DNA of 52,048 bases from Piscirickettsiaceae bacterium (GTDB lineage Bacteria > Pseudomonadota > Gammaproteobacteria > Nitrosococcales > Methylophagaceae): contig JAIBDY010000012.1 in the NCBI GenBank assembly GCA_024685995.1, positions 1-52,048 of the forward strand. The letters run 5' to 3'. The notes under the pieces are model-generated. The model searched no databases and was not told the DNA's origin. It worked only from the letters and a program-made list of their open reading frames with translations. Shown here in pieces: positions 1 through 52,048 of this stretch (position 1 is its first letter; each line of letters starts with the position of its first letter). A program made the position numbers and the translations under genes.

Positions 1-1044
1 AAATGGAATGGAAAAACAATGCAAAGGGTAACTGTTGGCAAGTTTCCTGATGTATCAGTAACTCAAGCACAACAAAAAGCACAAGCTATTCTAACGGCTA
101 TTAATTCAGGTATTGATCCTACAGCAGAGAAACGTAAGAAAGAGCTAGCACAAATCAGTCTTGAGGATGTGTTGGAGTCATATTTGGCTGATCGTGACTT
201 GAAGCCCTACACTGTTAAAGATTATCGGTATAGGCTCAAGTTGGGTTTTAGTGATTGGCTTGAAAAGCCAGTGAGTAGCATTTCAAAAGACATGGTTTTA
301 AAACGGCACAAAAAGATCAGTCGAACAGGTAAAACGACAGCTAATAACACAATGCGTGTATTACGCCTGACAATGAATCATGCCAAAGCTGTTGGTATGA
401 TAGATAACAACCCCGCCAGCATATTAAGCGAAGCTCGTTTATGGCATAAGAACAACCGCAAAGACCGAGTAATACCAAGCAATCAATTGCAGGCATGGCA
501 TCAAGCAGTTGAAGCGCTACCAAATCAACGAGCCAAGGTCTATTTGTTAATGGCTTTATACATGGGATTTAGAAGTATAGAACTATTAACGTTGGAATGG
601 TCGCACGTCGATATTAAAGGCAAGAATATAACCCTATATGACACCAAAAATGGCACAAATCATAGCTTACCGATCCCTACCGTGCTATTACCCCATATTA
701 AGACGTTAAAGGAGCAAACAGGGTCTTATAAGTGGGTATTTGCTGGTAATAATCCATTAAAACCGATGGCAGTACCAGCCAAGCCCGTGAAAGCCGTTAC
801 AAAAACAAGTGGCGTGGAGTTTAGCCCGCATGATTGCCGTCGTACCTTTGCAACAATAGCCGAAGCAGTGAACTTACCATTGACCATGATTAAACGCTTA
901 ATGAATCACGTTACCACCAATGATGTGACAGGTGGTTATATCGTGACCGAAGAAGAAACATTGCGAGTCGCGATCAATAAAGTGGCGGATTACATACAAA
1001 CCAGAGTGACACAGAAGGATAATGTTATTCAGTTAAGAAAATAA
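1..1044 (+). CDS. Tyrosine recombinase/integrase, P4-like, 5' end outside window
   Basis: This enzyme would catalyse site-specific insertion and excision of the island. The reading frame is open from base 1: six codons (KWNGKT) precede the first ATG at 19 and match the arm-binding N-terminal domain (DUF4102), which typically reads W..NGK.xRVTxGxFPDxSV. The gene therefore starts upstream of the window. Counting from the ATG at 19, the catalytic set is complete: R185 (in GFRSIEL), K210, H271-x-x-R274 (HDCRR), H297 and nucleophile Y307 (GGY). A core-binding SAM-like segment lies at about residues 50-140. It is followed by a higBA module about 45 bases downstream. The nearest visible tRNA, tRNA-Phe, is 11.6 kb away, which is unusual for an integrase of this family. 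Confidence 0.93.
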   Translation, partial: KWNGKTMQRVTVGKFPDVSVTQAQQKAQAILTAINSGIDPTAEKRKKELAQISLEDVLESYLADRDLKPYTVKDYRYRLKLGFSDWLEKPVSSISKDMVLKRHKKISRTGKTTANNTMRVLRLTMNHAKAVGMIDNNPASILSEARLWHKNNRKDRVIPSNQLQAWHQAVEALPNQRAKVYLLMALYMGFRSIELLTLEWSHVDIKGKNITLYDTKNGTNHSLPIPTVLLPHIKTLKEQTGSYKWVFAGNNPLKPMAVPAKPVKAVTKTSGVEFSPHDCRRTFATIAEAVNLPLTMIKRLMNHVTTNDVTGGYIVTEEETLRVAINKVADYIQTRVTQKDNVIQLRK

Positions 1045-1055
1045 CTAGTAACGTG

Positions 1056-1083
1056 TTGCATTATTAACGAGATACGGTATTAT
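1056..1083 (+). promoter_or_regulatory. Putative promoter of higBA
   Basis: A TTGCAT -35 (1056-1061) is separated by 16 bases from a TATTAT -10 (1078-1083). The higB start codon at 1090 is only 7 bases past the -10, so a transcript from here would have almost no leader. Antitoxin-bound operators often overlap such promoters, but I see no clean inverted repeat. Confidence 0.45.
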
Positions 1084-1089
1084 GTTGTT

Positions 1090-1371
1090 ATGATTAAAAG
1101 CTATGCGAATAAGCTTACCGAACAGGTGGCGAATGGCGTTTATTCAAAGAAGTTGCCAAGTGAGATAAAAACTCGTGTTTTGATGCGGTTGGTACAGCTA
1201 GATAATGCCGCCAGCATCGATGATTTAAGATTACCACCGTCAAATCATCTGGAAAAATTATCAGGTGATAGGCAAGGGCAATACAGCATAAGAATAAACC
1301 AGCAATGGCGATTATGTTTTGAGTTTGAAAACGGCAATGCTTTTAATGTGGAAATAACTGATTATCACTAG
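1090..1371 (+). CDS. higB: HigB-type mRNA interferase toxin (RelE superfamily)
   Basis: This is a 93-aa toxin of the HigB/RelE family, which cleaves mRNA on the ribosome. The length matches the family (about 92 aa). The diagnostic core HLEKLSGDRQGQYSIRINQQ at about residues 53-72 carries the conserved basic residues, and the protein ends in DYH, like the C-terminal Tyr-His that contributes to catalysis in characterised HigB proteins. The toxin gene precedes the antitoxin gene, the hallmark HigBA order. No Shine-Dalgarno is evident, and the proposed promoter would give a nearly leaderless mRNA. It sits directly behind the integrase, where such modules commonly stabilise mobile DNA. Confidence 0.92.
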   Translation: MIKSYANKLTEQVANGVYSKKLPSEIKTRVLMRLVQLDNAASIDDLRLPPSNHLEKLSGDRQGQYSIRINQQWRLCFEFENGNAFNVEITDYH

Positions 1372-1380
1372 GAACGAAAC

Positions 1381-1653
1381 ATGATCAACAATCCATTTCA
1401 TCCCGGGGTGTTTCTTCAAGAATTACTAAAGGAAATGAATATTACCCCTTACCGATTGGCTAAAGATACCTTTATGCCAGCAACGCGTGTGGGCGATATT
1501 CTAAAAGAGCGCCGAGCGATTACGCCTGATACGGCATTAAGACTGGCCAGGTATTTTGGTACAACACCAATTTATTGGCTGAATTTGCAAAGCAGTTATG
1601 AATTGAGTCAGTGTCACCCAGAGCATATTGAAGACATACACGCGATTGCGTAA
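1381..1653 (+). CDS. higA: HigA-type antitoxin, XRE-family HTH
   Basis: This 90-aa antitoxin binds HigB and represses its own operon. The N-terminus (HPGVFLQELLKEMNITPYRL) is typical of the HigA/VapI group. An XRE helix-turn-helix spans about residues 8-63, and the end of the fold shows the family pattern YFGTTPIYWLNLQSSYEL. The start ATG follows AGGAACG at a suitable distance, 9 bases after the higB stop, so the two genes are co-transcribed. No frameshift or missing segment is visible, so the pair looks functional. Confidence 0.93.
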   Translation: MINNPFHPGVFLQELLKEMNITPYRLAKDTFMPATRVGDILKERRAITPDTALRLARYFGTTPIYWLNLQSSYELSQCHPEHIEDIHAIA

Positions 1654-1725
1654 AAATAACTAATTTCCGCTATTAAGATGATGAAGAACCAATTTGTATA
1701 GCATGGATGGCATGAAGGGGAGTAC

Positions 1726-2388
1726 GTGGGGTTGGGTCCAGAATATTGGCAAGATAGAGGTCATTACACTATAGAACAAACAGCTATTCTTGCTGCTGGT
1801 GGTGATCCTTGTAAAAAACTGTCGCATCAATCTAATAAAAAAATGATTTCAATAATTGATGCCGACTTAAGATTAGCACTCATATCTACAGTGACATATG
1901 CCCGCGAATTAGTTAAGAAGGGTAAGGTTGGTCGATATGTCGATAAGTTACATGACTTCGATATATTTGAGCATGAGTGTATTGAATATGGCGTTTCATT
2001 CTACAAATCAATCGCTGAAGAAAACTTTGCAGCTTTAAATGAAAAAACTCACCCTACAGTAGATTCAATTAAGCTTTCGGTGGCCGATATAAGGTCGTGG
2101 TTAAGGTCTGAGCAAATAAGCTCTAAATTCTTTTTTCCAAACGAAGACAGTGATGGACAAGAGTTCAAGCCAAAGACTCAACAGCAGCGCGAGGCTGTAT
2201 TAGTAAGTTTGATAACGAAACATGGCAAAGAGTATTTACTCAAGCTTGGTCATCCTGGGGTATGGAAGTTGCTTCGTGAAGCTAATGAAGGGCTTTTCAC
2301 AAACAATGGCCGAGAATATGGCCAATCAACAATAAAAGCCTTCTTTCGCAAACAAAAACATCTCAAAGGTTTTAAGCCTAGCGGATAA
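1726..2388 (+). CDS. Mobile-element protein of unknown function, 220 aa
   Basis: I do not recognise a characterised family. The GTG start is supported by an AAGGGGA Shine-Dalgarno 5 bases upstream. Residues 14-28 (YTIEQTAILAAGGDP) resemble the 'T.EQAA.L..G.DP' N-terminal signature I associate with hypothetical proteins of integrative elements. The C-terminal third is helical and basic and ends in a segment (REYGQSTIKAFFRKQ) that could be a small DNA-binding helix pair. No signal peptide or membrane segment is seen. It lies between higBA and the alpA-like gene on the same strand. A regulatory or replication-accessory role is only an inference. Confidence 0.75.
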   Translation: MGLGPEYWQDRGHYTIEQTAILAAGGDPCKKLSHQSNKKMISIIDADLRLALISTVTYARELVKKGKVGRYVDKLHDFDIFEHECIEYGVSFYKSIAEENFAALNEKTHPTVDSIKLSVADIRSWLRSEQISSKFFFPNEDSDGQEFKPKTQQQREAVLVSLITKHGKEYLLKLGHPGVWKLLREANEGLFTNNGREYGQSTIKAFFRKQKHLKGFKPSG

Positions 2389-2441
2389 GGGTAATTTTAA
2401 TTACAGTAAATAGTGCTAAAACCATTATTTCTAAGTCTTTA

Positions 2442-2479
2442 AAAAGGGTATTTTATTGATAGAGTAAATTTACCCTTTT
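2442..2479. repeat. Inverted repeat upstream of the alpA-like gene
   Basis: AAAAGGGTA (2442-2450) and TACCCTTTT (2471-2479) form a perfect 9-bp inverted repeat around a 20-base AT-rich spacer. It lies in the 170-bp non-coding gap before the alpA-like gene. A smaller palindrome (GTAATT-TT-AATTAC) lies about 40 bases to the left. It could be an operator, part of a replication origin or a transcription terminator for the 220-aa gene. The sequence alone does not decide between these. Confidence 0.6.
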
Positions 2480-2560
2480 ATAGCTTTTTCAAAAAAAATT
2501 CGTTTCTCTAAGCTTGCGCTCAACCTCAGACATTTACTGGGGATGACGAAAGGAGAAACA

Positions 2561-2755
2561 ATGGTTACAAAATATCTATTAACCGCTGACGAAGCGGCAA
2601 CACATCTAAATGTATCTGTACGTACACTAGCCAAATGGCGAAGTGTTGGTTATCCGAACCTTCCTTACTCAAAGGTCGGTCGATGCGTCAGATATAAACT
2701 TCTCGATCTTGAAGCTTATTTAGCTAAACACTCGTTTAATTGTGTGGAGGGCTAA
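2561..2755 (+). CDS. AlpA-type excisionase/regulator (MerR-like HTH)
   Basis: This is a small DNA-binding protein of the AlpA/HTH_17 group. In P4-like and related islands such proteins activate or direct excision and switch on the replication genes. The helix-turn-helix is at about residues 7-50, with LTADEAATHLNVSVRTLAKW followed by the wing motif VGRCVRYKLLDLEAYL. A longer frame begins at ATG 2543, but ATG 2561 has an ideal AAAGGAGA Shine-Dalgarno and is chosen, giving 64 aa. It opens a compact cluster in which the next four genes follow closely or overlap. Confidence 0.9.
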   Translation: MVTKYLLTADEAATHLNVSVRTLAKWRSVGYPNLPYSKVGRCVRYKLLDLEAYLAKHSFNCVEG

Positions 2756-2758
2756 GTC

Positions 2759-2935
2759 ATGGTCAAAAACACAGCCAATAAGCTTACTTTAAGAACTGTT
2801 ATAGACGCGAAATGTCGTGAATGTATATATGACCCTCAGTCAGAAGGATCGTGGCGAAAACAAGTCGAAAATTGCCTTTCCCCAGGATGTTCTTTGTTTC
2901 CTAAAAGACCAATCAGCAAGGGAGGTAAAAAATGA
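2759..2935 (+). CDS. Small four-cysteine protein, 58 aa
   Basis: This short gene reads from ATG 2759 to TGA 2935 and is preceded by GGAGGG at 2745-2750. The product contains CRECIYDP near residue 20 and CLSPGCSLFPKRP near residue 42. These give a C-x2-C...C-x4-C pattern that could bind zinc or another metal. Similar 'C.eCiyDp...GsWr.Qv..C....C.L.p.RP' proteins occur in phages and integrative elements, to my knowledge without a known function. The stop overlaps the next start as ATGA (2932-2935), indicating translational coupling. That coupling, the RBS and the coherent composition argue strongly that it is a real gene. Confidence 0.82.
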   Translation: MVKNTANKLTLRTVIDAKCRECIYDPQSEGSWRKQVENCLSPGCSLFPKRPISKGGKK

Positions 2936-3357
2936 AATTACCTTTACCAACTTCAAAAACAGGTCGTGTATTTGCAGCATTAATGACGGGTAATAGTTAT
3001 AACTTGTTTGAAGCAGCATTAGAGCTACACGACCGTTCATTACACAGTACTGTATCAACATTGCAGAACAAGTATGGCATCAAAATATCTAGGGCTTATG
3101 AATATATCCCTGTTTTTGGTGGCACTAAGACGCGATGTTGTCGTTACTGGATCGATCTTGATGAACGAATGCGAATATTAATCGAGAGAAGTTCAGAAAA
3201 AGAAGAAGCCCTAACTGCCAGCGACGAAACTATAGGAAAGGGCTTAGATACTTCAATTGTCGATGATAGCGCTGATGGTGATGATCAGCAAGTGTCTGTT
3301 TTATCAATGCCGGTGAGGTATGTACGAAACTGCCTCAAAGCGATTGCACGGTTTTGA
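2932..3357 (+). CDS. Element protein of unknown function, probable winged-helix N-terminus, 141 aa
   Basis: The start codon overlaps the previous stop as ATGA, with GGAGG at 2921-2925 as Shine-Dalgarno. Residues 1-75 (SKTGRVFAALMTGNSYNLFE, then a helix and VSTLQNKYGIKISR) have the layout of a small winged-helix domain like those in phage regulators. The rest is acidic and low in complexity (residues about 85-125). The last 38 bases overlap the next gene in another frame. It is placed just ahead of the HUH replication protein, so an accessory or regulatory role in replication is plausible but unproven. Confidence 0.75.
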   Translation: MKLPLPTSKTGRVFAALMTGNSYNLFEAALELHDRSLHSTVSTLQNKYGIKISRAYEYIPVFGGTKTRCCRYWIDLDERMRILIERSSEKEEALTASDETIGKGLDTSIVDDSADGDDQQVSVLSMPVRYVRNCLKAIARF

Positions 3358-4102
3358 CATAGCGGAATTGACACAGGAAAGCGAAGCCAAGCCTATACAG
3401 GGTGAGGCTTCGTATTTTTCCGAAACGGGTGATAAGTCACGGTTATTTCTAATATCTAAAGATGCTCTTGATAAACCTACAAGTAACAATAGCAGTGAAG
3501 CTAAGAGAAAAAAGAAACGTAACCGAAAGACAGTCGTCTTTAATGATATTTTTACCCATAACGGAAGAGATTATCGTGTCAATTCGGCTAAGTCAGGGCT
3601 ATATGCCGAAATCCTTGCAAAAATAATCGAGCAGTTTGAATTAGCGAGCCAAAAATGGGGCCGGGTCTTTGCCATTCGTTTTGACTTGCACTCACATTAT
3701 TACTCGGGCGATAACAAACGAATAACGTTATTTAGAAAAAGGTTATTTCAGCGTTTAAAGCGTGAATATGGGTTCAGTGAAATTGGCTTTTGCTGGGTAC
3801 GTGAAATGGAAAAAAGCAAAGCACAGCACTATCACTGGGTTCTGTTTTTAGATGGTAACTTAATTCGTCACTCAAGCAGAATCAATCACATGATTAAGCA
3901 TGCCTGGGAAGATGAAACGGGTGCCTATCACGTGCCAGTCATCAAACGTCCATTTTATTTTGGTAAAGCAGAGGACATAGCACAAGACGTCATTTATAGA
4001 GTGTCTTACCTAGCAAAAGCTAGGGGCAAGGGATACAGGGATAAACAGGCAAAAGACTATCAAACATCAAGAATGAAAAAAGGAGCTAATCATGGCCGGT
4101 AA
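3320..4102 (+). CDS. HUH-type replication initiator, inovirus Gp2/YagK-YfjJ family
   Basis: This protein is likely to nick DNA to start rolling-circle replication. The C-terminal two thirds fit the inovirus Gp2 (YagK/YfjJ) family. The metal-binding HUH motif is H170-Y-H172 (in AQHYHWVLFLDG), and a nucleophile motif with Y226 and Y230 followed by K233 lies in DVIYRVSYLAKA. Residues 60-71 are strongly basic (SEAKRKKKRNRK) and the first 60 residues look poorly structured. ATG 3320 is the first in-frame codon after a stop. It overlaps the preceding gene by 38 bases, with GGTGAGG close upstream. The end overlaps the next gene by 11 bases. The set suggests an autonomously replicating or phage-parasitic element. 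Confidence 0.85.
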   Translation: MYETASKRLHGFDIAELTQESEAKPIQGEASYFSETGDKSRLFLISKDALDKPTSNNSSEAKRKKKRNRKTVVFNDIFTHNGRDYRVNSAKSGLYAEILAKIIEQFELASQKWGRVFAIRFDLHSHYYSGDNKRITLFRKRLFQRLKREYGFSEIGFCWVREMEKSKAQHYHWVLFLDGNLIRHSSRINHMIKHAWEDETGAYHVPVIKRPFYFGKAEDIAQDVIYRVSYLAKARGKGYRDKQAKDYQTSRMKKGANHGR

Positions 4103-4712
4103 ACATATTACACCTAAGCAAAAAGAGCAGGCGATCATGCTCAGGGCAGCAGGTTACACACACGCCGTCATTGCTGATAAGACGAACATATCGATGTCAG
4201 CATTAAAACGACTATTCAAAACACATTCCGTGAGGCGAGGTGAGTTGAAACAGTCGGTAATTGATAAAGCAAAAGATGAATTGCTTAATGATGCCAATAC
4301 TATTGCCAATATCAAGCTTGAAGCAGCAAATCTGCTGTTTGATGATTTAGCTCAAGCAAAACGATTAAGGCAGGCAATGGCTGCGGCAACTGAGTACTTG
4401 GAAGCAAACAATACAGCAGAGGCATTACAGGTTATGCGAGCCGTTAGTGCCGGAGCGGTTGCTTTGAAGTCCACAAGTGAAACGCTTCGTAAATCATTAG
4501 GGTTAGATAAAGATGACGATCTTGGTGATGAACTACCAGAACTTGTCATCAGCGTTATGACAGAAGATGAAATGGCTACCATAAGGCACGAGGCCAAAAT
4601 GCGTAGTGTAGGGTTTGATGATGGCTTGGGTGGCTTATTGCCTATTGACGATGATGAAGCTGATAACGAAATCGTAATGGAAGGCTATGAGCCAGAAGAG
4701 GTACCAACTTGA
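4092..4712 (+). CDS. HTH protein, possibly small-terminase-like, 206 aa
   Basis: The N-terminus has a helix-turn-helix resembling resolvase or small-terminase DNA-binding domains (residues about 8-45; key stretch GYTHAVIADKTNISMSALKR). A long helical middle region (about 60-145) is rich in Ala, Leu and Glu, and the tail is very acidic. This layout of DNA-binding head, oligomerising helices and acidic tail recalls phage terminase small subunits, but I cannot assign it to a family. It overlaps the Gp2-like gene by 11 bases with the RBS (AAGGAG) inside that gene. The two are therefore coupled and probably act in the same process. Confidence 0.78.
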   Translation: MAGKHITPKQKEQAIMLRAAGYTHAVIADKTNISMSALKRLFKTHSVRRGELKQSVIDKAKDELLNDANTIANIKLEAANLLFDDLAQAKRLRQAMAAATEYLEANNTAEALQVMRAVSAGAVALKSTSETLRKSLGLDKDDDLGDELPELVISVMTEDEMATIRHEAKMRSVGFDDGLGGLLPIDDDEADNEIVMEGYEPEEVPT

Positions 4713-4762
4713 CCCATAAAAATCAAACCCTTAGATATTTTCGACTATACCGTAGGGCTACC

Positions 4763-4789
4763 TTTCAAAATTTTTTGTCAATTTTGAAA
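4763..4789. repeat. AT-rich 10-bp inverted repeat after the replication genes
   Basis: TTTCAAAATT (4763-4772) and AATTTTGAAA (4780-4789) form a perfect 10-bp stem with a 7-base loop, 50 bases after the 206-aa gene. No U-tract follows, so it is not a classic terminator. A nick-site hairpin for the HUH protein or a regulatory operator are alternatives. Confidence 0.6.
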
Positions 4790-4900
4790 ATTGGATGATT
4801 GCTGGTGGCTTTTAAATATGTCACCAGATGAAAATCTTTACAAGCAGATTGTTTTAACTAGATAAGACGTCAATTTAGCCAAATAAGAAAGGAAAGCATT

Positions 4901-5083
4901 ATGCAAATTAAAGCTATAACAACAGAGCAATATGTTGAAATTTACGAGCAACTAACAAGCATCACTGAACATAATCCAAACTCAACCACTACAGCCTATT
5001 CAGGAAAGATCTCAGGGATCGGTAGCGTTGTTATTACTAGCGATTCAGTGCAATGCCTGCTTTTCAGTAATAAAGCAAAATAG
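4901..5083 (+). CDS. Hypothetical small protein, 60 aa
   Basis: A short frame with a good ribosome-binding site (AAAGGAA, about 6 bases before the ATG) in the AT-rich element. The protein (starting MQIKAITTEQYVEIYEQL) has no motif, signal peptide or membrane segment that I recognise. The gap of 188 bases before it contains only the inverted repeat. It is the last gene of the plus-strand element module, facing the end of the minus-strand restriction operon. Confidence 0.55.
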   Translation: MQIKAITTEQYVEIYEQLTSITEHNPNSTTTAYSGKISGIGSVVITSDSVQCLLFSNKAK

Positions 5084-5203
5084 ATGGTTTGTTAGCCTTG
5101 TGTTTTGTATATCGGTTGTAAATAATTTTGAACTTTTAGATTCAAAGGCTTACTATAGTAGTGCTCATTCACCATCCTTTGGTGTTAGCGTGAAAAGAGT
5201 TAC

Positions 5204-5233
5204 GGCTCCGTCCTCTTTGAGGGCGCGGCCAGC
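5204..5233 (-). terminator. Possible terminator of the restriction operon
   Basis: Just after the last minus-strand gene, an imperfect GC-rich hairpin can form around CCTC-TTT-GAGG. On the minus strand it is followed by a short T-rich stretch (CTCTTTTC). The stem has mismatches, so the call is weak. Confidence 0.35.
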
Positions 5234-5234
5234 T

Positions 5235-5720
5235 TTATTTATCTCTGTTTCTTTCCCAACGTTTCAAATACTTTTGTTTTTGCCGCTCACGCGCAACATG
5301 GAATGCTGTCCATAGGATTAGGTAGCCGTTTCTCCTGTTAAGCACAATCAAATAGCCATCATCCTGGAACCAAATGTGTATCCGTTGTTCTCCTTTGTGC
5401 TTTTCTGTCCAAATCTTTAATGAGTCATCAGTGTGATTTTCGATAATAGGCTTTGGCCAACGAATACGTTCACACCTTCGTAAATCAGGCATTCTTTCAT
5501 CCTCAATTTCCCCTTCACTTGTAATGTGCCAAAAAGTAGACTCTTTTCCATCGATAATAGGCGTGCGTTTTAGGCCTATTTTTTGATCTCGGAAGTAAGT
5601 TATAGAATCAATAAAGTTTTGTTTGAATATCAGATAGAGAGCATCAATGTATATCTGCCAATCACCGTCATAGTTTTCAAGTGGCTCAAATTCAGGAAGC
5701 CAGTTAGGTAATTCATCCAT
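5235..5720 (-). CDS. Restriction-operon accessory protein of unknown function, 161 aa; possible BECR-fold nuclease
   Basis: This last gene of the hsd operon starts 3 bases after the DUF3800 stop, so the two are coupled. I do not recognise a named family. The N-terminal half is helical (WQIYIDALYLIFKQNFIDSI) and is followed by a short strand with a His (ESTFWHITSEGE). The C-terminal part (KIWTEKHKGEQRIHIWF, then DGYLIVLNRRNGYLILWTAF) alternates strands and basic residues. It recalls the small toxin/nuclease folds grouped as Barnase-EndoU-ColicinE5-RelE-like (BECR). That resemblance is pattern-based and unverified. The tail is strongly basic (ARERQKQKYLKRWERNR), which would suit nucleic-acid binding. 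Confidence 0.75.
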   Translation of the reverse strand: MDELPNWLPEFEPLENYDGDWQIYIDALYLIFKQNFIDSITYFRDQKIGLKRTPIIDGKESTFWHITSEGEIEDERMPDLRRCERIRWPKPIIENHTDDSLKIWTEKHKGEQRIHIWFQDDGYLIVLNRRNGYLILWTAFHVARERQKQKYLKRWERNRDK

Positions 5721-5723
5721 GGT

Positions 5724-6425
5724 TTAATTTGTTCCATTCCAAATTAAGAGATTGAACTTCAGTTCTCTCAATAATGTATTGTGTGTGAGCTTATATCCGC
5801 TACGTTTGCGAATACGGTCGATTAACGCTTCTTTGGCCTTACTTTCATGTAGATCTCGGTGAACATAAGACAAAGCACCGATTAGTAAGTCAGCCACCTG
5901 TAACTGCTCAGCCTCATGAGAGTGAATGCGTTTAATGTCAGCAATCATCCGACGTGAAAAGTCAAAAGCGTTATTACACAAGACATCCTGTAATTTTTCG
6001 ACCTTATGCTGACCAAGCGTATCTTTAATATCAATAAACACTTTATAGCGGCTTTCAGGATCAAAAACGGTCTTAAGCATGGTGAAATACATTTTGTAGT
6101 ACCAGTCATCATGGCTATGACCAAACTGTTCATGATTTAATTGGTCTTTATCAGGCACTACAAGGCCTCTGAAATGAAGATCATCATCATCAAAAAAATA
6201 GTCAATTAAGTCTAGATAAAAACCTAGTTTGGATGGACTGACTTTTGTCCATTTCACCTCAAAATTACGAGGTAAACCATGTTTTGATTTAATTTCACGC
6301 AGACGCTCAGCTATCGACAACCTTTTATCTAGCGGGCACCATACAGCACCTAATACCATGGCTTTTTGATGATCATTTTCTAGATGGCATGACTCATCGC
6401 AGTAGACATTAAATTCAGTTGTCAT
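5724..6425 (-). CDS. DUF3800 domain protein in the hsd operon
   Basis: This 233-aa protein belongs to the DUF3800 family, predicted to have an RNase H-like fold with acidic active-site residues. The N-terminal signature VYCDES gives D10 and E11 and is followed by the strand AMVLGAVWC. A second acidic strand carries D132 (KVFIDIKD), and the family's C-terminal motif LQVADLLIGALSY carries D179. All the expected acidic positions are present. The start overlaps the hsdS stop as ATGA, so its production is tied to HsdS. DUF3800 genes are recurrent neighbours of restriction systems and other defence loci, but their role there is not settled to my knowledge. Confidence 0.88.
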   Translation of the reverse strand: MTTEFNVYCDESCHLENDHQKAMVLGAVWCPLDKRLSIAERLREIKSKHGLPRNFEVKWTKVSPSKLGFYLDLIDYFFDDDDLHFRGLVVPDKDQLNHEQFGHSHDDWYYKMYFTMLKTVFDPESRYKVFIDIKDTLGQHKVEKLQDVLCNNAFDFSRRMIADIKRIHSHEAEQLQVADLLIGALSYVHRDLHESKAKEALIDRIRKRSGYKLTHNTLLRELKFNLLIWNGTN

Positions 6426-8188
6426 AATTTCACTCCTTGCTCAACCACAGCACAGGCGAGGTGTTGTTGGGTGGTTTGGGCTTGATTGAGGCCAACCTTG
6501 AGCTGGTCACATAAGGTCATCAACTCATCGACTTTAGCGACGATGCGGTGTTGTTCAGCGAGAGGGGGAAGTGGTGTAGCTATTGGTGTTATGGTGCTGG
6601 TATTCAATTCCACTTGTTTTGTTGTTCCTGAAACAAGAGATAATTCGTGTTCAGGATCGATTTTCAATTGGATACTTGGTGACGTTAAATAGGTGCAAAT
6701 AAATTGGCTATTCACGAACAACGGTCTAATTATCGTCACATGAGAGTCTGCAACTAATTTACCCTCGGTTTTAGGTAATACATTAATCCTACCAACCGTT
6801 CCTGTTCCTGTTGAGTTCCAAAGGAGATCATGCGTTTTTAGAAAGCGTTCTTCCTGATAGGCATCCAAACTATGCTCATCGACAAACCTAGCTTTTGATA
6901 AATCGAATCCTGCCCATTGGATGCATTTTTGAGATACAACTTGAACTGAACCTATTTCTGCATATTTAGGACCTTTACCTCGTTGAATGTATTCTGCTAA
7001 ATTCTGAAGTCTTGCCCACTCCCATCCATCAGGCAATTTAAACAGTTTTTCATCATCGGTAATAGCTGACAACGGTTTTTGCTTTTTAATCTTACCGTCT
7101 TTAATCAGTTGGGCTTTTTCAGCCGCGATTTTTTCCAGCAACACGCTGGCGGGTTCGTCGTTGGGGTCTTGGGGGACGAGTTTGCCCATGACGGCGAGTT
7201 GCAGAATGGTTTGCTTGAGTTGGTCGATGCTGGCATCGGTAGTGAACAGGATGTCGAAGTTAGTAGCGAGTTGTGACCAGATGGTTTGAAACTGCTTATT
7301 ATCAGCCGCTTGACATAGGCTATCGAGCAAGGTGGTGACGAGGGTGTGATGGGTGTCGCTGTGCTGGAGCTGTTGTTGCTCTAACTGGTCGCATAAGGCC
7401 ATTAATTCATCGACTTTAGCGACTATGCGGTGTTGTTCTAAGAGTGGAGGTAGGGCAAAGACAATATCTTTAATTTGAGCGGTACTTAAATTTGGAATGG
7501 CACTACCCATCGATTTTGATAAATTCTCTTGTATCTTCGTCGTCAATGGATGATAAAGAAATGAGCAAGATAGAATGTAGGGAGAAATTTTACCTACTCG
7601 CTGGTTTATATAATAAATTTCATTTGATGTATTAAAGCCTAATTTACCTGTCGTAGCGCCAGACATAGCAATCAACATGTCGCCATTTTTTATCATGAGG
7701 CTATCATCGAGATTAGTAATGACCTCCTCATTTACTCTGGACATTGAGGCTGATGTCACTTCACCGTTTTGAATATCGCCAATTTTGACTATACCAATAC
7801 CAACGTCTGTAAAATCACTACTTTTGAATGCGAATCCATTCACAAATTCAGCAACATCTCCAAGTCGTATCCATTCCCAACCATCAGGCAAATCAAATGG
7901 CTTATCATCCGCAGTAATTTCAGGCAATGGCTTTTGTTTTTTAAGATTGCCCGCTTTGATTAATGCTGCTTTTTCAGTCGCAATTTTTTCCAGCAACATG
8001 CTGGCAGGGTCATCCTTGGGATTTTGTGGCACTAATAAGCCTCGCACAGCGAGTTCTAAAATCAGTTCACGTAGCTTTTTGATGCCGGTGAGTTCGATTT
8101 TGCTATTGCTGCCACGCCCTGTAGTTGAACGCTTGGTTTCGGCACTGGTCCATAGATCAATATTGTCAGTAATTAGTTGTTGCAACAT
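6422..8188 (-). CDS. hsdS: Type I restriction-modification specificity subunit HsdS
   Basis: HsdS gives the complex its bipartite DNA target. At 588 aa it is longer than many (about 400-460 aa). It has an N-terminal helical segment, target-recognition domain 1 (about residues 100-250, opening LPDGWEWIRLGD), a central conserved region (250-345), target-recognition domain 2 (about 385-545, opening LPDGWEWARL) and a distal conserved region. Both halves end in LPPL-x-EQHRIVAKVDELM. The halves are clear internal duplicates in the conserved parts but differ in the recognition domains. The gene begins 2 bases after the hsdM stop and shares ATGA with the DUF3800 gene. No frameshift is visible. Confidence 0.96.
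   Translation of the reverse strand: MLQQLITDNIDLWTSAETKRSTTGRGSNSKIELTGIKKLRELILELAVRGLLVPQNPKDDPASMLLEKIATEKAALIKAGNLKKQKPLPEITADDKPFDLPDGWEWIRLGDVAEFVNGFAFKSSDFTDVGIGIVKIGDIQNGEVTSASMSRVNEEVITNLDDSLMIKNGDMLIAMSGATTGKLGFNTSNEIYYINQRVGKISPYILSCSFLYHPLTTKIQENLSKSMGSAIPNLSTAQIKDIVFALPPLLEQHRIVAKVDELMALCDQLEQQQLQHSDTHHTLVTTLLDSLCQAADNKQFQTIWSQLATNFDILFTTDASIDQLKQTILQLAVMGKLVPQDPNDEPASVLLEKIAAEKAQLIKDGKIKKQKPLSAITDDEKLFKLPDGWEWARLQNLAEYIQRGKGPKYAEIGSVQVVSQKCIQWAGFDLSKARFVDEHSLDAYQEERFLKTHDLLWNSTGTGTVGRINVLPKTEGKLVADSHVTIIRPLFVNSQFICTYLTSPSIQLKIDPEHELSLVSGTTKQVELNTSTITPIATPLPPLAEQHRIVAKVDELMTLCDQLKVGLNQAQTTQQHLACAVVEQGVKL
6503..6556. repeat. hsdS internal repeat, copy 1 (distal conserved region)
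   Basis: 54 bases that recur at 7385-7438 with 5 mismatches by direct comparison. They encode the conserved helix EQHRIVAKVDELMTLCDQL that follows target-recognition domain 2. The near-identity at DNA level makes recombination between the halves possible. Confidence 0.85.
7385..7438. repeat. hsdS internal repeat, copy 2 (central conserved region)
   Basis: Direct-repeat partner of 6503-6556, encoding the equivalent helix EQHRIVAKVDELMALCDQL that follows target-recognition domain 1. A second, longer and more diverged pair is found around 7079-7190 and 7935-8040, encoding the segments before each recognition domain. Confidence 0.85.
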
Positions 8189-8190
8189 GG

Positions 8191-9660
8191 CTATTTTTCG
8201 CCCGATAAGGCGACGGATAAGATGCCTTTTAGTTGGTCGCGAATGGCTTGTATTTGTTGTTGCTGCTCGGCATACATTGTAAGTAGTACTTCAGGATCAT
8301 GAATTTCCGTTTCAACCACATGTGGGTTTTTAATATCGAGGTTGTAGTTACGGGCTTTGATGTCGTCGATGCTGACTTGCCATGCTTGTTCTGTTTCAAC
8401 GCGATCAGCAAAGCCATTTTGTTCATTACCCCACCAGTCGATTTCAGTTTGGAACTCATCAAAGCGCATTGGTTTAGTTTTGTTATAGCTTTTTATGCCT
8501 GCTGGGTAGGGGTGTTCATAAAACCAGATGTGTTCAGTTGGCGTGCCTTTGGTGAAGAACAGTAGATTGGTTTTAATGCCCGTATAGGGATTGAACACGC
8601 CATTAGGTAGGCGAACGATGGTGTGGAGATTACATTCCTCTAATAGCTTTTCTTTAAGGCGGGTTTTCATGCCTTCACCAAATAGAAAGCCATCAGGTAA
8701 GACGACGGCAGCACGACCACGATCTTTTAATAGATGAATGATCAAGGTCATAAATAGATCGGCGGTTTCACGGGTGCGAAAGGCTTGAGGGAAGTTGGTT
8801 TCGATGCCGTCTTCTTCTTGACCACCAAACGGCGGATTGGTGATGATGGTATCAACCCGCTCTTTTGGCCCCCAGCTAATTAAGGGTCTGGCTAGTGTGT
8901 TGTCATGGCGAATTTGGTTGGGCACTTCGATGCCATGCAAAATCATATTGGTGGTGGCAAGCAGATGGGGGAGTGGTTTCTTTTCTACACCGTGGATACT
9001 GGCCTGTAGCGTTTGTTCATCAGCCGGTGTTTTTACATAGGCTTTTCGTTTGTGGTCGATAGCGCAGGTTAGGAAGCCGCCAGTACCACAGGCAGGATCG
9101 AGTGTGGATTCATTTATTTTAGGATCAACCCGATTGACCATAAATTCAGTAACGGCTCGCGGGGTGTAAAACTCACCGGCATTACCAGCGCTTTGCAGGT
9201 CTTTGAGGATTTGCTCATACATATCACCAAACAGGTGACGTTCTTGCGCTTTGTTAAAGTCGATGCCTTCTTGGATTTTATTAATCACTTGGCGAATCAG
9301 TTGGCCTGATTTCATGTAGTTGTAGGCATCTTCAAAGACATTACGGATCACGACCGCACGTTGGTTATCTGCTTCTACTTCTAGATTTTGCAGGGCAGGG
9401 AATAGCTTGTTATCAATAAAGTCTTTCAGTTCATCACCGGTCATACCTTCGGCATCGGCTGCCCAGTTGCGCCAGCGATAGCTTTCTGGAATGGGTGACG
9501 AATAATTGTCGTTGAATAATTCCCACTCTTGCTCTTTATCATCAAAGATTTTGAGAAACAGCATCCACACTAACTGGCCGATTCGTTGGGCGTCACCATC
9601 AACACCTACGTCTTTACGCATGATGTCTTGGATTGATTTAATGGTACTGCTAATGCTCAT
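8191..9660 (-). CDS. hsdM: Type I restriction-modification DNA methyltransferase HsdM
   Basis: HsdM is the N6-adenine methyltransferase of the complex, used for host protection and, with HsdR, restriction. The 489-aa length is normal. The N-terminal HsdM helical domain covers about residues 1-155. The AdoMet motif I is DPACGTGGFL at 188-197 and the catalytic motif IV is NPPF at 275-278. The start has an AAGGAAC Shine-Dalgarno. It sits 47 bases after the 129-aa gene and directly before hsdS. All motifs are intact, so the enzyme should be active. Confidence 0.97.
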   Translation of the reverse strand: MSISSTIKSIQDIMRKDVGVDGDAQRIGQLVWMLFLKIFDDKEQEWELFNDNYSSPIPESYRWRNWAADAEGMTGDELKDFIDNKLFPALQNLEVEADNQRAVVIRNVFEDAYNYMKSGQLIRQVINKIQEGIDFNKAQERHLFGDMYEQILKDLQSAGNAGEFYTPRAVTEFMVNRVDPKINESTLDPACGTGGFLTCAIDHKRKAYVKTPADEQTLQASIHGVEKKPLPHLLATTNMILHGIEVPNQIRHDNTLARPLISWGPKERVDTIITNPPFGGQEEDGIETNFPQAFRTRETADLFMTLIIHLLKDRGRAAVVLPDGFLFGEGMKTRLKEKLLEECNLHTIVRLPNGVFNPYTGIKTNLLFFTKGTPTEHIWFYEHPYPAGIKSYNKTKPMRFDEFQTEIDWWGNEQNGFADRVETEQAWQVSIDDIKARNYNLDIKNPHVVETEIHDPEVLLTMYAEQQQQIQAIRDQLKGILSVALSGEK

Positions 9661-9707
9661 GGTGTTCCTTGGTGTTGTATCTTAAGTTTATGTCTGGATG
9701 GTAGGTA

Positions 9708-10097
9708 TTAAATACGTTTGAAAGCGCTAGGGTCAACAAAACCGAGCAATTCTTTCAATGCTGATTTGGAGTGAACAGCAACGGCGTATGCGGTTTTTTT
9801 ATTACCCTTGAGCACCTCACCATGTTCATTAAAACGATTGATGTTTGAGTTTTTTCTCAACTCAACCCAGTCAACGGTGATACCTGAGATATTATCAATT
9901 TCACTTTTAAATCTACTCAGTGATGGGTTTATCAGTAGTGGGTTTTTACAAACTGGTTTTGTATCTGGCTCGTTTGATGTTTTTATGTAAACAATTTCTT
10001 TGCTTTGCGTTTTGTAGCCTCTAATTCGTTTATTTCGTTTAAATGTTGCCAAATTAAGATCAATTAATGCATTTTCAATTTCGAAGGAGTTGAGCAT
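9708..10097 (-). CDS. Unknown 129-aa protein encoded between hsdR and hsdM
   Basis: The ATG abuts the hsdR stop (TAAATG), so it is probably translated by re-initiation after hsdR. I do not recognise the family. The N-terminal 50 residues contain a basic stretch (TFKRNKRIRGYKTQSKE). The C-terminal half (VDWVELRKNSNINRFN, then KKTAYAVAVHSKSALKELLG) looks like a compact alpha/beta fold. The acidic and basic residues are mixed and there is no membrane segment. Its place between the nuclease and methyltransferase genes suggests a control or assembly role, an anti-restriction function, or protection against HsdR toxicity. None of this can be told from sequence alone. Confidence 0.78.
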   Translation of the reverse strand: MLNSFEIENALIDLNLATFKRNKRIRGYKTQSKEIVYIKTSNEPDTKPVCKNPLLINPSLSRFKSEIDNISGITVDWVELRKNSNINRFNEHGEVLKGNKKTAYAVAVHSKSALKELLGFVDPSAFKRI

Positions 10098-12479
10098 TTA
10101 TGCGTAAAGCTCCTGTTCTAGTAGTTTTAATGCGTCGATGTACTGCTGCTTGCCACCGAAGGCATTAAGTAGCTCTATTGGGGCGCCCATGTCTGAAAAT
10201 GGTGCAAGGGTCAGTATCTTAAAGTCTTCTATTGGCTCAATTCCCGTATCAGCATATTTGTTCAATAGTGCTTCCAGTACTTGTCTAGCTGCGCCCTCAT
10301 ACTTGGTGAAGTAATTGCGTTTTTTTACGTTTTCAGCACGTTCTTTGCGTGATAGTGGCGGCTGGTCATAGACGATGTGAGCAATGAGGTCAAAAGCATC
10401 CATTTCTATGCCTAGTTTGTTGCGAACATCATCTCGTAATTCCTCCCAAAACACGCCTTGTTCGGTTAATTCTTGGATAATCGCTTTCTTTTGATCGGCT
10501 TCAGCCCAAGTCCTTAAAAAGTCTTTCATGGTGGCGAACTGTTTTTTCACACATGACTTGGTGTAGTCGGTGAGTGACTCGGTAATGAGTTTGCCATCGG
10601 AACCTAAGTATTGAACACGTTCTGCCGAGACTTTGACATCAACACCTTTAACGACATATTTAACTCGCGGTTCGCCAATTTCACCGCCACCAATTCCGGT
10701 ATTACCACCTTCCGGTTCTTCTGGTAGAGGGTAGTCAGTGCCACCACCAGTTGAAGTGCCGGTTTCGCCTGTTTCTTCGGGTGGCTCAATAGTGCCACCA
10801 GGTGTTGGCTCATAAATTTGAACCGGATCGCCATCAAAGTCTTTATCTGCAAATAGTTCGGTTGCCTTTTTGAAATCCATGATGGTAAACCAGTGTTTAT
10901 CGTAGTCTTCATCAATACGTGTACCGCGACCAATAATTTGTTTAAATTCAGTCATTGATTTGATACGTTGGTCAAGCACGATTAACTTACAAGTTTTGGC
11001 ATCCACTCCCGTGGTCATCAGTTTGCTGGTGGTTGCGATAACAGGATAGGTTTGTTCGGGATCGATGAAGTTGTCGAGTTCAGCTTTGCCTTCGTTTTCA
11101 TCGCCGGTAATTCGCATGATGTATTTACGGTTCTCTTTGACGCGCTGAGGGTTTAAATTCACAAGCGCTTGTCGCATACGTTCGGCATGATCGATGTCAT
11201 TACAAAACACGATGGTCTTTTGAAATTCACCTGTACGTTGTAAAAATTCGGTGATCTTTGAAGCAACGAGATAGGTACGTTCATCAAACACGATATTTTT
11301 GTCGATGTCTTTTTGATTATAGATACGATCTTCAATTAGATTGCCGTATTTATCTTTTTGACCTTTAGTTGGACGCCAGCCTTGTAAGTCGATGTCGAAA
11401 TCAACACGCACGACTTTATATGGGGCTAAGAAGCCATCATCAATGCCTTGTTTTAATGAATAGGTATAGATTGGGTCGCCAAAGTATTCGATGTTAGAGG
11501 TATCTTTGGTTTCTTTGGGTGTAGCTGTTAAACCGATGTGTGTCGCTTTGCTGAAATAAGACAAAATTTCACGCCATGCTGAATCATCTTTGGCACTACC
11601 TCGGTGACACTCATCGATAACAATAAGATCAAAAAAGTCGGGTGAGAATTGTTTGTAAATGTCAGCTTCGGCCTCATTACCTGTTACGGCCTGATATAAA
11701 GACAGATAGATTTCATACGATTTGTTGATTTGACGTTTGGTGATCTTGGTCATCGCCTGACCAAAAGGTTTGAAGTCGTTGTTTTTGGTTTGGTCGACCA
11801 AGATATTTCTATCAGCTAAAAATAAGATGCGTTTCTTTTGGCGTGACTTCCATAGTCGCCAGATGATTTGAAAGGCGGTGTAGGTTTTACCTGTACCTGT
11901 TGCCATGACCAATAAGATGCGGTCTTGGCCTTTAGCTACTGCTTCTACCGAACGATTAATAGCATTGACTTGATAATAACGAGGGCTACGACCGGAGCCA
12001 TCATCATAATAATGTGATTGCACGACTGCTTTTGCTTGGTCGTTGATGTTTTTATGTTGGCAGTACCAGTTCCATAGCGTCTCAGGAGAGGGGAAGTTAT
12101 CGAGCGAGAGTTCTGTTTCAACCTGTCCACTTAAACCTGTTCGGTCATGAAATAAGAATCCGTCACCATTACTAGAAAAAATGAATGGCACATCAAGCGC
12201 ATCAGCATAAGCCAAACCTTGTTGCATACCATCGCCAATAGAATGTTTATTGTCTTTGGCTTCGATGATAGCAATAGGGAAGTTTTTTTGATGGTATAAG
12301 ACATAATCAGCACGGCGCTTTTCACCGCGAGTATGTAATCGACCTCGAACAATAATACGTCCAGCGGTGAAGGTGACTTCTTGGCGAACTTGCGAATGAA
12401 TATCCCATCCTGCATTTTGAATGGCTGGTGTGATGTACTTGGTGCAAATATCTTGTTCGCTAAGTGTTTTCTTATTCAA
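10098..12479 (-). CDS. hsdR: Type I restriction endonuclease subunit HsdR (EcoEI-like)
   Basis: HsdR is the ATP-driven translocase and nuclease of the type I complex. The 793-aa length fits the EcoEI group. The PD-(D/E)xK nuclease residues are D58 and E73-x-K75 (IIEAKD). Helicase motifs follow: Walker A GTGKT at about 194-198, and DECH at 289-292, followed by HRGSA. A Gly/Pro/Glu-rich linker is seen at about 565-605, before the C-terminal assembly domain. The best start is TTG 12479, giving [15 protein letters not shown], which matches the family N-terminus; there is no in-frame ATG upstream. A TTG start and weak RBS would keep levels low. It is first in the operon. Confidence 0.96.
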
Positions 12480-12597
12480 TGAGTAATCCGTCCCTGATTC
12501 ATAAGATAGTAACGGAATATAGCACTATATAAAGCGCTAAACCAAGCTAAAGAACACTAGAAGTGAAGTTTGAAACATGACCCTGCCATGACCCAAC

Positions 12598-12633
12598 AAA
12601 AAAGGCTTAGGACGGTTAAGTCACTAAGCCTTT
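12598..12633 (-). terminator. Rho-independent terminator of tRNA-Phe
   Basis: On the minus strand a perfect 10-bp stem AAAGGCTTAG/CTAAGCCTTT with a 13-base loop is followed by a T run. It begins 8 bases after the tRNA 3' CCA and separates the tRNA from hsdR. Confidence 0.88.
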
Positions 12634-12641
12634 GAATTTGA

Positions 12642-12717
12642 TGGTGGCTCGACCTGGAATCGAACCAGGGACACAGGGATTTTCAATCCCTTGCTCTACC
12701 GACTGAGCTATCGAGCC
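12642..12717 (-). tRNA. tRNA-Phe (anticodon GAA)
   Basis: Seventy-six bases fold into a canonical cloverleaf: acceptor stem GGCTCGA/TCGAGCC, D arm GCTC/GAGC, anticodon arm AGGGA-TTGAAAA-TCCCT with anticodon GAA, a 5-base variable loop GTGTC, and T arm CCTGG-TTCGATT-CCAGG. The 3' CCA is encoded. The 3' end points toward the genomic island, the usual orientation for an integration target. Confidence 0.98.
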
Positions 12718-12730
12718 ATCAAGGTCGCGT

Positions 12731-12760
12731 ATTAAACCTGTTTAAGGCCCTCTGTGTCAA
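12731..12760 (-). promoter_or_regulatory. Promoter of tRNA-Phe
   Basis: On the minus strand a perfect -35 TTGACA (12755-12760) and -10 TTTAAT (12731-12736) are 18 bases apart. The GC-rich stretch ACGCGACC follows, a discriminator typical of stringently controlled stable-RNA promoters. Confidence 0.78.
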
Positions 12761-12821
12761 GTCTAAAGGCGATTTAATTTAGGTTTCCCTGTATGGGAAT
12801 GGTTGTTTTCAGGCTTGATGT

Positions 12822-14480
12822 TTAAAGGGATTGGAACAAAGCGTCGAGGGTTGTATCGTCGAGCTGGCGATACCACTTGGGTGACGGAGCTAGGGCGGTT
12901 ATTTGCTCGAGTAACGACTGCGCTTGGTCCATCGAATGGATGGGGTTGATAGGGAGCTGTTGTTGCATGAGTGCAGTCAGTTGTTGCGCGCTGGTCTCTG
13001 GCGACAGCGCGCAACAGAGATTGTCTATCAGTTGACGAATATCGACATGGGCAAAGAGGCTTGGGATCGCTTTGACTAGGATGCGTTGCACTTCGATGGT
13101 GTAGCTCAACCCTAAGGCTGCGAGCTGCGTTTGATGCTGGGCCAAAACGTCGAGTTGGGGTGCTGTTAAGGGCAGTTTGAGCGGCACTAAAATCGGTCTG
13201 GATTTGAGTGTGTCTGTTGCCACGGCATGTTGAAACTGTTGTTGTCGGAGTTGTTGATCGGCGTATTGGAGATCGATTAATGCGGGCCCTTGCGGGGACT
13301 GCGTGATGACATAACGTTGGGATAGCAGGCTGATTGCATCGCCGAAGGGTGTTTGGCGACGGGGTGTTGGTATTGGTGATGATGGATAGTTGGCTTGTGT
13401 TTCAGCAATATGATGAGTAGCGGAATCCGTTTTATTTTTATTTGGGCGACCGGCTTGACTGAGCGTTAGTTGAATAGTGGGTGTTTGGCTACCCAAGGCA
13501 TCTTTAATAGCTTGATTAATTAGACCATGAATTAACCTAGCGTCTCTAAAGCGAACTTCATGTTTGGTCGGGTGAACGTTGATATCAACCCGATCAAGGG
13601 GCATGGCTAGATACAGTACAAAAGCGGGGTAGCGACCTGCCGGGATATAGTCTGAATAAGCTTGGCGAATGGCATGGTTGATAACGCGGTCACGGATGAC
13701 TCTGCCATTAATAAAAAAATGATGGACATCGGTTTGTGGTCGGTGACCATCGGCATCGGCTAACCAGCCTTGTAGTTTGATGTCATCGTAGTCCTGTTCT
13801 ATATATAGGCTGTGAGCTAAGAAGGCTTTGCCGCATATTTTGGCGATGCGTTGTTGTTGTTGCTCTGGCGTTGTTGCGCGTGGCAGTTTTAAGCTACTGT
13901 TGGCAGAAAGCTGGCACTGGAAGCCAATCTCAAATTGACTCAGTGCGAGGCGTTGTAAGGTGGTGGTGATGTGATTTAACTCTGTTTTATCTCCTCGTAA
14001 AAAGCGTCGACGTGCGGGGACATTAAAAAACAGTTCTCGCACTTCTACTGTGGTGCCTTGCGGGTGTGCAATCGGTGTGAGCTCATCGCTATTGGCAGTT
14101 AATTGCCAAGCGTGTTCACTGAGTGCTTGTTTAGAGGTGATCGAGAGTCTAGAGATTGAGGCGATACTTGGTAACGCTTCGCCACGAAAGCCCAAACTGG
14201 CAATATGGCTGAGTTGTTCTGTGGAATGGAGTTTGCTGGTGGCATGGCGGCTTAACGCCAGCGAGAGGTCTTCAGGGTGGATGCCGTGGCCATTATCTCG
14301 TATTTGGATCGTTTTACTACCTGCGCCCTCAATCGTCACGACAATCTCGGTGGCACCGGCATCTAAGCTATTTTCGATTAATTCTTTGACAACAGAGGCT
14401 GGGCGTTCGATGACTTCGCCTGCTGCAATTTGGTTTGCGAGGTGAAGGGGAAGGGCATGGATACGGCTATTATTGGTCAT
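12822..14480 (-). CDS. mutL: DNA mismatch repair protein MutL
   Basis: MutL is the GHKL ATPase that links MutS mismatch recognition to strand incision. The 552-aa protein begins at ATG 14480. The ATP-binding motifs are all present: ELIENSLDAGA, IRDNGHGI, and TSKLHSTEQLSHIASLGFRGEA. The transducer domain (about 215-330) includes VDINVHPTKHEVRF. The C-terminal dimerisation domain (about 375-552) is present after a short variable linker, which explains why the protein is shorter than E. coli MutL. I see no DQHA..E..E endonuclease motif, as expected for a MutH-type gammaproteobacterial system. It follows the amidase gene, in the order usual for the tsaE-ami-mutL cluster. Confidence 0.97.
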   Translation of the reverse strand: MTNNSRIHALPLHLANQIAAGEVIERPASVVKELIENSLDAGATEIVVTIEGAGSKTIQIRDNGHGIHPEDLSLALSRHATSKLHSTEQLSHIASLGFRGEALPSIASISRLSITSKQALSEHAWQLTANSDELTPIAHPQGTTVEVRELFFNVPARRRFLRGDKTELNHITTTLQRLALSQFEIGFQCQLSANSSLKLPRATTPEQQQQRIAKICGKAFLAHSLYIEQDYDDIKLQGWLADADGHRPQTDVHHFFINGRVIRDRVINHAIRQAYSDYIPAGRYPAFVLYLAMPLDRVDINVHPTKHEVRFRDARLIHGLINQAIKDALGSQTPTIQLTLSQAGRPNKNKTDSATHHIAETQANYPSSPIPTPRRQTPFGDAISLLSQRYVITQSPQGPALIDLQYADQQLRQQQFQHAVATDTLKSRPILVPLKLPLTAPQLDVLAQHQTQLAALGLSYTIEVQRILVKAIPSLFAHVDIRQLIDNLCCALSPETSAQQLTALMQQQLPINPIHSMDQAQSLLEQITALAPSPKWYRQLDDTTLDALFQSL

Positions 14481-14513
14481 GCCGTTATTTTAGCAGTCTC
14501 GATGGCTTTGGTT

Positions 14514-15872
14514 TTACGGGATGAGCAAAATATCGCCAATGTTGAGGCGATTATGAGTGAGTCCATTGTTAGATTTAAGTCTAGTTAGACTGACTTGGTA
14601 GCGCTGTGCAATGGTGCTGAGGGTGTCACCACGGCTGACAATATGCTGCTGTGGTATTTGTGTCCCTAGCGGCGGATTGCGTTGAAAATAATTTCTAATC
14701 CCCGACATCATGGCTAAAGCAAGTTTATTTTGATGTCCTTCGCTGCGAAGTTTGCGCTCTTCAGCGGGGTTAGAAATAAAGGCGGTTTCGACCAGAATGG
14801 ATGGGATATCGGGTGATTTTAAGACGACGAAAGCGGCAGATTCAACTTGTTTTTTATGAGTATGGCCGACGCGCTTGAGTCCAGATAGCACGGTTTCGGC
14901 AACTTCTATGCTGGCTTGCAAACTGGCATCTTGTGATAGGTCCAGTAAGACCGAGGCGAGCAGGTGATCTTTATCTTCTAAACTGATTCCGCCGACAAGA
15001 TCGGCCGCGTTTTCTTTATCAGCCAACATTTGTGCAGCTTCACTACTGGCGCCGCGTTCCGATAATACAAATACAGAGGCGCCTCTGGCTTCACGTTTGT
15101 GAAAAGCGTCAGCGTGGATCGAAATGAACATATCTGCTTTTTGCGACCGTGCCAAATTAATACGTTGCCGTAAGCTAATAAAGGTATCGTTGTTGCGGGT
15201 AAGGTAAGCACGCATGCCGGCTTCTTTATTGACCAGATTAGCCAGTTTTCGGGCAATGGCGAGGACAATATCTTTTTCTTTAGTCCCTTGTTGTCCAATG
15301 GCGCCAGCATCTTTGCCGCCATGGCCAGCATCAATGGCGATGACAAGGTCGCGGCGGGGGATGGATTTGATGGTTTTGTTCACTTTCACAGCCGCTGTCG
15401 TTATTTCCGGTGCGGGAGCGGGTTTGGGCTTGATGGCCGGTGGCGAAACAACTTGGGTGGTGGTGTCTGCCACTTGTGCCTGCGTGGTTTTTGGCTCTGC
15501 CAGATCAATGACCAGACGGTGCGAATGTCGCGTCGACGGTGGTAGGGTTTGGCTGATGTATTGTAGTGGCTTGGCAAGGTCGAGCACGACACGCAAAGTA
15601 TCTTGTTGTCGTTGGGCGTAGCGAATATTTTGGATGGGGGTGCCGGATAATGGCGGCAGCTTGATGTTTTTCCATTGTTTCGTATTATTCAGATCGATTA
15701 CCAGCCGATCTGGCTTATCGAGCATAAATGCTTTATAGGCTGCTTTGTCGGTTAAATCGAAGACAAGGCGGGTCTTTTGGTCTGAATGTGATAGGCGGAC
15801 GCTATCAATTGCGGACGCCCAAGCGCTCACTGAACAAGTGAGTACGAATAGACTTAGTAGCAGTCTGTACAT
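14514..15872 (-). CDS. N-acetylmuramoyl-L-alanine amidase, AmiB/AmiC type with LysM
   Basis: This is a periplasmic zinc amidase that splits septal peptidoglycan during cell separation. The 452-aa protein has a signal peptide (residues 1-19, ending ASA), an AMIN targeting domain (about 20-130) and a Pro/Ala linker. The Amidase_3 catalytic domain (about 175-395) carries zinc ligands in AIDAGHGGKDAG, SIHADAF and the catalytic Glu in LVETAFISN. A C-terminal LysM (about 408-452) follows. One LysM and the position beside mutL are like E. coli AmiB, so amiB is the likely name, but AmiC-like naming cannot be excluded. Stop to mutL start is about 33 bases. Confidence 0.95.
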   Translation of the reverse strand: MYRLLLSLFVLTCSVSAWASAIDSVRLSHSDQKTRLVFDLTDKAAYKAFMLDKPDRLVIDLNNTKQWKNIKLPPLSGTPIQNIRYAQRQQDTLRVVLDLAKPLQYISQTLPPSTRHSHRLVIDLAEPKTTQAQVADTTTQVVSPPAIKPKPAPAPEITTAAVKVNKTIKSIPRRDLVIAIDAGHGGKDAGAIGQQGTKEKDIVLAIARKLANLVNKEAGMRAYLTRNNDTFISLRQRINLARSQKADMFISIHADAFHKREARGASVFVLSERGASSEAAQMLADKENAADLVGGISLEDKDHLLASVLLDLSQDASLQASIEVAETVLSGLKRVGHTHKKQVESAAFVVLKSPDIPSILVETAFISNPAEERKLRSEGHQNKLALAMMSGIRNYFQRNPPLGTQIPQQHIVSRGDTLSTIAQRYQVSLTRLKSNNGLTHNRLNIGDILLIP

Positions 15873-15936
15873 CGGGCAAATCCTTAAATTAACTATAGGC
15901 CGTATTGTCTGACTGTCCTATCAAAAAATCAAGTTG

Positions 15937-16407
15937 TTATTTATTAAGATAAATTTGGCTTAGTTGCCGATAAATTTTTTTTGCTGGAGCTGAATGCGCT
16001 GTGAGTTCAGCTTGTCGACCAGACTGTAGATATTGAAGTGAAATAACGAGATCGGGTTGAGCTAAATAATCACCGCCTTGTTGTGGCCATTCAAACAAGC
16101 ACAATGCATCACTACCTAGGTAGTCTTCTATGCCGATATATTCTAGTTCTTCGGGATCCGATAAGCGGTATAAGTCAAAATGGTAGACCGTGCAGCTTGC
16201 CAAGTCATAGTGCTCGACGAGGGTATAGGTTGGGCTTTTGACTTTGCCAGTATGGCCAAGGGCGCTGAGCAAACCACGGCTTAAGGTGGTTTTACCGGCG
16301 CCAAGCTCGCCTAAGAGATGAATGGTGAGTGCTTGTCCATTCCACGACTGTGCTATCTCTCGTCCAAGCTGGAGTGTGGCTGCTTTATCAATAAGGTCGA
16401 TTAACAT
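15937..16407 (-). CDS. tsaE: tRNA t6A biosynthesis ATPase TsaE
   Basis: TsaE is the ATPase that works with TsaB and TsaD in threonylcarbamoylation of adenosine 37 of ANN-decoding tRNAs. The 156-aa length is standard. The Walker A motif GELGAGKTT is at about residues 33-41, with the switch region SPTYTLVEHY and the HFDLYRL motif downstream. It lies 10 bases after nnrE/nnrD and before the amidase, matching the conserved gammaproteobacterial cluster. Confidence 0.96.
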   Translation of the reverse strand: MLIDLIDKAATLQLGREIAQSWNGQALTIHLLGELGAGKTTLSRGLLSALGHTGKVKSPTYTLVEHYDLASCTVYHFDLYRLSDPEELEYIGIEDYLGSDALCLFEWPQQGGDYLAQPDLVISLQYLQSGRQAELTAHSAPAKKIYRQLSQIYLNK

Positions 16408-16417
16408 AAATGACGCT

Positions 16418-17905
16418 TTAAAAAATTAAATTGGCTAGATGTCTTAGGTGAGGCATAAGGTCCATCGCCAGCATGCCGCGCTCACCATCTTGCTCTGCTG
16501 CTTTATCACCTGCCATACCGTGTAATGTAACGCCAACACAGGCTGCATCTATCAATGGAAAACCTTGTGCTAATAGGCTACCGATGACGCCAGCAAGTAC
16601 ATCACCCATGCCGCCACTCCCCATTCCTGGGTTACCCCAAGAGGAGAGGCGTGTGGGCGGCTCGCCATTACTAATCAGGGTGCCTGATCCTTTTAAAACT
16701 GCAATACCACCATAGATTTTTTGGATTTCTTTCACGGCATTGAAACGATCCGCTTGTATTTCTTTAGAACTACAGTTGAGTAAGCGTCCTGCTTCGCCGG
16801 GGTGTGGCGTTAGAATCCAGTGCTCATGATGCTGTGGATTTTTACTCAATAGGTTGAGGGCATCGGCATCGACGACCATTGGCAGGTTGGTTTTGATCGC
16901 CTTTTCAAATAACCGTTTTCCCCAATCACTTTGCCCTAAGCCAGGGCCCACTGTGAGCGCATTGGCTTGGCGTAGTAAGGGGGCTAGATCTGCAGGATCT
17001 GCTACACCATGACACATCAATTCTGGCCGAGCGAGGTTGAGTAAAGGACCATGTGTTGTTCGGGTCGCAATGCTGGTTAAACCGGAACCAACTCTAGCGC
17101 CCGCTTCTGCCGCGATACGTGCAGCGCCAGACATGCCATGATCGCCTCCGATAATCAGTAAATGGCCATAATGACCTTTATGCCCCGTACGCTCTCGTGG
17201 TGCGAGTCTCGCACCATCTTTTTCTAAGCTGACGCGGCGTGCGACAGGGAGGCATTGTTTGTAGAGAACAGAAGGTATCTCAAGTGAATCAAAATGGGTT
17301 TTGCCAGAGTAGTTAGGGCCATCCCCCGTAAATAGGCCGAGGTTGAGGCCGATGAAGCTGAGGCTAATGGTCGCTTTGACAGCAATACCTAGTGCACTAC
17401 CGGTATCGGCATGGACGCCTGATGGAATATCTAAAGATAAAACAGGTGACCGTTTCGCTTGGTTGATTGCTTGGATAACCGTTTTGCATTCGCCCGTGAT
17501 CTCACGGTTAATCCCTGTTCCGAATAGGGCGTCAACGATGACATCGGTAGAAGGAAGCTTACCTTTGAAACGATGAATTTCAGTTCCTGTCGCGACGAGT
17601 GCGTCGCGAGCGGCGGCAGTGGTGTTGGACATTGTCGCATCATCACCGATTTGTACGACCATCACACGATAATCGTTGGCAACCGCTTGTCGTGCGAGCT
17701 CAAACCCATCACCACCATTATTACCGGTGCCGCAAAGAATTAAAATACGTTCGGCTCTGGGCCAATATTGCTTGAGTGCCGCTAGCGCCGATGCGCCCGC
17801 ACGGGTCATCAATTCGGCGGATGAAATATTGTAGTTTTCGGTCGCAATGCGTTCTAGTTCACGGGTCTGTTCAGCGGTGTATAAATCATGAGGCAGATTA
17901 AGCAT
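16418..17905 (-). CDS. nnrD: Bifunctional NAD(P)HX epimerase / ADP-dependent dehydratase
   Basis: The protein repairs hydrated NAD(P)H. The N-terminal YjeF_N domain (about residues 1-215) is the NAD(P)HX epimerase, with LCGTGNNGGDGFELAR and LFGTGINREITG. The C-terminal carbohydrate-kinase-like domain (about 225-495) is the ADP-dependent dehydratase, with GHYGHLLIIGGDHGMSGAA, GPGLGQSDWG and the nucleotide motif NPGMGSGGMGDVLAG. The 495-aa length suits the fused form. It is the first gene of the minus-strand cluster leading to mutL and is divergent from queG. Confidence 0.95.
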   Translation of the reverse strand: MLNLPHDLYTAEQTRELERIATENYNISSAELMTRAGASALAALKQYWPRAERILILCGTGNNGGDGFELARQAVANDYRVMVVQIGDDATMSNTTAAARDALVATGTEIHRFKGKLPSTDVIVDALFGTGINREITGECKTVIQAINQAKRSPVLSLDIPSGVHADTGSALGIAVKATISLSFIGLNLGLFTGDGPNYSGKTHFDSLEIPSVLYKQCLPVARRVSLEKDGARLAPRERTGHKGHYGHLLIIGGDHGMSGAARIAAEAGARVGSGLTSIATRTTHGPLLNLARPELMCHGVADPADLAPLLRQANALTVGPGLGQSDWGKRLFEKAIKTNLPMVVDADALNLLSKNPQHHEHWILTPHPGEAGRLLNCSSKEIQADRFNAVKEIQKIYGGIAVLKGSGTLISNGEPPTRLSSWGNPGMGSGGMGDVLAGVIGSLLAQGFPLIDAACVGVTLHGMAGDKAAEQDGERGMLAMDLMPHLRHLANLIF

Positions 17906-17973
17906 GCAATGGTATCCAATTTGGGTTGTTCAGTCGGATGATGGGTTAAGGGAACTCTGCCGAGAGTTAGCCA

Positions 17974-18002
17974 TGTTTATCCTTTAATCTAATGACTATA
18001 AT
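17974..18002 (+). promoter_or_regulatory. Putative promoter of queG
   Basis: A perfect -10 TATAAT (17997-18002) has TGTTTA 17 bases upstream (17974-17979). It overlaps the first possible queG ATG (17992), so that ATG cannot be used from this promoter. Confidence 0.5.
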
Positions 18003-18009
18003 AGCCTGT

Positions 18010-19107
18010 ATGAAGGAAATAAATACAGCCGACACAATGGAACAGCTTCTTGAACGCGCCCAAAAATGGGCTCGCGAGTTAGGTTTTCAACAATTAGGCG
18101 TGAGCGATATTGATTTGAAAACGGCCGAACTGGATTTGCAGTCTTGGTTGGCTCAACACTTTCATGGCGAAATGGATTATATGGCCAAACATGGTGTTAA
18201 ACGCACAAAACCAGAGCTGTTGGTGCCAGGCACCATTCGCGTGATGACGGTGAGGATGGATTATTGGCCAGAACAATCAGCAGAACCGTGGGCGGTGTTA
18301 AATGATGACAAAAAGGGCTTTATTTCACGCTATGCTTTGGGACGTGACTATCATAAATTAATGCGAAAGCGGCTGTCTAAACTGGCTCAAAAAATCGCAT
18401 CTCAAGTGGGTGATACGACCTATCGTGTTTTTTGTGATAGTGCACCGGTGATGGAAAAGGCTTTGGCTCAGAAATCGGGTATTGGCTGGCAAGGTAAGCA
18501 CAGTAATATTTTGAACCGAGAGCACGGTTCCTATTTTTTCTTGGGCGAGATTTATACCGACTTGCCGTTACCGGTTACCGCACCGACATCAGAACATTGT
18601 GGATCCTGTACGGCGTGTATTGATGTTTGTCCAACGCAAGCGATTGTTGCGCCTTATCAAGTGGATGCCCGGCGCTGTATTTCATATCTCACGATTGAAT
18701 TAAAAGGAGCTATTCCACTGGCATTGCGGCCAATGATGGGTAATCGCATTTATGGTTGTGATGATTGCCAGTTAGTGTGTCCATGGAATAAGTTTGCACA
18801 ATCAACGGTGGAGTCAGATTATTTGCCTCGGCACGATCTCGACTCACCACAGTTATTGGACTTGTTTGCTTGGGATGAAAGCTTGTTTTTATCTCGCTTT
18901 GAGGGCAGCCCTATTCGGCGGATTGGTTATGAGTCGTGGTTGCGTAATATTGCGGTGGCGTTGGGAAATGCGGTAAGTTCACCAGAGACTGTCGCAGCCT
19001 TACAAGCTAAGTTAGAAGATACGTCAGATTTAGTTAAAGAGCATGTGCAGTGGGCATTGGAACAACAGTTAACAAAGGCATCATTGAGTACAAATGACCC
19101 CAAATAA
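18010..19107 (+). CDS. queG: Epoxyqueuosine reductase QueG
   Basis: QueG performs the last step of queuosine synthesis, reducing epoxyqueuosine in tRNA with cobalamin and two [4Fe-4S] clusters. The DUF1730 domain contains FCDSAPVMEKALAQKSGIGW with the catalytic Asp. The cluster motifs are CGSCTACIDVCPTQAI and CDDCQLVCPWNKF. A HEAT-like tail follows. The frame opens at 17992, but that ATG overlaps a TATAAT; ATG 18010 gives an N-terminus closest in length to E. coli QueG (365 aa). ATG 18037 is also possible. The end overlaps the phosphatase gene by 14 bases. Confidence 0.95.
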   Translation: MKEINTADTMEQLLERAQKWARELGFQQLGVSDIDLKTAELDLQSWLAQHFHGEMDYMAKHGVKRTKPELLVPGTIRVMTVRMDYWPEQSAEPWAVLNDDKKGFISRYALGRDYHKLMRKRLSKLAQKIASQVGDTTYRVFCDSAPVMEKALAQKSGIGWQGKHSNILNREHGSYFFLGEIYTDLPLPVTAPTSEHCGSCTACIDVCPTQAIVAPYQVDARRCISYLTIELKGAIPLALRPMMGNRIYGCDDCQLVCPWNKFAQSTVESDYLPRHDLDSPQLLDLFAWDESLFLSRFEGSPIRRIGYESWLRNIAVALGNAVSSPETVAALQAKLEDTSDLVKEHVQWALEQQLTKASLSTNDPK

Positions 19108-20998
19108 GCAACTCACCATTCAGGATTTGATTGCAGCACGGCTCTCGCGTCGTCAAGTGTTGCAGTATGGCATCGGTGGATTGGCGGCAGCGCTATTCCC
19201 CCTTTCGGCCTGTCAGCGACAATTGAATCGACCCTTATTAGGGTTTGAAGGCATTGCTATTGCCGATCTGACGGATAACGTCGTTGTGCCTTCGGGTTAT
19301 CGTGCTCAGGTATTTTACCGCTGGGGCGATCCCATTTCCGACGGGCCAACATTTAAGATGGACGCGAGTAATACGGCTAAAGATCAATTGGTCCAGGCAG
19401 GCATGCATCATGATGCCTTGCATTTTTTCCCACTGCCTAATGAAGCTACGCAGTCAGCGCATGGTTTATTGGTGATGAATCATGAGTATATTGATGCGCA
19501 GATTCTACATGCCGATGGTGGTATTTTTGATTCACCTGAAAATTATACGGCTGAAAAAACGCGTAAAGAGCAGTACGCCCACGGTATTTCGGTGATTGAA
19601 GTGATTTCACGCAATGGGCAGTGGCAGATTGTTCGGCCTTCGTTGTTGGCTCGACGAATAACAGCCAGAACGCCGATGGCAGTGTCTGGGCCTGTGGCAG
19701 GCAGTGTTTATCTTAAAACAGCAATGGATCCGCTAGGCCAAGAAATTTTAGGAACGCTTAATAATTGTGCCAATGGCAAAACCCCGTGGGGCACGTATTT
19801 AAGCTGTGAAGAAAATTTTCAGAATTATTTCGAGCTGACTGATAGTGATGATGCGAGTGAGCGACAGCAAGCGGCTTGGGAACGTTATCGGATTAAACGG
19901 AGTTATTATGGTTGGCATGAGCATGATGCACGCTTTCATGTTGATTTTCATCCTAACGAAGTGAATCGTTTCGGTTGGGTGATTGAATTTGACCCCTATC
20001 ACCCAGGCAGTCAGCCGATAAAACGTTCTGCATTGGGGCGTTTTTCACATGAAAACGTGGCGCATAAGCTTGCCAAAGATGGACGAGTGGCATTTTATTC
20101 TGGTGACGATGCGAAGTTTGAATATGTCTATAAGTTCATCACACGGGATGCTTGGGATGGGTCCCAAGGCCCGCAACATGGTCAGTTGCTAGATCACGGT
20201 GTGCTACACGTTGCACGCTTTAATGATAATGGCACCGGTGAGTGGTTCCCTTTAGTGTATGGGCAAGATGAGCTGACCGAGGAACATGGCTTTGAGAGTC
20301 AAGCGGACGTGCTGGTGCATGCACGACTAGCGGCCGATGTGGTGGGCGCCACACCGATGGACCGACCGGAATGGGTGACAGTGCAGCCAGAAACGGGTGA
20401 GGTGTTTATTTCGATGACCAATAATACGAAGCGAGGCGAGGGTGCTGTGGCGTCGAGAGATGCGGCAAACCCTCGAAATGATAATCAGTTTGGCCATATT
20501 CTGACATTACGCGAAGCGGATGCTTCGGTGCTGAAATTTGATTGGGAGGTATTGGCCTTAGCTGGCAGCGAGGCGCAGGGTGGCACAGTTAAAGGAGATC
20601 TTTATGCTAACCCAGACGGCTTGATGATTGATATGCGGGGCGTCTTGTGGGTGCAAACTGATATGAGCGACTCGGTATTGAATGAGGGCGAGTTTACCCA
20701 GTTTGGTAATAATCAAATGTTGGCGATCGATCCTGCGACGGGTGAGACGCGGCGGTTTTTAACTGGGCCCGTGGGGTGTGAAGTGACTGGGGTGGCCATG
20801 ACGCCTGATCTACGGACGATGTGGGTCAACATTCAGCACCCAGGTGATGTCCCTAAAGGCCTTGCAAAACGAGGCGTGAAAAAAACTCCCGACCAGCCCA
20901 ATGCAGCGAGCAATTGGCCAGACCATGCTGTTAATGGTCGGCCGCGTTCTGCGACAGTCCTGATTACCAAAAATGATGGCGGAGTGATCGGGACTTGA
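19094..20998 (+). CDS. PhoX/DUF839-family exported lipoprotein, putative phosphatase
   Basis: PhoX-type enzymes are calcium/iron-dependent phosphatases exported by the Tat route. The N-terminus has a twin-arginine signal (LSRRQVLQYG, arginines 19-20), a hydrophobic stretch and a lipobox-like LSAC with Cys40, so it may be lipid-anchored. The 634-aa length and motifs are typical of the DUF839 family: LPNEATQSAHGLLVMNHEY, TPWGTYLSCEENFQNYF, GRFSHENVAH, KFEYVYKFI and NPDGLMIDMRGVLWVQTD. The enzymatic activity is inferred from the family only. It overlaps queG by 14 bases and ends 2 bases from the convergent orn gene. Confidence 0.9.
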   Translation: MTPNKQLTIQDLIAARLSRRQVLQYGIGGLAAALFPLSACQRQLNRPLLGFEGIAIADLTDNVVVPSGYRAQVFYRWGDPISDGPTFKMDASNTAKDQLVQAGMHHDALHFFPLPNEATQSAHGLLVMNHEYIDAQILHADGGIFDSPENYTAEKTRKEQYAHGISVIEVISRNGQWQIVRPSLLARRITARTPMAVSGPVAGSVYLKTAMDPLGQEILGTLNNCANGKTPWGTYLSCEENFQNYFELTDSDDASERQQAAWERYRIKRSYYGWHEHDARFHVDFHPNEVNRFGWVIEFDPYHPGSQPIKRSALGRFSHENVAHKLAKDGRVAFYSGDDAKFEYVYKFITRDAWDGSQGPQHGQLLDHGVLHVARFNDNGTGEWFPLVYGQDELTEEHGFESQADVLVHARLAADVVGATPMDRPEWVTVQPETGEVFISMTNNTKRGEGAVASRDAANPRNDNQFGHILTLREADASVLKFDWEVLALAGSEAQGGTVKGDLYANPDGLMIDMRGVLWVQTDMSDSVLNEGEFTQFGNNQMLAIDPATGETRRFLTGPVGCEVTGVAMTPDLRTMWVNIQHPGDVPKGLAKRGVKKTPDQPNAASNWPDHAVNGRPRSATVLITKNDGGVIGT

Positions 20999-21000
20999 GC

Positions 21001-21552
21001 TTATTCAGGAAGCTTAATGAAGTGCTCGCGGTAATGTTGTAATTCTCGGATGGAGTCTTTGATATCGTCCATCGCAAGATGTGATGATTTCTTCTTAAAG
21101 CTTTTTTCGACTTTCGGCGCCCAGCGTTTTGCCAACTCTTTCAGAGAGCTGACATCTAAATTTCTGTAGTGAAAATAGGCTTCGAGTTGCGGCATGATAC
21201 GCGCCATAAAGCGACGATCTTGGCAAATACTATTGCCACACATTGGGGATACACCCGCTGGGACGTATTGCTCAAGAAAAGCAATAGTTTGGCGTTCAGC
21301 TTCCGCTTCGTTGATGACACTCTTCTTCACGCGCTCGGTCAAGCCCGACCCGCCATGTTGGCGCGTGTTCCATTCGTCCATTGCGGCTAATGCTTCATCG
21401 GGTTGATGAATCGCGATAATAGGGCCTTCAGCTAAAATATTCAGTTCGCCATCGGTAACGATAGTGGCTATTTCGATAATGCCGTCATTATTGGTATCTA
21501 ATCCGGTCATTTCGAGGTCGATCCAGATGAGGTTTTTTTTGCTTTTAGCCAT
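21001..21552 (-). CDS. orn: Oligoribonuclease Orn
   Basis: Orn is the 3'-5' exoribonuclease that degrades dinucleotides, including pGpG from c-di-GMP breakdown. The 183-aa length and DEDDh motifs are canonical: [10 protein letters not shown] (Exo I), [24 protein letters not shown] (Exo II region, in two parts) and [20 protein letters not shown] (Exo III region). It is divergent from the M48 peptidase gene and convergent with the PhoX-like gene, so it is likely monocistronic. Confidence 0.97.
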
Positions 21553-21657
21553 GATAAATATCTTATATTAATGCGGAGGGAGTGAACTTCTTGCCAGAGA
21601 TTGTATCAAACGCTAAGCTGATTAGCATGGATATGATTTTTATGGGCCGCAGAGAGT

Positions 21658-22905
21658 ATGAATGAGTTTAGTGTAATTTTTATTGCCGCATTGGTTTTGA
21701 TGACCCTGGTGGAGCTTTGGTTATCTCTACGGCAGTCTCGCTATGTGGCCGCACATCGCCATGCCGTGCCCGAGGCATTTAAAGCCCAGATTAAACTGAC
21801 CGACCACCAAAAAGCGGCGGACTATACCGAGGCAAAAGGTAAACTGAATCGCTTGGAAGGCATGTTTGGGATGCTGGTCTTGTTGATGTGGACGGTCGGC
21901 GGCGGTTTAGCTTTATTATCGGGGTTATGGCAAGGCTTGCCTTGGCCGGAAATGGCGATAGGGATTGTTTTTATCTTGAGCTTCTTTGTACTGAGCTCGT
22001 TGATAGATTTGCCTTTTTCTCTTTATCGTACCTTTGTATTAGAAGAAAAATTTGGCTTTAACAAAAGTAGTTTGGGCTTGTTTTTATCAGATTTGGCCAA
22101 GCAGACGCTGTTGTTGATGATTATCGGAGCTCCTTTGTTATGGGGTGCTTTATGGTTAATGGGCAGTGCGGGTGAGTATTGGTGGTTGTACCTTTGGGCC
22201 GCGTGGATGGGGTTCACGTTATTGATGATGTGGGCGTATCCTGCGTTTATCGCGCCGATTTTTAATAAATTCTCACCCTTGGAAGACGTGCAATTAAAAT
22301 CGCGCGTCGAAGATTTATTATCGCGTTGTGGTTTTAAAAGCCAAGGTATTTTTGTGATGGATGGCTCTCGTCGATCGGGACACGGCAATGCCTACTTTAC
22401 CGGCCTAGGTAGCAATAAGCGGATTGTGTTTTTTGATACGTTGTTGAAAACCTTAAATCCAGAACAGATTGAAGCGGTATTGGCGCATGAGTTGGGGCAT
22501 TTTCGCCGTAAGCATGTGATCAAGAATATGGGGGTTATGGCCATACTAAGTCTAATCAGTTTGGCATTACTGGGTTGGGCGGCTGCAGAACCTTGGTTTT
22601 ATCAAGGCTTAGGTGTGACGACGCAAAGTCATGCGATGGCGTTGGTGTTATTTATGCTGGTCATCCCTGTGTTTGGTTTTTTCTTGCACCCGCTGATGAC
22701 GGCGATGTCACGAAAATATGAGTATGAGGCTGATGATTATGCTGCCTCAGTGTCGAGTGGCGAGCATTTGATTGGTGCCTTGGTCGCTTTGTATCAAGAA
22801 AACGCCAGCACGTTAACGCCCGATCCTCTGGTGTCGGCTATTTATGACTCTCATCCGCCTGCCACCTTGCGTGTCGCCCACTTGGAAGCGAAAGCGGCGT
22901 CATGA
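21658..22905 (+). CDS. M48 family (Ste24-like) membrane metalloprotease
   Basis: This 415-aa integral membrane zinc protease resembles the CAAX/Ste24 group. The zinc site is HELGH at 277-281 (VLAHELGHFRRKH), with a downstream Glu in YEYEADDYA near residue 360. Other family marks are the N-terminal DUF/peptidase_M48_N segment (DLPFSLYRTFVLEEKFGFNK, about 117-136) and several hydrophobic helices before and after the active site. In bacteria lacking prenylated proteins the substrates are unknown; membrane-protein quality control is a common suggestion. The end overlaps the cytochrome gene by 4 bases. Confidence 0.93.
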   Translation: MNEFSVIFIAALVLMTLVELWLSLRQSRYVAAHRHAVPEAFKAQIKLTDHQKAADYTEAKGKLNRLEGMFGMLVLLMWTVGGGLALLSGLWQGLPWPEMAIGIVFILSFFVLSSLIDLPFSLYRTFVLEEKFGFNKSSLGLFLSDLAKQTLLLMIIGAPLLWGALWLMGSAGEYWWLYLWAAWMGFTLLMMWAYPAFIAPIFNKFSPLEDVQLKSRVEDLLSRCGFKSQGIFVMDGSRRSGHGNAYFTGLGSNKRIVFFDTLLKTLNPEQIEAVLAHELGHFRRKHVIKNMGVMAILSLISLALLGWAAAEPWFYQGLGVTTQSHAMALVLFMLVIPVFGFFLHPLMTAMSRKYEYEADDYAASVSSGEHLIGALVALYQENASTLTPDPLVSAIYDSHPPATLRVAHLEAKAAS

Positions 22906-23183
22906 AAGCTCTCTTGATTAGCGCTGTGTTATTGACCTTTGCTGGCAATGCGATGGCAAATGGCAAAATATTACACGATCAATCCTGTCTGCAGTGCCAT
23001 GCTGCACTGATGGTCGGCAAAGCCAATATGATTTATAGCCGTAACGATAGGAAAGTGAATAGTCTAGGCCGCTTAGAAAACCAAGTGGCAGGCTGCGCCG
23101 TGGCTGCTGGAGTGGACTGGCAGGCGTTACAAATACAGCAGGTTGTCGACTATTTAGCGACGACTTTCTATCGTTTTAAGTAG
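22902..23183 (+). CDS. Small periplasmic monohaem c-type cytochrome
   Basis: The 93-aa protein has a clear signal peptide (residues 1-19, ending AMA) and one haem-binding CLQCH at 29-33. The rest is short (CAVAAGVDWQALQIQQVVDYL). The axial methionine is not obvious; Met37 and Met43 are close to the haem motif and no late Met is present, so the sixth ligand is uncertain. ATG 22902 overlaps the M48 peptidase stop, so the two are co-translated. The electron partner is unknown. Confidence 0.88.
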   Translation: MKALLISAVLLTFAGNAMANGKILHDQSCLQCHAALMVGKANMIYSRNDRKVNSLGRLENQVAGCAVAAGVDWQALQIQQVVDYLATTFYRFK

Positions 23184-23188
23184 CGGGT

Positions 23189-24226
23189 TTAATTGACTTT
23201 GACTTGGTTGCGACCGTTACTTTTAGCGAGGTATAAAGCTTGATCGGCACGATTAAGGAAGCTGTTTGCGGTATCTCCTGCCAGCAAAAAACTGATACCA
23301 ATAGAGACTGTGACTGGGTCAATGTCAGTATTGTCTTTTTTATGTTTTAGGCGACTTTCCGATAATTCTATTCTGATTTTATTGGCGAGATCGATGGTAT
23401 CAACCATCGATTGTTCTAATACGATCATGACCATTTCTTCGCCGCCAAAACGCGCGGCAATATGCTTGTCACCAGCATATTTGAGCAGCAAGCCTGAAAA
23501 AAACTGTAACACTTTATCGCCCACGAGATGGCCCAAGCTGTCGTTCAAATCTTTAAAATGATCTAGGTCAAACATCACGATACCGGTGTTGTGACTTTGC
23601 TGCTGACAGACGCGTTCTAGTTCTTGATCAAAACTGCGTCTATTGAGTAAGCCCGTTAAACCGTCGATTCTTGAAATTTCTTTGACGGCTTCAAGTTCTG
23701 ATTTTAGAAGTTGAATTTCACTGGACGACTTTTCTAACTCAGCTTTCAGGTTTTGGCTGGTAGTGGTGAGTGTTTCTGTATTGACTAAGATGCTGGAAAT
23801 GATTGCCTTTAATTCTTTGATGTCAGCGTAATTGCTTAAGCTGTCTTGCGTTCCCGTTAAGTCGGATGCACAGGCGGTGGCGGTGGTTTCGACTTGGTTG
23901 ATATGAGACAAGGTGTCATTGACGATTTTAGAAAGCCCTTTATTGGCAAGCTCAAGTCTATCGGGCATGTCGAATAAGACATATTTTTCATATAATGTTT
24001 GGATGAGCTCGGTTGTGATTGGTAACTTGTTTTGGAGTTGCAGGTCGAGCGTTCTTTTGAGCTGTTCATTATCACCGGAAACATATTCATACCAGACGGC
24101 ATAATTAACCGGGTTAACGGGGGTTTTGTGTTTGTTGATCAGCGGAATAATTTGTCTTAAGTGTTCAGATGCTTTTTGTGCGTCGTCTTGCGTATAGGCG
24201 GGGGGGAATGACCTTTTTCCGGACAT
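23189..24226 (-). CDS. Diguanylate cyclase (GGDEF)
   Basis: This 345-aa cytoplasmic protein makes c-di-GMP. The C-terminal GGDEF domain (about residues 180-345) contains RIDGLTGLLNRRSFDQ and an active-type GGEEM at 261-265. No RxxD inhibitory site precedes it (the residues are KHIAARF). The N-terminal 180 residues are helical without transmembrane segments and include a coiled-coil stretch (about 140-182) leading into the catalytic domain. They may be a sensory or dimerisation module that I cannot name. It ends 6 bases from the convergent cytochrome gene and has its own start region, so it is probably a single-gene unit. Confidence 0.92.
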   Translation of the reverse strand: MSGKRSFPPAYTQDDAQKASEHLRQIIPLINKHKTPVNPVNYAVWYEYVSGDNEQLKRTLDLQLQNKLPITTELIQTLYEKYVLFDMPDRLELANKGLSKIVNDTLSHINQVETTATACASDLTGTQDSLSNYADIKELKAIISSILVNTETLTTTSQNLKAELEKSSSEIQLLKSELEAVKEISRIDGLTGLLNRRSFDQELERVCQQQSHNTGIVMFDLDHFKDLNDSLGHLVGDKVLQFFSGLLLKYAGDKHIAARFGGEEMVMIVLEQSMVDTIDLANKIRIELSESRLKHKKDNTDIDPVTVSIGISFLLAGDTANSFLNRADQALYLAKSNGRNQVKVN

Positions 24227-24477
24227 ATTGCCGTATCCTTATAAAACTTAATGGCTAGTTACTTCCGTGCTCTATGCTAGTTATAGGCATTCCCTTGAGA
24301 TTGGCTATCGTACTATTTTGTTGAATAGATGTCAGCCATTGTTTATGGCAAAATGGGGATACTGCACGACGGGTGAGAAAATCATCAGTATCGATATGAT
24401 AGTTATGGCTGGTTTTATACCCGCGACAGCTGTCGCTTCTGTGCAGCGATAGTCTTCACCCTTAATATAGCGTTTCG
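24227..24477. other. Intergenic gap between two minus-strand genes
   Basis: About 250 bases separate the diguanylate cyclase start from the acyltransferase stop. A 61-codon plus-strand frame (24267-24452) is present but lacks a ribosome-binding site and protein-like composition. I see no RNA gene or clear terminator. Confidence 0.5.
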
Positions 24478-26307
24478 CTAAGTGTTGCTCGACAGCTTAA
24501 CGACGATTTGTCTAACTGCCGTGGCATCGCTGTCGATTGTACAAGGTTCACCGAAAATCACACTGACATCTCGGGGCATAGCTTGTTCCGAAAGTCCTTG
24601 TAACCGAGAGTCCGAACGCGAGCCTCCGGCCCATAAGCTGCTCAGGTAAAAAGGTAAGATGACGCCATCGACTTCATCAATACAACGTTCAAAGTCTTTT
24701 TTAAACTCGCCTAGTTGGTCGCTGTGACTGAGTGACCCTTCGGGAAATAGACAAACGACGTCGCCATTTTTTAAGCACTGGTTGATAGCGGCTAACGGGG
24801 CTTTGCTACTGCCTTTAGAAATAGCAATCACGTCGAACAGGTCAAAAAACCAAGTGAGGTACCATTTTTGATAGATCGTTTTATCCATTACAAAACGGAC
24901 CGGGCGCGGACAGGCAATTTGGATAATGACCCAATCCAACCAACTAGTATAGTTACCAAGCATCAGCACAGCGCCCTGCGACGGCATATTGTGAAAACCT
25001 TGTACATGAATGCGGTATCGGCTAGTGAACATCAGTCCGGTGACGAAACGGAGCAAGGACTGTGGTAGCTTAAAAACGGTATAAATAGTGCCAATCAAAG
25101 TGATAATCGCGACTGTTTGGAGCAAGTGCTGGCTGTGTATATCGGCTAAAGCAGCGAGCATGGTCGCGATAAGGAATGTGAGCATCACGACATTTTGAAT
25201 CCAGTTATTACCCGCGAGCACAGTACCCAATTGTTCGGCACGGGCGCGAAACTGGATCATGGCGTTGAGTGGGATAATGAAGAGACCACCGAATAAGCCA
25301 AACGCGGCGATAGCCATTGCTAAGGTGAGGGTCGAATCGAGTTGTGGGAGTGAACCTAGGCTGACAACCATGCCGAGTGCACCGATGGGAATCAAGCCGG
25401 TCTCAATATAGTGATTAGAGACTTTGCCTGCGACCAGAGAGCCTAAAATAATACCGATACCCGAACACGCGAGCAGGCCTTGGATGACGATGGTGTTATC
25501 AATGGCCAATGTTTCTTTGGCATAAGCTGGAAAGGTGGCGAGTACGGCTTGGGAAACACCCCAGAAGAGAGATAGGCCAATGATCGCTAACCAGATAACC
25601 GTATCTAAGTTGATTAATTTTAAATTATTTTTTAACGCTTGGCCGTTGCGATATTGTTGCCAATTGAAAGGGGGCGCTTGATGTGGTTGTTTGACATTAG
25701 GTAATTGGTAGGCAAAATAAAGTTCGAGCACGCTACCCAAAACAAGTAACCAACCAATAGGGGCGATGATACTGATAATGTCTTGTTCGCTAGTAAAGTG
25801 GGTATTGGCTAACGCGAGCTCGAATAAGATTGAAAAGACAAACATTCCTAGCAAAATAGCGACGATAGTGGTGGATTGAACAAAACTGTTGGCGGCAGCA
25901 AGGTAATCCTTGCCGGCGATTTCTCGGATATAGCCATATTTTGCGGGCGAATAAAAAGCACTTTGAACGGCCAACATAAATGTCATGGCAAAGGCCAGTT
26001 GAAACCATCCGAGATAATAAAAAAGCGTTATGAGTAGTGTTAGCACAACGGCCAAAGAGGCGGCCCAGCGCATAATTTTAGGTTTTCTAAAGCGATCAGA
26101 GAGAAAGCCTGCTGGGGTAAATAATAAAATAAAAGGTAATAAGATAAGGCCATTAATAATGGCGGTTAAAACGATTTGGGTCGAGCCATCATAGACTTTG
26201 AATACGGTGTTTTGAATGACGATCTTATGACCTAAATCGACAAAGGCGTTAAGAAAGATCATTGCAATGAAAGACAGGAAGCCGGTAGTTTTAAATAACG
26301 AAGTCAT
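24478..26307 (-). CDS. MFS transporter-acyltransferase fusion (LplT-PlsC like), variant active site
   Basis: The 609-aa protein joins an LplT-like major-facilitator lysophospholipid carrier (about residues 1-415, with PAGFLSDRFRKPKIMRW as the MFS loop motif) to a PlsC-type acyltransferase (about 430-609). By family it would flip and re-acylate lysophospholipids; E. coli uses LplT plus Aas for this. The catalytic HX4D motif reads NYTSWLDW: the histidine is replaced by tyrosine (codon TAT at 24949-24951). The second motif FPEGSLSH is present. The fused acyl-ACP synthetase of Aas is absent. ATG 26307 is preferred over TTG 26319 upstream; neither has a strong RBS. Confidence 0.9.
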   Translation of the reverse strand: MTSLFKTTGFLSFIAMIFLNAFVDLGHKIVIQNTVFKVYDGSTQIVLTAIINGLILLPFILLFTPAGFLSDRFRKPKIMRWAASLAVVLTLLITLFYYLGWFQLAFAMTFMLAVQSAFYSPAKYGYIREIAGKDYLAAANSFVQSTTIVAILLGMFVFSILFELALANTHFTSEQDIISIIAPIGWLLVLGSVLELYFAYQLPNVKQPHQAPPFNWQQYRNGQALKNNLKLINLDTVIWLAIIGLSLFWGVSQAVLATFPAYAKETLAIDNTIVIQGLLACSGIGIILGSLVAGKVSNHYIETGLIPIGALGMVVSLGSLPQLDSTLTLAMAIAAFGLFGGLFIIPLNAMIQFRARAEQLGTVLAGNNWIQNVVMLTFLIATMLAALADIHSQHLLQTVAIITLIGTIYTVFKLPQSLLRFVTGLMFTSRYRIHVQGFHNMPSQGAVLMLGNYTSWLDWVIIQIACPRPVRFVMDKTIYQKWYLTWFFDLFDVIAISKGSSKAPLAAINQCLKNGDVVCLFPEGSLSHSDQLGEFKKDFERCIDEVDGVILPFYLSSLWAGGSRSDSRLQGLSEQAMPRDVSVIFGEPCTIDSDATAVRQIVVKLSSNT

Positions 26308-26319
26308 AAGAGGTCTCAA

Positions 26320-26740
26320 AAGGTGATTGGCTACTATCTTAAAAAATTTAACAAATAAAACGACTTACTATTGTAGAAGCCGCTTCCTAAAGGACGACAA
26401 GTTTCATTATAAGAAGCTTTATGTCGAGACGGTGTTGTAGGGACGATATGATGGCACAAACCATCGCACTAATCTCAGTCTCAACACACGTTAGAATCTT
26501 GTGGCTTGTCTTCTGGTAAAGGGGCTAACAATGCGCGTTATCGGAGGTTAGTGTAAAACGATTACTGTCCGAATGCCGACTTGCTTTAGACAAGCTTGAT
26601 AGCCTTATTTGGAAGCATTAAATCTTGAGAGGCGTATTTTGCCATTAATTAAGGGCTAAATAGGACCGTGGTATTGGTCGTATGAAACTGGCTGTGTGGA
26701 CTATTTGAAGCGCACAAAAACAAATCAGTAGTTCGAGGGA
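26320..26740. other. 421-base intergenic region with no recognised gene
   Basis: It lies between two minus-strand genes. I find no frame of 60 codons, no tRNA and no clear terminator. A weak inverted repeat (GGGCTAAC/GGTTAGTG near 26520-26553) is the only structure noted. It could carry a small RNA or a decayed gene; the sequence does not show which. Confidence 0.45.
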
Positions 26741-27181
26741 TTACTCATCAAGGCGAACAGCTAAGACATCACATTTGGCGTGATGTAGAATAGCGTTGGC
26801 AGTTGACCCTAACAATAATTTGATGCCATGGCGACCATGAGAACCCACTACGATAAGGTCGACGCTATGTTGTTCTGCAAGACGGACGATATCATAACGC
26901 GAACTACCAAATTCGACCCATTGGTTTTCCGTCGAGATCTTGAGGTCTTCCCCAAGGCTCTGAATGCGTTTTTTGGCGCTGTTGAGTAGCTCGTCTTGCA
27001 TATCAACACTGACGCTGCCGATGGCTTCATAGGCGAAATCTGAGACGATATAGTTTTCGACAATATGGCAAAGGCTCAGTTTGGTGTGCTTGTGATGCGC
27101 CAAACTCAGCGCTTTGTTACACAGCTGAAGGTGATGATCTGAGAAGTCAATGGCGATAAGGATGTGCTGATAATGTGCCAT
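26741..27181 (-). CDS. Universal stress protein, UspA family
   Basis: The 146-aa protein has the Usp alpha/beta fold signature: an N-terminal strand with HILIAIDFSDHH, then a C-terminal DLIVVGSHGRHGIKLLLGST and CDVLAVRLDE. The glycine pattern near the C-terminus resembles the nucleotide-binding G-x2-G-x9-G(S/T), but with one residue fewer between the last glycines, so ATP binding is uncertain. Usp proteins protect cells during growth arrest and stress. It is an isolated minus-strand gene between the MFS-acyltransferase fusion and trxB. Confidence 0.92.
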   Translation of the reverse strand: MAHYQHILIAIDFSDHHLQLCNKALSLAHHKHTKLSLCHIVENYIVSDFAYEAIGSVSVDMQDELLNSAKKRIQSLGEDLKISTENQWVEFGSSRYDIVRLAEQHSVDLIVVGSHGRHGIKLLLGSTANAILHHAKCDVLAVRLDE

Positions 27182-27235
27182 AGCCAGTACCTCACATTTT
27201 GAACTGGGTAAGCATTTCCCCGCAGTTCATATTAA

Positions 27236-27266
27236 ACTAAAGGGCGAACGGATATCCGCCCTTAAA
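27236..27266 (-). terminator. Terminator of trxB
   Basis: On the minus strand AAGGGCG pairs with CGCCCTT (27257-27263 and 27240-27246) around a 10-base loop. A T-rich stretch (TTAGTTTAAT) follows, shortly after the trxB stop. Confidence 0.65.
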
Positions 27267-27274
27267 GTATAACG

Positions 27275-28309
<1,035 letters not shown>

Positions 28310-28340
28310 CTAATCTATTGGTGTTATTGGAAATATTACA

Positions 28341-30638
28341 TTGGCTCAAGCGACACGAGTGAATAACAAAGACAAGCCTAAGGTAAACACGGGCGCAGTG
28401 AGCTTTCGCCTGCGCGAAGCGGCACTCATTTTATCACTGGCTTTGGCGGCATATTTGCTATTGTCGCTATCGAGTTATCAACCGACCGACCCCGGCTGGT
28501 CTACTACCGGCACCAATGATGTTATCGGCAATAAAGGCGGTATTGTCGGGGCTTGGTTAGCCGATTCATTATTGTATGGTTTTGGCTTTCCCGCGTATTT
28601 ATCGCCTTTGATGTTAGCGTTTAGTGGTTGGTTATTATTCAGCTGGGGTAACGGCGATGGTGCTGAAGGTGCCGTGCATTTCTGGGTGCTGAAAGCCGTT
28701 GGTTTAATGATCGCCTTGTCGGCCGCCAGTGGATTGTCGACATTGAGTTTGATGCCCTATGCCAATGCATTACCTTTGGGTGCTGGCGGAGTGTTAGGAG
28801 AACTGGTTGGTAATGGGTTTGTGGCTATTTTTGGCGCATCCGGGACAACGCTGTTGCTCTTGGCAGTGTTGTTAACGGGGATTACGCTTTTTACCGGTTT
28901 ATCGTGGTTAATGATAATCGATAAAATTGGTGCGGTGGCATTGTTGATGATGACCTATATAGCACGCTGGGTTAGGGAGACTAAAGCCCAACTGGCCTCT
29001 AAGCAAGCCAAACAAAAGCGCGCCGATACGTTTAAAGCGAAAAGTACCAGCTTGGCCAAACCGGCCAAAATTCGCGTCGAGCCGATTTTGGATGCACCGA
29101 AAGTGAGTCAACGCGAAGAAAAAGAGCGCCAGGTACCGCTATTTGAGTCGCAAGATCAAGGCGCGATGCCTGCTTTGGCCTTATTAGATATGGCGCAAGC
29201 AAGTAAAGGCGGCTATAGCGCAGAAGTCTTACAGGCGCTATCGCGCCAAGTTGAATTAAAACTGAAAGACTTCGGTGTCGAAGTCGAGGTGGTTGAAGTT
29301 CAACCAGGCCCGGTGGTGACCCGATTTGAATTACAACCTGCACCGGGCATTAAAGTGAGCCGGATTACCGGCTTGGCTAAAGACCTGGCGAGAGCTATGT
29401 CGATTACCAGCGTGCGGGTGGTAGAAGTCATTCCAGGTAAGCCATTAGTTGGGATTGAAATTCCCAATGAACATCGCGATATTGTTCGCTTGAGAGAGAT
29501 CTTAGGCTGTGCTGATTATGAAAACAGTAAATCGGTGTTGGAAATGGCCTTGGGTAAAGATATTGCCGGTCGGCCTGTGACGGCAGATTTAGAAAAAATG
29601 CCACATTTATTGGTTGCAGGTACCACGGGATCGGGTAAGTCGGTGGCGGTGAACGCGATGATTTTGAGTTTGCTTTATAAAGCGACGCCAGAACAAGTCC
29701 GAATGATCATGGTCGATCCCAAAATGCTCGAGCTGTCTGTCTATGAAGATATTCCGCATTTGTTGACACCTGTTGTGACCGATATGAAAGAAGCGGCCAA
29801 TGCCCTGCGTTGGTGTGTGGCTGAGATGGAAAGGCGCTATCCCTTAATGGCGGCAATGGGCGTACGAAACATTACGGGTTTTAATAAAAAAGTGAAGGAT
29901 GCGATTGAACGCGGTGAACCGATTGTTGATCCTACCGTTGATGTGGTGCCGGGAGAGCCTGCGCCGACATTGGAACCCTTGCCTTTCATTGTGGTGATTA
30001 TCGACGAATTTGCCGATATGATGATGGTGGTTGGTAAACAAGTTGAAGAATTGATTGCGCGTTTGGCTCAAAAAGCACGGGCGTCTGGTATCCATCTGAT
30101 TTTGGCGACGCAACGACCTTCAGTTGATGTCATTACGGGCTTGATTAAAGCGAATATACCAACCCGAATGGCATTTCAAGTGTCATCGCGTATTGATTCT
30201 CGTACTATTTTGGATCAAATGGGGGCGGAGCAGCTATTAGGTCAAGGTGATATGTTGTATTTGCCGCCTGGTTCGGGCTTGCCAGAGCGAGTACATGGCG
30301 CTTTTGTCGATGATCACGAAGTGCATGGTGTGGTCGACTTTTTGAAGAAAAGTGGTCAACCCAATTATCTGGAAGAAATTACCCAAGGCTTGGCCGATGA
30401 TGACAATGGTTCGGGCATTGCAGGTGCCAGTGATGGCGAGTCGGATCCCTTATACGATCAAGCGGTACAAGTGGTCACCGAATCTCGTCGAGCGTCGGTA
30501 TCGGGTGTGCAACGGCGTTTGAAAGTGGGCTATAACCGCGCTTCAAGGCTGGTTGAAGCAATGGAAGCCGCGGGTGTCGTGACAGCAATGCAGGCCAATG
30601 GCAGCCGCGAAGTCATTGCGCCACCGCCTCGTGATTAG
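28341..30638 (+). CDS. ftsK: DNA translocase FtsK
   Basis: FtsK anchors at the septum and pumps DNA toward dif for chromosome dimer resolution. The 765-aa protein has an N-terminal membrane domain of about four helices (residues 25-210) and a short linker (210-260). The motor domain follows, with Walker [13 protein letters not shown] and Walker [15 protein letters not shown]. The C-terminal gamma winged helix (about 700-760, [19 protein letters not shown]) reads KOPS sites. The linker is much shorter than in E. coli FtsK, as in many other bacteria. TTG 28341 gives the N-terminus MAQATRVNN. lolA and rarA follow on the same strand. Confidence 0.97.
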
Positions 30639-30728
30639 TTAATCTAACTTTACGGCGAACATTCAAGCGCCAACCGGGTCTGAATGTGTAAGGTCTCTGG
30701 GCATGTCCTAAATAACTTGAGGAAAAGT

Positions 30729-31370
30729 ATGAATCCTAAAACACGACTGCAGTGGGGCGTATTTGTTTTGTCACTGTTAGTATCATCAATGACGATGGCA
30801 GCTGATTCTGCTTCTGAAAAGTTAACGATTTTTTTACAATCTGTGGTGACATTTAAAGCCCAGTTTGAGCAAATGGTCTTGAGCCCGCAAGGCGAGGTTA
30901 TAGAGACCGCACAAGGTCAATTCATATTAGAGCGGCCGGGTAAGTTTCGTTGGGATTATCTCAGCCCATACCCACAAGAAATTGTCGCCGATGGTAAGCG
31001 AATTTGGTTTTATGATGCTGATCTAGAGCAAGTGACAGTGAAGTCGCAACAGGAAGCACTAACCGATACTCCTGCGACATTGTTGTCTGGCGAGATGTTG
31101 CCTCAGGAGAAATATCAAGTCATCAACCTGACAACGGATGATGGTTTCGATTGGGTTGAATTGGTTCCTAAAGATTTGGAGTCGAATTTCCAATCAGTGC
31201 GATTTGCATTTGATAAGCAAGGCTTACGTCAAATGATTATGCGCGATAGCTTTGACCAATATACCCGGCTTATTTTCAGCGATGTTTCGGAAAATATCGA
31301 GTTAGATGCGAACACCTTTTTGTTTGTGGCGCCCAAAGGGGTCGATGTGGTGGGTGATACTCAATTGTGA
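30729..31370 (+). CDS. lolA: Outer-membrane lipoprotein carrier protein LolA
   Basis: LolA is the periplasmic chaperone carrying lipoproteins from LolCDE to LolB. ATG 30729 is preceded by TTGAGGAAAAG and gives a signal peptide ending MTMAAD (213 aa); an upstream frame start at 30684 lacks an RBS. Family marks include FKAQFEQMVLSPQGEV, RPGKFRWDYLSPYPQEIV and DGKRIWFYDADLEQVTV. The gene lies in the conserved order ftsK-lolA-rarA. Its stop overlaps the rarA GTG start as GTGA. Confidence 0.96.
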   Translation: MNPKTRLQWGVFVLSLLVSSMTMAADSASEKLTIFLQSVVTFKAQFEQMVLSPQGEVIETAQGQFILERPGKFRWDYLSPYPQEIVADGKRIWFYDADLEQVTVKSQQEALTDTPATLLSGEMLPQEKYQVINLTTDDGFDWVELVPKDLESNFQSVRFAFDKQGLRQMIMRDSFDQYTRLIFSDVSENIELDANTFLFVAPKGVDVVGDTQL

Positions 31371-32695
31371 GCTTGTTTGAGCAAATCGATGACCCGATGA
31401 GTCGACCTTTGGCTGATAGGATGCGGCCGTCCGATCTTGACGGTTATATTGGTCAGCGCCATCTATTGGCAGAAGGTAAGCCTCTACGGCAGGCAATTAT
31501 GACTGGACAACCTCATTCGATGATTTTTTGGGGCCCGCCAGGGACAGGGAAAACGACCTTAGCAAAATTGATTGCGGGATATTGCGATGCCGAATTTATT
31601 ACGATTTCTGCGGTGTTAGCAGGGGTAAAAGATGTGCGGGCGGCGGTTGCCAGAGCCGAGCAACTTCAACAAGAACAAGGTCGTCGGACGATGTTGTTTG
31701 TTGACGAAGTACATCGCTTTAATAAGTCTCAACAAGATGCTTTTTTGCCTTATGTTGAAAATGGCACTTTTACGTTTATTGGGGCGACAACCGAAAACCC
31801 ATCGTTTGAATTGAATAATGCCTTATTGTCGCGGGCTAGAGTTTATGTACTCACGGCATTAGATAATACGGATCTGCGGGAAATTATCGACCGTGCGATG
31901 GCTGATCCCGTATTGGGCTTTGCAGAACGCGGTATTACGCTCGCCTCAGAATTGCGCGACCAGTTGGCTTTGGCTTCGGATGGTGATGGTCGTCGCGTAT
32001 TAAATTTGCTTGAGATCGTTATCGATCTGGCCGATAGTCACGGCCAGTCTGCGGTATCAGAAGAGGACTTAGCCTCTGTCTTGACGGAGGGCTTGCGACG
32101 CTTTGATAAGGGTGGTGAGGCGTTTTACGACCAAATTTCTGCCCTACATAAATCGGTGCGGGGTTCATCCCCCGATGCTGCCCTATATTGGCTGTGCCGG
32201 ATGTTAGATGGTGGGTGCGATCCGGTTTATTTAATGCGTCGGGTGGTCAGAATGGCCTCTGAAGATATTGGTAATGCTGACCCGCGAGGATTACGTATCG
32301 CTTTGGATGCTTGGGAAAGCTATGAAAAGCTAGGCAAGGCCGAAGGGGAGTTGGCGATCGCGCAAGCGGTGGTATATTTGGCCTGTGCACCGAAAAGTAA
32401 TGCGGTTTATAGCGCTTTCAATGCGGCGATGGCCGATGTACGAGCACAAGGTTCTAGCGAGGTGCCATTGCACCTTCGCAATGCCCCGACTAAGTTGATG
32501 AAAGATCTGGGCTATGCCAAAGCATATCGCTATGCTCATAATGAACCCGATGCCTATGCGGCGGGTGAGAATTATTTTCCTGAGTCGATGGGTGAGCCTA
32601 ACTATTATCAACCGGTTAAGCGTGGCTTAGAAATCCAAATCGCGGATAAACTGGAGCGGTTGCGTGCCTTAGATCAGCAGGCTAGGAAACGCTGA
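31367..32695 (+). CDS. rarA: Replication-associated recombination protein RarA (MgsA)
   Basis: RarA is an AAA+ ATPase of the clamp-loader family acting at stalled replication forks. The 442-aa length fits. The Walker A is [16 protein letters not shown], the Walker B region is [20 protein letters not shown], and sensor 1 is [12 protein letters not shown]. The C-terminal MgsA tetramerisation domain (about 250-430) contains [18 protein letters not shown]. The GTG start overlaps the lolA stop. A strong hairpin follows the gene. Confidence 0.96.
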
Positions 32696-32716
32696 AGCCG
32701 ATATGCGCTTAATCTC

Positions 32717-32755
32717 AGGGCAGTCATCGTGATTATCGATTGACTGCCCTTGGTT
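32717..32755 (+). terminator. Terminator after ftsK-lolA-rarA
   Basis: AGGGCAGTCA (32717-32726) and TGACTGCCCT (32741-32750) form a perfect 10-bp stem, and ATCG/CGAT inside the loop can extend it. The tail (TGGTTAATTAATTA) is only moderately U-rich. It lies between converging genes and could serve both, although the tail favours the plus strand. Confidence 0.65.
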
Positions 32756-32780
32756 AATTAATTACATATGATCTGTCTGC

Positions 32781-33833
32781 CTATTCGCATGAATCGGTTA
32801 TTTTGTCGAGCGTGTTAATGCTGATATGAGGCCATTGTGCTCGGCTTGGTAAACCATCTTCACGGGGACGGAAAAAGTCTAGCATCACAACTTGAGAATA
32901 TTGCATACGCAATTTATGGTGGCCATTTTTGTCTTTTTCTTTCAGTTCTTGTATCCAAAATGTGGATTTCATACTGACCGGTTCGGCTTGTTTGACGACA
33001 AAGGGGATATTAGCGATACCGGCAGATTGTCGGGTTGAATCGACAGTCAGAGTCGTGGTGCGGTGAATATCCATATTTTTATTGGCAAAGCGTAGAATTT
33101 CATTCATATCCCTAGGGTTAAAGCCTGGAAACTCTGGTGCCGCGACATTACCCATAAAGGGGTTATCGATAAAATGTTTATACGGTGCGAGGTAAGGATC
33201 GTCATTAAAATCATAGCCTAGTGTTGACAGATCTTCAAAACGACCAATGGGTAAACCACTGATTGGCGGGATCTCTGGCATGCCTTCGTCTTTCGTGGCG
33301 GTCCCTAATGCTAATACAGCGTTACCATGTGGAATGGTTGCCAGTCGCGCGACCTCTATGACAGCGTCAACGATGCCTTCGGTGGCAGAAAAATCCTTGT
33401 CGATGGTTTGCAAGTTTTTCATATGTAGCCATAAGCCAGGCTCATGGTGAATGGCAAGACCAGCGTTACCAGCTAGGCCGCTGACGGGGAAGTCTTCTGC
33501 GACGGTTTGTTGAATAGATTGCTGATAATCTAAGGTAATGGCAAATTGATCGGCCTCTGCTTTTTTACCGCCATGTTCTTTGCAGTCCTGAATCACGCCA
33601 GGAAGTCCACGATTAGGCACGTTATCATCGACAAAAGTAAATTCGAGTGTTTCATCGTATTGGTTCATCAATAAGCGATAATCAAAAGGCCCGTCGACAA
33701 AAGGTAGCGCGATCATATTCCAGCCGGTCCCTGTCGCCTGCCATTTTCCAGGTAATAAGCTGAGTGGGCCTAAGTCATCTTCGCGGGTGTGAGCGACTGT
33801 ATAACGTCGTTTGTGTTTGTCATGTTTAGCCAT
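32781..33833 (-). CDS. Conserved hypothetical, possible haem-binding beta-barrel protein, 350 aa
   Basis: I do not recognise the family with confidence. The protein has no signal peptide, begins with a basic stretch (MAKHDKHKRRYTVAH), and has an excellent RBS (AAGGAGA, 8 bases upstream). The pattern LGPLSLLPGKWQATGTGWNM at the start, RLLMNQYDETLEFTFVDD, and the alternating strand character throughout recall lipocalin/nitrobindin-like barrels that bind haem or hydrophobic ligands. His-rich stretches (AIHHEPGLWLHMKN) could offer ligands. The C-terminal part ends with LRMQYSQVVMLDFF. It is a single gene, convergent with rarA. The function is open; the barrel idea is inference. Confidence 0.8.
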   Translation of the reverse strand: MAKHDKHKRRYTVAHTREDDLGPLSLLPGKWQATGTGWNMIALPFVDGPFDYRLLMNQYDETLEFTFVDDNVPNRGLPGVIQDCKEHGGKKAEADQFAITLDYQQSIQQTVAEDFPVSGLAGNAGLAIHHEPGLWLHMKNLQTIDKDFSATEGIVDAVIEVARLATIPHGNAVLALGTATKDEGMPEIPPISGLPIGRFEDLSTLGYDFNDDPYLAPYKHFIDNPFMGNVAAPEFPGFNPRDMNEILRFANKNMDIHRTTTLTVDSTRQSAGIANIPFVVKQAEPVSMKSTFWIQELKEKDKNGHHKLRMQYSQVVMLDFFRPREDGLPSRAQWPHISINTLDKITDSCE

Positions 33834-34124
33834 GGTTAAATTCTCCTTAATTTAAATGGATGGCGGTTGTCCGTTAGCATGAGCTTGTTAGCTTATAGTG
33901 AACAATATTGGTTCGGGAAGAGCATTGTTGCTTGTGACACTACGCTAGAAGGGACGAGAGATTGTATTGTTTTGCTTCACCGATAAACTCCTTTTTACCG
34001 ACAGTGAAAAGCTTGGTGCGGTGCTTTATTGCTCGGGCTTCACTCTATACGCGAAAAACGCGAATGAACAGTGTTTAATTGTGATGTGGTTCTCATAATT
34101 AGGGATAAAGTACGAGGGCGGTGC
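33834..34124. other. Intergenic region, 291 bases
   Basis: It lies between the stop of the minus-strand rsmJ and the start of the minus-strand 350-aa gene. It should contain the promoter of the latter. A 63-codon plus-strand frame (34071-34262) mostly overlaps rsmJ and is not credible. No RNA gene or strong hairpin is visible. Confidence 0.45.
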
Positions 34125-34892
34125 TTAATTGAGCATATAGATGTCATAACGGGTATTTTTACTGTCGACGGTCGTACTGGGTTTTTGATCTGCGATAGGA
34201 TGAGCGGATTTAGGACGTTTTACGACGACTCTTTTTATCGCGGTCTGCCTAGCGGTGTCTAGTAATTGTTCGCTATCGGTATCCGGCCCAACGAGCTGAT
34301 GTAACAATTGCATCTCTTTTTTGACGAGCGCGGACTTTTGTCTGCTCGGGTACATCGGGTCGATATATATCACGTCGGGTCGTTGTTGAGACGATAACGT
34401 TGTTAAATAGTCGTTGGCATCGTGATGGTGTAATGTCATACGTTGCGCGATTGGCTCAGAACTAGGGTCTAGACGGGCTAGGGCAATCGCAGATTCAAGC
34501 AATGCGGCGAGGAGAGGGTTACGTTCAATTAAGGTGAGATGGCAGCCTAGCGTTGCCAAAACAAAGGCATCTTTGCCATAACCCGCCGTGGTATCAATGA
34601 TTGTTGGCGTTGCTCCTTTTTTTAAGCCAACCGCTTTGGCTAAGGGTTGTCCTCGACCACCGCCGAATTGCCTACGATGCGCATGCTTACCTTGAGTGAA
34701 GTCGATAGTGATGGGTTTGAGTAAGTCGGGTGCCCTTATGGCTAATTGTTGATTTGTGATAACAAGTTGATACTGCGCCGGATCAAGGTGATCGGAAAAG
34801 GGCAGGGCAAACCGTTCAGCAAGCATTTGGGCTTGTTCGATGTCATCTGGCGAGGTTGTTGTGACGCTGCAAAGCGTGGTGATATTCAGCAT
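34125..34892 (-). CDS. rsmJ: 16S rRNA m2G1516 methyltransferase RsmJ
   Basis: RsmJ methylates N2 of G1516 in 16S rRNA. The 255-aa protein shows the YhiQ family pattern: substrate-side FGGGRGQPLAKAVGL, the SAM motif IDTTAGYGKDAFVLATLG, LIERNPLLAALL, and the catalytic-region IYIDPMYPSRQKSALVKKEM. It is a single gene, separated by about 300 bases from the divergent mla operon. Confidence 0.95.
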   Translation of the reverse strand: MLNITTLCSVTTTSPDDIEQAQMLAERFALPFSDHLDPAQYQLVITNQQLAIRAPDLLKPITIDFTQGKHAHRRQFGGGRGQPLAKAVGLKKGATPTIIDTTAGYGKDAFVLATLGCHLTLIERNPLLAALLESAIALARLDPSSEPIAQRMTLHHHDANDYLTTLSSQQRPDVIYIDPMYPSRQKSALVKKEMQLLHQLVGPDTDSEQLLDTARQTAIKRVVVKRPKSAHPIADQKPSTTVDSKNTRYDIYMLN

Positions 34893-35205
34893 TATTTAAG
34901 GGGTATGGTTCTTTTGTGAGTATTGAAAAGTTGTAGCATAACGTAGCAGACGATTTTTACACTAGTCACAATCAGGATGAAATGAGAAAAATATGTCTAG
35001 TCTAAAGCAGGTACACTTAGCGGTTTAATGTGTTTGGGTGCTGTCGCAACATGTATTGGGGCAAGACTGTTTAATACTGCTTGGTCGTGTGGCAGGTGAC
35101 GCAGACCTTGTTAAAGCGAATTTAATAGTCGTTTAGTTGACTTAATGCGCCTTATTTATGAAAATTGACTGTTTTTGATATTTATTTGTTTACTTGGAGA
35201 GCTTA
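34893..35205. other. Divergent intergenic region upstream of mla operon
   Basis: These 313 bases separate rsmJ from mlaF and must hold both promoters. TTGACT-like -35 candidates are seen near 35137 and 35165, but no convincing matching -10 is found. No coding frame or RNA structure was recognised. Confidence 0.45.
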
Positions 35206-36009
35206 GTGCCACTGATAGAAATCAGGGATCTGCACTTTTACCGCGGAGATAGAGCGATTTTTAGAGGGGTGGATTTAGATATCCACCGCGGAAAAATCAC
35301 GGCTATCATGGGCCCGAGTGGCACGGGTAAGACAACCTTGTTGCGCTTGATTGGTGGTCAGCTTGCGCCTGATAAAGGCACGATCAAGGTTGATGGGCAA
35401 GATGTACATAAACTGTCTCATTCGGAGTTGTACGAAATACGTAAACGGATGGGTATGTTGTTTCAAAGTGGTGCGCTACTGACAGATATTTCGGTCTTTG
35501 ATAATGTGGCTTTCCCCCTACGTGAACATACGGTGTTGCCAGAAAGTATGATCAGAGACTTGGTGTTAATGAAATTACAAGCTGTGGGTTTGCGTAATGC
35601 TAAAGACTTGATGCCAAGTGAATTGTCGGGTGGCATGGCGCGTCGCGTCGCTTTGGCTAGGGCAGTAACGCTAGATCCGATGATGATTATGTATGACGAA
35701 CCCTTCACGGGACAAGACCCAATTTCAATGGGGACATTGGTCACATTGATCAAACGTATTAATCAATCAATGGGCTTGACCAGTATTGTGGTGTCACATG
35801 ATCTTGAGGAAACATCGGCGATTGCGGATGACATCTATTTATTATCTGACGGCCGAGTAATCGAACAAGGCACGCCGGATGCATTGAGAAGCTCTACATC
35901 AGAATGGGTTAAACAATTTATGGAAGGTCTGCCTGATGGACCTGTTTCTTTCCATTATCCAGGCGTGGACTTTGGCGATGATTTGATGAACGCAGGAAGC
36001 AAGCGATAA
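35206..36009 (+). CDS. mlaF: Phospholipid ABC transporter ATP-binding protein MlaF
   Basis: MlaF is the ATPase of the MlaFEDB inner-membrane complex that keeps outer-membrane lipid asymmetry. Walker A is GPSGTGKTT, the ABC signature is LSGGMARR and Walker B is MIMYDEPF. The Mla-specific C-terminus ([16 protein letters not shown]) is present. GTG 35206 with GGAGA 5 bases upstream is preferred over TTG 35194; it gives 267 aa. The end overlaps mlaE by one base. Confidence 0.97.
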
Positions 36010-36788
36010 TGGGTGTGATACAACGGCTAGGCCAATGGGCACTTGGCACGTTCGAACGATTGGGGCGAGGTCATTTATTTTTGCTCGAAATAATGATGGG
36101 CATTCCTAGTGCATTGTTTCGATTTTCATTGGTGATTCAGCAACTTTATTCTGTTGGTGTGTTGTCAGTGATGATCATCTTGGTGTCAGGATTGTTTGTT
36201 GGCATGGTACTGGGGTTACAAGGTTATAACACGCTAGTCGACTTTGGTGCTGAAGAATCATTGGGAGTCATGGTGTCCTTGTCTCTAGTGCGAGAACTAG
36301 GTCCGGTGGTTAGTGCTTTGTTGTTTGCAGGCCGGGCGGGTTCAGCGTTGACGGCTGAGATTGGTTTAATGAAAAGTACAGAGCAGCTGTCAGGTATGGA
36401 AATGATGGCAGTTGACCCGATGCGCAGAGTCATTGCGCCACGATTCTTAGCGGGCTTTATTTCCATGCCGTTATTGGCCGCAGTATTTAGTGCGGTTGGC
36501 GTGCTGGGCGGTTACCTAGTGGGATATGGTTTGTTAGGTGTCGATGATGGGGCGTTTTGGTCACAGATGCAGGCTAAAACAGACTTATATGATGATATTA
36601 TGAATGGCGTAATCAAAAGTGTTGTATTTGGCTTTGTGGTCACTTGGATTGCTTTATTTGAAGGGCATGATGCTATTCCTACTTCGGAAGGTGTCGGGCG
36701 AGCGACGACACGAACTGTTGTACATTCTGCGTTTGCTATTTTAGGTTTGGATTTTATATTAACAGCGCTGATGTTTGGAGAAGTATAA
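36009..36788 (+). CDS. mlaE: Phospholipid ABC transporter permease MlaE
   Basis: MlaE is the membrane subunit of MlaFEDB. The 259-aa protein has five to six hydrophobic helices and the MlaE motifs LVREVGP-like [20 protein letters not shown] and [20 protein letters not shown]. The start overlaps mlaF and the stop abuts mlaD, which begins at the next base. Confidence 0.97.
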
Positions 36789-37259
36789 ATGCGGCAGAAA
36801 AAGAGTACTGAAATTACGGTTGGCTTATTTGTTGTTTTAGGCATTGCGGCCTTGGTTTTTCTCGCAATGAAAGTGAGCAATTTAACGGCATTCAACGATG
36901 AAGTCGGTTATAAAGTGATAGCAGAATTTGAGAATATTGGCGGTTTAAAAGCGCGATCTCCTGTCACAATGGCGGGGGTACGAGTCGGCCGAGTGGAAAA
37001 TATTCAGCTTGACCCAGAAACGTATAATGCAAAAGTGACTCTGAATTTATATTCAAGTTTCGATACCTTGCCAACGGATACAGCCGCTAGTATCTATACT
37101 GCGGGTTTATTGGGTGAGCAATATATCGGCCTTGAAGCCGGCGCAGAAGAAGAATTTTTAAAAGATGGCGATGTCATAGAATTAACGCAACCTGCGCTAG
37201 TGTTAGAGAAAATGATAGGACAATTTCTATTTAGTAAAACTGAAGGTGGAGACGACTAA
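36789..37259 (+). CDS. mlaD: Phospholipid-binding MCE protein MlaD
   Basis: MlaD is anchored by one N-terminal helix (residues 10-28, GLFVVLGIAALVFLAMKVSN) and forms a periplasmic hexamer with a lipid-conducting pore. The MCE domain (about 38-118) contains FENIGGLKARSPVTMAGVRV and YTAGLLGEQYIGLEAG. The 156-aa size is typical. It follows mlaE directly and overlaps mlaC by one base. Confidence 0.97.
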   Translation: MRQKKSTEITVGLFVVLGIAALVFLAMKVSNLTAFNDEVGYKVIAEFENIGGLKARSPVTMAGVRVGRVENIQLDPETYNAKVTLNLYSSFDTLPTDTAASIYTAGLLGEQYIGLEAGAEEEFLKDGDVIELTQPALVLEKMIGQFLFSKTEGGDD

Positions 37260-37894
37260 TGCTACGACAATTATTTAAATCACGATGGTTGATCTTACTG
37301 GCAATGTTGCCAGCCTATTTGATGACATCAGCGGTCTCTGCAGAAGAAGTTGCCGAGCCACAAGCTATCGTTAAAGCTGCCTCAGATAGGATGTTACAGG
37401 CTTTAAAAGATAATGAAGATAAAATAGAACAAGAGCCTTCATTTGTGTACGGTTTGGTAGAAGATATTTTGCTACCTAATTTTGATTTTGAGAAAATGTC
37501 AAAATTAGCCTTGGGTAAAAACTGGCGTAAAGCGACGTCTGCACAACGCGTTCGGTTTATCGATGAGTTTCGTTTATTACTGGTGAGAACGTATTCGACA
37601 GCCATGTTGGAGTTTACCGATGAAGAAATTGTATTTTTACCTTTCCGCGATGACCTCGCCAAAAAACGCGTGCAAGTGGCGATGGAAATTCTACAAGCCG
37701 GGGGACCTTCAATTCCGATGGCTTTATCGATGTATCTTAATAAACAAGATGAATGGAAAGTCTACGATGTCAAAATTGATGGCATCAGTCTGGTGACGAA
37801 CTATCGCTCAACATTTTCGACTGAAATTCGCAATGAAGGCATGGAAAAACTGATCAAAAACTTAGCATCGCGTAACGCAAAAGTGAAGGCATGA
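37259..37894 (+). CDS. mlaC: Periplasmic phospholipid shuttle MlaC
   Basis: MlaC carries phospholipids between the OmpC-MlaA complex and MlaFEDB. The 211-aa precursor has a signal peptide (residues 1-24, ending SAVSA). The Tol_Tol_Ttg2 domain shows LPNFDFEKMSKLALGKNWR, RVRFIDEFRLLLVRTYSTAM and WKVYDVKIDGISLVTNYRS. It overlaps mlaB by 4 bases. mlaA is not in the window. Confidence 0.96.
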   Translation: MLRQLFKSRWLILLAMLPAYLMTSAVSAEEVAEPQAIVKAASDRMLQALKDNEDKIEQEPSFVYGLVEDILLPNFDFEKMSKLALGKNWRKATSAQRVRFIDEFRLLLVRTYSTAMLEFTDEEIVFLPFRDDLAKKRVQVAMEILQAGGPSIPMALSMYLNKQDEWKVYDVKIDGISLVTNYRSTFSTEIRNEGMEKLIKNLASRNAKVKA

Positions 37895-38202
37895 GCCAAG
37901 CTGTCGCCATTCGATTAGGGACGACATCAAATACGATCGAGGTTAGTGGTGAGCTGACCTTTGCAACGGTGAACGATGTTCTTGGCGAAGTGCAAAACTT
38001 AGTGGAATCTCTAGCTAAGTTAGATGTTGACTTAGCTAAGGTGACACGAAGTGATAGTGCTGGACTGGCATTGTTAGTTCACTGGATACGGGCTGCTAAA
38101 ACAGCGAAGAAACAGCTTGTTTTTCATCATATTCCATCACAAATGCTAGCAATTGCATCGGCAAGTGGTTTAGATGAGTTATTACCGCTGTCACAAACCT
38201 AA
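37891..38202 (+). CDS. mlaB: STAS-domain protein MlaB
   Basis: MlaB is the cytoplasmic STAS subunit that stabilises MlaF. The 103-aa protein has the STAS pattern: NTIEVSGELTFATVNDVL, then DLAKVTRSDSAGLALLVHWI with the conserved Ser/Thr cluster. The ATG overlaps the mlaC stop (ATGA). It is the last canonical mla gene before ibaG. Confidence 0.93.
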   Translation: MSQAVAIRLGTTSNTIEVSGELTFATVNDVLGEVQNLVESLAKLDVDLAKVTRSDSAGLALLVHWIRAAKTAKKQLVFHHIPSQMLAIASASGLDELLPLSQT

Positions 38203-38224
38203 AATAAATAAAACGGAACAAATT

Positions 38225-38446
38225 ATGGATGCATTAGACATACAAAAACTGATCGAAGCTGGCTTACCGGATGCTACGGTCAAAGTGTTGGGTGATGACG
38301 GCCAACATTTTGAAGCTTATGTACAGAGTCCTTCTTTTATTGGGAAAGGCTTGGTCGCACAACATAAAATGGTTTATGCCACATTAGGAACAAGCTTTGA
38401 GGGTGCGTTACACGCTCTAGCATTAAAGACATCCGCACCTAGTTAA
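38225..38446 (+). CDS. ibaG: BolA-family protein IbaG
   Basis: IbaG is a BolA-like protein that pairs with monothiol glutaredoxin in iron-sulfur handling. The frame opens at 38174 inside mlaB, but ATG 38225 gives the family N-terminus (MDALDIQKLIEAGLPDA) and 73 aa. The fold core (VKVLGDDGQHFEAYVQSPSF, HKMVYATLG) is intact. In E. coli ibaG also sits between mlaB and murA. Confidence 0.93.
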   Translation: MDALDIQKLIEAGLPDATVKVLGDDGQHFEAYVQSPSFIGKGLVAQHKMVYATLGTSFEGALHALALKTSAPS

Positions 38447-38472
38447 GATCGACTAGCTGTAACCAATATTGA

Positions 38473-39747
<1,275 letters not shown>

Positions 39748-39760
39748 GGCCGGATTTGTT

Positions 39761-40399
39761 ATGTCAGAAATGCTCACCTTAGCCTTATCAAAGGGGCGGA
39801 TATTCAAAGAAACGTTACCATTATTAAAAGCAGCGGGGATAGAACCACTGGATGACCCTGAAACCAGCCGAAAGTTGATTTTAGAGACCAATCAACCCGA
39901 TGTACGCTTGATTATTGTTCGCGCCTCGGACGTACCGACTTATGTCGAATATGGCGGTGCTGATATCGGTGTCGCGGGTAAAGACGTATTGCTAGAGCAT
40001 CCGACAGCAGAACTCTATGAGCCAGTTGATTTAAATATCGCCTGTTGTAAGTTGATGACGGCGGGCAAAGTCGATGCGACTGATATTAAAGGTCGTTTAA
40101 AGGTGGCCACTAAGTTTGTCGAAAGTACCCGACGTTTTTATGCGCAACAAGGCCAGCAAGTTGACATTATTAAACTGTATGGCTCGATGGAGTTGGCGCC
40201 TTTAGTTGGTTTAGCTGATCGTATTGTCGATGTTGTTGATACCGGTAATACATTACGTGCCAATGGCTTAGTGCCAATGGAGCATATTGCCGATATAAGC
40301 TCGCGGCTTGTTGTGAATAAAGCGTCAATGAAAATGAAACATGCACGCATTCAAACTTTTATTGATCGGGTTCGTGAGGCAGTGGCAGAAAAACAATGA
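39761..40399 (+). CDS. hisG: ATP phosphoribosyltransferase, short form HisG
   Basis: HisG starts histidine synthesis by joining ATP and PRPP. At 212 aa it is the short form, which needs the regulatory subunit HisZ; no hisZ is visible here. Marks include [36 protein letters not shown] and the PRPP site [16 protein letters not shown]. The stop overlaps the hisD start by 4 bases. The murA-hisG-hisD-hisC order is usual for pseudomonad-like gammaproteobacteria. Confidence 0.97.
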
Positions 40400-41697
40400 T
40401 TGAAATTAAACGCTTAAATACCGAGTCAGAAGACTTTCAGCAACAATTGGATGCTGTGTTAGCGTGGGATGCTTCGTCCGATGCGACGGTTGTCGAAACG
40501 GTGAAGGATATCTTGGCAGATGTGAAATCACGCGGTGATGCTGCTGTTTTAGAGTACAGTCGTCGCTTTGACCGTATTGTTGCAGAGTCGGTGACTGACT
40601 TGGAAATACCTTTAGGGCGTGCCGAACAAGCATTGAGTTCGATACCAACGGCACAGCGGCAAGCATTAGAAGCCGCTGCCGAGCGCGTACGGTCTTATCA
40701 TGAGCATCAAACGCAATCATCATGGACTTATACCGAGGCTGACGGGACAATATTGGGTCAACAAGTGACAGCACTCGATCGTGCTGGACTTTATGTACCT
40801 GGTGGTAAAGCGGCATATCCGTCATCAGTCTTAATGAATGCGATCCCAGCCAAGGTCGCGGGAGTGAGTGAATTGATCATGGTGGTGCCAACACCGGATG
40901 GTGAAGTCAATGACTTAGTGTTAGCGGCAGCAGCCATTGCAGGTGTTGATCGTATTTTCGCTATTGGTGGTGCGCAAGCGGTTGCAGCATTGGCCTACGG
41001 TACTGAAACCATTCCACAAGTTGATAAAATTGTTGGGCCGGGTAATATTTATGTCGCAACGGCAAAAGGCATGGTCTTTGGTGCGGTTGGGATTGATATG
41101 ATCGCGGGACCATCAGAAATCTTAGTGGTGTGTGACGGTAAAACAGATCCTGATTGGATTGCGATGGATTTATTCTCGCAAGCAGAACATGATGAAGATG
41201 CACAATCGATTTTAATCTCTCCCGATGCTGATTTTCTACAGTCGGTGGATGAAGCCATTCAGCGTTTATTGCCGACTATGGAACGCCAAGCAATTATCAA
41301 CACCTCGTTATCAAGTCGAGCGGCGTTAATCCATGTAAAAGATATGGATGAGGCGGTAGAGGTCGTTAACTTTATCGCGCCGGAGCATTTAGAATTATCT
41401 GTTGATGACCCGATGACCATGGCCAAAAAAGTACGCCATGCGGGTGCTATTTTTATGGGACGTTACACGGCGGAAGCCTTGGGTGATTATTGTGCGGGCC
41501 CCAACCATGTTTTACCGACATCAAGAACAGCGCGTTTTAGTTCACCTTTAGGCGTGTATGATTTTCAGAAGCGCTCAAGTCTCATTCACGTGTCAGAACA
41601 AGGGGCGCAGACTCTGGGTGGGTTGGCTTCGGTGCTGGCACGTGGTGAAGGGCTAACGGCACATGCACGATCAGCCGAATATCGTTTGAAGGACTGA
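40396..41697 (+). CDS. hisD: Histidinol dehydrogenase HisD
   Basis: HisD oxidises histidinol twice with NAD+ to give histidine. The 433-aa length is normal. Motifs include [51 protein letters not shown] and the Zn-site region [15 protein letters not shown] 40396 overlaps the hisG stop as ATGA. hisC follows 5 bases after. Confidence 0.97.
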
Positions 41698-41702
41698 TAA
41701 CG

Positions 41703-42761
41703 ATGAGCCGTTTTTGGAGCCCAATCGTACATCAGTTGGATCCTTATATACCGGGTGAGCAGCCAAAAGTAGCTAATCTGGTCAAGCTGAATACCAATGA
41801 AAACCCATATGGACCATCGCCGAAAGTGTTGGCCGCGATACAGGCGCGTCTTGATGACAGCTTACGATTATACCCGGACCCTAATGCCGCTGACTTAAAG
41901 CAAGCGATTGCAGATTACTATGGCATGACGCCGGAGCAAGTCTTTGTGGGTAATGGCTCTGACGAAGTGTTAGCACATATTTTTCATGGCTTGCTTCAAC
42001 AGCCTTCCCCGTTATTATTTCCCGATATTAGCTATAGTTTTTACCCTGTTTATTGTGGTCTATATCAGGTGAATTACCAACTGATTCCCTTAGCCGCAGA
42101 TTTTAGTATTGATGTTGCTGATTATCGACGTGACAACGGCGGTATCATCTTTCCTAACCCCAATGCACCGACTGGGCGTTTATTAAGCTTGCGTGAGATT
42201 GAAGCCTTGCTGAAAAGCAATGGCGATTCGGTTGTGGTCGTTGATGAAGCCTATATCGATTTCGGGGGGGAGAGTGCTATTAGCTTGGTCAATAATTATC
42301 CCAACTTACTGGTTACCCAGACCTTATCAAAGTCGCGCTCATTGGCTGGTTTGCGTATCGGGTTTGCAATTGGACACCCTGACTTGATTGAAGCCTTAGT
42401 GCGAGTGAAGGATAGTTTTAATTCTTATCCATTGGATAGTTTGGCGATTGCCGGTGGTGTGGCGGCATTTGAGGATGAAGCCTATTTTCAACACACACGT
42501 GAATTGGTGATTCAAAGCCGAGAAACGGTAGTGGAGGGCTTGTTTGAACTGGGCTTTAAGGTATTGCCATCGTCGGCCAACTTTGTGTTTGCTCGTCATG
42601 CAGATTATGATGCGGCGGCTTTAGCGTTGGCGCTGCGTGAGCAAGGAGTGATTGTGCGTCATTTCCGACAACAACGGATAGAGCAGTATCTACGTATTAC
42701 GATAGGGACTGAAGCAGAAAATCAACAGTTATTAAGTGTGTTGGCGGACTTAATTAGTTAG
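41703..42761 (+). CDS. hisC: Histidinol-phosphate aminotransferase HisC
   Basis: HisC is a PLP enzyme that converts imidazole-acetol phosphate to histidinol phosphate. The 352-aa protein shows [44 protein letters not shown] and the PLP-lysine motif [16 protein letters not shown]. The last 12 bases overlap the convergent DUF4124 gene. Confidence 0.97.
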
Positions 42762-43445
42762 TTGTGTCGGATGGCTTTCGCTGGTCTCGGTGCCTAAAAG
42801 TTGTTTTAGTCGTATTAATGCCTGTTCATATCGTTTGATAGTCGCTGCATTTTCGATCGCGAGACGCTCTAACTCAATTTGATTATTGTTGATTTCTTGC
42901 TTGGTCGCGATGAGACTTTTTTTCAGGTTACCGCTCACAGTTCGGCCGCTTAGCTCAATATCCGCTGCTTGTTGTTGGTAGTCGCGAAGCTTGTCATTAT
43001 TTCTTTTTAGGTAAGTTTGGGTTTTTTCAATTTGGTTTTGAAAATACAGTAATTCTGTTTGTCGTTTTTTGAGTAAGTCGTCCTCTGAGCTGTAACTGGC
43101 TCTTAGGTCGTTATCATAGAGTACAGCTTGTCTATGGCGTTCTTGGTCTTTTTGCGCTTTTATTTCGGCCTGGCGTTGCTGTTCTTTTTGCGCTGCTTGC
43201 TGGCGATTATATTCAGCGATTTCTGCTTTTGTTAATGCTGGCGCAACTTGTTCGATCACGCGTAGCGATACCTCATCGAGAACTTCATAGCCTTTTTGCG
43301 CCGCATAGGGGGGCAATGTCTTACTCATGGTGGTGACACCATGGTTATCTTTAAAACGATAAACCTGTCCAGCGTAAGCCGACAAGCTTGCTGAAATAAG
43401 TAGGATGCCGAGACAGGTATGGATTATTAATTGGCTTATTTTCAT
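42750..43445 (-). CDS. Exported DUF4124 coiled-coil protein
   Basis: From ATG 43445 the product (231 aa) has a clean signal peptide ([20 protein letters not shown]...AYAG). A DUF4124 start ([20 protein letters not shown]) follows, and then about 130 residues of charged coiled coil (residues about 70-220). An upstream ATG at 43472 would put extra residues before the signal. The function is unknown; DUF4124 proteins are periplasmic. It ends 12 bases inside hisC on the opposite strand, and its start is close to the divergent TauE-like gene. Confidence 0.85.
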
Positions 43446-43476
43446 GGCGCCTATTCTATAGAGAGTTTTCATAAAG

Positions 43477-44235
43477 TTGAATGATTTAGATCACATTATT
43501 CTGTTTTTAGTTTCATTGTTTGCAAATACTTTTTCGGCATTCAGTGGTGGCGGCGCAGGCTTGATTCAGTTTCCTGTGTTGTTATTTTTAGGGTTGTCAT
43601 TTGGTGTCGCTTTGGCAACACATAAGGTGGCGAGTGTCGCCTTAGGTATCGGTGCTGCATTGCGTTATGCTTCTCATAACGTACTAGAACGCCAATTTGT
43701 TTTATTAATGTTGCTGTTTGGTGTGCCTGGGGTTGTTGTTGGGGCCAATATCATTCTATTGGTTCCAGATCGACTGGCTGAAATAGCTTTGGGTCTGCTG
43801 ACTGGGGGCTTGGGGATTTACTCCGTCGTTAAGTCAGACCTTGGGCAAGTTTATGCCCCGAAACACCGTGAACGCGTTAACCTGCTATGGGGTGGCCTAG
43901 TGTTATTCCTATTGGGGGTGTTGAATGGCTCATTAACATCCGGCACGGGTTTATTTGTGACGCTGTGGTTGGTGTTGTGGTTTGGAATGGATTATCAACG
44001 TGCGGTAGCGTACACCTTAACGATGGTGGGCTTATTTTGGAATGGCAGTGGCGCATTGACGCTTGGCTTGCTTGCTGAGATCCGCTGGGACTGGCTGCCT
44101 GCATTATTGCTGGGTTCCCTCATTGGAGGCTATTTGGGATCACATTGGGCATTACGCTATGGCAATCAGTGGATCAAACGACTTTTTGAGGTCGTGACCC
44201 TGCTGATTTCGATCAAATTATTAATCGGCCATTAA
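43477..44235 (+). CDS. TauE/SafE-family membrane transporter (DUF81)
   Basis: The 252-aa protein has about seven hydrophobic helices and the family marks [20 protein letters not shown] near the N-terminus and the repeated half [20 protein letters not shown]. TauE/SafE members export sulfoacetate or small organic anions; the substrate here is unknown. The TTG 43477 start has no clear RBS. It overlaps the convergent pyrE by 4 bases. Confidence 0.88.
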
Positions 44236-44873
44236 ACGCCGTATTGATCTCGATAGGCTTTAACAGCAGGTAAATGTGCGGCTAAAGCCGCATTATCCGC
44301 TAGATAAGTCAGCAAATCCTCAAGACAGATAATACTGACAACAGGGATTTGGTGATCTTGTTCCACTTGTTGGATAGCTGATAAGTCGGTTTGCCCTTTT
44401 TCTTGACGGTCAAGCGCAATAACTACGCCAGCGGGCGTGGCTTGTTCGGCGTTGATAATCTCGACGGATTCTCTCACCGACGTACCGGCAGAAATAACAT
44501 CATCAATAATGAGAACTTTGCCGGTTAAGGCCGCACCCACAAGCTGTCCACCTTCACCATGATCTTTAGGTTCTTTACGATTGAAGACATAAGGAACATC
44601 ACGTTGATGATGCTCTGCTAAGGCAACAACGGTGGTTGAAGCCAACGGAATCCCTTTATAAGCAGGACCGAAGAGCACATCGAAGTCGAGTTGCGAAGCG
44701 GTAATCGCTTGCGCGTAGAACTGACCTAAACGGGCCAAGCTAGCACCAGTATTAAATAAGCCACTATTAAAAAAGTAAGGACTGACGCGACCTGATTTGA
44801 GTGTAAATGAGCCAAAGCGTAGGACGCCAGTGGCAAGGGCGAATTCGATAAATTGTTGTTGATACAGTTTCAT
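44232..44873 (-). CDS. pyrE: Orotate phosphoribosyltransferase PyrE
   Basis: PyrE makes OMP from orotate and PRPP in pyrimidine synthesis. The 213-aa length is standard. The PRPP motif is [16 protein letters not shown], with upstream [13 protein letters not shown] and [12 protein letters not shown] as the flexible loop. It overlaps metW by 4 bases at its start and is the distal gene of a metX-metW-pyrE unit. Confidence 0.97.
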
Positions 44874-45472
44874 AGGAACGATTTTTTGATTTGATAAAGT
44901 GCGATTTCGCCAAATAAGTTTGGCGCGAGTTTGATACCTAAGCTATTTTGATGTGCATGATCAACGATGCTCCGTTTTTCAATGGTTACTTGTTTATTAC
45001 TACACATTTGTTCAAAGTCTTTGATAGTACAGAGGTGGATATTAGTCGTGTCGAACCAAGCATTCGGCAAGGTTTTAGACACGGGCATTTTACCCCCCAG
45101 TGCCAATTGTGTTCTGCATTGCCAGTGACCAAAGTTTGGAAAACCAATGATAGCTTGTTTACCGACACGGATAATTTCATCGAGTAGGAAGTCGGGTCGT
45201 TTTACGGCCTGTAGTGTTTGAGACAAAATCACAAAGTCAAAGCTCTGGTCTGCAAACTGGGCTAAACCTTGGTCTAAATCAGCTTGAATGACATTGACGC
45301 CCGATTGAATGCAATCGGTGATTTGACTGTTGCCGATTTCAAGACCGTAACCGGTGACATTATGTTGTTGTAATGCCGCTAATAAGGTCCCGTCGCCGCA
45401 GCCTAAATCGAGCACCCTTGATCCTGCTGGGATCCAGCTATTGATGATTTGTAAGTCGACTCTTAATTTCAT
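44870..45472 (-). CDS. metW: Methionine biosynthesis protein MetW
   Basis: MetW is a methyltransferase-fold protein that accompanies MetX in many proteobacteria and is needed for full acyltransferase activity in some species. The 200-aa protein has the SAM-type motif [15 protein letters not shown] and [19 protein letters not shown]. It overlaps metX by 4 bases. Confidence 0.95.
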
Positions 45473-46620
45473 ACTGACCGTACTTCTTTAGCAATGCCTT
45501 GCAGATAGGCTGTGAGGATTTGATGGTAGCGTTCGATGGGTAATAAGAAAGCATCGTGGCCTTGTGTGGCCTCAATTTCAGCATAGGTCACTTGTTTATT
45601 TGCACTGAGCAAGGCATTCACAATTTCGTGCGAGCGTTCGGGTGAAAATCGCCAGTCAGTGGTAAATGACAGAACCAGGCATTTAGCCTGAATGTCTGCC
45701 ACAGCTTTGGCTAAATCATTGCCAAAATGTTTGGCAGGATCAAAATAATCTAACGCTTTGGTCATCAATAGGTAAGTATTGGCATCAAAATGTTCGACAA
45801 AACTTTCACTTTGATAACGTAGGTAACTTTCGATTTGGAATTCGACATCGTAACCATAGTTCAAGCTGCCATGACGCAATTCGCGACCAAATTTGGCGCC
45901 CATCGCTTCATCTGATAAATAGGTGATGTGGCCTAGCATACGTGCAAGGCCGAGACCTTTTCGAGGTATGGTTTGATGGCTTGCATAGTAACCTTCATGA
46001 AAGTCTGGATCGGACTTAATGGCGGTTCTGGCCACTTCATTAAACGCGATATTCTGCGCCGATAGTTTGGGGGCTGCGGCAATAATCAGTACATGGCGTA
46101 ATCGCTCTGGTAGGGCGATGGCCCACTGCATGGCTTGCATGCCGCCTAAACTGCCACCAACTACCGCTGCCCATTGTTGGATATTGAGTTTGTCTGCCAA
46201 AATAGCTTGGCTATTAACCCAATCGGTCACGGTGACGATAGGGAACTCTGGGCCATAGAGTCTTTGGGTTTCTGGGTTGATGCTGGTAGGCCCAGTTGAA
46301 CCCGAACAGCCACCAAGGTTGTTGAGACAAACTACAAAGAAGATATTAGTATCAATTGCTTTGCCTGGGCCGACAATATTATCCCACCACCCGGGTCTTT
46401 TATCTTCTAAGGTGTGATAGCCGGCAACATGGTGATCGCCTGACAGAGCATGACAAATGAGAATGGCATTTGACGCACGGTCATTGAGTTCACCATAAGT
46501 CTCATAGACCAAGTCGTATTGACTCAGCACTCGCCCACTTTCTAGGGTCAGTGGGCTGTCAAAATGTAGGGATTGTGGGCTAACCAAACCAACAGAGTCG
46601 GCTGGTATTGAATCCGGCAT
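45469..46620 (-). CDS. metX: Homoserine O-acyltransferase MetX
   Basis: MetX acylates homoserine at the branch to methionine. The alpha/beta hydrolase triad is visible: nucleophile Ser157 in [14 protein letters not shown], an Asp before the C-terminus ([10 protein letters not shown]) and His in [11 protein letters not shown]. The 383-aa length fits. Whether it uses acetyl-CoA or succinyl-CoA cannot be told here; many gammaproteobacterial MetX enzymes use succinyl-CoA. metW and pyrE follow with 4-base overlaps. Confidence 0.95.
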
Positions 46621-46700
46621 GTGCGCTTGTTCCTTAAAATAACGGGAGGGGTTGAAAGTCTAAATAGTCAAGATCATTTGTGCAATATAAGGTTTAGCGC

Positions 46701-47276
46701 CTATGGCGCCATCACCAGAATGGGTAACACGAGCATCGATAACAGCTGAAGGCCGATAACGACCACAAGAGGGGATAAGTCAATGCCGCTCATTAAAGGC
46801 AACCTTTGTCTGACGGGGCGTAATAGCGGCGCATTCATACTGTGAATCAAGGGCGTGATCGGGTTATGGCTATGTGGTGGCACAACCCAACTTAAAACAA
46901 CTTCGATAATAATACTAAAGGTGAACAGCGTGATGAACAGTGAAAAGACATCCGCTAATAGCCACCCAATGAAGAAGCCTTGGTAGCTGGTCTGGCTTTG
47001 TAGCAGACTAATTAAGGCCAGTTTAACGAAGCTAAGCGCAAATAAGAGAATCAGCGTTGCAGAATCCCAGCGTCCGAAAGGCGGAATGAAGCGTCGTAAA
47101 AATTTGACAGGAGTTTGTGTTGCTTTGATGATAAGTTGCACGAGAGGATGATGATATTCCCATTGCGCCCATTGCATAATCAGTCTTAATGCGACGATTG
47201 TTATATAAATGCTAAACAGAACATCAATTAAGAAGATGAGGGGTGTTGAAAAATAGGTGTTAGACATGGTCTTCAC
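46701..47276 (-). CDS. YggT-family membrane protein
   Basis: The 191-aa protein has two YggT repeats, each with hydrophobic helices and a PLVQLI/P..K-like motif (HHPLVQLIIKATQTPVKFLR and NPITPLIHSMNAPLLRPVR). The family has been linked to osmotic tolerance, but its activity is unknown. It overlaps proC by 17 bases, in the usual yggS-proC-yggT order. Confidence 0.93.
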   Translation of the reverse strand: MKTMSNTYFSTPLIFLIDVLFSIYITIVALRLIMQWAQWEYHHPLVQLIIKATQTPVKFLRRFIPPFGRWDSATLILLFALSFVKLALISLLQSQTSYQGFFIGWLLADVFSLFITLFTFSIIIEVVLSWVVPPHSHNPITPLIHSMNAPLLRPVRQRLPLMSGIDLSPLVVVIGLQLLSMLVLPILVMAP

Positions 47277-48093
47277 CTAATTGACTTGCTAACTCTCGTG
47301 AGCGTAATGCTGCTGAGATTAAGGCGTTTTCGAATAAACTGCGCAGGCCACCGTCTTCCAGTTCATGTATAGCACGTTCGGTCGTGCCTGCTGGAGAAGT
47401 CACGCGTTCACGTAAGCTTGTGGTCGTTTCATTACTTTCTAATGCCATCTTGGCTGCACCAAAGGCGGTTTGAAGGCAGAGTAATTTTGCGGTTTCGGGT
47501 TCTAAACCTAGCTCAACGGCTGCATGTTCCATCGCTTCCATGACCAAAAAGAAGTACGCTGGGCCACTGCCTGATAGCGCGGTGACAGCATCGAGTTGGG
47601 CTTCTTCTTTCACCCAGAGTGTTATGCCGACAGAACGCAGGATCGATTCCGCCAGTTCATGTTGTGCGGGCGAAACATGTGCATTGGCATAGAGCGCTGT
47701 TGCACCAGCTTGAACGAGTGCGGGGGTGTTAGGCATGGTTCTGACAATCGCCGCATTGGGCTGGTTTAACCAACGTGAAATATCATCCAGTCGAATGCCG
47801 GCGGCGACGGAGATGAATAAGCTACCCGCTTGCCAGTGTGGAGAAAGTTGTTTGATCAGGCTTTGCAATTGTTGAGGTTTGACGGCCGCAATAATGACTT
47901 GACAGGATTGCATGGCATCAAGGTTCTGTTCAAAAGTCTGAACAGGATATTGTTGGGAAATCGTTGTTCGGCGTTGGGCGTCAGGATCTGCAACATGAAT
48001 ATGATCAGGATCAAAACCATCAGCAACCAAACCGCCGATTAAGCTGAGGGCCATATTGCCGCCCCCTAAGAATGCGATTTTACAATCTTTCAT
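47260..48093 (-). CDS. proC: Pyrroline-5-carboxylate reductase ProC
   Basis: ProC reduces pyrroline-5-carboxylate to proline with NAD(P)H. The 277-aa protein has the Rossmann motif KIAFLGGGNMALSLIGGL, VKPQQL, MPNTPALVQAGATALY, and the C-terminal signature ALSGSGPAYFFLVMEAM and TSPAGTTERAIHELE. It follows yggS by 37 bases and overlaps yggT by 17. Confidence 0.97.
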   Translation of the reverse strand: MKDCKIAFLGGGNMALSLIGGLVADGFDPDHIHVADPDAQRRTTISQQYPVQTFEQNLDAMQSCQVIIAAVKPQQLQSLIKQLSPHWQAGSLFISVAAGIRLDDISRWLNQPNAAIVRTMPNTPALVQAGATALYANAHVSPAQHELAESILRSVGITLWVKEEAQLDAVTALSGSGPAYFFLVMEAMEHAAVELGLEPETAKLLCLQTAFGAAKMALESNETTTSLRERVTSPAGTTERAIHELEDGGLRSLFENALISAALRSRELASQLGEDHV

Positions 48094-48129
48094 TGTCTGT
48101 TTATCCAGTCCGTTATGAAGTGTTAGTAG

Positions 48130-48837
48130 CTAGTTTACTTGACCTGATGGGGGAGGTGTAGCCCTTTGACCGAAAAGTGCACTACCGATACGTACCATGG
48201 TGCTACCTTCTGAAATAGCGACGGCCATGTCACCAGACATACCCATTGAGAGTGTATCGACACTCGGGTAGTTAGCTGCAAGACGCTGATATAAGGTGTG
48301 CGCTTTGTGGAAACTATGACGTTGTTGTTCTTGATCATCTGTTTTACTAGGGATCACCATTAAGCCACGGAGCACGATCCGGTCAAGTAAGGCTATAGTC
48401 TCTGCCAATGGCCAGAGCGCCGTCTCATCGACGCCGGATTTGGTCGGTTCATTATCAATATTGACTTGGATGCAGACATTCAACGGGGGGAGATTTGTAG
48501 GGCGTTGCGCCGCTAAACGTTGCGCTATTTTTGCTCGGTCGAGGCTTTGTACCCAATCAAAATGTTGGGCGATATCTTTGGTTTTATTCGATTGAATGGG
48601 ACCAATAAAATGCCAGACTAAATCCAGATCTTGCAGTTGCGCTATTTTTGAGAGTGCTTCTTGAAGATAGTTTTCGCCAAAAGCAGATTGCCCGGCTACT
48701 GCTGCCTCGCGTAGGTGTTGGGCTGACCACGTCTTACTGACGGCTAAAAGCTCAATATCACTGGGGTCTCGATGATGTATTTCCGCGGCCTTTTCGATAT
48801 GGTTTGTGACTTTGGTAAGGTTTTTTGTGATTGTCAT
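48130..48837 (-). CDS. PLP homeostasis protein (YggS/PLPBP)
   Basis: The protein binds pyridoxal phosphate and keeps cellular PLP balanced. From ATG 48837 it begins MTITKNLTKVTNHIEKAAEI and is 235 aa, close to E. coli YggS; the frame opens earlier at 48882 but that would leave no room for a promoter before pilT. The PLP lysine is in LLAVSKTWS, with FGENYLQEA, WHFIGPIQSNKT and the phosphate-site MSMGMSGDMAVAISEGSTMVRIG (in two parts). It heads the yggS-proC-yggT unit. Confidence 0.95.
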   Translation of the reverse strand: MTITKNLTKVTNHIEKAAEIHHRDPSDIELLAVSKTWSAQHLREAAVAGQSAFGENYLQEALSKIAQLQDLDLVWHFIGPIQSNKTKDIAQHFDWVQSLDRAKIAQRLAAQRPTNLPPLNVCIQVNIDNEPTKSGVDETALWPLAETIALLDRIVLRGLMVIPSKTDDQEQQRHSFHKAHTLYQRLAANYPSVDTLSMGMSGDMAVAISEGSTMVRIGSALFGQRATPPPSGQVN

Positions 48838-48875
48838 GTTGCAAGCCTGCTCAGAGCACGCTACCTTTACTATAG

Positions 48876-48904
48876 TTATCACGCTATTAGAAGTGATTTA
48901 TACA
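48876..48904 (+). promoter_or_regulatory. Putative promoter of pilT-pilU
   Basis: TTATCA (48876-48881) and TATACA (48899-48904) are 17 bases apart. The transcript would start near 48911. A good Shine-Dalgarno (AGGGGA at 48920-48925) precedes the pilT ATG. Confidence 0.5.
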
Positions 48905-48930
48905 CTGCTTTCAACGTTTAGGGGACGTGA

Positions 48931-49968
48931 ATGGATATTACAGAATTATTGACCTTTAGTGCAAAGAATAAGGCGTCTGATCTACATATCTCGGCAGGAG
49001 AAGCGCCGATGATTCGTGTTGATGGTGATGTGAAGCGGATTAATTTGCCTGCTATGGAACATAAAGAAGTCCATGCCATGGTCTACGATATTATGAATGA
49101 TAAGCAGCGCAAGGATTTTGAAGAATTCCTTGAGACCGACTTTTCGTTTGAAATTCCTAATTTAGCGCGTTTCCGTGTGAATGCATTCAATCAGAATCGT
49201 GGTGCTGCAGCGGTGTTTAGAACGATTCCGTCGACGGTGTTGACCTTGGAGGAGCTAGGCGCGCCTGCGATCTTCAAAACGATCGCTGATAACGCTCGCG
49301 GTATTGTGCTTGTCACGGGGCCAACGGGGTCAGGTAAATCTACTACGCTGGCGGCGATGGTGGATTATCGTAATGAAAAAGATAATGAGCATATCTTGAC
49401 GATTGAAGATCCGATTGAGTTTGTTCATCAGAGTAAAAAATGTTTAGTTAACCAACGTGAAGTTCATCGTGACACGCTTGGATTTAGTGAGGCTTTACGT
49501 TCGGCTTTGCGTGAAGATCCCGATATCATTTTGGTCGGTGAGTTACGTGATTTAGAAACCATACGCTTGGCATTGACGGCCGCGGAAACGGGGCATCTAG
49601 TTTTTGGGACATTACATACTTCATCAGCCGCAAAAACGATTGATAGAATTATTGATGTTTTTCCTGCCGCAGAAAAAGATATGGTACGTTCGATGTTATC
49701 TGAATCGCTACGCGCGGTGATTTCACAAACCCTGATGAAAAAAGTGGGGGGAGGTCGTATTGCAGCACATGAAATCATGATTGGGACACCCGCTATCCGG
49801 AATTTAATTCGGGAAGATAAAGTGCCGCAAATGTATTCTGCTATTCAAACGGGTGGCGCTGTTGGCATGCAAACGTTGGACCAGAATTTGCAAGAATTAG
49901 TGAGACGACAACAGGTGACAAAAGGTGAAGCTTTGCCACGTGCTGTGAATAAAGACCTTTTCCGCTAG
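48931..49968 (+). CDS. pilT: Type IV pilus retraction ATPase PilT
   Basis: PilT is the hexameric motor that depolymerises pili and powers twitching. The 345-aa protein has the N-terminal PAS-like domain, Walker A GPTGSGKSTTLAAM, Asp box and Walker B REDPDIILVGELRD, the His box TGHLVFGTLHTSSA, and the PilT motif AIRNLIREDK near residue 290. pilU follows 10 bases later. Confidence 0.97.
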   Translation: MDITELLTFSAKNKASDLHISAGEAPMIRVDGDVKRINLPAMEHKEVHAMVYDIMNDKQRKDFEEFLETDFSFEIPNLARFRVNAFNQNRGAAAVFRTIPSTVLTLEELGAPAIFKTIADNARGIVLVTGPTGSGKSTTLAAMVDYRNEKDNEHILTIEDPIEFVHQSKKCLVNQREVHRDTLGFSEALRSALREDPDIILVGELRDLETIRLALTAAETGHLVFGTLHTSSAAKTIDRIIDVFPAAEKDMVRSMLSESLRAVISQTLMKKVGGGRIAAHEIMIGTPAIRNLIREDKVPQMYSAIQTGGAVGMQTLDQNLQELVRRQQVTKGEALPRAVNKDLFR

Positions 49969-49977
49969 GAGATAACA

Positions 49978-51108
49978 ATGGACATAGTGACAATCCTTAA
50001 GGCTGTTGTGAAACATGACGCGTCGGACTTGTTTATAACGGCCGGTCGTCCACCGAGTTTAAAGGTGAATGGCAAATTGGCGACGTTGACACAAACGCCG
50101 TTGACTGAAACCGAAGCGCGTGACTTGGTGATTAGCACCATGAACGATGAGCAAAAAAAAGCCTTTGAGCGTGATAAAGAATGTAACTATGGTATTGATA
50201 CTGCGAGTGCCGGCCGCTTTCGTGTTAGTGCCTTGTTTCAACGCAATAAAACGGCAATGGTATTGCGTCGCATAAAGGATAGAATTCCAACCATTGAAGA
50301 GCTAGGGATACCGGAGATAATTAAAGAATTATCGATGACTAAGCGTGGTTTGGTTTTGTTTACGGGTGCAACGGGCTCGGGTAAGTCGACGACATTGGCT
50401 GCGATGGTGGGCTATCGGAATCAAAATAGTACTGGACATATCTTAACAATCGAAGATCCGATTGAGTTTGATCATGAACACGGCGGTTGTGTGGTGACCC
50501 AACGCGAAGTGGGTATTGATACGGCATCCTATGAAGTGGCCTTGAAAAACTCCTTACGCCAAGCGCCCGATGTGATTTTGATCGGTGAGATTAGGGCGCG
50601 TGACACAATGGATTATGGCATTGCATTTGCTGAGACGGGTCATTTATGCCTATCAACGATTCATGCAAACAACGCCAATCAAACGATGGATAGGATCATT
50701 AATTTTTTCCCCGAAGAACGACGTGATCAGCTGTTAATGGATTTGTCCCTCAATTTGAGGGCGATCATTGCTCAGCGTTTGATTCCAAAAAAAGATGGCA
50801 CTGGGAGTGTTGTTGCCGTTGAAGTATTACTCAATACACCGTTAATTTCTGACTTAATTGAAAAAGGAAAAGTGGCAGAAATTAAAGGGGTGATGAAGCG
50901 TTCAAGAGAGCTTGGGATGCAAACCTTTGATCAGGCTGTTTATGACTTGTATAAAGCGGGTGAGATTACTTATGAGGATGCGCTCAAAAATGCCGACTCG
51001 CTTAATGAAGTCAGATTGATGATTAAATTAGGAGCGGAAACTGGCGTACTTCCTGATGATGAAGAAATAGGTAAATTGGCATTGCAAAAAGAAAATGACA
51101 TGATGTGA
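49978..51108 (+). CDS. pilU: PilT-dependent retraction ATPase PilU
   Basis: PilU is a PilT paralogue that increases retraction force together with PilT. The 376-aa protein has Walker A GATGSGKSTTLAAM, Walker B RQAPDVILIGEIRA and the His box TGHLCLSTIHANNA. PilT-type AIRNLIRE is replaced by PLISDLIEKGKV, typical of PilU. The C-terminal tail is longer and acidic. It shares an operon with pilT. Confidence 0.96.
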   Translation: MDIVTILKAVVKHDASDLFITAGRPPSLKVNGKLATLTQTPLTETEARDLVISTMNDEQKKAFERDKECNYGIDTASAGRFRVSALFQRNKTAMVLRRIKDRIPTIEELGIPEIIKELSMTKRGLVLFTGATGSGKSTTLAAMVGYRNQNSTGHILTIEDPIEFDHEHGGCVVTQREVGIDTASYEVALKNSLRQAPDVILIGEIRARDTMDYGIAFAETGHLCLSTIHANNANQTMDRIINFFPEERRDQLLMDLSLNLRAIIAQRLIPKKDGTGSVVAVEVLLNTPLISDLIEKGKVAEIKGVMKRSRELGMQTFDQAVYDLYKAGEITYEDALKNADSLNEVRLMIKLGAETGVLPDDEEIGKLALQKENDMM

Positions 51109-51268
51109 TTTTTAAGATAGCCTTTCACCGTTGATGCCGCGTACCAGTGTTTCCGCTAGGCGGAACACAGGGTTACGGCACAATACGTAAAGTGTAGGGC
51201 GTCACTACTTACCGAAAAACAAGTTCTTTAAATGTAAAGAATCACAGACATGAAAATAGAAGGTAGAA
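51109..51268. other. Leader region before the OmpA-like gene, with a hairpin
   Basis: The 160 bases contain GTGTTTCCGC-TAG-GCGGAACAC (51149-51170), a near-perfect hairpin with one unpaired T. No T-run follows, so it is not a clear terminator of pilU. It could be a protein-binding site or an mRNA leader structure. AAGGT at 51261-51265 is the RBS for the next gene. Confidence 0.5.
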
Positions 51269-52048
51269 ATGAAGAAAATATCAGTTAAATTGACAGCAGT
51301 GCTGTTAGCATTAGGTTTACTGTCAGGCTGTGCAACGAACAATACTAAGATGACGAACAACTTAATCTGCGCGGCGGCTGGTGCCGTTGCCGGTGGGTTA
51401 ATCGCTACAGAAGCGATGGACCAGACTGAGAGCCAAGATATGGCTATTGGTATGGCCGTTGGTGCGGGTGTTGCAACCCTCCTTTGTCCATTAAAAGAAG
51501 CCGTAGCAGCGCCAGCATGCCCTATGGACGCGCCTGAAGGTGCTTTATTGGATGCAAATGGTTGTGCATTTGATAGCGATAATGATGGTGTTGTTGATGG
51601 TGTCGATCAATGTCCAGGCACACCAGCCGGTGTACAAGTGGATGTCCAAGGTTGCCCATTAGATAGCGATGGTGATGGTGTTGTTGATTATCGTGATGAA
51701 TGCCCAGGTACACCAGCTGGTACAACGGTTGATGATAAAGGCTGTCCGCTAGCGGGTGAAACTATCTTGTCATTGACAGGCGTTAACTTTGCTTTCAATA
51801 AAGCACAACTGACACCACATGCGATGGGTCAGTTAGACCAAGCAGTTGAGTTATTAACACAAACTACCAGTGTCGTTGGCGTTCGTGTTGAAGGTCATAC
51901 CGATAGCCGTGGTACTGAAGAATATAACCAGCACTTATCACAACAACGTGCACAAGCAGTGGTGGATTATTTAGTAGCAAACGATATTAGCGCTGATAAA
52001 TTACGTGCAATTGGTATGGGTGAAAACCATCCTGTAGCGAGTAATGAG
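51269..52048 (+). CDS. OmpA-like lipoprotein with TSP3-type repeats, 3' end outside window
   Basis: The frame opens at ATG 51269 (RBS AAGGT) and is open to the last base (260 codons). The signal peptide ends in a lipobox LLSGC (Cys at about residue 21). A glycine-rich segment (AAAGAVAGG...GMAVGAGV, about 35-70) resembles a glycine zipper. Two near-identical calcium-type repeats follow, DSDNDGVVDGVDQCPGTPAG and DSDGDGVVDYRDECPGTPAG (about 105-165). The OmpA-like peptidoglycan-binding domain begins near residue 172 (NFAFNKAQLTPHAMGQLDQA, EGHTDSRGTEEYNQHLSQQR). Such proteins tie the outer membrane to peptidoglycan. The C-terminus is not visible. Confidence 0.93.
   Translation, partial: MKKISVKLTAVLLALGLLSGCATNNTKMTNNLICAAAGAVAGGLIATEAMDQTESQDMAIGMAVGAGVATLLCPLKEAVAAPACPMDAPEGALLDANGCAFDSDNDGVVDGVDQCPGTPAGVQVDVQGCPLDSDGDGVVDYRDECPGTPAGTTVDDKGCPLAGETILSLTGVNFAFNKAQLTPHAMGQLDQAVELLTQTTSVVGVRVEGHTDSRGTEEYNQHLSQQRAQAVVDYLVANDISADKLRAIGMGENHPVASNE

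Follow-up and report, generated by a model that had tools for sequence, protein, structure and literature searches.

The last two genes of a type I restriction operon in a 52,048-nucleotide stretch of a Piscirickettsiaceae genome (contig JAIBDY010000012.1, positions 1 to 52,048; hereafter, the window) are, judged from their sequences, an already known pair: PDC-M04A and PDC-M04B, homologues of RlfA and RlfB of phage P1. We tentatively favor, at somewhat less than an even chance, the reading that this pair is a nuclease module linked to restriction and serving as a second line, comparable to PrrC in its slot. If true, this would provide a testable role for two P1 genes labelled "possibly associated with lytic replication" and a role for the defence candidate PDC-M04, whose first gene was seen in 18/398 sampled genomes of the phylum. 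It would also suggest that PrrC-like backup effectors are common to different classes of restriction systems.

The restriction operon and its mobile element

A 13.0-kb element inserted at a tRNA-Phe gene (12642-12717, minus strand) carries the restriction operon as cargo. The attachment-site core of 47 bp lies in the 3' half of this gene (12641-12687), with a second copy on contig C51 (G000:C51:13468-13514). The 3' part of a tyrosine integrase gene was found at 19-1044 on the plus strand and its 5' part on contig C51, the end of which overlaps the start of the window by 141 bp; the whole protein has 395 aa. An imperfect repeat near both ends of the element (12575-12598, plus strand; other copy at L102:2148) is a possible integrase arm site. 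The element also bears a gene for a replication-type protein with YagK/YfjJ and REP_ORF2-G2P matches (3320-4102, plus strand).

The operon itself looks intact and EcoAI-like (type IB) in its sequence. HsdR (10098-12479, minus strand; 793 aa, TTG start) matches the EcoAI/FtnUII family NF046051 at 1208.5 bits against a cut-off of 550, and inspection revealed the nuclease and helicase motifs IEAK at residue 72, GTGK at 195 and DECH at 289. HsdM, the N6-adenine methyltransferase subunit (8191-9660, minus strand; 489 aa), has N6_Mtase and HsdM_N domains and, on inspection, the methyltransferase motifs DPACGTG and NPPF. The target-recognition domains of the specificity subunit HsdS (6422-8188, minus strand; 588 aa) are represented by Methylase_S in two stretches. 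These three families, encoded in a single operon in the order R-M-S, are those of the EcoAI/FtnUII type IB loci L009-L011. The window differs in carrying RlfAB after hsdS and an orphan frame, orf129, between hsdR and hsdM, while loci L009 and L011 have different gene pairs 3' of hsdS and L010 has a symE gene there.

A preliminary description of this DNA had reported six genes (hsdR, orf129, hsdM, hsdS, a DUF3800 gene and orf161) on one strand with tight junctions, and the coordinates of the open reading frames, all on the minus strand, and the junction bases bear this out. The ATG of orf129 directly follows the TAA of hsdR with a gap of 0 (TAAATG), hsdM and hsdS are 2 bases apart, hsdS and the DUF3800 gene (rlfA) share the 4 bases ATGA, and 3 bases separate the latter from orf161 (rlfB). 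The spacing between orf129 and hsdM, which was absent from that description, is 47 bases, so orf129 is tightly tied to hsdR only. Terminator-like sites between 4700 and 12720 were not in excess (6 found, against a shuffle mean of 7.2), and promoter-like sites were fewer than in shuffled sequence (8 against 18.1). These counts are consistent with, and do not prove, a single transcript across the six genes.

An orphan frame after hsdR

The frame orf129 (9708-10097, minus strand; G+C 0.35) looks like a coding frame. Its coding score was 0.110, compared with -0.023 and -0.004 in the other frames of the same strand, although one reverse frame also scored 0.086. Shuffling the 437-nt hsdR-hsdM gap 5000 times by mononucleotide gave a longest open reading frame of 124 codons, and 129 was never reached. 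Relatives at E<=0.001 were found neither in 368 other genomes of the class nor in 56 other genomes of the family, nor among plasmids and phages. Pattern-based scans of viral and genome contigs, which detect close relatives only, found none either, and protein-family and defence profile searches and the sequences of solved structures yielded no usable match. Weak matches in 14 other genomes of the family search (E 0.01-0.44) were taken as chance, and a loose phmmer search (E<=10) against the open reading frames of the window and loci L003-L093 gave a best other match of E 0.42.

The preliminary description had proposed that the six genes might belong to a single defined system, with HsdR under the control of orf129. 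The abutting start of orf129 and its coding score are in favor of this, but we consider it very improbable, as none of the searches made gave the frame a relative at E<=0.001. Moreover, eight of the nine measured EcoAI-type operons with RlfAB have just 24-175 nt between hsdR and hsdM, and the ninth (L026) has an Mrr-type gene there. Nothing was found in favor of control of HsdR, nor was any relative of orf129 found beside hsd genes elsewhere. Membership of orf129 in the conserved system was thus rejected on homology searches, and the frame, an orphan across them, appears to lie outside that system. Of the proposed gene order, the part hsdR-hsdM-hsdS-RlfA-RlfB recurs in other genomes, but the six-gene order with orf129 was not found elsewhere.

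Identity and neighborhood of the RlfA-RlfB pair

The RlfA-like DUF3800 protein (5724-6425, minus strand; PF12686) and its RlfB-like partner, orf161 (5235-5720, minus strand), match the PADLOC profiles PDC-M04A and PDC-M04B with E values of 4e-99 and 8e-64; PDC stands for "phage defence candidate" (PMC11514479). The same profiles matched 81/81 aligned RlfA and 79/79 aligned RlfB sequences. Membership was judged here by both profiles matching adjacent genes, not by PADLOC's own system rule, and the window copy differs from the catalogue candidate in being linked to a complete type I operon. Both proteins are also homologous, in the same order, to those of P1 (RlfA 50% identity; RlfB 37.8% identity by tblastn, E 1e-23), and phrog_16230 and phrog_3732 were matched. 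The P1 genes for RlfA-RlfB and the P7 genes for RapA-RapB correspond to the window pair in identity and order and overlap by 1 base; unlike the window pair, they have no adjoining hsd genes, are preceded by a C1 operator, lie next to repL and are annotated as replication genes.

RlfB directly follows RlfA in all of the best 80 loci among 543 RlfA relatives. The two genes overlap in 75 of these 80, and the gap between them is at most 3 nt throughout, with start codons as chosen by us. The pair has type I genes no more than 10 kb away in 34/80 (counted from profile matches; 35/80 with hsd genes by a looser count), and other restriction or defence genes are nearby in 19 further loci. In 13 of the latter the neighbor is a type III-like mod gene, accompanied by a res-like gene in 11, and in two of the 13 (L057 and L063) the mod gene is distant or on the opposite strand. 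The other six comprise a DUF1156 methylase with a PLD helicase (3), a type IIG-like enzyme with an HKD/Snf2 helicase (2) and a DRT1 reverse transcriptase alone (1). The remaining 27, some on short contigs, have no recognized restriction or defence gene. These 80 loci are the best-scoring ones and no random draw, and several neighbor seeds were derived from the same loci. Among an evenly drawn sample of the phylum, RlfA was found in 17/397 other genomes (18/398 in all); type I genes were nearby in 6 of these 17, and neither type I nor other recognized defence genes were nearby in 10. RlfB was detected in only 10/17, and four of these detections were weak (E about 1e-6); thus, not every one of the more distant DUF3800 proteins has an RlfB next to it. 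As a background, HsdM_N gave 115 matches in 114 genomes of the class by our count (59 genomes positive), from which the chance of type I genes in a 20-kb stretch is roughly 1%, a rate taken from this one class.

Since defence genes cluster anyway, proximity to restriction genes is weak evidence alone. The pair could be an antiphage nuclease system in its own right, a mere passenger in the cargo slots of restriction operons and of islands that acts independently of the state of restriction, which we regard as possible though rather doubtful. In P1 the pair has no hsd genes with it, and the two E. coli copies examined lie outside hsd operons, beside prophage-type genes, so RlfAB does not need an Hsd enzyme. 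The 27 loci without a recognized partner and the diversity of the neighbors (types I, III and IIG-like, DUF1156/PLD helicase, DRT1) agree with such a pair, as does the other cargo in or beside the same operons, namely Mrr, Fic, KwaB and radical SAM with thymidylate kinase. However, mere nearness is exceeded by the junctions: where an hsdS-like frame lies upstream, its junction with RlfA is exactly -4, as in the window, in 16/29 loci and no more than 15 nt in 21/29, two of these tight junctions (L022 and L053) involving short hsdS fragments. The same holds for the position of RlfAB inside operons, where several lineages have it flanked by hsdS and hsdR or by mod and res. The five-gene order and the 4-base hsdS overlap in other genera support the DUF3800 gene and orf161 as a genuine restriction-tied module, and the conservation of orf161 beside hsd genes in other genomes, on which the preliminary description had made its proposal depend, was observed.

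On a quick tree of RlfA, 20 changes are required to explain the label "type I", and starred branches force at least 7 of these. A broader reading, which we hold to be unlikely, is that of a portable "restriction guardian": RlfAB would have been taken in by unrelated systems (types I, III, IIG-like and DUF1156/PLD helicase) as a common emergency effector and adopted by P1 too, the supposed replication genes of which would really be a defence or counter-defence cassette.

Predicted activities and possible roles

Judged from its predicted fold, RlfA is most probably a nuclease of the RNase H2 type. Its structure model (pLDDT 88) gave 21 matches in the PDB at E<=0.001, all of them RNase H2/HII/H3 entries, with TM-scores of about 0.37-0.55; the structure prediction that had been proposed for the DUF3800 protein thus gave an RNase H2 fold. 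DE..D..D is the RNase HII pattern. The residues D10, E11, D132, D155 and D179 are invariant in 81/81 aligned sequences, P1 RlfA included. DUF3800 proteins have been described as RNase H fold accessories of CRISPR loci (PMC10910872, PMC12669027), and a "catalytic rearrangement" in DUF3800 is mentioned in the former (PMC10910872). The CRISPR V-A2/VI-F proteins resemble RlfA in Pfam family, in the RNase H nuclease fold and in being accessories of defence systems; the protein of PMC10910872 differs in bearing TPR domains, and in the part consulted an RlfB partner is not mentioned. A search of 4600-12800 for the DUF3800 RNA motifs of Rfam found none, and at E<=1 it gave nothing but the tRNA and, on the strand opposite to it, one match below threshold; a DUF3800-associated structured RNA was therefore rejected for this operon.

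The structure prediction likewise proposed for orf161 yielded a model but no significant match in the PDB (0/407 at E<=0.001). Entries for HigB1, RelE and colicin D stood within the first nine of the 407 matches at E 0.23-0.47, which is suggestive of an RNase of the RelE/HigB/colicin D type for RlfB but below significance. H65 is invariant in 79/79 aligned RlfB sequences, loci L033 and L036 being excluded because their RlfB was short or cut off. No Pfam family matched more than 1/79 members at E<=0.1. A viral fold search gave a single match at E<=0.001, to an uncharacterized siphovirus protein (E 5.8e-13), while a viral-contig scan with RlfB alone found nothing and the sequences of solved structures, searched with RlfA and RlfB, gave nothing useful.

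In the second-line reading, the mobile element at tRNA-Phe carries a type I operon with RlfA-RlfB embedded as an accessory module, and HsdR, HsdM and HsdS would cut and modify DNA in the usual manner. RlfA would be produced in step with HsdS, because the rlfA start codon overlaps the hsdS stop codon. RlfB would be its partner, either a regulator that holds RlfA off or a second RNase. A block or bypass of the restriction enzyme would set off the pair, which would then cut RNA, or hybrids of RNA and DNA, belonging to the invader or to the host. We infer the nuclease activity, the trigger, the substrate and the contact with Hsd proteins alike. The earlier suggestion that the DUF3800 protein or orf161 acts when restriction fails would agree both with the slot and with the RNase H2 fold predicted for RlfA; the 27/80 best loci without a recognized restriction or defence gene speak against such a role. 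As a precedent, prrC lies between hsdS and hsdR. PrrC, the anticodon nuclease of EcoprrI (type IC), is an extra effector embedded in a type I operon (PMC3874165, PMC12707154), and RlfAB holds the place between hsdS and hsdR in some relatives. Neither RlfA nor RlfB had a PrrC-type family among its profile matches, and the likeness would be one of working only.

The predicted fold would also suit a helper of restriction or replication, with RlfA clearing primers or RNA-DNA hybrids from DNA undergoing restriction or replication, and the place of P1 rlfAB by repL/oriL under C1 control, with its lytic replication label, agrees with this. We nevertheless think this role improbable. P1 rlfA and rlfB are listed as non-essential by CRISPRi (PMC10695390) and, like res-mod and sim, belong to a region that varies among P1-like phage plasmids (PMC9603915), and a housekeeping helper would be less patchy than RlfA in the phylum sample. 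That CRISPRi table was the only functional work found on PDC-M04, rlfA/rlfB or DUF3800 with type I systems, the scope leaving aside subscription journals and preprints. The position of the P1 pair behind the C1 operator beside repL fits lytic expression better than the guarding of a lysogen, a point against the second-line reading.

Restriction core and its mobile element

The six genes of the operon, all on the minus strand, were confirmed from the open reading frames in the layout given by the preliminary description: hsdR (12479-10098), orf129 (10097-9708), hsdM (9660-8191), hsdS (8188-6422), the DUF3800 gene (6425-5724) and orf161 (5720-5235). The four junctions named there were correct when checked in the sequence, and the orf129-hsdM junction, left unnamed, is 47 nt. 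HsdR is of type IB (EcoAI/FtnUII family; 1208.5 bits where the cut-off is 550), family matches were obtained for HsdM and HsdS, and all catalytic motifs sought in HsdR and HsdM were found. Because of these matches and motifs, the restriction system looks intact at the sequence level.

The operon begins just below a tRNA-Phe gene (12642-12717). A 47-bp repeat lies in the 3' half of this gene (window 12641-12687), and its second copy, elsewhere in the genome on contig C51 (G000:C51:13468-13514), adjoins the start of an integrase gene. Since the repeat is shared and the end of C51 overlaps the window start by 141 bp, the operon is cargo of an integrated element of approximately 13,015 bp. The element encodes a single tyrosine integrase of 395 aa, its frame uninterrupted, and a replication protein of the YagK/REP_ORF2-G2P type. 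In another genome of the genus (locus L107), a site of this kind has integrase, orf141 and Rep relatives next to it. The 13.0-kb element (window 1-12687 plus G000:C51:13468-13983) also holds an HTH gene, and two small ORFs at window 1091-1650 resemble, by eye, a HigB/RelE-type toxin and a HigA-type antitoxin.

The RlfAB pair and its neighbours

The DUF3800 and orf161 proteins match PDC-M04A (E 4e-99) and PDC-M04B (E 8e-64), a candidate pair in PADLOC. By tblastn, orf161 was found in nine phage records, including P1 (RlfB) and P7 (RapB); there the gene before it (rlfA in P1, rapA in P7) overlaps it by 1 base and encodes a relative of the DUF3800 protein (RlfA), and the P1 record labels the product DUF3800. 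Alignment identity between the window and P1 is 33% for RlfB and 50% for RlfA. Plasmid matches to orf161 comprised 102 records, 88 of them from Escherichia. A search by DNA similarity to the window, which does not pick up P1-like copies, found carriers in 3 of 5,426 E. coli genomes, chromosomal in all, and prophage-type genes adjoin RlfAB in the two copies that were opened. On these two chromosomes (L108, L109) the pair borders prophage- or satellite-like genes (Icd-like, PerC, DUF4222) and neighbours yicG, in L108 dinD as well. Few members of the bacterial family carry RlfA: besides the window, matches at E<=1e-10 occur in 2 of 56 other family genomes, both distant (30-37% identity). A further locus, L006 (genome G046), has an ORF matching the C-terminal part of RlfB only, preceded by a frame that looks DUF3800-like and differs from RlfA.

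With an alignment of five RlfA sequences as query, genome_contigs yielded at least 543 relatives among at least 586 pattern matches, of which the best 80 were examined. Neighbours were found by profile searches in flanks of up to 10 kb per side; the types rest on Pfam and PADLOC results for representatives. In these best 80 loci an RlfB gene always follows RlfA; with start codons chosen by script, the two overlap in 75, and the gap never exceeds 3 nt. Type I hsd genes are near RlfAB in 34 of the 80 and type III-like mod genes in 13 (11 with a res-like gene), followed by a DUF1156 methylase with a PLD helicase (3), a type IIG-like enzyme with an HKD/Snf2 helicase (2) and a DRT1 reverse transcriptase alone (1); 27 have no recognised restriction or defence neighbour. 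The order of the window, hsdR-hsdM-hsdS-RlfA-RlfB, recurs in Marinobacter (four loci), Alishewanella, Bacterioplanes, Marinomonas and Pseudomonas. Thiodictyon, Dehalococcoidia and others have hsdM-hsdS-RlfA-RlfB-hsdR, and Bacteroidota (L074, L078, L085) have mod-RlfA-RlfB-res.

Several arrangements were noted besides. In two Pseudomonas genomes (L024:5978-11187 and L026:5837-11187) a DRT1 reverse-transcriptase gene pair immediately precedes RlfAB; in L026 this arrangement is downstream of type I genes, the hsdR of which runs off the edge of the fetched locus. A KwaB-like (Kiwa) gene lies just upstream of the pair within a type I locus (L076:8872-9840). A second, diverged type III Res/Mod-like pair adjoins RlfAB in L047, L052, L067 and L093; the L047 Res-like protein has a ResIII match in Pfam and no PADLOC model at E<=1e-10.

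Of 114 class genomes, 59 contain HsdM_N (115 matches, hand count), which amounts to about one match for each genome a few megabases in size, so a chance encounter would be roughly 1% per 20-kb stretch, a background drawn from one class while RlfAB loci span many phyla. Because the 80 loci are the best-scoring ones, an even phylum sample was added, in which PDC-M04A is present at E<=1e-20 in 17 of the 397 other genomes. Type I genes are present in the fetched neighbourhood of six carriers (L139, L140, L141, L147, L149, L151); the probability of six or more is ~1e-4 even at a 5% background. A further carrier, L148, combines a PLD-helicase-like gene with a weakly HsdM-like ORF of 1373 aa, and ten have no recognised defence neighbour. 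RlfB was detected in 10 of the 17, in four only at E ~1e-6. The clustering of defence genes in islands could explain this nearness, but hardly the exact 4-base hsdS-RlfA overlap, as in the window, in 16 of the 29 loci having an upstream hsdS-like ORF. This junction is 15 nt or less in 21 loci, two of them involving short hsdS fragments (L022, L053).

Mapped on a rapid maximum-likelihood tree built from 86 RlfA sequences, the label 'type I' needs 20 changes, below every one of 500 shuffles (mean 28.1), the exact count being soft since 35 of 83 inner branches are weakly supported; the starred branches force at least seven changes. Five added rows (P1, one E. coli copy, L003, L004, L005) were labelled by hand, three from only ~3.4 kb. 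These changes indicate that RlfAB probably passed repeatedly from one defence context to another and that some lineages kept to type I.

Predicted structures and proposed role of the pair

The RlfA model (AlphaFold2, 81 sequences; pLDDT 88, pTM 0.88) gave 21 Foldseek matches in the PDB at E<=0.001, all RNase H2, HII or H3 entries, the best being 3puf (E 4.6e-6, TM-score ~0.5). D10, E11, D132, D155 and D179 are invariant in 81/81 sequences. The fold is not new, since a nuclease of RNase H fold tied to CRISPR loci is how PMC10910872 and PMC12669027 characterise DUF3800. The RlfB model (pLDDT 94) had no significant PDB match; HigB1, RelE and colicin D entries are in its first nine matches (E 0.23-0.47), as are designed NTF2-like proteins, and this likeness is no more than a hint. 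H65 is invariant in 79/79 aligned sequences, and R76, R82 and R85 nearly so.

The best-supported reading of this analysis is that the restriction operon would co-express RlfAB as a second-line nuclease module. The precedent is PrrC, whose gene sits inside the EcoprrI operon and whose product the enzyme keeps sequestered until a phage blocks that enzyme (PMC3874165, PMC12707154); PMC12707154 also terms PrrC and PARIS RM guardian systems. The likeness is confined to operon slot and logic; no relationship to PrrC was seen for RlfA or RlfB. However, the lone RlfAB copies speak against a second-line module, as does the P1 pair, which has a C1 operator and adjoins repL. Both P1 genes are listed as non-essential in a table of PMC10695390, and PMC9603915 counts rlfA-rlfB-pmgF among eight regions that vary between P1-like plasmids, which speaks for cargo rather than core replication without settling it. 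RlfAB is a catalogued defence candidate, and the literature searched yielded no test of it and no work on what the pair does beyond the P1 table. New here are the operon's connection to P1 RlfAB, the tally for the different restriction types and the delimitation of the element.

orf129 and the hsdR-hsdM junction

The composite six-gene defence operon proposed in the preliminary description was half right: a five-gene architecture recurs and includes a catalogued pair, whereas the sixth gene, orf129, is an orphan. Its frame scores as coding, with a low G+C of 0.35. Searches with it against Pfam, PADLOC, NCBIfam, PHROGs, PDB sequences, plasmids and phages gave no match, and neither did pattern-based scanning of the viral contigs and of genome_contigs. 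Among 368 further genomes of the class and 56 of the family nothing reached E<=0.001; the best hit elsewhere in the family (E 0.0106) lies in a frame with two stops. The hsdR-hsdM spacing is 24-175 nt in eight of nine measured EcoAI-type operons with RlfAB; the ninth (L026) has an Mrr-type gene there. In other type I clades the insert is a Fic gene with two unmatched genes (L036) or radical SAM and thymidylate kinase genes (L029). The varied genes found between hsdR and hsdM therefore mark this junction as a second cargo slot, occupied here by the orphan orf129.
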